Positions 1-38,703 of a stretch of 38,703 bases of DNA are shown in pieces (position 1 is the stretch's first letter; the number at the start of each line of letters is the position of its first letter). The position numbers and the translations under genes are program-made. The stretch comes from an uncultured Lachnospiraceae bacterium. Its GTDB lineage: Bacteria > Bacillota > Clostridia > Lachnospirales > Lachnospiraceae. Under the pieces are notes generated by a model. The model was not told the DNA's origin. It saw only the letters and a program-made list of their open reading frames with translations, and ran no database searches. Location of the stretch: NCBI GenBank assembly GCA_947169235.1, contig CAMVOY010000020.1, positions 1 to 38,703 of the forward strand, read 5' to 3'.

Positions 1-766
1 TGGATATAGAAAGCACCTGATTAACGGAGTCATTTACCGTCTTGGGTAAACGGTAAGAACTCCTGGCTGCTTTCTGGATGGCTTTGGCTACAGCATCCGG
101 ATCAGGGAAGCGGTTCTTCCCCTTTTCCATAATGAAGGCTGTAAGCTCTTGTAAGTCCATCGAGGCCAATGCTTCTGCGGATTCAAACTCTTCGTAGACA
201 GCTAAGGCAGTAGTGCTGAAGGTATCGTGAAATACCTTCTCCTGCGTCATAGTAGAATACTTCTTGAACAGGACATTGATGAATCGCTGTTTTTCCTTAA
301 CGAGGTTCTGGACGGCGAAGAAACGTGCCCTTGTGAGGTTCTGAAGGGCTTTATAACGGTAATCGCTTTGATAGACCTCTTTGTTGATTCTACCGAAACG
401 CAGGCAGTCAGCAATGACATAGGAGTCCACATAGTCGTTCTTGGGCAGGTCATTATACGCTTCCTTGAAGTTTTTGACCTGCTTCGGATTGAGGACATGG
501 ATTTTCCTGTCATAGGGAACCAGAGAGGCATCTTCCCTTAAGAAATACACGAGGTTGTCACCATAAACGGAAGTGGCTTCGAGACCAATGATTACCGTGT
601 CGAGGGAAAGAGATGTAATCGCTGACAAGATACGTTTTACCAACTGAGCGGATCCATCGTGAGAGTTTGCTACAGAAAAGTTACTGTGCTTGCTGCCATC
701 TGGAAGCATCAGGTATACGACATTGGATTTGCTGCTCACATCAATACCGACGTAAAGTGGGTTCAT
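1..766 (-). CDS. IS110-family transposase, N-terminal part
   Basis: Reading leftward from the ATG at 764-766, 255 codons stay open to the window edge. The protein starts MNPLYVGIDVSSKSN, giving the first acidic residue (D9) of the RuvC-like DEDD fold. A GLEATSVYG stretch near residue 60 supplies the glutamate, and NDYVDSYVIAD near residue 110 the remaining aspartates. The C-terminal transposase_20 domain with its catalytic serine is outside the window, so it cannot be judged whether the gene is intact. An AGAAAGAAGGTGA stretch just upstream of the ATG can act as ribosome binding site. IS110 transposases recombine a circular intermediate into target sites; members of the family have been shown to be guided by an RNA from the element's own non-coding end. 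Confidence 0.9.
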   Translation of the reverse strand, partial: MNPLYVGIDVSSKSNVVYLMLPDGSKHSNFSVANSHDGSAQLVKRILSAITSLSLDTVIIGLEATSVYGDNLVYFLREDASLVPYDRKIHVLNPKQVKNFKEAYNDLPKNDYVDSYVIADCLRFGRINKEVYQSDYRYKALQNLTRARFFAVQNLVKEKQRFINVLFKKYSTMTQEKVFHDTFSTTALAVYEEFESAEALASMDLQELTAFIMEKGKNRFPDPDAVAKAIQKAARSSYRLPKTVNDSVNQVLSIS

Positions 767-797
767 GTTATCACCTTCTTTCTATGTTGGATTTGAG

Positions 798-1069
798 TGT
801 TCAATCGGCTTGGTAAAACCCATGATCACGGAGCATCGACACCCTCGCATATAAGAATCCAGCCTAAGATGGACTGATGCGAACCCCACTGCTAAGAGGC
901 AATCCATGAACTTAAGCAAACAGCCAGCTGGTTTGAAGCTAACATCCGTGTCAGGGGAACAGACTTTTTATGAAGCAACCATTACTGGTTCAACAGGGGA
1001 AATCAGAACTATTACCTGATTGACACTAAGGAACAATTATACCATGGGTTTTACTAAGCCTATTGAACA
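798..1069. repeat. 27-bp inverted repeat framing the IS110 upstream region; candidate bridge-RNA locus
   Basis: Bases 798-824 and 1043-1069 are inverted copies with two mismatches in 27, and enclose 218 bases without a credible gene. Smaller hairpins lie inside, such as AATCAG at 1001-1006 with CTGATT at 1016-1021. The region is immediately upstream of the transposase, where IS110-group elements encode their bridge RNA. The sequence shows the repeat; calling it a bridge-RNA locus is inference from the family. It could instead be a transposase-binding site or a regulatory hairpin. I see nothing else in the gene-free stretch 767-1135 apart from the start signals of the next gene. Confidence 0.6.
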
Positions 1070-1135
1070 AAAAATTATTAAGTTATCAAGGTACATTTTG
1101 TGTATCTAAAAAATATTATACGAGGGGAAAACGAA

Positions 1136-2584
1136 GTGAAGGACGACAAGATAATTGATGAGGTTTTAGATAATTTCAAACTTCTCGCAAAGGTGCCGAG
1201 AAAGTCAGGACATGAGAAGGCTGTCAGTGATATGCTTAAAGGATGGGCCGAGGAACGTGGGTTCAAGGTTAAGCAGAACAAAGCATATGATCTGATCATC
1301 GATGTGCCCGCGGCTGACGGACTCGAGAATGCACCGCTGATCGCTCTTCAGGCACATATGGATATGGTCTGTGTGGCGAAGGAAGGCAAGAAGTTTGATT
1401 TTTTGAAAGATCCGATCAGGCCTGTTATCGACTGGAAAACCAACACGATGAAGGCTGACGGTACGACTCTGGGCGCGGATGACGGGATCGGTGTCGCCAT
1501 CATCATGGGGATCATGGATGGAAAGATGCCACATGGTCCGGTGCGTGCTATTTTTACGACGAATGAAGAGGTCGGTATGGATGGGGCGCTCGCCCTCAAA
1601 AAAGAAGACTTGGACGGCGTGAAATACCTGATAAACATCGACAGCGAGGAGAGTGATACGGTCGTTATCAGTTCGGCTGCGGATGCGATATTGTCGGTGA
1701 AGGCGAAGCCGAAAATGAAAAAGTCGCAGTACAAGCATGCTCTAAAGATAACTCTCGCAGGTCTGCACGGAGGACATTCGGGGACTGATATAGAGAAAGG
1801 CTTTTGTAACGCAAATATCGCTATGGCGGAGATCCTCAAGAATCTGAAGAGTCGAGCAAAGTTCGAACTTGTATACATGCGTGGCGGAAGCGCGGACAAC
1901 GCGATATGCCAGAAGGCTGAGGCGTTAATACAGGTCAGAAAAAAGGATGTAGACAGAGTAAGACATTTCATCGAAAAACAGAAAAAATATATATCAGAGA
2001 ATTATAAAGAAAAAAGCTCAAATATCGAGCTGTATACGTCTCGTGAGACGGTATCAAAAAAGGTTTTTGATAAGGCAACCACAAAGAATATCATAAAGTA
2101 CATCCGTAAATGCGTTAACGGCGTATACACGATGTCTGAGGAGATAGAGGGACTGGTTGAGAGTTCATCGAATCTCGGGATCATGAGTATCGATGAAAAG
2201 GGGATCGAGATCCGCCATCAGTCGAGGAGTTCAGCGCCTGACAAGCTGACTGAGCTTGTCGGTAAGCAGAAAAAGCTCGCGAAACAGTGTAAGCTGTCCT
2301 TGGAAAAGGAGAGGGGCTCGAAGGCCTGGCCGATAAAACCTGACAGCGTTCTCGTAAAAAAACTCCGTGAAGTATACAGGGATCAGAACGGGCGCAAGAT
2401 GAAAGCACTCGCGATCCATGCAGGGCTTGAGTGCGGAGTGTTCGCCGATCTGAAAAAAGACTTAGACATCGCAAGCATCGGACCCGATGTCATCGGAGCG
2501 CATTCGCCTGACGAGACGCTGATGATCGATTCGATTCCGAAGATATGGAATTTACTTGAGGGAGTTCTAAAAGCATTAGATTGA
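1136..2584 (+). CDS. pepD: M20-family aminoacyl-histidine dipeptidase (PepD-like)
   Basis: Zinc-dependent cytosolic dipeptidase of peptidase family M20, expected to split dipeptides such as Xaa-His. The metal-binding region is clear: LQAHMDMVC near residue 75 supplies the first histidine and aspartate, GADDGIG the bridging aspartate, and TTNEEVGMDGA the catalytic and metal-binding glutamates. GLHGGHSGTDI marks the lid/dimerisation domain, and SIGPDVIGAHSPDE near the C-terminus provides the last metal histidine. I chose the GTG at 1136 because a GAGGGG site at 1122-1127 precedes it by 8 bases; an ATG at 1100 would lie upstream of that site. The length of 482 residues is normal for PepD. The gene stands alone between the insertion sequence and a terminator, with argC convergent beyond it. 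Confidence 0.9.
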   Translation: MKDDKIIDEVLDNFKLLAKVPRKSGHEKAVSDMLKGWAEERGFKVKQNKAYDLIIDVPAADGLENAPLIALQAHMDMVCVAKEGKKFDFLKDPIRPVIDWKTNTMKADGTTLGADDGIGVAIIMGIMDGKMPHGPVRAIFTTNEEVGMDGALALKKEDLDGVKYLINIDSEESDTVVISSAADAILSVKAKPKMKKSQYKHALKITLAGLHGGHSGTDIEKGFCNANIAMAEILKNLKSRAKFELVYMRGGSADNAICQKAEALIQVRKKDVDRVRHFIEKQKKYISENYKEKSSNIELYTSRETVSKKVFDKATTKNIIKYIRKCVNGVYTMSEEIEGLVESSSNLGIMSIDEKGIEIRHQSRSSAPDKLTELVGKQKKLAKQCKLSLEKERGSKAWPIKPDSVLVKKLREVYRDQNGRKMKALAIHAGLECGVFADLKKDLDIASIGPDVIGAHSPDETLMIDSIPKIWNLLEGVLKALD

Positions 2585-2597
2585 TTTGAGTTTGGTG

Positions 2598-2627
2598 AAA
2601 AAGCAGCGGAGCGTTCCGCTGCTTTTT
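2598..2627. terminator. Bidirectional intrinsic terminator between pepD and argC
   Basis: A perfect 13-bp stem (2598-2610 with 2615-2627) closes a four-base loop. It starts with a run of A and ends with a run of T, so it can stop transcripts from both sides, matching the convergent pepD and argC genes. Confidence 0.9.
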
Positions 2628-2672
2628 ATATGTTGGTTTGTGTTGGTTCGGTTTTTTTTTGAAATGGGGAAA

Positions 2673-3713
2673 TCACGGGATCATCGGTACCAAGCGTAAG
2701 CCTTCCTGCTCATCGAATCCGAAGATAAGGTTCATGTTCTGTACGGCCTGGCCGGCTGCACCCTTGGTGATGTTGTCCATGGCGCCCATCATGATAACTC
2801 GGCCGGTACGCTCGTCGAATCTGATATTAACATCTACGTAGTTGCTTCCCTCGACCCATTTGGTCTCAGGCGGAGTGACATCGTCTAAAACTCTTACGAA
2901 ATACTCATCCTTATAATCCTCGTAGTATGCATTTTTAAGCTCATCTGCTGTATGATCACCAACCACATTTGCATATGCGGTGATGAGGATACCTCTATTC
3001 ATCGGGATCAGATGCGGAGTAAAGTTAAGCGTTACATCCTCACCTGATATATAAGACAGCTGATCCTCAATCTCAGGAGTGTGGCGATGAGTCGCAACTG
3101 CATAAGCCTTTACGTTCTCATTTACCTCACAGAAGAGGTTTTGGACTTTGGCTCCACGACCTGCGCCCGAGGTCCCCGACTTGGCGTCGATGATAAGAGT
3201 CTTCGTATCGATCCAACCACGCTTAGCAAGTGGTGCGATGGAAAGCGTGGAGCAAGTAGGATAGCAGCCCGGATTTGCGATAAGACGGGCTTTTTTGATA
3301 TCCTCACGGTTGATCTCACACAGTCCGTACACAGCCTCAGCCACCAGCTCAGGACTTTTGTGCTCGATGCCATACCATTTTTCGTACTTTGCGACATCCT
3401 TTATGCGGTAGTCGGCGGAAAGGTCAACAACTTTACATTTTTCAAGGATGGACTCGGTAAGGATCCCTGCGAGGTAGCCCTGCGGAGTGGCAGTGAAGAT
3501 AACATCTACCTCATCGGCGAGTTTGTCGAGGTCATCGCCCTTGCAGATATCAGGGACGAGCTTTGTAAAGTTACCGAATACTGATGCGAATTTCTGATCC
3601 ACGTATGATCTGGAGCCATACCAGGCGATCTCAACTTCTTTATGGTTTAGAAGGATACGAACCAGCTCCTGACCTGCGTAGCCTGTCGCTCCTATGATTC
3701 CTGCTTTTATCAT
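2673..3713 (-). CDS. argC: N-acetyl-gamma-glutamyl-phosphate reductase
   Basis: Catalyses NADPH-dependent reduction of N-acetylglutamyl phosphate to the semialdehyde, the third step of ornithine synthesis, in the cytosol. The N-terminal Rossmann fold is marked by GIIGATGYAGQELVR. The catalytic cysteine lies in ANPGCYPTCS, and HRHTPEIEDQ supplies a conserved histidine region. The start is the ATG ending at 3713: a strong AGGAGGA site lies just upstream, and the following MIKAGIIGATG is where family members begin; a longer reading frame to 3752 passes through the ribosome binding site. The length of 346 residues is typical. It is divergent from argG and has its own promoter at 3744-3772. Confidence 0.96.
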   Translation of the reverse strand: MIKAGIIGATGYAGQELVRILLNHKEVEIAWYGSRSYVDQKFASVFGNFTKLVPDICKGDDLDKLADEVDVIFTATPQGYLAGILTESILEKCKVVDLSADYRIKDVAKYEKWYGIEHKSPELVAEAVYGLCEINREDIKKARLIANPGCYPTCSTLSIAPLAKRGWIDTKTLIIDAKSGTSGAGRGAKVQNLFCEVNENVKAYAVATHRHTPEIEDQLSYISGEDVTLNFTPHLIPMNRGILITAYANVVGDHTADELKNAYYEDYKDEYFVRVLDDVTPPETKWVEGSNYVDVNIRFDERTGRVIMMGAMDNITKGAAGQAVQNMNLIFGFDEQEGLRLVPMIP

Positions 3714-3743
3714 GATCTTCCTCCTTTTCGATATTATTCTGCT

Positions 3744-3772
3744 ATTATACACAATTTGATCGTCAGATTCAA
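3744..3772 (-). promoter_or_regulatory. argC promoter
   Basis: On the minus strand, TTGAAT (3767-3772) and TATAAT (3744-3749) are separated by exactly 17 bases, a near-consensus vegetative promoter. The -10 box lies about 30 bases upstream of the argC start. Confidence 0.85.
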
Positions 3773-3802
3773 GTGAAAATAAGGTTTTTTGACATTTTTA
3801 CT

Positions 3803-3847
3803 TGCATAAATGAAGCTAAAAGGGTATACTATATTGCATGTACATGC
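3803..3847 (+). promoter_or_regulatory. argG promoter with adjacent palindromic operator candidate
   Basis: TTGCAT at 3803-3808 and TATACT at 3825-3830 are 16 bases apart. The -35 region sits in TGCATAAATGAAG, which resembles half-sites of the ARG boxes bound by ArgR/AhrC. A perfect 12-base palindrome GCATGTACATGC follows at 3836-3847, close to the predicted transcription start. The promoter is well supported; ArgR binding is inference. Confidence 0.6.
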
Positions 3848-3884
3848 GTGCATACATTACTATAAGAAATCGGAGGAACATATA

Positions 3885-5096
3885 ATGAAGGAAAAAGTTA
3901 TACTTGCATACTCGGGAGGTCTCGATACAACAGCGATCATTCCGTGGTTAAAGGAGAATTTTGACTATGAAGTCATCTGTGTCTGCATCGACTGTGGACA
4001 GGAGGAGGAGCTCGACGGACTCGAGGAGCGTGCAAAGAGCTGTGGCGCTGCAAAGCTGTACATCGAGGATGTCGTTGATGAGCTCTGCGAAGACTTCATC
4101 ATGCCGTGTGTAAAGGCACACGCTGTCTATGAGAATAAGTATCTGCTTGGAACATCGATGGCGAGACCGCTTATCGCAAAGCGTCTTGTGGAGATCGCTC
4201 GTAAAGAGGGAGCTTCAGCTATCTGCCATGGTGCGACAGGTAAAGGAAATGACCAGATCCGTTTCGAGCTCGGCATCAAGGCTCTGGCTCCGGATCTGAA
4301 GATCATCGCAGCATGGAGATCTGACAAGTGGACTATGGACTCTCGTGAGTCTGAGATCGAGTACTGTCGTGAACATGGTATCACGCTGCCGTTCAGCGCA
4401 GATTCGAGCTACAGCCGTGACCGTAATATCTGGCACATCTCGCATGAGGGACTCGAGCTCGAGGATCCGGCGAATGCTCCGAACTTTGATCACCTGCTCG
4501 TACTCGGTGTGTCACCGGAGAAGGCTCCTGATGAGGGCGAGATCGTTACGATGACATTTGAGAAGGGTGTTCCGACATCCATCAATGGCAAAAAGATGAA
4601 GGTTGCCGATATTATCAGAGAGCTCAACAAGCTCGGTGGAAAGCATGGTATCGGAATCGTGGATATCGTAGAGAACCGCGTGGTAGGTATGAAGAGCCGC
4701 GGTGTGTATGAGACACCGGGTGGAACCATCCTTTACGAGGCACATCAGCAGCTCGAGGAGCTGATCCTCGACCGTGAGACTACCGAACTCAAGCTCGATA
4801 TGGGCAACAAGCTTGCACAGATCACATACGAGGGCAAGTGGTTCAGCCCGCTTCGTGAGGCTGTTTGTGCTTTCATCGACAAGACTCAGGAGTATGTGAC
4901 AGGAGAGGTTAAGTTTAAGCTTTACAAGGGTAACATCATCAAGCAGGGAACCACTTCACCGTACAGCCTGTATGATGAGGATATCGCTTCGTTTACGACA
5001 GGAGATCTGTATGATCATCATGACGCGGAGGGATTCATCAATCTGTTCGGGTTGTCAACAAAAGTACGTGCGCTCAAATTGAACAACAAGAAATAA
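3885..5096 (+). CDS. argG: Argininosuccinate synthase
   Basis: Joins citrulline and aspartate with ATP to make argininosuccinate. The PP-loop ATP-binding motif is at the very N-terminus (LAYSGGLDTTAIIPWL, residues about 6-21). Further family motifs are GATGKGNDQIRFE, DRNIWHISHEG and a C-terminal YDEDIASF. The start at 3885 is preceded by GGAGG at 3872-3876; the frame stays open upstream to 3810, but the family begins just before the PP-loop. The length of 403 residues is standard. The codons are highly uniform (many GAG, CTC and ATC), suggesting good expression. It leads the rightward arg block; a long palindrome separates it from argJ. Confidence 0.97.
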   Translation: MKEKVILAYSGGLDTTAIIPWLKENFDYEVICVCIDCGQEEELDGLEERAKSCGAAKLYIEDVVDELCEDFIMPCVKAHAVYENKYLLGTSMARPLIAKRLVEIARKEGASAICHGATGKGNDQIRFELGIKALAPDLKIIAAWRSDKWTMDSRESEIEYCREHGITLPFSADSSYSRDRNIWHISHEGLELEDPANAPNFDHLLVLGVSPEKAPDEGEIVTMTFEKGVPTSINGKKMKVADIIRELNKLGGKHGIGIVDIVENRVVGMKSRGVYETPGGTILYEAHQQLEELILDRETTELKLDMGNKLAQITYEGKWFSPLREAVCAFIDKTQEYVTGEVKFKLYKGNIIKQGTTSPYSLYDEDIASFTTGDLYDHHDAEGFINLFGLSTKVRALKLNNKK

Positions 5097-5099
5097 TCC

Positions 5100-5204
5100 G
5101 GGACTGCTTTCTTTCGCACGTTCCATCTCAGGGAGCGCTCACGGACACTGCGTGTCCTGCGCTACCGTGAACTCCCTTCGATAGAAGTGCGAAACGCATG
5201 TCCC
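5100..5204. repeat. Long nested intergenic palindrome between argG and argJ
   Basis: GGGAC at 5100-5104 and TTTCGCAC at 5112-5119 pair with GTGCGAAA at 5187-5194 and GTCCC at 5200-5204. Inside, GGGAG 5131-5135 pairs with 5172-5176, TCACGG 5139-5144 with 5165-5170, and GGACAC 5143-5148 with 5152-5157 as the apical stem (the last two overlap by two bases and are alternatives at that point). It fills most of the gap between the genes and has no T-run, so it is not a simple terminator. Confidence 0.7.
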
Positions 5205-5228
5205 TACATTCTTAGAGGAAGTATGCTT

Positions 5229-6482
5229 ATGGTAGAGCAGGGTTTAGAGGTTTTTGAAAACATCGAACCGATTGATGGTGGGGTGACCGCGGCAAAGGGG
5301 TTCCAAGCATCATCAGTGGCGGCCGGGATTAAGTATAAGGGCAGAGAGGATATGGCGCTTGTTTACAGCGAATACCCTTGTACTTTAGGTGCGACTTTTA
5401 CGCAGAATGTGTTTGCTGCGGCGCCGGTTCTTTATGACAGAGAGATCCTGAAAAACGGTAATCCTATCCATGCGGTGGTTCTGAATACCGGAATCGCGAA
5501 CGCAGGGACGGGGCTTAGAGGTAAAGAGACCAACCTGTTTATGGCGGCCGAGATGGCCAGAGAGCTCGGGGTGAAGCCTGATGAGGTGCTCACCTGCTCG
5601 ACCGGTGTTATAGGATTTCAGCTCAGTGAAGAGCCAATCTATGAGGGCGTAAAGAAGCTGAAAGAAAGACTTAACGACAGCAGAGAGAATGCGTTTAAGG
5701 CTGCCATGGCGATCATGACCACAGATACTGTTCAGAAGGAGGCTGCCTGCAGCTTTACTGTTGACGGAAAGACGGTTACAGTTGGTGGTATGACAAAGGG
5801 TTCCGGCATGATCCATCCCGATATGGCAACGATGCTTTCTGTAACGACTACCGATGCACAGATCGATCAGTATGTGCTTCAGGAGCTCGTAAAGGAGTCT
5901 GTTGATGACAGCTTCAATATGATATCCGTTGACAGAGATACATCCACGAATGATACCTACATCGTGATGGCGAACGGGAGATCCGGAGTAAAGATTGAAA
6001 GAGATACAAAAGCTTATGAGCTTTTCCGCGAGGCTTTACGATATGTTTGTATAACACTTGCAAAAAAAATGGCCGCTGACGGCGAGGGAGCTACGCGCAT
6101 GCTCGAGGTCATCGTGACCGGAGCAAAGACTCACGAGGATGCGAGAAAACTCGCAAGGAGCGTAACTGCTTCCAATCTCGTAAAGGCTATGGTCTATGGT
6201 GCGGACGCGAACAGCGGACGAATACTGGATGCTTTGGGATATGCAGGAGTTGATTTTGACCCTGATGTCGTCGACGTGACATTTTTGCATGAAGACGATA
6301 TGATGCTTATAGTTCAGGACGGTGTCGTTATGAAGATTGATGAGGACAAGGCGACCGAGTGGATGAAGCAGCCTGTCGTGACATTTTTGTGCGAGCTGAA
6401 GCAGGGACGCGAGGGCGCGACGGCGTGGGGATGTGACCTCACGCATGATTACGTCAATATCAATGGTGACTATCGGAGTTAG
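5229..6482 (+). CDS. argJ: Bifunctional glutamate N-acetyltransferase / ornithine acetyltransferase
   Basis: Transfers acetyl from N-acetylornithine to glutamate, and in bifunctional members also uses acetyl-CoA, so the acetyl group is recycled. The self-cleavage region [14 protein letters not shown] is intact; family members are processed before the threonine of ATML into two chains. The N-terminus [11 protein letters not shown] and the C-terminus ending in YRS fit the family. I prefer the ATG at 5229, 8 bases after AGAGGAA (5214-5220); the ATG at 5223 is too close to that site. The length is 417 residues. Its TAG stop overlaps the argB ribosome binding site, indicating an argJ-argB transcription unit. 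Whether it also has the acetyl-CoA activity cannot be told from sequence reading. Confidence 0.95.
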
Positions 6483-6495
6483 GAGAATAATTGAG

Positions 6496-7404
6496 ATGAG
6501 TAGTGTAATGGATGAGATCACAAATAAAGCTGAAATACTGATCGAGGCGTTGCCGTACATACGTGATTTTAATGGTAAAAAAGTAGTTGTGAAGTATGGC
6601 GGTTCTGCGATGCTTGATGAGAAGCTGCAGAGAAGCGTTATAAAGGACGTTGCTCTTTTGAAGTTGGTCGGGATGCATCCGATCATCGTACACGGCGGCG
6701 GTAAAGAGATCAACAAATGGCTCGGATATATGGGCAAAGAGAGCGAGTTCGTAGACGGCCTCAGAGTGACTGACAAGGATACGATGGAAGTCGCTGAGAT
6801 GGTCCTTAATAAGGTGAACAAGCACCTTGTGCAGGAGATGGAAAAGCAGGGAGTCAAGGCTGCAGGTGTCTGCGGTAAGGACGGCGGTATGCTCCACTGC
6901 AAGAAAAAGATGCCGAACGGAAGAGATATCGGTTACGTCGGTGAGGTAACGTCGGTAAATACCGAGCTTATTGAAACACTCATCGAAAACGATTTCGTGC
7001 CGATCATCGCTCCGGTTGGTCTGAATGAACATTATCACGCGATCAATATAAACGCTGATGAGGCTGCATCTGCAGTCGCAAAAGCTATGCATGCAGAAAA
7101 GCTTGCTTACATGACTGACATCGAAGGCGTATGCAAGGATCCTGATGATCCGTCAACACTGATCTCAGTGCTTTCACTCGAAGAGGCGAAACAGCTTATC
7201 GAAGACGGCACCATCGGTGGTGGCATGATCCCGAAGATCAAAAACTGCGTCGAAGCTGTCGAGCAGGGTGTAAACAGAGTGCATATCCTTGACGGAAGAC
7301 GCGAGCACTGTTTATTGCTCGAGTTCTTCACTCGTAAGGGTATCGGTACCGCTATCATAGATAATAAGGTTAATCTTTACCCTCATGAAAATGAATATAA
7401 ATGA
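6496..7404 (+). CDS. argB: Acetylglutamate kinase
   Basis: Phosphorylates N-acetylglutamate, usually the feedback-controlled step of the pathway. The amino-acid-kinase fold is shown by [10 protein letters not shown] (residues about 29-38), [11 protein letters not shown] and the C-terminal [11 protein letters not shown]. The first 25 or so residues form the N-terminal helix found in arginine-sensitive hexameric enzymes, so inhibition by arginine is plausible. The start ATG at 6496 follows AGGAGA at 6481-6486, with 13 bases between the argJ stop and this start. The length of 302 residues is typical. A long frame further upstream overlaps argJ and was rejected. Confidence 0.96.
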
Positions 7405-7432
7405 GTAACCATGAATAATCACCAAAGCCATC

Positions 7433-7572
7433 GACACGAATCAGGTTTTGTTTTGCCCGAAGGACCTGTCGAAAACGTCACTGCGTAGCGTGCGTGTTGT
7501 GCACGCATGCAGTGCTACGTTTTCGAATGGTGCAAACGGAGTCCGTAGGGCAAACAAAAGCCTGATCGTGTC
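7433..7572. repeat. Long nested intergenic palindrome between argB and argD
   Basis: The outer arms at 7433-7458 and 7548-7572 are near-perfect inverted copies of about 25 bases. Inside, TCGAAAACGT at 7469-7478 pairs with 7517-7526, CACTGC at 7479-7484 pairs with 7509-7514, and the apex is TGCGTG 7491-7496 with CACGCA 7502-7507. The apex contains GCACGCATGC, which recurs in the palindrome before the GerMN gene at 11718-11791. Confidence 0.75.
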
Positions 7573-7595
7573 TAAGTAAACGAATGGAGGCTGTT

Positions 7596-8801
7596 ATGAT
7601 AGAAAAGATAAACGAATACGACTCGCACATGATAAACACCTACGTGCGTCACAAAATAATCTTCGATCACGGCGAAGGAGTATGCCTTTTTGACATCGAC
7701 GGCAAGCGCTACCTCGATTTCGGCGGCGGAATCGCCGTAAATGCGCTCGGCTACAGCTGTGATCCCTACAAGGATGCGTTGAAAGCCCAGATCGATAAGG
7801 GCATACATTTTTCTAATTATTTTTATTCGGAGCCTCTAGGTGAAGCAGCGAAAAACGTCTGTGAGATCACCGGAATGGACAAAGTGTTTTTTGCAAACAC
7901 GGGATCAGAAGCAAACGAGGGAGCGTTGAAGCTCGCCAGGAAGTATGCCATCGTCAACGGTCATGAGCATCGTCATGATATCGTATCTATGGACAAGGCT
8001 TTCCATGGCAGGAGCATGGGAGCGCTGTCCGTGACAGGTACTAAAAAATACCGCGAACCATACGAGCCGATGCTCGCAGGTGTAAGCTTCGCCACATACA
8101 ATGATCTTGATTCCGTGAAGGCTCTCGTTACCGACAATACCTATGCGATCATTGTTGAGGCTCTCCAGGGTGAGGGCGGTATCTATCCTGCAGAGCCTGA
8201 GTTCATACAGGGCATAAGGAAGATATGCGATGAAAACGATATCATCAGGATCACCAAGAAACTGGACATCCCGCTGATCTTCGATGAGATCCAGTGCGGT
8301 ATGGGACGTACCGGAAAAATGTTTGCATTCGAGCATTATGGCATCCGTCCGGATATCATGACCATGGCTAAAGGAATCGGAGGTGGTATCACGGTAGGAT
8401 GCTTCGCTGCGCCTGCCAAGGTTGCCGACTGCATGGTTCCCGGTGACCACGGCACCACGTTTGGCGGAAACCCTCTGTCAATGACTGCCGTAAACATGAC
8501 CATAGAGCAGTTCAAAAAGCAGAATCTCGTTGAGCATGCCGCTAAGATGGGAGAATACTTAGGACAAAAGCTCGAAGAGCTCGTTAAAAAGCATGATGTA
8601 TGCGTATCAACCAGGGGTCTCGGCCTGATGAGGGGACTGGAGTTGAGTGAGCCGGTGGCAGAGTATGTAAACAAGGCTTTAGATGCAGGATTGATCCTGA
8701 TGGCGGCCGGTGCAAACGTAATACGTTTTGTGCCGCCTCTTGTCATCGAAAAGAGCGATATCGATGAGATGTTTGACATACTGGATTTAAAAGTTTTGTA
8801 A
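7596..8801 (+). CDS. argD: Acetylornithine aminotransferase
   Basis: PLP-dependent class-III aminotransferase making N-acetylornithine from the semialdehyde and glutamate. Motifs: FFANTGSEANEGALKLAR (phosphate-binding region), LIFDEIQCGMGRTG, and TMAKGIGGG with the Schiff-base lysine. The ATG at 7596 is chosen because GGAGG at 7586-7590 precedes it by 5 bases; an upstream in-frame ATG at 7584 lies just before that site. The length is 401 residues. Between CDEND and LIFDE there appear to be roughly ten residues more than in typical ArgD proteins (IIRITKKLDIP), on the surface side of the cofactor strand; this is from memory of the family, not an alignment. It closes the arg block. Confidence 0.93.
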   Translation: MIEKINEYDSHMINTYVRHKIIFDHGEGVCLFDIDGKRYLDFGGGIAVNALGYSCDPYKDALKAQIDKGIHFSNYFYSEPLGEAAKNVCEITGMDKVFFANTGSEANEGALKLARKYAIVNGHEHRHDIVSMDKAFHGRSMGALSVTGTKKYREPYEPMLAGVSFATYNDLDSVKALVTDNTYAIIVEALQGEGGIYPAEPEFIQGIRKICDENDIIRITKKLDIPLIFDEIQCGMGRTGKMFAFEHYGIRPDIMTMAKGIGGGITVGCFAAPAKVADCMVPGDHGTTFGGNPLSMTAVNMTIEQFKKQNLVEHAAKMGEYLGQKLEELVKKHDVCVSTRGLGLMRGLELSEPVAEYVNKALDAGLILMAAGANVIRFVPPLVIEKSDIDEMFDILDLKVL

Positions 8802-8809
8802 AAAATCTG

Positions 8810-8837
8810 TTGTAAAATCATAAAACTGTTGTATAAT
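8810..8837 (+). promoter_or_regulatory. Promoter for the comEA operon
   Basis: TTGTAA (8810-8815) and TATAAT (8832-8837) are 16 bases apart, immediately after argD. Transcription would start near 8844 and leave a leader of about 40 bases before comEA. Confidence 0.75.
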
Positions 8838-8857
8838 ATTAGTGTACATATATGCAT

Positions 8858-8882
8858 CTTCCTCCGAAAAGAAGGGAGGAAG
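8858..8882 (+). promoter_or_regulatory. Hairpin masking the comEA ribosome binding site
   Basis: CTTCCTCC (8858-8865) is a perfect complement of GGAGGAAG (8875-8882), leaving a 9-base loop. The right arm is the Shine-Dalgarno sequence of the gene starting at 8884, so the folded leader would hide it. Confidence 0.6.
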
Positions 8883-8883
8883 A

Positions 8884-9489
8884 ATGGAAAAAAAGAAAAA
8901 GATACAGCTCGTGATGGGTATCGCAGCTGTGTTTTTGTGCGGCATCGCATATCTGGTCATGGGACCCGGAAGAGATGGTGCGGATGCGGCAGCTGAAACC
9001 GAGTTTATAGCCGGTGGTTCGCCGGCTGTCTCCGGTAGTGTGGATGCAAGTGTCTCCGGTACTGCAGTATATGTCTATATCTGCGGCGAGGTAAAGAAAC
9101 CCGGAGTATACACGTTTGATCATGACCCCAGAGTAGTTGAGGTCGTGGATATAGCCGGAGGCTTTTCAAAAAAAGCGGATAAGACGTCTGTGAATCTTGC
9201 CGCGCAGGTAAGTGATGGTTCTCAGGTGGTGATCCCCCAAAAGGGTAAGGCTTCCGAGGGTTCCGTTACCGGTACCGATACAGGGGGCGACTCATCGGGG
9301 CTTGTGGATATAAACACCGCAGGAGCTGAGGAGCTTAAACAGATTCCCGGTATAGGAGATGCGAAGGCTGCGGCTATCGTTTCTTTTCGGAGCGAACATG
9401 GGAGATTCTCACATATTGAGGATCTGATGCAGATTACAGGTATAAAAGAAGGTATATTTAACAGGATAAAGGATTACATTCGGGTGTGA
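8884..9489 (+). CDS. comEA: ComEA-like DNA-binding competence protein
   Basis: Membrane-anchored DNA receptor of the natural transformation machinery. A single N-terminal membrane segment spans about residues 7-25. An SLBB domain follows (VYVYICGEVKKPGVYTF, then VVDIAGGF), with a low-complexity Ser/Gly/Thr linker. The C-terminus is a pair of helix-hairpin-helix motifs (VDINTAGAEELKQIPGIGDAKAA... and IEDLMQITGIKEGIFNRIK), which bind DNA backbone. The ATG at 8884 follows GGAGGAAG; an upstream reading with extra residues runs through this site. The length of 201 residues is typical for ComEA. It is followed 25 bases later by the response regulator, so the three genes to 11633 are probably co-transcribed. 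ComEB is absent here. Confidence 0.9.
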   Translation: MEKKKKIQLVMGIAAVFLCGIAYLVMGPGRDGADAAAETEFIAGGSPAVSGSVDASVSGTAVYVYICGEVKKPGVYTFDHDPRVVEVVDIAGGFSKKADKTSVNLAAQVSDGSQVVIPQKGKASEGSVTGTDTGGDSSGLVDINTAGAEELKQIPGIGDAKAAAIVSFRSEHGRFSHIEDLMQITGIKEGIFNRIKDYIRV

Positions 9490-9514
9490 GTTCAGTACTT
9501 GGAGGATTAGATTA

Positions 9515-10213
9515 ATGGCTAAGCGCGTTTTGGTTGTAGATGACGAGAAACTGATCGTAAAGGGGATCAGGTTTTCATTAGAGCAGGATGGTATGGAGGT
9601 AGAGGCTGCATATGACGGTGAGGAGGCTGTAGAGGCAGTACGTCAGAACAGTTTCGATGTTATTCTTTTGGATGTAATGCTTCCAAAGATGTCAGGATTT
9701 GAGGTGTGTCAGCAGATACGTGAGTTCTCTGATGTGCCGATCATCATGCTTACAGCCAAGGGCGATGATATGGACAAGATACTCGGTCTCGAGTACGGTG
9801 CAGATGATTATATAACCAAACCATTTAATATACTTGAGGTAAAGGCCCGCATAAAGGCCATCATCAGAAGGAGCGGCAAAAAGGACTCCTCCGGTGATGT
9901 TACTCCGAAGGAGGTTGTAACTGATTTTGACGGGCTGAAGGTGGATATCGAAGGCAGGCAGGTGTTTATTAATAATACTGAGATCAATCTTACAGCAAAG
10001 GAGTTTGATCTGCTTGAGCTACTGATGACTCATAGCGGTAAGGTTTACTCCAGAGAGAAACTTCTTGACGAGATCTGGGGCAAGAGCTATCCCGGTGATG
10101 TGCGTACGGTGGACGTGCATATCCGTCGTCTGAGAGAGAAGATCGAAGCATTGCCTAGTGAGCCAAAATATATTCATACCAAGTGGGGTGTTGGTTATTA
10201 TTTCAAAGGCTAA
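9515..10213 (+). CDS. OmpR/PhoB-family response regulator
   Basis: Two-domain transcription factor of 232 residues. The receiver (residues 1-120) has the acidic pocket VVDDE, phosphoacceptor D53 in VILLDVMLP, the conserved threonine in MLTAK and lysine in TKPF. The C-terminal winged helix (about 130-230) shows NLTAKEFDLLELL, the recognition region VDVHIRRLREKI and the WGVGYYF ending. A GGAGGA site precedes the ATG. Its end overlaps the start of the histidine kinase, which marks the pair as cognate partners. The target genes cannot be told from the sequence; the neighbouring GerMN lipoprotein is a candidate. Confidence 0.95.
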   Translation: MAKRVLVVDDEKLIVKGIRFSLEQDGMEVEAAYDGEEAVEAVRQNSFDVILLDVMLPKMSGFEVCQQIREFSDVPIIMLTAKGDDMDKILGLEYGADDYITKPFNILEVKARIKAIIRRSGKKDSSGDVTPKEVVTDFDGLKVDIEGRQVFINNTEINLTAKEFDLLELLMTHSGKVYSREKLLDEIWGKSYPGDVRTVDVHIRRLREKIEALPSEPKYIHTKWGVGYYFKG

Positions 10214-11633
10214 AATACTATTACGAAAGCTGAAAAGTCTACGTTTCCAAAGTCTGATGGTACTTATATTCATCGGTGTTTTGCCTTTGGTTCTGTTTTC
10301 GTTAATCATTTTAAACTCTTATCGTTCGCGTGCCATAGAGCAGCAGACCACCAAGATCCAAACACGTGGTGCTGTTATCTGTAATCTGGTCACGTCCTCT
10401 GCATTTTTCACAAACGATGTAACCCAGGAGGTTGATTCGGAATTAACACAGGTGTCGGATATCTATGACGGAAGGGTCATGATAGTCGACAGTGGTCTTA
10501 AAGTGCTTCGTGATACCTATGGATTTGAAGAAGGAAAGACTTTGCTTATCCCTGAGGTCGCGCCTGTTATCAAAGGCAGGATATCAAATGTGACACAGGT
10601 GCAGTCAGACAATATTCTGATAGTTCTGCCGGTGTATCAGGCTGATCAGTCATCAGTCGGAGGCGCTGTCGTTATGAACTTCTCGCTCGGAGAAGTGGTA
10701 AAGATGTATGAGAGCATCAGGACCATACTGTTTACGATGCTTCTTTGCCTCGGTGTTATCGTGCTTATCGTGGCTGCTCTTTACTCGTCCAGAGTAGTTC
10801 GTCCTGTCGAGGAGATGACCGGACAGGTCAAGAAGATATCCGAAGGAGACTTTTCACAGCAGATGCTCATCCATGGATATGACGAGGTAGAGAGGCTTTC
10901 CGATGAGTTCAACCACATGCTTTCCGACCTCCAGAACCTGGAGGATGCGCGTCAGGAGTTCGTTTCAAATGTGTCTCATGAGTTAAAGACACCCATAACC
11001 TCCATGAAGGTTCTGTCGGAGTCGCTGCAGGGACAGGAGGGGTTGCCTGTAGAACTTTATCAGGAGTTTATGGAGGATATCGGAACAGAGCTGGATCGTA
11101 TGAACGAGATCATAAACGACCTCCTTTCTCTGGTAAAAATGGACCGAACCGCAGCAACTCAGGTTAATATAACAGAGGTAAATGTAAACGAATATATTGA
11201 GACTCTTTTGAAGCAGTTACAGCCTATAGCAGACAAAAGAAATATCGATATTATTTTCGAAAGCGTACGTCCGGTAGAGGCTCAGATCGACGAAGTCAAG
11301 CTGGGTATGGCGTTCAGAAACCTGATTGAAAATGCGATAAAATACAATTACGATGACGGTTGGGTCAGAGTGAGTCTTAATGCTGATCACAAGTTCTTTT
11401 ATCTGAAGGTTTCGGATTCGGGAGAGGGAATACCTGAGGAACTGCAGGATCATATCTTTGAAAGATTTTACAGAGTTGATAAGGCGAGAGCCAGAGAGAC
11501 CGGAGGGTCCGGGCTGGGGCTGGCGATCACCAGAAGTGCGATACTTTTACATCATGGTTCGATCAAGGTTCATTCGGTGGAACAGCAGGGAACAACATTT
11601 AACGTGAGGATCCCTCTTCAGTACCTGGAGTGA
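10188..11633 (+). CDS. Sensor histidine kinase, HAMP type
   Basis: Membrane kinase paired with the preceding regulator. A basic N-terminus is followed by TM1 (IFIGVLPLVLFSLIIL), an extracytoplasmic domain of about 150 residues, TM2 (LFTMLLCLGVIVLIVAALY), HAMP, a HisKA domain with H264 in VSHELKTPITS, and a HATPase with N box NLIENAIKYN, G1 DSGEGIPEE and G2 GGSGLGLAI. The start is uncertain: no ATG precedes TM1. GTG at 10158 or 10188 and TTG at 10191 are possible; I use 10188, which overlaps the regulator by 26 bases and keeps the basic leader. The architecture resembles PhoR/WalK-like kinases but without PAS. The sensed ligand is unknown. Confidence 0.9.
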   Translation: MLVIISKAKILLRKLKSLRFQSLMVLIFIGVLPLVLFSLIILNSYRSRAIEQQTTKIQTRGAVICNLVTSSAFFTNDVTQEVDSELTQVSDIYDGRVMIVDSGLKVLRDTYGFEEGKTLLIPEVAPVIKGRISNVTQVQSDNILIVLPVYQADQSSVGGAVVMNFSLGEVVKMYESIRTILFTMLLCLGVIVLIVAALYSSRVVRPVEEMTGQVKKISEGDFSQQMLIHGYDEVERLSDEFNHMLSDLQNLEDARQEFVSNVSHELKTPITSMKVLSESLQGQEGLPVELYQEFMEDIGTELDRMNEIINDLLSLVKMDRTAATQVNITEVNVNEYIETLLKQLQPIADKRNIDIIFESVRPVEAQIDEVKLGMAFRNLIENAIKYNYDDGWVRVSLNADHKFFYLKVSDSGEGIPEELQDHIFERFYRVDKARARETGGSGLGLAITRSAILLHHGSIKVHSVEQQGTTFNVRIPLQYLE

Positions 11634-11670
11634 CAGTTTGATCGATCATAACGAAAGAGAATGGATAAGA

Positions 11671-11707
11671 GTGTGAAAAATCGCATTGATATGCCGATTT
11701 TTCACAC
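11671..11707. terminator. Hairpin after the histidine kinase gene
   Basis: A perfect 13-bp stem, GTGTGAAAAATCG (11671-11683) with 11695-11707, and an 11-base loop. The T-run is inside the stem rather than after it, so termination is plausible but not certain. It lies about 40 bases after the kinase stop. Confidence 0.55.
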
Positions 11708-11717
11708 GGCTATTTGC

Positions 11718-11791
11718 GACGAGCACAAATAACCTTTGATCCGACATGCGTGCTTCAAGCACGCATGCGGTGACTCGCACAAGTGCTCGTC
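11718..11791. repeat. Nested palindrome directly upstream of the GerMN lipoprotein gene
   Basis: GACGAGCAC (11718-11726) pairs with GTGCTCGTC (11783-11791), enclosing a second perfect hairpin, CATGCGTGCT (11745-11754) with 11758-11767. The right outer arm ends two bases before the gene's GGAGG site. GCACGCATGC here also occurs in the argB-argD palindrome. Confidence 0.7.
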
Positions 11792-11803
11792 ATGGAGGAT
11801 AGT

Positions 11804-12745
11804 ATGAAAAGAAGCAGGTTTTATATCATCATATGTTTCGTGCTGATGACATCAGCGCTTCTTTTCGGGTGCGGTGAGGATACGGATATGGGCGAGAATA
11901 CCTACAAGGTATATTATCTCGACGGTGCCGGAGAGAGACTCATCGCTGAGAGATATACGGTTTCGATCGAAGAAAAAGACACCGTATCCATCGCAACGGA
12001 GCTTATCCATGCTCTGGAGAAAAACGGAGAGGGCGACCGCTATACAAATCCTATAGAGCCGGATATCGAGTTTGATGAGCTGCAGATCGATGAGAATCAG
12101 ATGTCCGTATTCTTTACGGGAGCTTATAATAACAAGACCGGTGTCACGGAGGTTTTAAGCAGGGCGGCTATAGTTAAGACTCTGTTACAGCTCAAGGATA
12201 TTGACAAGATCGAGTTTTTCGTCGAAGATCAGCCTCTCATGGTTCGAGGCGAGAGTGTCGGTCAGATGGATGAGTCGAGCTTTGTTGAAGATCTGGGAAA
12301 CAGAGGTGAGCCGCAAAGTCGTACCGTAAAGCTGTATTTTGCCGACAGCAAGGGTCAGAGCCTTATTCCGATAGAGACTGTCGTTACTTATCCGGCATCA
12401 GAAAAAATGGCCAAACTCCTTGTAGATTCGCTGATAGCAGGACCTGAGGCCATAAAGGATAAGGATACCGAGGGAATCCTTCGTTCCGTACCAGCCGGTA
12501 CCGTGTTAAATAATGTAACTATTCGTGATAATATTTGTTATCTTGATTTTTCGCGTGAATTTGCAGAGCTTTTACCCAATGTTACCAGCGATGTGACGGT
12601 TTACTCCATCGTTGATACTTTGTGTGAGCTTCCGAGTATATCAAGGGTGCAGTTCACGATAAATAGTGGAGTAAGAGAAAGATATGGGGAAACTAAAGGC
12701 TTTAACAAGGCCCTTGAAAGGAATCTTGACATCATTCGGTCATAG
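11804..12745 (+). CDS. GerMN-domain lipoprotein
   Basis: Secreted, lipid-anchored protein of 313 residues. The signal peptide ends in a lipobox (LLFGC, cysteine near residue 26). Two GerMN-like repeats follow: one beginning KVYYLDGAGERL and one beginning TVKLYFADSKGQSL, the latter continuing through LLVDSLIAGPE to a VTVYSIVDTL helix. GerM of Bacillus is a sporulation lipoprotein at the forespore channel; actinobacterial LpqB uses the same domain next to the MtrAB two-component system. The start at 11804 follows GGAGG at 11794-11798. The comEC gene begins inside its last 62 bases, so the two are translationally linked. A sporulation role is not shown by the sequence. Confidence 0.85.
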   Translation: MKRSRFYIIICFVLMTSALLFGCGEDTDMGENTYKVYYLDGAGERLIAERYTVSIEEKDTVSIATELIHALEKNGEGDRYTNPIEPDIEFDELQIDENQMSVFFTGAYNNKTGVTEVLSRAAIVKTLLQLKDIDKIEFFVEDQPLMVRGESVGQMDESSFVEDLGNRGEPQSRTVKLYFADSKGQSLIPIETVVTYPASEKMAKLLVDSLIAGPEAIKDKDTEGILRSVPAGTVLNNVTIRDNICYLDFSREFAELLPNVTSDVTVYSIVDTLCELPSISRVQFTINSGVRERYGETKGFNKALERNLDIIRS

Positions 12746-14930
12746 ACCGTTATGTATCATTCTATGTTCTGTTATTCTGTGGATAATATGCTTTTACGAT
12801 CCACCCGATCCGAGTGATACGGGACCGGGAGATGGTGACCGGATCAGACTGATTGCAGCCGTTGAATCAATGGTTATAGCACCCGAAAAATATGAGCTTA
12901 CCGTATCGGATGTAGTGACGGAATCGGGTGAAAAATACTGCAACAGACTCAAGCTTTATTCTTCAAATAACAGTGAATCAAAATGGGAAGATAATTCACT
13001 TCCTGATCTGAAGATCGGAAATACGATCTTGTTTTCAGGGACTATCAAGTCCTTTCGCTTGCCCGGTAATCCGGGACAATTCAATGAGTTATCATATTAT
13101 CAGGCTATGGGTATCGATGCGAGATGCTTTGTTTCTGATATCCGGGTGATCGATGATGATCATGATAGTGTGGCAGATGCCTTGTATAAGTTGCGAGGTT
13201 TATTTCGTGATGCCTTTTATGGACTTTTGCCGGACAAAGAAGCCGGTATAGTAACGGCAATGGTGCTTGGTGAAAAACAGGGGCTTGATGAGGATGTAAA
13301 GGAGTTATATCGGGAGAACGGAATAGCTCATATACTTGCCATATCGGGACTGCATATTTCAATGATAGGAGTCGGGCTTTTTTGGCTACTTAGAAGGACG
13401 TTTTTATCACTGAAAGTTTCAGCTGTTATAACAGGTATGGTATTGTTTTTATATGGACAACTGACGGGATTTCCTATCGCAACCAAAAGAGCATTTATAA
13501 TGACATTAATAATGCTCATAGCGAAGATAATAGGAGAGCGTTTCGACAGATTAAATGCCTTGGCTGTAGCTGCTGTTATAGAGTTGGTATTTCATCCCGG
13601 ATCACTGTTTCAGAGCGGATTTTTGTTATCCTATGGAACAGTGCTGGGGATAAGTATTTTTGTATCAGAGTTTGAGAGGATAAGGATCAGTGATGAGAAG
13701 TCCATAAGGCAGGCTTTATTTAATGTTGTTTCAGGAAGTCTTGGAGTATCAATTATAACACTTCCGATCATAGTACAGAGCTATCATGAAGTACCTGTAT
13801 TTTCGGTCATAGTAAATACTATATTATTGCCGCTCATGACATTACTGTTGGGGATGTCGTTACTTGGTGGAGGGATGGCTATGATCTTTATGATCCCGGC
13901 GAGATTTATTTTCGGAGTTGTTTATTATATATTGCAGGGATATCAGATCGTGTGCGAAGTCGCAGGTTCATTGCCGGTAAATACGGTTGTTATCGGACAC
14001 AGAAGTACGATCGGCATAATCATATATTACGCGGTGGTTGTTATCATGTCGCGGAAGGATATAAGATTAAGTCCGGCTATAAAGCTGATAATACTTTGTT
14101 TAAATGTATTAATATTCCTGCTGCCTTACAGAAACACCGGCCTTTCGATAACAAATATCGATGTCGGTCAGGGAGACTGCGCCTGCATACGTTATGATGA
14201 CAAAGTAATACTTATCGATGGAGGATCGAGTGATGTTAAGGAAGTAGCCAAATACCGTATCGTGCCATTTTTGAAATACATGGGAATAGATACCGTCGAT
14301 TACATGGTGATCACTCATTCCGATGCCGATCATGTAAACGGATTCTCAGAGATCCTCAGTAAGGATGATCATTTCGGTATCGAAGTTAAAAACGTTGTTA
14401 TGCCTCTGATCACGGGGGAGGATAAGGCTTATGATGAGTTTGAAGAAAAGGCTGAAAGTGTAGTTAAGGACAGACTCGTAAAGATCAGTGCCGGAGATAA
14501 GATCAAAATATGTGATATGGAGCTCGTCTGCCTGCATCCTGCAAAAGGATATGCATGGGAGGATGCAAACGACTATTCGACAGTACTTAAGCTTAGGTTC
14601 GGGAACTTTACCGGCCTTTTTACCGGAGATCTGGGATTCCACGGAGAGGAGGCGATCCACGGCCTGCTCACGGATGTTGATTACCTGAAGGTCGGACATC
14701 ATGGTTCCAAAGGCTCGACGTCCGAAGCATTTTTGCAAAAGTTAAGGCCTGAGATCGCAGTGGCTTCGGCCGGGTATAAAAACAGGTACCATCATCCGGC
14801 CAAAGAGGCAGTGGAAAGACTTGATGACAGTGGTGCAAAGGTGTACTGTACGATTGATAGTGGAGCAGTGACCACATGGACTGACGGAGAGTGCATCAGA
14901 GTCAAAAAAAGCCTTGCAAATGGGCGCTGA
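12684..14930 (+). CDS. comEC: ComEC/Rec2 DNA-uptake channel
   Basis: Inner-membrane channel through which single-stranded DNA enters during transformation; 748 residues. Domain order: an N-terminal membrane segment, the OB-like DUF4131 region (about 50-180), the Competence domain with many membrane helices, beginning near AMVLGEKQGL and containing AISGLHISMIGVGLFWLL, and a C-terminal metallo-beta-lactamase domain from about residue 485. The latter keeps IDVGQGDC, the metal motif THSDADHVNG, FTGDLG and VGHHGS, suggesting an active nuclease. The ATG at 12684 lies 62 bases inside the GerMN gene with a weak GGAG upstream, so the start is less certain than the identity. The comEA gene lies upstream beyond three signalling-type genes, and holA downstream beyond two. 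Confidence 0.93.
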   Translation: MGKLKALTRPLKGILTSFGHRPLCIILCSVILWIICFYDPPDPSDTGPGDGDRIRLIAAVESMVIAPEKYELTVSDVVTESGEKYCNRLKLYSSNNSESKWEDNSLPDLKIGNTILFSGTIKSFRLPGNPGQFNELSYYQAMGIDARCFVSDIRVIDDDHDSVADALYKLRGLFRDAFYGLLPDKEAGIVTAMVLGEKQGLDEDVKELYRENGIAHILAISGLHISMIGVGLFWLLRRTFLSLKVSAVITGMVLFLYGQLTGFPIATKRAFIMTLIMLIAKIIGERFDRLNALAVAAVIELVFHPGSLFQSGFLLSYGTVLGISIFVSEFERIRISDEKSIRQALFNVVSGSLGVSIITLPIIVQSYHEVPVFSVIVNTILLPLMTLLLGMSLLGGGMAMIFMIPARFIFGVVYYILQGYQIVCEVAGSLPVNTVVIGHRSTIGIIIYYAVVVIMSRKDIRLSPAIKLIILCLNVLIFLLPYRNTGLSITNIDVGQGDCACIRYDDKVILIDGGSSDVKEVAKYRIVPFLKYMGIDTVDYMVITHSDADHVNGFSEILSKDDHFGIEVKNVVMPLITGEDKAYDEFEEKAESVVKDRLVKISAGDKIKICDMELVCLHPAKGYAWEDANDYSTVLKLRFGNFTGLFTGDLGFHGEEAIHGLLTDVDYLKVGHHGSKGSTSEAFLQKLRPEIAVASAGYKNRYHHPAKEAVERLDDSGAKVYCTIDSGAVTTWTDGECIRVKKSLANGR

Positions 14931-14942
14931 ATTCGGTATAAT
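14914..14942 (+). promoter_or_regulatory. Promoter for the hydrogenase-domain hybrid kinase
   Basis: TTGCAA (14914-14919) and a perfect TATAAT (14937-14942) are 17 bases apart. The -35 box lies inside the end of comEC, so the kinase gene can be transcribed separately from comEC. Confidence 0.8.
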
Positions 14943-14974
14943 TACTGTGTGCAAACGTATATTGAGGGATGATT

Positions 14975-17900
14975 ATGGCTGACAATCAGAAAAACATCGG
15001 TCTCAGCAGAGCCGCAAAGATAAAAAAGATACTGCTCTACGTTGGCGTAGGGTTATTTTTTGTGTTTGTCTCCGTTGTCTATTATTATATGCTTTACTCC
15101 AAGACCATGGCCGGTATAACCAAGACGGCGGAGCTTAATGCCACACAGTCTGCCGAGCAGATCAATACTCAGCTTTCAACACGTCTCAATCTGTTAATGC
15201 TCACTTCCTATACGCTTGACAATATGATCAAGGCGAAAGATCCAAATGAAAAAATACTTGATTATCTGACCAATCAGTCAGTATCAGTCAAGGATTCACT
15301 TATAGAGGATTCTACCGGTATTTACGGCTATATAAATGGCGAGTATATGGATGGATCGGGGTGGATTCCCGATGAAGGCTATGACGCCACGAAGAGACCG
15401 TGGTATACGGAGGGACGCAGTGGTAACGGAGAGATAGTCATAGTGGATCCTTATGTGGATCTGGATACCGGCAAGATGATGACCGCGCTTACTAAGACGC
15501 TTTGTGACGGTGAGAGTGTAGTCGGTATGGATATGTCCATGGATTCCATAGAGAGGATAACAGAGGAGCATGTAAGTCATCATCTGTCAAATGAAGAGTA
15601 TATAATCAATTCAAAAGGTGTCATAGTAGCGCATTCCGATACTCAGTTCATCGGTAAATACGAGGATGAGACTCAGGATACACTCGAAGAGAAAGTGTCT
15701 GATTTCAAAAAATCAAACTCGGACAGCGCTTTTGTTATTTCTCATGATGGAAAAGATTACATGATACATCTTGAGAGCCTGAACATGGATTGGACCTATG
15801 TTTCCGTCATCGATACGACGGATGATTTCAGGAACCTTCGTATTCCTTTGTATATAACGATCCTTGTTGCTATTATTACAGTCAGTTTACTGATCTTTTT
15901 CATGATACGTTCCGACAGAAAGTCGAGAGAGGCGCAGAGCCTCGTTGCCATGAGTGAGAAGGCCATGGCTGCAAGTGAGGCGAAGTCGTCATTTTTGTCT
16001 AACATGTCTCATGAGATCAGAACACCTATAAACGCCATCATCGGAATGAATGAGATGATCCTCCGAGAGTGTGAGGATAAATCGGTATTAAAGTATTCGG
16101 ATGATATAAAGACTGCGAGTAACACGCTTTTGGGCCTGATAAATGATATCCTCGATTTCTCAAAGATCGAGGCGGGAAAGATTGAGATCATACCTGTTGA
16201 TTACGATCTGTCATCAGTAATAAATGATCTTGTAAATATGATCGAAGCCCGTGTTGCTAAAAAGAACTTAAAGCTCACACTTGATTTCGATCCGAGCCTT
16301 CCGAAAAACCTTCATGGTGACGAGGTTCGTATCAAGCAGGTTATTACAAATATTCTTACAAATGCCGTCAAATACACTGAAGAAGGCGGTATCACCTTCA
16401 AGATCGGATTTGCGCAGAGGGTTTATGAAGAAGACGCCATAGATCTTTTTGTTGAAGTAAAGGACACCGGTATCGGAATAAAAAAAGAAGATCTTGAAAA
16501 GCTCTTTGCAAAGTTTGAGAGGATCGAGGAAAACCGAAACAGAAATATAGAGGGTACGGGCCTCGGCATGAATATTACCCAGCAGCTCTTAGAGATGATG
16601 GGTTCCGGACTGGAGGTTGACAGCGTATACGGCAAGGGCTCCACGTTCAGATTCTCCGTGCCGCAAAAGGTACAAAATTGGGAAGAACTCGGTGATTATA
16701 AAATAACATATGAGGAGCAGGTTAAGAAAAGAAAGAAATACAAGGAGAGTCTCAGGGCGCCGGATGCACGTATTCTTATCGTGGATGATAATCCGATGAA
16801 TATTGTCGTCATCCAGAATCTGATCAAGCGTACTGAGATTCAGATAGATACCGCTGAGAGCGGTGATGAAGCATTGCATTATCTTAACTTTACCAAGTAT
16901 GACATGGTATTTCTTGACCATATGATGCCCGGTAAAGACGGTATAGAAACACTGCATGCCCTAAAGGAGCAGAAGAATAACCCCAATATTGATTCCCCTA
17001 TAGTATGCCTGACTGCCAATGCAATAGAGGGAGCCAGAGAGAAGTATCTGGAGGAGGGCTTTGATGACTATCTTTCAAAACCTGTTGATCCGGATCTTTT
17101 GGAACAGACGCTGATAAAGTATCTGCCTGCGGAGCTGGTGACTATCATTGAGACTGAGGAGCCGGTAAATGACAGTGATGCGAATAAGGCGTCATCTGAT
17201 CATCCGGTGATGCCTGAGTTCGTTTCTGCAAAGGAGAGAGAAAAAGACGAGTTAACCCAAAAATACAAGAGGATAACCATTGATGATCTGAAGGGAAGAA
17301 GGATCGTCTATACAAATGATAACTGTATAGGTTGTAATAAATGTATAAATGTCTGCTCTGCGATCGGAGCTTCCGTTTCCGTAAATGTTGACGGTAAAGA
17401 AAGAATAGAAGTAGATGGTACCAAGTGTGTGGGCTGCGGAAGCTGTATCGATGTATGTGTGCATGGCGCCAGAGAGTTTGAGGATGATACGAAAAGATTT
17501 TTCGAAGATCTCAAAAAAGGCGAGAAAATATCATTACTTTTGGCTCCTTCGTTTAAGGCGAATTATCCGGATGAATATGAGAGCGTACTCGGCGCCCTGA
17601 AAAAGTTGGGTGTCAATCGCATCATAAGCGTATCATTCGGAGCGGATATCTGTACATGGGGATATCTGAATTATATTGAAAAATACAACTTCTCAGGAGG
17701 TATATCACAGCCGTGTCCGGCACTTGTTTCGTATATTGAGAAGTATATACCCGAGCTTCTGCCAAAGCTGTTTCCGGTACAGAGCCCTCTCATGTGCGCG
17801 GCGATATATGCGAGAAAAGAGATGGGTATTACTGATAAGTTTGCCTTTATCAGTCCGTGTATAGCCAAAAAGATTGAGATTGAAGACGAGCATAACAAGG

Positions 17901-19462
17901 ACCTCGTGCAGTACAACGTGACATTTGAACACCTGATGAGCTACGTGCATGAAAACGATATAAAAGGTGATCTGGAGCACAGCGAGATAGAGTACGGACT
18001 CGGATCATTCTATCCGGCGCCCGGTGGACTATCAGAAAACGTAAGATGGTTTTTGGGCGATCAGGTATATATACGGCAGATCGAAGGTGAAAAGAAGTTA
18101 TATGAGTGGCTTCATAAGAACGAAAGACGTATCAAAAATGACGAGACACCATTTTTGTTCATCGATGCCCTGAACTGCGAAAACGGATGTCTGTGCGGAA
18201 CAGCGGTGAACCCTGACAAGTCTGATACGGACGATGCGTTATATGCGCTTCTCGAGATAAAAGAACAATCCAAAAAGGATACTGAGGGTAGCGCATGGAG
18301 CAGACCTGATACTCCGAAGGAGCGTTTGGAAAGCTTCAACAAACAGTTTGAGAGTCTGAATCTCGATGATTATCTGAGAGGGTATACTGATAAGTCTGAG
18401 AATTGTAAATACAAAATACCTGATTCTGACGAGCTTGATGAGATTTACAATTATATGAATAAAACAACTCCGGAGTCCCGTCAGATTAACTGTACCTGTT
18501 GCGGATACGAGAGCTGTGAGCAGATGGCAACTGCGATATTTAATGGCTTTAATCACAGAGATAACTGTATCTACTATGAGAAGACCATGGTACAAGAGCT
18601 CGAGCTCGAGAACGCTTTTGTTGTAGAGGATGCAAGGACCAAAACGGAGTTCCTTGCCAATATGTCACATGAACTCCGTACTCCTATTAATGCAATGCTT
18701 GGAATGAATGAGATGATCATCAGAGAAAGCGCTGATGAGGGAGTTATCGGGTATTCCAAGAATATTCAGGAGGCCGGAGGCAAGCTCGTTAAGCTCGTTG
18801 ATAATATTCTTGATTTCTTCCAGAAGCAGGGAGTACAGATCTCTGATGAGGTTGATAGCGGAACATCAGAAAATGATCAGTTTGCCGCGCTCAGAGATCA
18901 GGATATGATCGATGTTGATGTGGGTATCCAAAACAGTGGAGGAGAAGACGGACTCATAGATCTGATGAAGATATTCTATGATTCGTATGAGAAAAACAGA
19001 TCCGTTATCAGTGGTTTCTATGATGATGCTGATTATGAAAACTATACAATCAAGGTACATGCACTGAAAAGCTCAGCAAGACTTATAGGAGCTACCGACT
19101 TCGGAGAGGATGCACAGTCTCTGGAAAACGCCGGAAAGAGCGGAGATATTGACTATATAAAAGAGCATCAGTCCGGTTTCATGAATGACTATAAAACGCT
19201 TAGAGACATAGTGGCAAGACTGTTTGAATCCAATGATGATGCCGGCGAAACAAATGCCGTTGAGACCGATCCTGAGATGCTTAAGGAACTTTATAATGAG
19301 CTCAGGAACGCTGCGGAGGCCATGGATTGTGACAGTATTGATTTCATGCTGGACGAGATGAGAGAATGTGTTGTTCCGGCTGATGAGAGGGAGAAGTTTA
19401 ATAAACTGATAAATGCCGCTTCAGACTATGATTATGAAGCTGTGTTGGAATTATTGTCATAA
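14975..19462 (+). CDS. Hybrid histidine kinase fused to an [FeFe]-hydrogenase-like H-cluster domain
   Basis: A 1495-residue membrane sensor. Order: TM1 (about 17-40), dCache sensor (KRPWYTEG, VDPYVD), TM2 (about 287-312), HisKA with H346, HATPase (NAVKYTEEGG, DTGIGI, GTGLGM), receiver with D648, two CxxCxxCxxxC [4Fe-4S] motifs at 784-795 and 818-829, a hydrogenase large-subunit domain with C914 (QPCPA), C962 (SPCIAKK), C1068 and C1072 (NCENGCLC), a further Fe-S motif (CTCCGYESC, 1173-1181), a second HisKA with H1232 but no ATPase, and an HPt with H1362. The four H-cluster cysteines are present; the first motif-1 cysteine, the usual proton relay, is proline. I infer H2 or redox sensing. The ATG at 14975 is 6 bases after GAGGG; the ATG at 14969 is too close. 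Its likely partner is the receiver protein 18 bases downstream. Confidence 0.9.
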   Translation: MADNQKNIGLSRAAKIKKILLYVGVGLFFVFVSVVYYYMLYSKTMAGITKTAELNATQSAEQINTQLSTRLNLLMLTSYTLDNMIKAKDPNEKILDYLTNQSVSVKDSLIEDSTGIYGYINGEYMDGSGWIPDEGYDATKRPWYTEGRSGNGEIVIVDPYVDLDTGKMMTALTKTLCDGESVVGMDMSMDSIERITEEHVSHHLSNEEYIINSKGVIVAHSDTQFIGKYEDETQDTLEEKVSDFKKSNSDSAFVISHDGKDYMIHLESLNMDWTYVSVIDTTDDFRNLRIPLYITILVAIITVSLLIFFMIRSDRKSREAQSLVAMSEKAMAASEAKSSFLSNMSHEIRTPINAIIGMNEMILRECEDKSVLKYSDDIKTASNTLLGLINDILDFSKIEAGKIEIIPVDYDLSSVINDLVNMIEARVAKKNLKLTLDFDPSLPKNLHGDEVRIKQVITNILTNAVKYTEEGGITFKIGFAQRVYEEDAIDLFVEVKDTGIGIKKEDLEKLFAKFERIEENRNRNIEGTGLGMNITQQLLEMMGSGLEVDSVYGKGSTFRFSVPQKVQNWEELGDYKITYEEQVKKRKKYKESLRAPDARILIVDDNPMNIVVIQNLIKRTEIQIDTAESGDEALHYLNFTKYDMVFLDHMMPGKDGIETLHALKEQKNNPNIDSPIVCLTANAIEGAREKYLEEGFDDYLSKPVDPDLLEQTLIKYLPAELVTIIETEEPVNDSDANKASSDHPVMPEFVSAKEREKDELTQKYKRITIDDLKGRRIVYTNDNCIGCNKCINVCSAIGASVSVNVDGKERIEVDGTKCVGCGSCIDVCVHGAREFEDDTKRFFEDLKKGEKISLLLAPSFKANYPDEYESVLGALKKLGVNRIISVSFGADICTWGYLNYIEKYNFSGGISQPCPALVSYIEKYIPELLPKLFPVQSPLMCAAIYARKEMGITDKFAFISPCIAKKIEIEDEHNKDLVQYNVTFEHLMSYVHENDIKGDLEHSEIEYGLGSFYPAPGGLSENVRWFLGDQVYIRQIEGEKKLYEWLHKNERRIKNDETPFLFIDALNCENGCLCGTAVNPDKSDTDDALYALLEIKEQSKKDTEGSAWSRPDTPKERLESFNKQFESLNLDDYLRGYTDKSENCKYKIPDSDELDEIYNYMNKTTPESRQINCTCCGYESCEQMATAIFNGFNHRDNCIYYEKTMVQELELENAFVVEDARTKTEFLANMSHELRTPINAMLGMNEMIIRESADEGVIGYSKNIQEAGGKLVKLVDNILDFFQKQGVQISDEVDSGTSENDQFAALRDQDMIDVDVGIQNSGGEDGLIDLMKIFYDSYEKNRSVISGFYDDADYENYTIKVHALKSSARLIGATDFGEDAQSLENAGKSGDIDYIKEHQSGFMNDYKTLRDIVARLFESNDDAGETNAVETDPEMLKELYNELRNAAEAMDCDSIDFMLDEMRECVVPADEREKFNKLINAASDYDYEAVLELLS

Positions 19463-19480
19463 AAAAGGGAGGACATGATT

Positions 19481-20284
19481 ATGGTAAATGATGAAAAAAG
19501 GATCTGCCTCATCAAGTATCAGGAGAGTGTTATCATCAGAGGCATTGAAAAAAAACTTAAGGAGATGAAGTTCGATGTCTGTGCTTTTGAATCAGATCAG
19601 TACGATGAGATAAAACGTGAGTACAAAAACTCTGATTTGTTTATCGCATATCTGCCGGGAGACACCGCAGACAATGACTCGGGATTCTTTAAGGGTTTTG
19701 GAAAGCTTCTTTCTGATGTCAGCTCGGTTGATAAAAAGGTTATCGTGATCGGTGATGAGGATGACAGACATATGATCTCCGAGAACGTTCCCGGTATGTG
19801 GACTCATATATGGGTCAGCCGTCCTCTTGATATCAAGGTTCTTATGCGTGAGATAAAGGATCAGCTTTCGGATGATGAGGATGAATTAACTGATAAGCAT
19901 ATCCTGATCGTTGATGATGATCCGTCATATGCAAAGATAGTCAGAGGTTGGCTGAAGGATGATTACAGGGTTGATATCGTTACAGCCGGTATGCAGGCCA
20001 TAACATTTTTATCAAGAAAAATGGTTGATCTGATCCTTCTTGACTATGAGATGCCTGTCACTGACGGTCCGCAGGTGCTCGAGATGCTCAGACAGGAGCC
20101 TTCGATGGCTGATATACCTGTTATCTTTTTGACGGGCGTTGATTCTAAGGAAGCGGTGTCAAGAGCAGCTCATCTGAGACCGGACGGGTATATTCTTAAG
20201 TCTACATCAAAAGGGGATCTGATGATGTACTTAAAGAAAGTATTTAAAAAATACAGCGATAAAAATGATTATATGGAGATGTAA
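19481..20284 (+). CDS. Two-receiver response regulator without output domain
   Basis: A 267-residue cytosolic protein. The N-terminal half (about 1-120, starting NDEKRICLIKYQ) has a receiver-like pattern but no acidic pocket or clear phosphoacceptor, so it looks like a pseudo-receiver. The C-terminal half (about 138-260) is a normal receiver: LIVDDDPS, phosphoacceptor D188 in ILLDYEMP, the threonine in FLTG and a lysine in ILKS. No DNA-binding or enzymatic domain follows, so it probably relays phosphate from the kinase just upstream. The ATG at 19481 is 8 bases after GGGAGG; the ATG at 19475 is too close. Its stop codon shares one base with the holA start (TAATG), so the two are translationally coupled. 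Confidence 0.85.
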   Translation: MVNDEKRICLIKYQESVIIRGIEKKLKEMKFDVCAFESDQYDEIKREYKNSDLFIAYLPGDTADNDSGFFKGFGKLLSDVSSVDKKVIVIGDEDDRHMISENVPGMWTHIWVSRPLDIKVLMREIKDQLSDDEDELTDKHILIVDDDPSYAKIVRGWLKDDYRVDIVTAGMQAITFLSRKMVDLILLDYEMPVTDGPQVLEMLRQEPSMADIPVIFLTGVDSKEAVSRAAHLRPDGYILKSTSKGDLMMYLKKVFKKYSDKNDYMEM

Positions 20285-21336
20285 TGTATCAGTTGGACAA
20301 GCAGCTTGAGACGAAGAAGTTCTCAAGGTTTCACCTGTTATGCGGTGATGAAGTATATCTGATAAACCTCTATTCGAAAGCGCTCAAAAAGCAGCTTTCC
20401 AATGAGGGAGATGAGATGAATTGTCTGGTTTTATCAGGTGATGAGGCGGATATAGAGGCGATTGCTGATTTCGGGATGCTTAGCCCCTTTATGGCGGAGA
20501 GGCGTCTTGTTTTGGTTATGGACTCAGGTTGGTTTACTCAGGGTGGCTCTGCAAAGAGCATACAGGACGGGGAGGACAGGCTGATTCAGCTTATGAGCAA
20601 TCTCCCTGATACTACCTATATGGTCTTTGCCGAACGTAATGTAAACACAAATGGTCCGCGATATGGATTCTTTTCAGGCAAGGTGAAAACAAGCCTGCAT
20701 AAACCTCGTCCTCAGGACCTGTTACTCACCGAGTTTCATAAAAAACAGGGTTCCGAGCTTACGAACTGGATCGCGATGTATGTAGCCCGTGCCGGCAAAA
20801 AGATAACCAAGCAGGCTGTTATGATGCTGCCTGGAAGAGTCGGCTGTGATCTGTATATGCTGACCGGAGAGCTCGACAAGCTTATCGGTTATATAGGAGA
20901 TCGAGAGGGCATCACGGAGGCTGACATAGAGGCCGTAACGGGTGGAGTTGTTACAACGAAGGTATATGAGATGGTTGATGCCGTATCCGAGAAAAATGAA
21001 AAGAAAGCCATGCAGCTTTACAGAAACCTTATTTACAACAAGGAAAGCATTGACGATATCATGAATAATCTCGGAAGGCAGTTTAACACTATATACAAAC
21101 TAAAGGGTTTGGAGGGGAGCGGCGAGCCGATAGACAGACTCGCAGAGCGTGTAAAAATGCCCCCTGCCATCAGATGGAAGGCTAAGTCTTTTATGCAGAT
21201 CGCAAGGAGATTTGAGTATAAAAAGCTCCACGATCTGGTAGAGTATTGGATGGAGCTATCCGAACAGACCATGACAATAGGACTTGACAAACAGGTCGCT
21301 TGCGAACTCTTTTTAATACAGGCATTGACAAATTAG
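20284..21336 (+). CDS. holA: DNA polymerase III subunit delta
   Basis: Clamp-loader delta subunit, which opens the sliding clamp during replication; 350 residues, the usual length. Recognised by the N-terminal FHLLCGDEVYLINLY, LVLVMDSGWF in the AAA+-like domain, LTNWIAMYVARAGKKI and GRVGCDLYMLTGELDKLIGYIG in the middle, and the C-terminal helical region ending in ACELFLIQALT. In many Firmicutes holA (yqeN) directly follows comEC; here a hybrid kinase and a receiver protein lie between them. The ATG overlaps the stop of the receiver gene by one base, so its translation depends at least partly on that gene. tRNA-Ser follows. Confidence 0.9.
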   Translation: MYQLDKQLETKKFSRFHLLCGDEVYLINLYSKALKKQLSNEGDEMNCLVLSGDEADIEAIADFGMLSPFMAERRLVLVMDSGWFTQGGSAKSIQDGEDRLIQLMSNLPDTTYMVFAERNVNTNGPRYGFFSGKVKTSLHKPRPQDLLLTEFHKKQGSELTNWIAMYVARAGKKITKQAVMMLPGRVGCDLYMLTGELDKLIGYIGDREGITEADIEAVTGGVVTTKVYEMVDAVSEKNEKKAMQLYRNLIYNKESIDDIMNNLGRQFNTIYKLKGLEGSGEPIDRLAERVKMPPAIRWKAKSFMQIARRFEYKKLHDLVEYWMELSEQTMTIGLDKQVACELFLIQALTN

Positions 21337-21353
21337 CTGATTTGTGGTTAAAT
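21325..21353 (+). promoter_or_regulatory. Promoter for tRNA-Ser
   Basis: A perfect TTGACA at 21325-21330, inside the last codons of holA, is followed after 17 bases by TTAAAT (21348-21353). A short stem (21369-21374 with 21389-21394) lies in the leader before the mature tRNA. Confidence 0.6.
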
Positions 21354-21408
21354 ATAAGGGCTTGTCAAGGCTCATGATAGTTTTTCGGTGAGCCGGATCG
21401 AGCATTCC

Positions 21409-21494
21409 GGAGACGTATCGAAGTGGTCATAACGAGCTCGACTCGAAATCGAGTTGCCTTCACGGGCACGTGGGTTCGAATCCCACCGTCTCCG
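21409..21494 (+). tRNA. tRNA-Ser (anticodon CGA)
   Basis: The acceptor arms GGAGACG (21409-21415) and CGTCTCC (21487-21493) pair fully, followed by discriminator G. The anticodon stem CTCGA/TCGAG encloses loop CTCGAAA, giving anticodon CGA, which reads UCG. A long variable arm and the T arm GTGGG-TTCGAAT-CCCAC are present, as expected for a class II serine tRNA. The 3' CCA is not encoded. Confidence 0.95.
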
Positions 21495-21532
21495 TTTCTT
21501 GTTTTCTTATCTATAAAGGAGTTGTTGGCAAG

Positions 21533-22894
21533 ATGAGTAAGGGGTTAAAGATAGCGATTATCTTGGCGGCCATTTCGCTCGTTGCGGGGTTCGTCGCTAT
21601 TTTTATCGTTGCCAACAATTTTTTTATGGGCAAATTCCCTGAGCAAAGAACGATAATAGGTGGTACCGAGGTGTCCGATAAAAATGTATCGGATGCTCTT
21701 GTATCCATGAATGCTGCCGACGGTATCCAAATGGTTGTGGCAAAGGACGGAAATGATTATGTAGTGCCGATCGCGGATGCCATCACAAGGATGTATGACA
21801 GGGAGCAGGTGGAGAACGCAAAGGATGATATCTCATTTTTTGATTATCTTTTCCATAACGAGGTTGATATGCCTCTGAAACCGACTTCTGTTACTATCGA
21901 TGAAAAGAAGCTCAAGGAAGATATCCAGACAACACTTCCAAAGACAAAGTACAAAACAACTGATGCTTATTTTGATAAGGATTGGAATCTGATCGATGAG
22001 GTTCAGGGAGATGATATTGATTACGACGGCTTTATAAAAAAAGTCGTTGATGACATCAACAATGGAATGGATTTAAGCTACAAGGCTGAGGATTATTATT
22101 TCCATCCAAGCGTAAAGGCATCAGATCCAAACATGAAGGAAACAAAGGACAGGGTTCAGAGTTTCAAGACCCTGTCTATCACGTTTAAGTTTGGCAAGAA
22201 AAAAGAGGTTATCACCAGTGAGATGATCTGTTCCAAGCTCAAGATGAAAAAGGGCAAGCTGAAGCTTGATATGAGCTGGACTAAGGGTTATATCAGAAAG
22301 CTTGCAAAGAAGTATAATACGTTCGGCCTTTCCAGGAAGTTTAAAACCACCATGGACGGTAAAAAGGAAGTACCGAGTGGTACTCTGGGGTGGTGGATGG
22401 ATGAGCCGCACACTCTGGAAATGCTTAATAATGCTCTTAAGAAAAAGAAATCCAAAACGATCACACCGAAGTATTTTAACAAGGGTGCTGATTTTGGTAA
22501 GGAAAACGATATAGGAAAGAGCTATGTTGAGGTCTCTATAACGAGACAGCATGTTTGGGTTTATGTTAAGGGCAAGCTGAAAATGGAAACCGATTGTGTG
22601 ACCGGTATTCCAAATAAAGAGCGTATGACTCACCCGGGTTGCCATTATGTTTACGCAAAGCAGCGTGATCGCTGGTTGGGTACCATGGAGGTACAGGGCT
22701 ATCATACGCATGTTGACTACTTTATGCCGTTTAATGCGGGAGAGGGGCTGCATGATGCACCGTGGAGAGGCGCTTTTGGAGGTACCATATACAGAGGCGG
22801 CGGATCTCATGGATGCGTCAATCTGCCACCGTCAAAGGCGGCTGAGATGTACGACCTGGTATGGGTCGGCATGCCGGTGATAGTGTACGAATAA
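21533..22894 (+). CDS. L,D-transpeptidase (YkuD domain) with peptidoglycan-binding region
   Basis: A 453-residue membrane-anchored cell-wall enzyme. The N-terminal membrane segment (about 6-28) is followed by an extracytoplasmic region of PG_binding_4 type (ends near KAEDYYFHPS) and a second similar stretch with a TTMDGKKEVPSGTLGWW motif. The C-terminal YkuD domain starts near SYVEVSITRQHVWVY and ends in the catalytic signature SHGCVNLPPS with nucleophile C428. Such enzymes form 3-3 peptidoglycan cross-links or attach proteins to peptidoglycan. The ATG at 21533 follows AAAGGAG at 21516-21522; an open frame further left runs through the tRNA and was rejected. There is no clear terminator between the tRNA and this gene. 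Confidence 0.92.
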   Translation: MSKGLKIAIILAAISLVAGFVAIFIVANNFFMGKFPEQRTIIGGTEVSDKNVSDALVSMNAADGIQMVVAKDGNDYVVPIADAITRMYDREQVENAKDDISFFDYLFHNEVDMPLKPTSVTIDEKKLKEDIQTTLPKTKYKTTDAYFDKDWNLIDEVQGDDIDYDGFIKKVVDDINNGMDLSYKAEDYYFHPSVKASDPNMKETKDRVQSFKTLSITFKFGKKKEVITSEMICSKLKMKKGKLKLDMSWTKGYIRKLAKKYNTFGLSRKFKTTMDGKKEVPSGTLGWWMDEPHTLEMLNNALKKKKSKTITPKYFNKGADFGKENDIGKSYVEVSITRQHVWVYVKGKLKMETDCVTGIPNKERMTHPGCHYVYAKQRDRWLGTMEVQGYHTHVDYFMPFNAGEGLHDAPWRGAFGGTIYRGGGSHGCVNLPPSKAAEMYDLVWVGMPVIVYE

Positions 22895-22903
22895 TGTGCG
22901 CGT

Positions 22904-23039
22904 TAGCGGACTGAGACTGCGTGGAAAAGAGGACATCGAATGCTTGCATTCGGATGTCCTCTTTTATATGCAGGTGAAGGCGCACGTACAGCGAGGGCTG
23001 CGAAGCAGTCCGAGCCAGTGCGTGCGTCTCAGTCCGCTA
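22904..23039. repeat. Long nested palindrome between the L,D-transpeptidase and sirtuin genes
   Basis: The outer arms 22904-22917 and 23026-23039 match over 14 bases without error. They enclose a strong terminator hairpin (22925-22965) and further small pairings such as CGCAC 22981-22985 with GTGCG 23019-23023. The right arm includes the stop codon of the sirtuin gene (23037-23039 on the minus strand). Confidence 0.75.
22925..22965. terminator. Bidirectional terminator between convergent genes
   Basis: AAAAGAGGACATC (22925-22937) pairs with 22953-22965, and the stem continues with GAATGC/GCATTC to a tiny loop. The A-run and T-run on its two sides suit termination in both directions, as needed for the convergent L,D-transpeptidase and sirtuin genes. 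Confidence 0.9.
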
Positions 23040-23762
23040 TATGTATGCCTCCAGCACTTCACCGATCGATTCATGAATAACCAGATCTGCAGCTGAGTCT
23101 CTGGACGTAGCGTCTCTGTTTATAAGCACGAGTTTCTTTCCATGGTAATAATCAATAAGTCCCGCCGCAGGATACACAACAAGTGATGTGCCTCCGATGA
23201 TCAGCATGTCGGCATTTCTGATATGCTCAACAGAGCGGGAGAGTATGCTTTGATCGAGCCCTTCTTCGTAGAGTACGACGTCGGGCTTTATTATTTTGTG
23301 ACAGTCATCGCAGTAAGGGATGCCTTCTGCATCGACCTTTGCCATGACTTCTTCGCCTGAGTAGGATTTCCCACAGCTCATGCAATAGTTTCTGAGTACC
23401 GATCCGTGTAGCTCAAGCACCTCCTCAGATCCGGCTTTCTGATGAAGTCCGTCTATATTCTGAGTGATAACAGCTTTAAGTTTTCCTCTTTTCTCCAGTG
23501 ATGCCAGTGCTTTATGTGCATTGTTTGGTAATGCATCGGGAGCGAGTACTTTGTTTCTGTAGAACCGGAAAAATTCCTCGGGTTCACGCATGAAAAATGA
23601 ATGTGAGAGCATGGTCTCAGGAGGGTATTTGTATTGCTGATTGTAGAGTCCGTCCACGCTTCTGAAATCAGGTATACCGCTTTCGGTAGAGACTCCGGCT
23701 CCTCCAAAAAAAACGATGTAATTGCTTTCTTCGATCCATTCGGTAAGCTGTTTATTCTCCAT
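23037..23762 (-). CDS. cobB: Sir2-family NAD-dependent protein deacylase
   Basis: Removes acyl groups from lysines using NAD. The NAD-binding signature GAGVSTESGIPDFRS lies at about residues 20-35, TQNIDGLHQKAG at about 100-112, and the catalytic histidine is in LELHGSV. Two cysteine pairs (CMSCG and CDDCH) form the structural zinc site, and PDVVLYEEGL and IIGGTSLVVYPA complete the fold. The length of 241 residues is typical of bacterial sirtuins. The ATG ends at 23762 and a GGAGGG site precedes it by about 9 bases. The gene is transcribed alone from the promoter at 23833-23861. Its acyl preference (acetyl or other) cannot be judged; the specific name cobB is by family. Confidence 0.95.
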   Translation of the reverse strand: MENKQLTEWIEESNYIVFFGGAGVSTESGIPDFRSVDGLYNQQYKYPPETMLSHSFFMREPEEFFRFYRNKVLAPDALPNNAHKALASLEKRGKLKAVITQNIDGLHQKAGSEEVLELHGSVLRNYCMSCGKSYSGEEVMAKVDAEGIPYCDDCHKIIKPDVVLYEEGLDQSILSRSVEHIRNADMLIIGGTSLVVYPAAGLIDYYHGKKLVLINRDATSRDSAADLVIHESIGEVLEAYI

Positions 23763-23832
23763 GTATAAGACCCTCCCATATGATGGTATTAAGCAGAAAG
23801 AATGATCTTCTGCCTGGTATTTTTACTTTAAA

Positions 23833-23861
23833 AGTATATCACATATTCTGTTATTAGTCAA
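23833..23861 (-). promoter_or_regulatory. Sirtuin gene promoter
   Basis: On the minus strand TTGACT (23856-23861) and TATACT (23833-23838) are separated by 17 bases. The leader contains a GCAGAA/TTCTGC hairpin near 23793-23813. Confidence 0.8.
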
Positions 23862-23899
23862 AAAAAGAATAGATAGTTATTAAAACCACTTTATGTAGT

Positions 23900-23928
23900 T
23901 TGACAGACAGTCGGTATTATGGTAAAGT
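23900..23928 (+). promoter_or_regulatory. degV promoter
   Basis: TTGACA (23900-23905) and TAAAGT (23923-23928) are separated by 17 bases, about 35 bases upstream of the DegV gene. Confidence 0.65.
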
Positions 23929-23961
23929 GGCATTTGTGAAATAAGAAAGGGGAGCAAATCC

Positions 23962-24837
23962 ATGAGTGTTGCAATAATTACAGACAGTAACAGCGGTATC
24001 ACGCAGTCCCAGGCGAAGGAACTGGGGATCGCGGTGGTGCCGATGCCTTTTTATATCAATGAAGAGGTTTATTACGAAGATATCACGATGACTCAGGAGG
24101 AGTTCTATAAGTATCTTTCGCAGGATGTGGATGTGAAGACCTCACAGCCTACACCTGAGAGCCTGTTTAAATATTGGGATGAGGCATTAGAGACACATGA
24201 TGAGGTCGTCTATATCCCGATGTCCAGCGGACTCTCGAGCTCATGCCATACAGCCACGTTACTTGCTGAAGATGACAAATATGCGGGAAAGGTATTTGTC
24301 GTAGACAACCAGAGGATCAGCGTTACTCAGAGGCAGTCATCCATGGATGCAAAAGCGTTGGCACAAAAGGGATTTGATGCTGCAAAGATAAAAGAGATAC
24401 TTCTTCGTGAAAAGATGGAGTCGAGTATCTATATCATGCTTGATACTCTTTATTATCTGAAAAAAGGTGGAAGGATCACTCCCGCAGCAGCTGCTATAGG
24501 AACTCTTTTGAAGATCAGACCAGTCCTTCAGATACAGGGCGAAAAGCTTGATGCCTACACAAAGGCTAAAACAGTCAAGTCCGGGAAGCTCGCCATGATA
24601 AAGGCAGTGAAAAAAGATATGGAGAGCAGATTCGGAGATGCATCCGGGAAAAACTGCAGTCTTGCGATCGCATATACTGCATCGCCTGAGGACGTCGAGC
24701 AGTTCAAAGCAGAGGTAAACGAGGAGTTTCCTGATCATGAACTGCAGATCGATCCGTTGTCACTGAGTGTCTCATGCCATATCGGTCCGGGAGCCCTCGC
24801 TCTCGCAGTATCTAAGAATATCCCCGAACTGGAGTGA
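23962..24837 (+). CDS. DegV family fatty-acid-binding protein
   Basis: A 291-residue cytosolic protein of the DegV/FakB type. It begins with the family signature IITDSNSGITQSQAKELGI and contains TSQPTPESLF, a YIPMSSGLSSS stretch that matches the head-group site, VDNQRIS, and DTLYYLKKGGRI followed by LLKIRPVLQI. FakB proteins present a bound fatty acid to the kinase FakA for phosphorylation; no fakA gene is in the window. The ATG at 23962 follows AAGGGGAG by about 7 bases. It is monocistronic, between its own promoter and a bidirectional terminator. A second, fused copy of this domain occurs at the end of the hybrid kinase encoded at 32406-35084. Confidence 0.93.
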   Translation: MSVAIITDSNSGITQSQAKELGIAVVPMPFYINEEVYYEDITMTQEEFYKYLSQDVDVKTSQPTPESLFKYWDEALETHDEVVYIPMSSGLSSSCHTATLLAEDDKYAGKVFVVDNQRISVTQRQSSMDAKALAQKGFDAAKIKEILLREKMESSIYIMLDTLYYLKKGGRITPAAAAIGTLLKIRPVLQIQGEKLDAYTKAKTVKSGKLAMIKAVKKDMESRFGDASGKNCSLAIAYTASPEDVEQFKAEVNEEFPDHELQIDPLSLSVSCHIGPGALALAVSKNIPELE

Positions 24838-24870
24838 GCCTGAACAGAAGAGTAAAACAGAAGGGTACAA

Positions 24871-24897
24871 AAAGAGCCGGTCTTATGCCGGCTCTTT
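24871..24897. terminator. Bidirectional terminator after degV
   Basis: AAAGAGCCGG (24871-24880) pairs perfectly with 24888-24897 across a 7-base loop. It has A- and T-runs at the two ends and separates degV from the convergent small membrane protein gene. Confidence 0.9.
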
Positions 24898-24918
24898 ATA
24901 ATTCTTATCTGATGTGGA

Positions 24919-25209
24919 TCACTTTCCTGATGAACCGAAAGTATCGTCCTTCTTGTCATCATCTGTATCGAAATCATCGAACTCATCCTCGAAATCATCA
25001 TAATCGAAGTCTGCATCGAAATCTGCGTATTTCGGATTCATATAACGATAAACCGCATAGCAGATAGCTGCAACGGCAGCGACAGCACCGACGATCGCAA
25101 GAACTACGATAACCGGATGTCCCTTTTTAACTTCCTCCTGCCTACGGATTTTCTTAACAAGCTCATTAGCCTTTACTGCTTGAATAAGGTCTTCATACTT
25201 CTCTCTCAT
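24919..25209 (-). CDS. Small membrane protein with acidic tail, unknown function
   Basis: A 96-residue protein I do not recognise by name. An N-terminal charged helix (MREKYEDLIQAVKANELVKK) is followed by one membrane segment (about residues 31-54, rich in Val and Ala). The C-terminal 40 residues are very rich in Asp, Glu and Phe (DADFDYDDFEDEFDDFDTD), then DDKKDD and a GSSGK end. Topology is probably N-in or N-out with a single pass; it cannot be fixed by eye. The ATG ending at 25209 is preceded by GGAGG with 5 bases between. Its own promoter lies at 25270-25298, next to the end of pcrA. Confidence 0.75.
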   Translation of the reverse strand: MREKYEDLIQAVKANELVKKIRRQEEVKKGHPVIVVLAIVGAVAAVAAICYAVYRYMNPKYADFDADFDYDDFEDEFDDFDTDDDKKDDTFGSSGK

Positions 25210-25269
25210 AATGTCCTCCATTCCGGAATCCGCAAGCCGGATCCGCATTCACGTTCTATACTGATAACT

Positions 25270-25298
25270 ATATTAACATATTTGAAACAGGATTTCAA
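25270..25298 (-). promoter_or_regulatory. Promoter for the small acidic membrane protein gene
   Basis: On the minus strand TTGAAA (25293-25298) and TAATAT (25270-25275) are separated by 17 bases. The -35 box lies directly after the pcrA stop codon. Confidence 0.7.
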
Positions 25299-25299
25299 G

Positions 25300-27603
25300 C
25301 TATATTTTTTCAAGCTTTGCAAAAGATGAGAGGAGTTTTCTGGGACCGAAATCCTCAAAATCAACGGTAACCTCATAGTTTCCGCCCTTATCGACCATCC
25401 CGGTCACGGTTCCTTCACCGAATTTTACATGAGAAACGGTGTCTCCGACAGCATAATCGGGCTTTCCTGTATCGGATGCGGAGCCTGAAGAGGAGGAGCC
25501 TGAGCTCGTATTTCCCATACCCTTTGTGATGTATGGATTGTTTGAGAATATGTTGTTTTTGTTCTTCGGGGTCGATTTTCTTGCGGCTGTAGAGGAGTAA
25601 GTGCTACCACCTGATGCCGAGGGTGTATACCATCCGCCTTCATCGGCTGAAAAGCTTTGTTTTTTAGGCATGGCACCTGAAACCTGTTTAATCAGATATC
25701 TCGGTATTTCATGGATGAATCTCGATGGTCTGTTGAACTCGGTCTTGCCGTTTCTCATACGCTGGTTGGCGCCGGTCAGTGTCAGTAGTTTTTTCGCACG
25801 TGTGATACCGACATAGCAGAGTCGACGTTCCTCCTCGAGTTCTTCCTCATCGTCCATAAATATGGCGCTTCCGCCGGGGAAAACACCGTCTTCCATACCG
25901 ACCATGTAAACATAAGGGAACTCAAGACCCTTTGCACCATGCAGTGTCATCAGTTTTACCTGATCTGAATCCATATCCACAGTGTCTATATCCGCAACGA
26001 GTGCGATATCCTCCAAAAGACCTGAGAGCGTAGGCTCATCGGTTTCTTCTTCGTATTTTACCACTTTATCGATAAGCGATTCGATATTCTCGATGCGTGC
26101 TTCAGCCTCGGGAGTTTCTTCTGCTTCGAGCTCCTTCTGATAACCCGTTCTGTCGATGATATCACGGATAAGGCTTTCCAGAGAGAGTTCATCATAGCGA
26201 AGCGAGTCGATAAGCTCCAAAAAATCATTGATACCCTTCAGGCTTCTACCGGTCCCCGGGATCTCGGCAGCATGGGAGAGTGCGTCATAAAAAGAGATGT
26301 CGTTCATGGTCGCAAATCGAGAGATCTTTTCGATCGATGTCGCACCGACACCACGCTTGGGGACGTTTATTATGCGCTTTACGGCTATATCATCCGAACC
26401 GTTGTTGACTACTTTCAGATAGCAGATCAGGTCCTTGATCTCTTTTCTCGAATAGAAGTTTATGGCTCCGATGATACGGTACGGGATGCCCTCATATACG
26501 AGTTTTTCCTCGAAGATACGAGATTGTGCATTCGTACGGTATAAAACAGCAAAATCGGAATATGAGGCGCCTTCATCGCGGACCTTTTTACGTATATCTC
26601 CGGCTATGGTCTGAGCCTCCTCGTAATCAGTATCAAGTCTTGCATATATGATCGGGTCGCCTTCGCCTGCCTCGGTCCAAAGAGTCTTTTCTTTTCTTTC
26701 GTTATTATTTTTGATGACCTCGGATGCTGCAGCGAGGATATTTTTAGTGGAGCGATAGTTTTGCTCGAGACGGATGGTGGTAGTATTTGGAAACACCTTT
26801 TCAAAATTAAGTATATTGTGTATGTTTGCTCCACGGAACTTGTAGATCGACTGATCATCGTCGCCGACTACACAAAGGTTTTTGTACTTGGATGAAAGGA
26901 GTGCCAAAAGTTGAAACTGAGCAGTGTTCGTATCCTGGTACTCATCAACCATGATGTAGCGGAAGCGTTCCTGATAGTAATCGAGCACATCCGCTTCCTC
27001 GCGGAAAAGCTTTACGGTGAGCATGATAAGGTCATCAAAGTCAAGAGCGTTGTTTGACCTTAAACGTTTCTGATATTCGGTATAGATCTCTATATACCGT
27101 TTCATGTTGTAGTCAGACTCATTCTCACGGGCGAAGTCTTCGGGGAAGAGCATCTCATCCTTTGCGGAGGAGATCACGTTCAAAAATGTACGCTCCTTAA
27201 ACTTCTTTGGATCGAGCTCAAAGCTTTTGATTATCTCTTTCATAAGGGCTTTCTGATCATCGGAATCGTAGATGGAAAAATCCCTTTCATAGCCGAGTCT
27301 GTCTATATATCTGCGGAGGATCTTCACGCAGGTTGAGTGGAAGGTGGATACCCATATCTTATCAGCGGATTCACCGACCAGATTGTCAACTCGTTCACGC
27401 ATTTCACCGGCAGCCTTGTTGGTAAATGTCAGCGCCAGGATCTGATAAGGAGATATGCCGCGTTCAGCGATGAGATACGCGATCCTGTGCGTGATCACGC
27501 GGGTTTTGCCTGATCCGGCACCGGCAAGTAATAATAGCGGGCCGTCGCCATGAAGTACTGCGTCGCGTTGATTGTCATTTAAACCATAAAGCAAATCGCT
27601 CAT
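25300..27603 (-). CDS. pcrA: ATP-dependent DNA helicase PcrA/UvrD
   Basis: Superfamily 1A 3'-5' helicase for repair and plasmid/replication-fork processing, 767 residues. Motifs in order: Q motif LNDNQRDAV, Walker A AGAGSGKT (about 27-34), LTFTNKAAGEMRERV (Ia), DEYQDTN (II), GDDDQSIYKFRGA (III), LEQNYRST (IV), LMTLHGAKGLEFPYVYM (V) and VGITRAKKLLTL (VI). After the helicase core come a Ser/Gly-rich linker and a C-terminal Tudor-like region (VGDTVSHVKFGEGTV), which in Bacillus PcrA contacts RNA polymerase. GGAGG lies upstream of the ATG ending at 27603. No clear terminator follows; the next gene has its own promoter. Confidence 0.96.
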   Translation of the reverse strand: MSDLLYGLNDNQRDAVLHGDGPLLLLAGAGSGKTRVITHRIAYLIAERGISPYQILALTFTNKAAGEMRERVDNLVGESADKIWVSTFHSTCVKILRRYIDRLGYERDFSIYDSDDQKALMKEIIKSFELDPKKFKERTFLNVISSAKDEMLFPEDFARENESDYNMKRYIEIYTEYQKRLRSNNALDFDDLIMLTVKLFREEADVLDYYQERFRYIMVDEYQDTNTAQFQLLALLSSKYKNLCVVGDDDQSIYKFRGANIHNILNFEKVFPNTTTIRLEQNYRSTKNILAAASEVIKNNNERKEKTLWTEAGEGDPIIYARLDTDYEEAQTIAGDIRKKVRDEGASYSDFAVLYRTNAQSRIFEEKLVYEGIPYRIIGAINFYSRKEIKDLICYLKVVNNGSDDIAVKRIINVPKRGVGATSIEKISRFATMNDISFYDALSHAAEIPGTGRSLKGINDFLELIDSLRYDELSLESLIRDIIDRTGYQKELEAEETPEAEARIENIESLIDKVVKYEEETDEPTLSGLLEDIALVADIDTVDMDSDQVKLMTLHGAKGLEFPYVYMVGMEDGVFPGGSAIFMDDEEELEEERRLCYVGITRAKKLLTLTGANQRMRNGKTEFNRPSRFIHEIPRYLIKQVSGAMPKKQSFSADEGGWYTPSASGGSTYSSTAARKSTPKNKNNIFSNNPYITKGMGNTSSGSSSSGSASDTGKPDYAVGDTVSHVKFGEGTVTGMVDKGGNYEVTVDFEDFGPRKLLSSFAKLEKI

Positions 27604-27680
27604 ATGTCAAAAACCTCCGAAATATGTCAAAATAATACGAAATATAAAAATATTGCTAAAAGTTATAATATTCTACGACC

Positions 27681-27760
27681 GCGCCGAACGCTATGTGAGC
27701 TTTTATTCCTCGATCGCACATATTAAGTGCTCCTCGGAATAAAACTCACGCCGTCGGCGC
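27681..27760. repeat. Long palindrome between pcrA and the DUF1836 gene
   Basis: The left arm (27681-27709) and right arm (27735-27760) pair with few bulges: GCGCCGA with TCGGCGC, GTGAG with CTCAC, and TTTTATTCC with GGAATAAAA. It accounts for a third of the 241-base gap; the rest is AT-rich DNA that probably holds the pcrA promoter. Confidence 0.7.
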
Positions 27761-27844
27761 TGATTAGTTTGTTACATCTTTAAAGTGTTCCTTGGATGAA
27801 AGTATAGGGAGAAAAGCTCCGACAGCGTCCGATGCGCGGTTGTG

Positions 27845-28462
27845 CTACATATCTGCGAGGGTATCGTCAATCAAGCGCTCGACCATTTGCTTTTTAAGAT
27901 ACGCATCAAAAGAGAGGAGACAAATAAACGCGAATCTTGACAAATAATCCTTCTCATCATCATCCTTGACATCGCAAAACATCTCCTGGGAGGTCTGGAA
28001 CCTTCTCAGGACATCCTTTGTGAGCTTGTCCGTCATCTTTTTCTCCATGGTGAATATCTGGGCATAGATCTCATCTATGCTGATCGATTTGGACTTATCA
28101 TCATAGAACATTTCCTTCAGAGGATGAAAGATCTTTTGTATGTCATCTATGGAGAGGACATTTTTGAAATAGTATAAGAGTATCAGCAGGCACATGTGGT
28201 CCTTACTGTATTTTTTCTTGATTGGCGGCGGGAGCACATCGTTCTTGGTATAGTTATTGATCATCGTTTTCGTCAGGACCTTTTCCTCAGACGTGCGTCT
28301 GCAGGCCCCTAAGTGCAGATCCATGAATGTCGTCACCTGATCCATATATAATTCGATATCCGGGATGATCTCGGGATCGATATAATCAATCTCTTTCATT
28401 TTGTTAATGAGACCCATGAGACTCTCTTCAGTTTCAAGCTGTTTGTCTGATTTGGCTGCCAT
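27845..28462 (-). CDS. DUF1836 protein, putative MerR-like DNA-binding regulator
   Basis: A 205-residue cytosolic protein. The typical DUF1836 stretch is present: LTKTMINNYTKNDVLPPPIKKKYSKDHMCLLILLYYFKNVLSIDDIQ matches the MerR-like helix-turn-helix plus following helices (quoted by position: about residues 65-112; key parts are TKTMINNY and LPPPIKKKYS). The role of the family is not established; DNA binding is inferred from fold similarity. The ATG ending at 28462 has GGAGG just upstream; an in-frame ATG eight codons earlier lies before that site and is rejected. The gene is divergent from the methyltransferase operon. Confidence 0.85.
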   Translation of the reverse strand: MAAKSDKQLETEESLMGLINKMKEIDYIDPEIIPDIELYMDQVTTFMDLHLGACRRTSEEKVLTKTMINNYTKNDVLPPPIKKKYSKDHMCLLILLYYFKNVLSIDDIQKIFHPLKEMFYDDKSKSISIDEIYAQIFTMEKKMTDKLTKDVLRRFQTSQEMFCDVKDDDEKDYLSRFAFICLLSFDAYLKKQMVERLIDDTLADM

Positions 28463-28564
28463 ATGTCCTCCAATTGTATCCTGCATGAAATGCCCGCTGT
28501 GGGCACTTGATCAGGATCTCGTGATTTCTGATAGTGTACAGGCTATATATTACCACATTTATAC

Positions 28565-28593
28565 TTGAAAGTCCATCAGTTTTTCGGTATAAT
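28565..28593 (+). promoter_or_regulatory. Promoter of the methyltransferase-kinase-larE-surE operon
   Basis: TTGAAA (28565-28570) and a perfect TATAAT (28588-28593) are 17 bases apart. A 7-bp stem (CGTGACA 28601-28607 with 28617-28623) lies at the start of the predicted transcript. Confidence 0.85.
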
Positions 28594-28642
28594 ATAATCA
28601 CGTGACAAATGCTGTATGTCACGGAGAAAAGAGTGAGAGAAC

Positions 28643-29866
28643 ATGAGCAGAAAATCAAAAAAACGAATACCCGAAGGGCCGCAGAAGCCCTTTTGCATAC
28701 ATTTTCCTGAGTGCGGAGGCTGTCTATATCAGTATTTTTCCTATGAAGGGCAGGCTCATGAAAAACTGAATAAAGTTCAGAAACTGATATCTGAGGTATG
28801 CCCCGAAGCAGTTCCGAAGGAGTGCCTTGCTTCACCAAGAACGACCGGATATCGCAACAAAATGGAGTTTTCCTTTGGTGATGCCGAAAAAGACGGACCT
28901 TTGACACTGGGGCTGCATCAGAGAGGGAGTTTTTACAACATTGTTCCTATCAGTGATTGTCAGATAGTTGACAGTGATTTCAGAGCAGTTGTGTGGGCTA
29001 CGATGCAGTATTTCAGGGAGAAAGGACTCCCTTATGTTCACAAAAAGACCCATGAGGGATTTCTCAGACATTTGCTTGTAAGAAAGAGTGAGGCGAGCGG
29101 TGAGATCATGGTCGCATTGGTCACGAGCTCGAAGGATTGCCTTGAAGATGGTATTTACAGGCGTACGGAGTGGATCAATGATTATGTTGACCGGCTTTTG
29201 GTGCTCGATCTGTATGGACATATTTCCGGGATACTTCATATCGTAAACGATTCACTTGCCGATGTTGTTCAGTCTGATCACACAGAGCTTTTGTACGGAA
29301 AGGATCATATTACCGAGAATCTGCTCGGACTGGAATTTAAGATCACACCGTTTTCATTCTTCCAGACAAACTCGACCGGCGCTGAGGTTCTGTATTCGGT
29401 CGTGAGAGACTACATCGGAGATATTAACGGGATGACGGTCTTTGATCTGTATTCAGGAACCGGGACCATCGCACAGCTTTTGGCACCCGTTGCAAAAAAG
29501 GTAATCGGAGTTGAGATCGTAGAGGAGGCAGTAGCTGCGGCAAAAGAAAACGCCGCACTTAACGGACTTGATAACTGTGAGTTCATAGCCGGAGATGTTC
29601 TTAAGGTGATGGATGAGATCACTGAAACTCCGGATGTTATGGTATTGGATCCGCCGAGAGAGGGGATACATCCGAAAGCTCTCCCGAAACTCCTTTCGTA
29701 CGGCGTAAAGCATTTTGTATATGTATCCTGCAAGCCGGATTCGCTTGCAAGAGATCTGGTCTCGATACTTGAGGCCGGCTATCATCCGGTCAAAAGCGTT
29801 TGCGTAGACATGTTTCCATGGACTAAACATATTGAGACGGTATGTCTTTTTGAAAAATGCCAATAA
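28643..29866 (+). CDS. RNA m5U methyltransferase, TrmA/RlmD family
   Basis: SAM-dependent uracil-C5 methyltransferase acting on rRNA or tRNA; 407 residues. An N-terminal cysteine cluster (CIHFPECGGC, about residues 14-23) resembles the Fe-S site of the RlmD group, but the usual N-terminal TRAM domain is missing. The catalytic part shows FFQTNS, the SAM-binding FDLYSGTGTIAQ, VIGVEIVEEAV, the VLDPPREG motif and the nucleophilic cysteine in VYVSCKP. WTKHIETV is the usual C-terminal signature. It leads a five-gene operon with gaps of 12-25 bases. The ribosome binding site is weak (GAGTGAGAG). Target nucleotide (23S U747/U1939 type) cannot be decided here. Confidence 0.92.
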   Translation: MSRKSKKRIPEGPQKPFCIHFPECGGCLYQYFSYEGQAHEKLNKVQKLISEVCPEAVPKECLASPRTTGYRNKMEFSFGDAEKDGPLTLGLHQRGSFYNIVPISDCQIVDSDFRAVVWATMQYFREKGLPYVHKKTHEGFLRHLLVRKSEASGEIMVALVTSSKDCLEDGIYRRTEWINDYVDRLLVLDLYGHISGILHIVNDSLADVVQSDHTELLYGKDHITENLLGLEFKITPFSFFQTNSTGAEVLYSVVRDYIGDINGMTVFDLYSGTGTIAQLLAPVAKKVIGVEIVEEAVAAAKENAALNGLDNCEFIAGDVLKVMDEITETPDVMVLDPPREGIHPKALPKLLSYGVKHFVYVSCKPDSLARDLVSILEAGYHPVKSVCVDMFPWTKHIETVCLFEKCQ

Positions 29867-29891
29867 TTTTGAACATTGAGAGGAATACTGC

Positions 29892-32393
29892 ATGGAAGAA
29901 ATCTTCAAAAAGAACGGTATGTTAAGTGGGTCCCACCTGATAATCCTTATTGGAAATACAGTTATGTCATCTCTTCTCGTAGTCGAATCACTTCGAAACA
30001 GTTGGGAGACATGGGCTGTTGTTCTCATTTCGATCATGGGTATCATGTGCTGGGTCATGCATATAATCCAGTTCGGAACTGACAATGAGAGAACATGGAT
30101 ATATGCCATATGCATGATGATAACATTTTTCTATTATGGAGTCCATCCGACGAGCAGGTTTGATATGTCGGCCATAATGGGCGCTATTATTATGCTCTTT
30201 ACCATGGCCGGAGTGAGTGCACTCGTTCTGATGGCACAGGTCATATACTATGTAACACTTTCTTACAATATCATAGCATACTATATCAATGACGGAGCAT
30301 TTGATTCTCTTACCATCAGCAGGATAATCCTGCACGTTGTCGTTATGACACTGATCGCATGGTTCGCCAGGGTGATCATTCGCAAATGGATTCGAATGCT
30401 TGATGATATCGAAAAAAAAGTTGAAGACCTTTCAGGGTCGACAGAGAGGCTTGACGACTTTTTGGCTAACGCCTCTCACGAAATAAGAACTCCTGTCAAT
30501 GCTGTTATCGGTCTTACATCTGTTTGTGTCGATCGCGGCATAAATGAAGCTAACAAGGATGATGTCGAAGCTATCAGAAAAGCAGGAAGACGTGTGGCAA
30601 ATCAGATGAGCGACATCCTTGATTATTCTGAGATTGATAGAAATCTTTTGGTCACAAATAAAGAAAACTACATGATATCATCGCTTCTTTTTGATCTGGT
30701 ATCTGAGCTGAAACCTTATATCATTCCTGAGGTTGAGCTCGTTTTTGATGTGGATCCTTCGATCCCTTCAATCATGTATTCCGATGTAGTAAAGATTAAA
30801 AAAATACTCTGGCACCTGATCATGAACGGTCTGAAGTATACAAATGCCGGCGGTGTATATGTAAGATTGACTTCCGAAGAAGGACAGATTGATTCGGAGG
30901 TGAGTCTTTGTTTGGATGTGAGCGATACCGGTATAGGTATGAATCAGGAGGAAATTGAGCAGATCTATGACAGATTCTATCAGGTGGACTCCGGCAGGAG
31001 TCGTGTTAAAGGTGGCCTGGGTCTCGGTATGCATATCGTTAGTGGTTTTGTAAGAGCGTTGGGAGGATTTGTTACCATCAAAAGCGAGGTCGGAAAAGGA
31101 ACCACGGTTCATGTGTGTCTGCCGCAAAAGGTTATAGATCCGTCAAGTTGTCTGTCGTTAAGAAACCCCGAAAAAGTGACACTCGGTGCATTTTTCAGGT
31201 TTAATAAATACTCGATCCCTGCAGTCAGAGAGTATTACAATTCCATGGTCACAAATGTTGCCAAGGGAATGGGCGTGGGTATTCACGGTGTGGATTCGGC
31301 AGAAAACCTGAAAAAGGTAGTTGATACAACAGGAGTAACTCATATTTTTGTCGGTATGAAGGAGTATGAGTCTGCATCTGAGTACATTGAGAGTATAGCA
31401 GAAAAACTGCCGGTATTTCTGACCGCTGATCAGGGATATCCGCTTCCCGAAGGATCAAAGGTGAGATTCCTTGAGAAACCTCTGTACTGTTTCCCTATCA
31501 TATCGGCGATAAATGCAACCATGGAAGGCGGAGTATCTGACAATGTACGCATCATGCTTGACGGAGTACGTGCATTGGTAGTTGATGATGAGCCGATGAA
31601 CCTTATCGTTGCTAAGAGTATTTTCTCAGGATATGGCATGATAATTGATACTGCCGAGTCGGGACCCGAGTCTATAGATATGTGTGCCAAGAACGAATAC
31701 AACATCGTATTCATGGATCATATGATGCCGGGTATGGACGGCGTTGAGGCGATGAAGAGGATCAAATCTCTGACAAAGGGAAGGAGCGAGATGGCTATAG
31801 TCGCACTTACGGCAAATACGGTAAGTGCTGCGAGAGATATGTTTATGAAGGAAGGTTTTGATGGCTTTGTAGGAAAGCCTATAGAAACAATGGAGCTTGA
31901 AAGAACTCTTAAAAATGTGCTTCCGAAGAAATACATAAGATATGTTGAAGAGGATGATGTAAAGCCTGTTCAGAACATAAAAAAGACTGAAAGTGTGAGA
32001 AGTAAGCTCACAGTAAAAAATGATAATGAAAAAACTGATAAAGATTTCTCATCACTAAAAGCATTTGGTCTGGATTCGTCGATCGGACTGGGGTACTGTG
32101 ATGATGATATTGAGCTCTATTCAGAGATACTAAGGGATTTCGCCGGGAACGCTCCTGATATAAGAGCATATCTTGATGAAAAGCTTGCAAGTGAAAGCTT
32201 CGAAGAGTATGAGATAAAGATTCACTCAGTAAAGAGCACGTCCAGGATGGTTGGAGCGTCTGAGCTCGGAGATATCGCCGAACGGCTCGAGACGGCTTCT
32301 CATGAGGGAAGATTTGATGAAGTAAGAAAAGAACACGGTGATGCCATGTCAATGTACACAGGCCTTACTGAGGCTATAAATGCTATGCTGTAA
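29892..32393 (+). CDS. Membrane hybrid histidine kinase with pseudo-receiver, receiver and HPt
   Basis: An 833-residue sensor. The first 165 residues hold five or six membrane segments with very short loops, so the signal is probably sensed in or near the membrane. HisKA follows with H196 in NASHEIRTPVNA, then HATPase (LIMNGLKYTNAGG, DTGIGM, GGLGLGMHI). A region of about 425-545 (starting KVTLGAFFRF) has a receiver-like pattern without an acidic pocket. The true receiver (about 550-675) has VVDDEPMN and D609 in VFMDHMMPGMDG. The C-terminal HPt has H778 in KIHSVKSTSR. The ATG at 29892 follows GAGAGGA. The next gene, 12 bases on, encodes a second hybrid kinase; the two may work together. Confidence 0.92.
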   Translation: MEEIFKKNGMLSGSHLIILIGNTVMSSLLVVESLRNSWETWAVVLISIMGIMCWVMHIIQFGTDNERTWIYAICMMITFFYYGVHPTSRFDMSAIMGAIIMLFTMAGVSALVLMAQVIYYVTLSYNIIAYYINDGAFDSLTISRIILHVVVMTLIAWFARVIIRKWIRMLDDIEKKVEDLSGSTERLDDFLANASHEIRTPVNAVIGLTSVCVDRGINEANKDDVEAIRKAGRRVANQMSDILDYSEIDRNLLVTNKENYMISSLLFDLVSELKPYIIPEVELVFDVDPSIPSIMYSDVVKIKKILWHLIMNGLKYTNAGGVYVRLTSEEGQIDSEVSLCLDVSDTGIGMNQEEIEQIYDRFYQVDSGRSRVKGGLGLGMHIVSGFVRALGGFVTIKSEVGKGTTVHVCLPQKVIDPSSCLSLRNPEKVTLGAFFRFNKYSIPAVREYYNSMVTNVAKGMGVGIHGVDSAENLKKVVDTTGVTHIFVGMKEYESASEYIESIAEKLPVFLTADQGYPLPEGSKVRFLEKPLYCFPIISAINATMEGGVSDNVRIMLDGVRALVVDDEPMNLIVAKSIFSGYGMIIDTAESGPESIDMCAKNEYNIVFMDHMMPGMDGVEAMKRIKSLTKGRSEMAIVALTANTVSAARDMFMKEGFDGFVGKPIETMELERTLKNVLPKKYIRYVEEDDVKPVQNIKKTESVRSKLTVKNDNEKTDKDFSSLKAFGLDSSIGLGYCDDDIELYSEILRDFAGNAPDIRAYLDEKLASESFEEYEIKIHSVKSTSRMVGASELGDIAERLETASHEGRFDEVRKEHGDAMSMYTGLTEAINAML

Positions 32394-32405
32394 AGGAGTG
32401 CGTTT

Positions 32406-35084
32406 ATGAACCTGATCAAAAAGTCACGAGAATACTTAAATAATCCTAAATACGATTTGAATGAACGTACCTTTGCGCTTCTTTCCGCAATCGGGCTTTT
32501 TGGATTGTTTCTTGCCATACTTGGCGGGTTTATCACCGGAGAGGCATTCTGGTCAATGGTATTGGCAGTGAGTTGTTTTGTCGTGTTTATTATCATGATC
32601 ATATTGGCGTTTAGGTTTCATAAGGTCAAAGTTATATCTGCAATAGTTGCATTTATTCTATCGGTGATCTTTATACCCTTAAACTTTTTCACGAGCGGAG
32701 CCATACATGGCGGAGCGGTATGCTGGAATATATTTGTTTCGGTTTACATCGGTATGATGCTCAGTGGAAAGATCAGGGTTTTCTTTTTGACGCTTGAGGC
32801 AATCTCAGTTGTTGCAACTTATTATGTTTATTACTGTTATCCCGAGCTTGCTACTGACCGAGGTGCATATACGGAATTCTCGGATTCTATCGTGTCATTT
32901 TTCCTGGTGAGTTTCATCATAGTTTTTATGACGGCTTTTCAGTCCGGCCTGCTTATCAGAGAGAATGAAAGGACCAAAAAGCAGAAGGATGAGATTGATG
33001 ACCTGAACCGTGCGCAGAACTCATTTTTCTCAAGTATGAGTCATGAGATACGTACTCCCATCAATACTATCGCCGGTCTTAATGAGATGATACTTCGTGA
33101 AAATGCATCAGATGAGATCAATGAGGATGCGATCAATATTCGTTCCGCAAGTCAGCTTCTCCTGCATTTGATCAATGATATTCTTGACATGTCAAAAATG
33201 CAGTCCGGACAGATGAAGCTTACCGAAAGCAATTATTACTGTGCTGATATGATCTCCGATGTGACGAGCATGATACATACCAGGGCCAACGAAAAAGGTC
33301 TTGAGTTTAATGTCGATGTTGCTCCGGGACTGCCTGAAGAGCTATGGGGAGATGATGTGAGGATCAGACAGATACTGATAAATGTCCTGAACAATGCAGT
33401 TAAGTATACACTTGAGGGCAGCGTGTCTCTTTCTGTTAGTGCCGAACGCGATTTGGAAAAACAGGTAAGGGTGATCTTTACAGTATCAGATACCGGTATT
33501 GGTATTCGCAAGGAAAATATACCGTTTTTGTTTGATGTATTTAAAAGGGTCGATGAGCAGAAAAATGCGAGGGTAGAGGGAACAGGTCTTGGTCTGTCTA
33601 TCGTAAAGCAGTTAGTCGATCTGATGGGTGGAAAGATATCTGTAAACAGCGTATATACAAAGGGTTCTACCTTTGTGATCGAGATACCGCAAAAGATTGT
33701 TGGAGACGGTGTCATAGGAGAGATAGACTTTTTCAAAAACAAGAGAACAAATGAATTAAAGGAATACAGTGCAAGTTTTGTTGCACCGGATGCGAATATC
33801 CTTGTGGTAGATGACACATCTGCAAATCTGATGGTCGTCTCAAAGCTTTTGCGTGAAACAAAGGTCAAAGTGACAACAGTGTTATCCGCGGAGGAGGCGC
33901 TGTCAAAGACTCTTGAGAATCACTATCATGTTATCTTTATGGATCACCTGATGCCTGATATGGACGGTATCGAATGCCTGAAGAGGATCAGGAACCAGAC
34001 CGGAGGAATGTGCAGAGAATCAAAGGTTGTTGCACTGACGGCAAATGCAGGTTCAGACAGATCAAGATTATATATGAGAGAGGGATTTGACTCATATCTG
34101 GTCAAGCCGGTGAGAGGCATAGATCTTGAGAACGAGCTTATAAAGCTTTTGCCGAGTGATCTTGTTACCATAGCAGATGAAAAGACCGACATAGAGAACA
34201 ATGCGAGCCTGTGGAGAGATGTTCATAAGAACAGGGCATCAGTGATCATCACAACAGACAGCGTTGCTTCTTTGCCGCAGAGTGTCCTGGATAAGTTCGG
34301 TATCAGGGTTATCCCCATAAGGGTGCAGACTCAGGACGGAGTTTTCCGTGATGGTATTGATATAGATTCGGAAGGCCTCATAAAGTTCATGACTGAAGAG
34401 GAAAAGAGAGTCATTATCAGGCCGATATCCGTTGATAGGTTTGAGTCGTTTTTTGCTTCATGTTTAAAGGATGCGAGAAATGTAATCTATATCTCCGGAT
34501 CCGGAGCAGTCAACAGATCGAGTTATCCGAATGCTGTTGAGGCTTCAAAAACTTTTGATAACGTACATGTTGTTAACAGCGGTCATCTGGCAGGTGCACT
34601 CGGTGCGATGTGTATGCTGGCGGCAAAGGCTGCTGCTGAGGGCGCAGAGACTGAAGAGATACTGGGTATGATTGACCGGATAAGACTTAATGTAAAAGCG
34701 GAATACATACTTCAGAATCTCGACTATCTGACCGAGGCAGGACAGATAGGAAGATTTTTTGCAAAGATAGTCAGGGCGTTCTCACTCCATCCGGTTGTAT
34801 ATGTGAATAATACAAAGATGAAGATGTATCGCGCATATATGGGTGGCACCAAGCGAGCATGGGCAAAGTATATAAAGAGAATACTTAAAAACGGTGTCGT
34901 TGCTGAAGATCAGGTCGCTGTATTTGGTACCGATTTAAAACGTCAGGACAGGGAATACATTACTGAGCAGATACAAAAACATGTAAAGTTTAAATCGGTT
35001 CAGTTTTTCAATGCCTCATCAGTTATGGCGTTTAACTGCGGACCGGGATCGTTTGGAATCGTAACTATTAAAAAACAAAAATAA
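32406..35084 (+). CDS. Membrane hybrid histidine kinase fused to a C-terminal DegV domain
   Basis: An 892-residue protein. About six membrane segments fill residues 20-185, followed by a short coiled region. HisKA has H213 in SMSHEIRTPINT; HATPase shows NVLNNAVKYT, DTGIGIRKE and GTGLGLSI. The receiver (about 463-590) has VVDDTSAN and D513 in IFMDHLMPDMDG. From about residue 612 to the end lies a full-length DegV domain: IITTDSVASLPQSVLDKFGI, then a YISGSGAVNRSS stretch, VVNSGHLAG, LQNLDYLTEAGQIGRF and HPVVYVNNTKM, in the order of the stand-alone DegV at 23962. There is no HPt. DegV proteins bind fatty acids, so a lipid-responsive kinase is a reasonable inference; direction of signalling is unknown. 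AAGGAG precedes the ATG. Confidence 0.92.
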   Translation: MNLIKKSREYLNNPKYDLNERTFALLSAIGLFGLFLAILGGFITGEAFWSMVLAVSCFVVFIIMIILAFRFHKVKVISAIVAFILSVIFIPLNFFTSGAIHGGAVCWNIFVSVYIGMMLSGKIRVFFLTLEAISVVATYYVYYCYPELATDRGAYTEFSDSIVSFFLVSFIIVFMTAFQSGLLIRENERTKKQKDEIDDLNRAQNSFFSSMSHEIRTPINTIAGLNEMILRENASDEINEDAINIRSASQLLLHLINDILDMSKMQSGQMKLTESNYYCADMISDVTSMIHTRANEKGLEFNVDVAPGLPEELWGDDVRIRQILINVLNNAVKYTLEGSVSLSVSAERDLEKQVRVIFTVSDTGIGIRKENIPFLFDVFKRVDEQKNARVEGTGLGLSIVKQLVDLMGGKISVNSVYTKGSTFVIEIPQKIVGDGVIGEIDFFKNKRTNELKEYSASFVAPDANILVVDDTSANLMVVSKLLRETKVKVTTVLSAEEALSKTLENHYHVIFMDHLMPDMDGIECLKRIRNQTGGMCRESKVVALTANAGSDRSRLYMREGFDSYLVKPVRGIDLENELIKLLPSDLVTIADEKTDIENNASLWRDVHKNRASVIITTDSVASLPQSVLDKFGIRVIPIRVQTQDGVFRDGIDIDSEGLIKFMTEEEKRVIIRPISVDRFESFFASCLKDARNVIYISGSGAVNRSSYPNAVEASKTFDNVHVVNSGHLAGALGAMCMLAAKAAAEGAETEEILGMIDRIRLNVKAEYILQNLDYLTEAGQIGRFFAKIVRAFSLHPVVYVNNTKMKMYRAYMGGTKRAWAKYIKRILKNGVVAEDQVAVFGTDLKRQDREYITEQIQKHVKFKSVQFFNASSVMAFNCGPGSFGIVTIKKQK

Positions 35085-35106
35085 TAAACATTGTTTGGAG
35101 AGAGTC

Positions 35107-35937
35107 ATGAGTACTACTGTTCTTATAGAAAAATATGATGTTTTGCTAAAGACTTTAGAATCATACAAAAAGGTTGCGGTTGCTTTTTCGGCCGGAGTCG
35201 ACTCGACATTTTTGCTTGAAGCCTGCGTAAAAGCTCTCGGTAAGGGAAACGTAGTTGCGATCACTGCGAAGTCATGTCTTATGCCTAAGGCTGAGTGTGA
35301 TGAGGCAAAAAAATATTGTAAAAAAAGAGGGATCAGGTGGGTATCGTTTGATCCCAAAATATTGCAGGTTGAGGGCTTGAGCGAGAACCCCAAAAACAGA
35401 TGCTATATTTGCAAAAAGCATATTTTTTCAGTGATGAAAAAAGCTGTATTTTCTGAGGGGTTCAAGTATCTTTTGGATGGATCAAACTTTGATGATGATG
35501 GTGATTTCAGACCCGGGATGAAAGCGCTGGAGGAATTGAAGATTAAAAGTCCATTGAGGGATTTGGCATTTACCAAAGAAGAAATAAGGTCTTTGTCACG
35601 AACTCTGGAGATCCCGACATGGGAAAAGCCATCTTATGCGTGTCTGGCTACCAGGATACCTTACGGTGAAGCGATAGATGAGGCAAAACTGAGCCTTGTA
35701 GAAAAGGCTGAGGATTACCTTAGGGGGCTCGGATTCAAAGAAGTCAGAGTGCGTGTCCATAACACAGTTATTGCGAGGATCGAGTTGAATCCCAATGATT
35801 TTTCGACCTTCATGAGAGGAGATATCAGACTTGAGGTGAACTCAGTGTTAAAGGGTATGGGATTTGCATATGTCAGCCTTGATCTGCAGGGCTACAGGAC
35901 AGGCAGTATGAACGAGGTACTGCCGGAGAGTCTGTAA
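35107..35937 (+). CDS. larE: LarE-like ATP-dependent sacrificial sulfur transferase
   Basis: PP-loop enzyme of 276 residues. Characterised LarE proteins adenylate and thiolate the nickel-pincer nucleotide precursor of lactate racemase, using a cysteine or an Fe-S cluster as sulfur source. Motifs: FSAGVDSTFLLEA (ATP site), ENPKNRCYICKKHIF, LLDGSNFDDDGDFRPGMKAL, KSPLRDLAFTKEEIR and KPSYACLATRIPYG. Cysteines in NRCYICK and SYACLA are candidates for sulfur donation or cluster binding. The ATG at 35107 follows GGAGAGAG; a TTG further left in frame lies before that site. No larA, larB or larC is in the window, so its nickel-cofactor role here is unproven. Confidence 0.88.
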   Translation: MSTTVLIEKYDVLLKTLESYKKVAVAFSAGVDSTFLLEACVKALGKGNVVAITAKSCLMPKAECDEAKKYCKKRGIRWVSFDPKILQVEGLSENPKNRCYICKKHIFSVMKKAVFSEGFKYLLDGSNFDDDGDFRPGMKALEELKIKSPLRDLAFTKEEIRSLSRTLEIPTWEKPSYACLATRIPYGEAIDEAKLSLVEKAEDYLRGLGFKEVRVRVHNTVIARIELNPNDFSTFMRGDIRLEVNSVLKGMGFAYVSLDLQGYRTGSMNEVLPESL

Positions 35938-35951
35938 GGGAGAACAAAACG

Positions 35952-36671
35952 ATGAAAAAGATACTTATTACAAATGATGACGGGATAATGTCAGACGGAT
36001 TGATAAGACTGGTTATAGTCGCAAAAAAATACGGCGAGATATGGGTAGTAGCTCCTGAAGGAGAGAGAAGTGCAATGAGCCACTGTATCACACTCAGAGA
36101 TACTATTGAGGTTAAGCCTGTTGAGGATTTCCCTGTTGATGGCGTACATGCATTTTCATGTAGCGGGACACCTGCTGACTGTGTAAGAGTAGGAGGATTG
36201 AGTGTTTTGCCTGAACGACCGGATGTCCTGATGTCAGGTATCAACTATGGCTATAATGCGGCGACGGATATCCAGTACTCGGGGACTCTGGGGGCTGCAT
36301 TTGAAGGTTCTTTTCAGGGATATCATGCCATCGCGGTGTCTGAGCCTGCTGAAGAATGTCACGAGATCACGGATGCTTATCTCGAGGAAGTTCTCGATGA
36401 AGCAATGGAATACAGGCTTGATTACGGACAGGTATATAATATAAACTTTCCAAAGGGAAAGTTGTCTGATTGTAAAGGTATACTTCGTGACAGAAAGGTA
36501 TCCAGAGGTATGTTTTATACTGACAGGTACAAGCAGACCAGAGAACGTGAAGACGGAGTGATGGAGCTGATGGTCGATGGAAGGTGGACCGCGGTCGGAG
36601 AGGAAGGAACTGATCTGGCGGCTATTGTAGACGGGTACATTTCCGTCGGGATAGTCAATAATGTGAGCTAA
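35952..36671 (+). CDS. surE: 5'/3'-nucleotidase SurE
   Basis: Metal-dependent survival protein that dephosphorylates nucleoside monophosphates; 239 residues. The N-terminal TNDDG (residues 7-11) supplies the metal-binding aspartates, followed by VVAPEGERSAMSHCIT, CSGTPADCVRVGG and MSGINYGYNAATDIQYSGTLGAA with the metal asparagine. The C-terminal part, with RTRED-like KQTRERED and TDLAAIVDGYISV, is normal. A GGGAG site about 10 bases upstream supports the ATG. It is the last gene of the operon, 14 bases after larE, and lacks an obvious hairpin terminator. Confidence 0.95.
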   Translation: MKKILITNDDGIMSDGLIRLVIVAKKYGEIWVVAPEGERSAMSHCITLRDTIEVKPVEDFPVDGVHAFSCSGTPADCVRVGGLSVLPERPDVLMSGINYGYNAATDIQYSGTLGAAFEGSFQGYHAIAVSEPAEECHEITDAYLEEVLDEAMEYRLDYGQVYNINFPKGKLSDCKGILRDRKVSRGMFYTDRYKQTREREDGVMELMVDGRWTAVGEEGTDLAAIVDGYISVGIVNNVS

Positions 36672-36675
36672 GGAC

Positions 36676-36704
36676 TTGCGTAATATGAACTGATATGATA
36701 TAAT
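36676..36704 (+). promoter_or_regulatory. Promoter for the DUF5684-copA unit
   Basis: TTGCGT (36676-36681) and a perfect TATAAT (36699-36704) are 17 bases apart, directly after the surE stop codon. Confidence 0.75.
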
Positions 36705-36754
36705 ACGCTAGTCTTTTAAAAACAAGAATAAAAAAGAAAGGACAGGTTATTGTT

Positions 36755-37582
36755 ATGAATTTTGGTGATATTGATTTCGACAATATCGACTGGGGTGATT
36801 TTGGCAGAGTCAGAGATTACAGTGATTTCGGAAACGCAGCAAATAGTGCGATCTGGGGTATTAACCTTGTTACGAACCTGATCTCGATCGCTATAGCAGT
36901 GCTTATGATCATTGCACTCTGGAAGGTCTTTAAAAAAGCCGGAAAGCCGGGTTGGCACGCGCTCATACCATTTTTGAATGTGTATGATCTTTACATCATC
37001 GCGTGGAAGAAAAAGGTAGCTGTGTCGATGCTTATCGTCAGCATTTGTACCTTCGTGTTGACCTTTGCCGGTGTAATAATGTTTATCGGTGGTCTTGGAG
37101 GCAGCTTCCTGAGCTTTTTTTCGCATGGTTACCAGATCGACAACAGTATAGACGGTCCGGTCACGATGTTCTTTATAGGACTGGGAGTGATGCTTCTCGG
37201 TGCATGCTGCTCGATCGTCTGCCTGGTATTTATGATCATTAACTACGTAAAGCTCGGACAGGCATTTGGCAAGAGCGGTGGATTCCTTGTGGGGCTTGCT
37301 CTGATCCCCATCGTATTTGTTTGTATCCTCGCGTTTGGCGATGCACAGTACCAGGGATATTGTGACAGTGAGGGATTCCATCCGAATGAGCCCGGATATG
37401 GTCCCGGTTATGGCGGCCCTACACCCGGATACTATCAGGCAAACATCCCTGAGCAGCCATACACTCCTTCGCAGACAGGCTCTGAGATTCCTGAGCCGCC
37501 GAGATACTGTAGCGGTTGCGGTACCAAAATAGTGCCGGGTTCGAAGTTCTGTAATAATTGTGGAAAGCAGTTGGTGAAGTAA
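36755..37582 (+). CDS. DUF5684-like membrane protein with C-terminal zinc ribbon
   Basis: A 275-residue protein of unknown role. An acidic N-terminus (MNFGDIDFDNIDWGDFG) precedes a membrane segment and the family-type stretch FKKAGKPGWHALIPFLNVYD. Three more hydrophobic segments follow, including a Gly-rich one and FVLTFAGVIMFIGG. A Pro/Gly/Tyr-rich linker (GYGPGYGGPTPGYYQ) leads to a zinc ribbon with two cysteine pairs, YCSGCGTKI and FCNNCGKQL. The ribbon is expected in the cytosol. The stop codon abuts the copA start with no gap. The adjacency could mean a metal-related role, but this is inference. Confidence 0.85.
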   Translation: MNFGDIDFDNIDWGDFGRVRDYSDFGNAANSAIWGINLVTNLISIAIAVLMIIALWKVFKKAGKPGWHALIPFLNVYDLYIIAWKKKVAVSMLIVSICTFVLTFAGVIMFIGGLGGSFLSFFSHGYQIDNSIDGPVTMFFIGLGVMLLGACCSIVCLVFMIINYVKLGQAFGKSGGFLVGLALIPIVFVCILAFGDAQYQGYCDSEGFHPNEPGYGPGYGGPTPGYYQANIPEQPYTPSQTGSEIPEPPRYCSGCGTKIVPGSKFCNNCGKQLVK

Positions 37583-38703
37583 ATGAAATATAGTGTTACG
37601 GGTATGGGGTGTGCTGCATGTCAGGCACGCGTGGAAAAGGCTGTATCTGCCGTTCCCGGTGTGTCTTCCTGTGCAGTAAGTCTACTTACAAACTCTATGA
37701 CCGTAGAGGGAAACGCCGATAGTGATGCCGTGATACAGGCGGTCACTGATGCAGGATATGGCGCGAAAGTATATGATGACTCTGATTCAGCTTCGGAAGA
37801 TAATTCCGAAGCTGATCGTTTAGAACCGGATATTAAACATCTTAAACACAGGCTGATTTGGTCTGTGCTATTTTTGATCTGTCTTATGTATATCACCATG
37901 GGACATCATATGTTGGGGCTTCCGTTGCCTTCATTTTTACATGAAAAATACGCAGCACTCGGTCTGATACAGATGGTCATAGCTCTGGTGGTTATGTGCA
38001 TCAACAGAGCATTTTTCATTGGCGGATTCAGGTCTGTTTTTCATCTGGCTCCGAATATGGATACTTTGGTTGCGCTCGGAAGCTCGGTGTCTTTTTTATG
38101 GAGTTCGTATATCCTTATCAGGATTGTCATGTTTTCCGGAGTAAACATGAGCCTCGATATCAGCAGGCTTTATCATGAGGGACTGTATTTCGAGTCTGCT
38201 GCCATGATACCGGCGCTGATCACGGTAGGTAAACTGTTGGAAGCGATATCAAAGGGGCGTACGACAAATGCGCTCAGGAGTTTGATGAAACTCAGGCCGA
38301 GGACTGCCGTTCTGATTCGTGACGGAGCTGAGGTTGTCGTAGGAATAGAGGAAGTGAAGATCGGTGATGTGTTCGCCGTAAAGGCGGGTCAGATCATACC
38401 GGTCGATGGAATTGTTGTTGATGGATCCGGAGCGGTTAATGAGTCCGTGCTTACGGGCGAATCTATCCCGGTAGATAAAAAGTCGGGAGATACCGTAAGT
38501 GCGGCGACAGTGAATATGTCCGGGTATCTGAGGTGTGAGACCACTCGTATCGGTAAGGATACAACTCTGTCTCAGATCATAAGAATGGTGTCTGATGCAG
38601 CTTCCACGAAGGCGCCGATCGCAAGGATAGCCGACAAGGTTTCCGGTGTGTTTGTGCCTGTCGTGATAGCGATAGCTTTGGTTGTATTTCTCGGATGGAT
38701 GAT
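37583..38703 (+). CDS. copA: Copper-type P1B ATPase, N-terminal part
   Basis: Heavy-metal pump, truncated by the window edge after about 373 residues. It starts at the ATG immediately following the upstream stop codon. The N-terminal HMA domain has the metal site GMGCAACQARV (about residues 7-17). Hydrophobic segments follow, with the AFFIGGFRSVFH and APNMDTLVALGSS motifs of P1B pumps. The actuator domain shows VGDVFAVKAGQIIPVDG and the TGES loop. The CPC metal site, DKTGT phosphorylation loop and nucleotide domain lie beyond the window, so copper specificity is judged from the N-terminal half only. No CsoR or CopY gene precedes it. Confidence 0.88.
   Translation, partial: MKYSVTGMGCAACQARVEKAVSAVPGVSSCAVSLLTNSMTVEGNADSDAVIQAVTDAGYGAKVYDDSDSASEDNSEADRLEPDIKHLKHRLIWSVLFLICLMYITMGHHMLGLPLPSFLHEKYAALGLIQMVIALVVMCINRAFFIGGFRSVFHLAPNMDTLVALGSSVSFLWSSYILIRIVMFSGVNMSLDISRLYHEGLYFESAAMIPALITVGKLLEAISKGRTTNALRSLMKLRPRTAVLIRDGAEVVVGIEEVKIGDVFAVKAGQIIPVDGIVVDGSGAVNESVLTGESIPVDKKSGDTVSAATVNMSGYLRCETTRIGKDTTLSQIIRMVSDAASTKAPIARIADKVSGVFVPVVIAIALVVFLGWM

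Follow-up and report, generated by a model that had tools for sequence, protein, structure and literature searches.

The locus raises the question of how one protein could join an extracellular sensor, a phosphorelay and a [FeFe]-hydrogenase-type module, and what such a module would contribute to signaling. The window, the whole 38,703-nt stretch of DNA analysed, comes from an uncultured Lachnospiraceae bacterium. Its host is a gut-type anaerobe.

Domain content of the hybrid kinase

A single open frame on the forward strand encodes a 1497-residue hybrid kinase. The preliminary description started the gene at 14975, which is the second in-frame ATG, the first being at 14969; by eye, a GAGGG just upstream suits the 14975 start slightly better. 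The domains are ordered TM–dCache–TM, HisKA1, HATPase, receiver, [FeFe]-hydrogenase-type module, HisKA2 and HPt. Residue numbers below refer to the 1497-aa protein.

14969–19462 (+): whole gene, hybrid kinase, 1497 aa (the start may be 14975)
15023–15910 (+): TM1 (aa 19–42), dCache sensor (aa 43–291), TM2 (aa 292–314); dCache by profile, TMs by eye
15380–15544 (+): dCache_1AA-type amino-acid-sensor motif, Y138, R143, W145, Y146, Y162 and D188 or D192; published motif
15980–16177 (+): HisKA1 (aa 338–403), phosphoacceptor H348; Pfam
16316–16666 (+): HATPase_c (aa 450–566), the sole ATPase domain found; Pfam
16772–17110 (+): receiver, Response_reg (aa 602–714), acceptor D650; Pfam
17297–17518 (+): F-domain, two [4Fe-4S] motifs (C786, C789, C792, C796; C820, C823, C826, C830)
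17519–18448 (+): [FeFe]-hydrogenase H-domain; ligands C916, C964, C1070, C1074; pocket P915, S962, L1068
18449–18595 (+): C-terminal Fe-S domain, Cx2Cx4Cx16C (C1175, C1178, C1183, C1200)
18596–18823 (+): HisKA2 (about aa 1210–1285), phosphoacceptor H1234, no HATPase after it; Pfam, trees, AlphaFold2 model
18899–19198 (+): HPt (aa 1311–1410), phosphoacceptor H1364; Pfam, AlphaFold2 model
19199–19462 (+): C-terminal helical tail (aa 1411–1497) and stop; AlphaFold2 model
19475–20284 (+): probable cognate response regulator, 269 aa, REC at 143–252; adjoins the kinase in all three genomes that have it

The preliminary description had placed this whole domain set in one frame, and every part is indeed present, because Pfam matches, a dCache profile and a helical model at the HPt together account for all of them. 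Pfam recognizes HisKA in two stretches, the better at residues 338–403. Its Hpt match (1332–1395) scores 22.0 bits, under the cut-off of 24.6, and the AlphaFold2 model is helical across this region with high confidence. The H-box, ATPase, receiver aspartate and HPt histidine of a hybrid kinase phosphorelay are thus all found in the chain. The Pfam search of the full protein found no HATPase after HisKA2, and HisKA2 was therefore rejected as a complete second kinase.

The Pfam search named no dCache in the protein. A profile built from seven sequences, the window protein and six relatives, does hit solved dCache chemoreceptors, at best with E 2.2e-16 and for PctA with E 3.1e-11. The window dCache also carries the ligand motif of dCache_1AA sensors, as given in the accessible text of PMC11237719, at strict spacing (to D192). 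Among the dCache kinase homologues, 4/7 keep the strict spacing and 7/7 a looser one; the strict motif occurs in 5 of 594 ORFs of at least 300 aa, two of which are the window gene and its G011 copy. The domain therefore resembles sensors such as PctA in fold, by profile, and in motif residues, but the strict spacing holds in only part of the window family and the ligand here is a predicted one. These results bear out the earlier proposal of an outside ligand and allow a more specific one, a probable amino-acid-type dCache.

The full architecture was found in 3/117 genomes (the window's, G011 and G002), and in all three the kinase gene sits between comEC and holA. These two genes touch in 4/7 other genomes read. 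A chimeric assembly was ruled out by the identical architecture, frame and synteny in the three genomes; since architecture and gene order recur in G011 and G002 and domain dN/dS is well below 1, an assembly artefact in general is unlikely. A promoter of its own was not assigned to the gene, as the single promoter-like site (14914–14942) compares with 0.8 expected by chance. Per-domain dN/dS, computed between G000 and G011, was 0.065 for the dCache with its TMs, 0.012 for HisKA1, 0.035 for the HATPase and 0.040 for the receiver; 0.014 for the F-domain, 0.047 for the H-domain and 0.050 for the Fe-S domain; and 0.029 for HisKA2, 0.067 for the HPt and 0.086 for the tail. Two linkers gave 0.21 and 0.43. 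The domains of the kinase are under purifying selection.

The hydrogenase-type module

As the preliminary description had it, the receiver precedes the module and a second phosphoacceptor domain follows it. Pfam matches cover its F-domain (Fer4-type, 785–834), H-domain (Fe_hyd_lg_C, 858–1077, E 5.9e-28) and C-terminal site (FeS PF04060, 1172–1202), and a fold search with the AlphaFold2 model of residues 768–1497 returned [FeFe] hydrogenases. The two N-terminal [4Fe-4S] motifs and the C-terminal Cx2Cx4Cx16C of sensory [FeFe] hydrogenases are both present. The four H-cluster cysteines are kept in 125/125 modules compared, the window's included, and the K358 equivalent in 123/125; in 50/50 aligned modules all 16 Fe-S and H-cluster cysteines and the K358 equivalent are invariant. 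The pocket is altered. Group A residues C299, M353 and M497 are replaced by P915, S962 and L1068, so that proline occupies the position of the proton-relay cysteine of catalytic enzymes, as it does in 119/125 modules. The accessible text of PMC10055695 puts proline here in about 10% of the sensory sequences of HydDB.

Phylogeny, the check proposed at the outset to separate sensory from catalytic hydrogenases, places the window module on the sensory side: a branch with SH-aLRT 97 parts 11 catalytic rows from 90 sensory-type rows. Pocket residues and tree placement together led us to reject a plain catalytic hydrogenase. The clade of modules that includes the window's has support 100. Twelve PAS-type rows, one of them (L195) checked by Pfam, form a clade of their own, and seven group D-like rows form another (support 100), apart from the window module; the named TamHydS is absent from the tree, and the tree does not settle the order among these three sensory clades.

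Among characterized proteins, TamHydS of Thermoanaerobacter mathranii (group D, M2e) shares with the module the two N-terminal [4Fe-4S] motifs, the H-domain, the Cx2Cx4Cx16C site, the lack of a PAS domain and the changes of M353 to Ser and M497 to Leu, according to the accessible text of PMC8163306. In contrast, that text reports no fused output for TamHydS, whereas the window module is fused to a kinase chain, and 6/7 group D-like relatives have alanine instead of proline at the C299 position. TmHydS (group C, M2f) has the same order of F-domain, H-domain and C-terminal Fe-S site (also PMC8163306, same portion), but there a PAS domain follows the Fe-S site. The Pfam search of the window protein found no PAS at this place, and the chain runs straight into the DHp helix. 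On sequence grounds, the module is of the sensory [FeFe]-hydrogenase type with a pocket resembling that of TamHydS, and H2 sensing is putative.

In HydDB classes C1–C3, sensory [FeFe] hydrogenases are associated with kinases, chemoreceptors or phosphatases, and the window protein is like C1 (histidine-kinase-linked) and C2 (chemotactic) in tying a sensory H-domain to a kinase or MCP output (accessible text of PMC5037454). Here the kinase linkage is achieved by fusion, as the Pfam domain content indicates. In the C1 case of Vallitalea, hydrogenase and kinase are described as separate genes in one locus (accessible text of PMC6163223); the window module instead shares a single chain with an ATPase-less DHp and with another sensor, an extracellular one. 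The preliminary description had sensory hydrogenases often as separate proteins near kinase genes. A kinase-linked class is indeed known, and direct fusions are common in the order, where the module is a plug-in sensor joined to chemotaxis, kinase, GGDEF, GGDEF-EAL and HD outputs. The kind itself, a kinase-linked sensory [FeFe] hydrogenase, is already known. The two-input arrangement is new, and no description of the architecture was found in the open-licence literature searched, mostly titles and the beginnings of abstracts.

Probable origin by fusion of neighboring genes

Lachnospiraceae bacterium AD3010 (L289) encodes a dCache-HK-REC-HPt protein (937 aa) and a module-HK-REC-HPt protein (1047 aa) in genes that overlap by 4 nt. 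This pair has the same two sensors as the window protein but constitutes two complete hybrid kinases, whereas the window protein has a single ATPase, receiver and HPt in its one chain. Since the AD3010 halves are separate overlapping genes, the window protein is best read, from these comparisons, as a fused neighboring gene pair. The window dCache groups with that of AD3010 (support 98/98). A 94/96 split puts HisKA2 with the module kinases, on a side that also includes two module-less kinases. Resolution is weak in the trees of the HATPase, receiver and HPt; the window receiver groups with an XBB2008 kinase (85/86), and the best single HPt match outside the three architecture genomes is another kinase (G040 L274b). 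XBB2008 has an ATPase-less module-HisKA-REC-HPt protein whose neighbor is homologous to the 269-aa regulator.

A candidate two-input phosphorelay receptor

Taken together, we favor a membrane-anchored two-input phosphorelay receptor, derived from a fused gene pair and combining a dCache with an H2/redox module, at a probability of roughly 0.55. The ligand of the dCache would be extracellular and probably an amino acid, and its binding would set HisKA1/HATPase activity, with phosphate predicted to pass from H348 to D650, H1364 and the receiver of the 269-aa regulator. The internal module would read H2 or the redox state of its own Fe-S/H-cluster set. In the AlphaFold2 model (pLDDT 90), helix 1201–1253 links the C-terminal Fe-S domain to HisKA2 without a break, and the module may act through this helix. 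The HisKA2 bundle would then gate or feed the receiver-to-HPt step rather than serve as a second kinase, and the output would combine an outside nutrient signal with an internal H2 or redox state. A more specific form, to which we give less than even prospects, is a coincidence detector built as a single chain: one ATPase would serve both an amino-acid sensor outside the cell and an H-cluster sensor of H2 inside it, and the ATPase-less DHp would be an H2-driven relay gate; this form would also make the proline-type module a general plug-in for chemotaxis, phosphorelay and cyclic-di-GMP enzymes in Lachnospiraceae and their kin.

What the module senses depends on its cofactor. It could be a redox or ferredoxin sensor with a cubane and accessory clusters and no 2Fe subsite, reporting electron pressure rather than H2, which we consider unlikely. 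The prevalence of proline at the proton-relay position is consistent with such a sensor, as are module-bearing genomes that lack HydG: 14/18 outside the window's genus and 3/12 of those reached through named loci. Outside the genus, HydG occurs in 4/18 module-bearing and 34/60 module-less genomes (Fisher p 0.015, kinship ignored). In G110 (96% complete), the module is the only Fe_hyd_lg_C protein, and HydG and HydF are both absent. G120, a genome of unstated completeness whose three modules include one close to the window's, lacks a catalytic type as well as HydG. Such genomes speak, at the level of gene content, against a universal H-cluster requirement, and in some lineages the module may therefore not need a full H-cluster to work. 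However, C1074, which bridges to the 2Fe site, is kept throughout and the K358 equivalent nearly so, and neither is obviously needed by a cubane-only site. The window genome has HydE, HydF, HydG and a group B hydrogenase, and HydG is present in 29/30 module-bearing genomes of the genus (the exception, G032, has HydF), although also in 7/9 module-less ones. Because 12/16 closely read HydG-negative genomes hold TSCCP hydrogenases, HydG absence is not diagnostic there, and HydG co-occurrence was rejected as proof or disproof of an H-cluster.

The role of HisKA2 also allows other readings. The complete SHELRTP box, kept in 3/3 species, would suit a second true phosphoacceptor served by the single HATPase within the dimer, with H2 or redox state picking the histidine and two parallel entries to receiver and HPt. 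This is doubtful, as about 640 residues, the module among them, separate the end of the ATPase domain from HisKA2. That module and HisKA2 are passengers of the fusion, HisKA2 being a leftover dimerization helix and the dCache alone controlling the relay, is quite improbable: HisKA2 lacks an ATPase and has a long stem branch (0.99 and 0.71 in two trees), but dN/dS of module and HisKA2 is as low as in the kinase core, the H-box is identical across the three species while linkers drift, and the XBB2008 module-HisKA protein is ATPase-less as well.

The accessible literature calls the sensing function of [FeFe] hydrogenases putative and reports no measured output. The module of the proposed two-input receptor is fused in-chain to its own kinase, which makes the question of H2 sensing directly testable, and AD3010 and XBB2008 offer separate-gene versions of the system. 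If the two-input reading is true, fermenters of this family would have a single receptor that merges a nutrient signal from outside with the internal H2 or redox state, an integration that would bear on the tuning of H2 production.

Domain organization of the window protein

The kinase is encoded by a single open frame.

14969–19462, (+): hybrid kinase gene, open frame, 1497 aa

Pfam identified HisKA (two stretches), HATPase_c, Response_reg, Fer4-type motifs, Fe_hyd_lg_C and FeS (PF04060) in this protein, as well as a sub-threshold Hpt match. A Pfam scan of the N-terminal 315 aa named no dCache; a profile of seven sequences from this region matches solved dCache chemoreceptors. Residues 138–192 match the amino-acid-sensor motif of dCache domains published in PMC11237719. 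The strict motif occurs in 5 of 594 ORFs of at least 300 aa from the fetched loci: the window protein, its copy in related genome G011, and three ORFs of 660–671 aa.

The AlphaFold2 model of aa 768–1497 (mean pLDDT 90.2, pTM 0.66) predicts a single helix, 1201–1253, extending from the C-terminal Fe-S domain of the sensory module through helix 1 of the second HisKA (HisKA2), and a low-confidence linker (~1290–1301) that precedes the HPt helices. All 50 Foldseek matches listed are [FeFe] hydrogenases (8a6t, E 5.7e-16). Pairwise dN/dS between the window's genome and G011 lies at 0.012–0.067 in the sensor and relay domains, reaches 0.086 in the tail, and is 0.21–0.43 in linkers. These ratios are rough, given that dS is high for this pair and saturated in many comparisons with the third carrier, G002.

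Hybrid kinases are numerous in the genome: a first look gave 73 candidates for the kinase half, and 15 of these were scored. Elsewhere in the window, directly behind another hybrid kinase, lies an 892-aa HisKA-HATPase-REC protein with a C-terminal DegV-family domain (32406–35084, (+); PF02645, E 3.9e-40).

The module family and its pocket

All 16 Fe-S and H-cluster cysteines are present in 15 of 15 modules, the window's included (36–89% identical to it), and a larger alignment shows them in every one of its 50 modules. Among 125 modules covering at least 300 profile positions, with catalytic, PAS and group D-like rows left out, the four H-cluster ligands are invariant, and the pocket carries Pro at the C299 position (119), Ser at M353 (113), Leu at M497 (121) and Lys at K358 (123). 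Residue numbers are those of CpI, following the papers and the known motifs. At C299, M353 and M497, the seven group D-like sequences show Ala in six and Val in one, Ser in five and Thr in two, and Leu in six and Asn in one; PAS-type sequences (n = 12) have Cys, Gly and Asn/Ser/His. Both labels are given here by length and motif rather than taken from HydDB. Pfam, run on one sequence per label, found PAS in L195 (PAS-type) and none in L205 (group D-like).

A 101-row tree (27 of 81 MCP rows kept, 11 chosen catalytic rows) recovered the module clade (71 rows), group D-like and PAS-type sequences with SH-aLRT of 100, 100 and 99, and a branch with 97 separates catalytic from every sensory row; the program warned that long branches meet, and the tree supports no single branching pattern for the three sensory groups. 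The Pro type probably already belongs within HydDB group C, because about 10% of HydDB sensory sequences carry Pro at this position, according to PMC10055695.

Distribution and origin of the fused arrangement

Among 117 related genomes, a module match within an ORF longer than 1300 aa occurs in three (the window's, G011 and G002), a count that may miss copies truncated at contig ends, G016 being such a case. All three share the order dCache-HK-REC-module-HisKA-HPt. The arrangement is found in none of 80 GTDB-scan loci, the best 80 of 356 confirmed stretches, outside which near relatives may lie. In 3/3 carriers, comEC and holA flank the kinase gene together with that of the 269-aa receiver. 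These two genes touch in four of seven non-carrier genomes read (G016, G012, G007, G005); an unrelated opposite-strand ORF separates them in G010 and a 177-aa ORF in G003, and the G027 contig has holA without comEC. holA is 94% and 88% identical to the window's in the other carriers, versus at most 66% elsewhere.

Loci of two strains, AD3010 and XBB2008, carry separate-gene relatives.

L289:3738–9691, (-): AD3010 gene pair for a dCache and a module hybrid kinase, 4-nt overlap; natural unfused version
L288:8068–10725, (-): XBB2008 module-HisKA-REC-HPt protein, 885 aa, no HATPase

The AD3010 genes encode a 937-aa dCache-HK-REC-HPt and a 1047-aa module-HK-REC-HPt protein. The window's dCache groups with that of AD3010 (98/98), HisKA2 falls on the module-kinase side of a 94/96 split, together with two module-less kinases, and the module itself branches within the clade of module kinases. 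The window protein is therefore best read as an AD3010-like pair that would have fused, minus the first HPt, second ATPase and second receiver. Which HPt, ATPase and receiver were kept or lost at the last junction is a more tentative assignment, since the window HPt groups with a G009 module kinase at only 76/83, its best-scoring match belongs to a differently built kinase, and support is weak in the trees of both the HATPase and the receiver. The ATPase-less XBB2008 protein lies within a run of hybrid kinase genes and adjoins a homologue of the 269-aa regulator; in G009, such a homologue also follows a dCache kinase.

Maturation of the putative H-cluster and outputs of the module

The window's genome encodes HydE (504 bits), HydG (908 bits), HydF (477 bits joined) and a group B hydrogenase (TIGR04105, 599 bits). 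TamHydS, which shares the Ser and Leu substitutions, binds an H-cluster and turns over, as described in PMC8163306. The ligands, the group D-like pocket, and the maturases and group B hydrogenase in the genome argue for a putative H-cluster in the module, and on the same side HydG is found within the genus in 29/30 module-bearing versus 7/9 module-less genomes (p 0.13). Against it, HydG is rarer with the module outside the genus (4/18 versus 34/60, p 0.015), where module-bearing means at least 240 bits, judged by eye, and HydG-positive an E up to 1e-60, which admits one genome, G109, under the curated cut-off. Among 21 genomes examined closely, picked since most lack HydG, HydG is above cut-off in five and HydF in seven. 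A TSCCP hydrogenase is still present in 12 of the 16 HydG-less genomes; G077 has a TNCCP hydrogenase, G090 and G091 carry the TSCSP type, and G110 has no hydrogenase of these kinds. HydG is also missing in 3 of 12 genomes reached via named loci: G118 (XBB2008) and G123, which both carry a TSCCP hydrogenase, and G120, where only modules occur.

Eight genomes (G060, G069, G084, G089, G098, G102, G104, G113; 90–100% complete) have TSCCP hydrogenases yet no HydG or HydF match, for which alternative maturation, loss or a search gap may account. Four hydrogenase-like proteins of 575–613 aa (L144, L145, L152, L173) have TSCSP for TSCCP, with Ser at the expected cubane-ligand Cys.

The fetched loci gave 136 ORF rows with the module, some repeating genes through overlapping loci. 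Of these rows, 93 are module-MCP, two module-MCP-REC, 14 module-kinase forms with HATPase and six (three genes) window-type; two stop in HisKA at a contig edge, and 19, about half of them fragments, had no further domain in the census scan. Pfam on six of the 19 identified GGDEF-EAL (L076), GGDEF (L107, L112, L114) and HD_5 (L108, L136), and further loci gave GGDEF-EAL (L186, L189), GGDEF (L211), PAS-kinase-REC (L210) and MCP (L163, L212). Cyclic-di-GMP-type enzyme fusions also include L075, L085 and L102 (GGDEF-EAL, by tree placement with L076).

The module occurs as a plug-in sensor fused to differing output domains. The window protein is a real, conserved two-input receptor whose arrangement is new and whose component families are known; the evidence supports its fusion and domain logic well, and we infer that the module senses H2 and that HisKA2 gates the relay.
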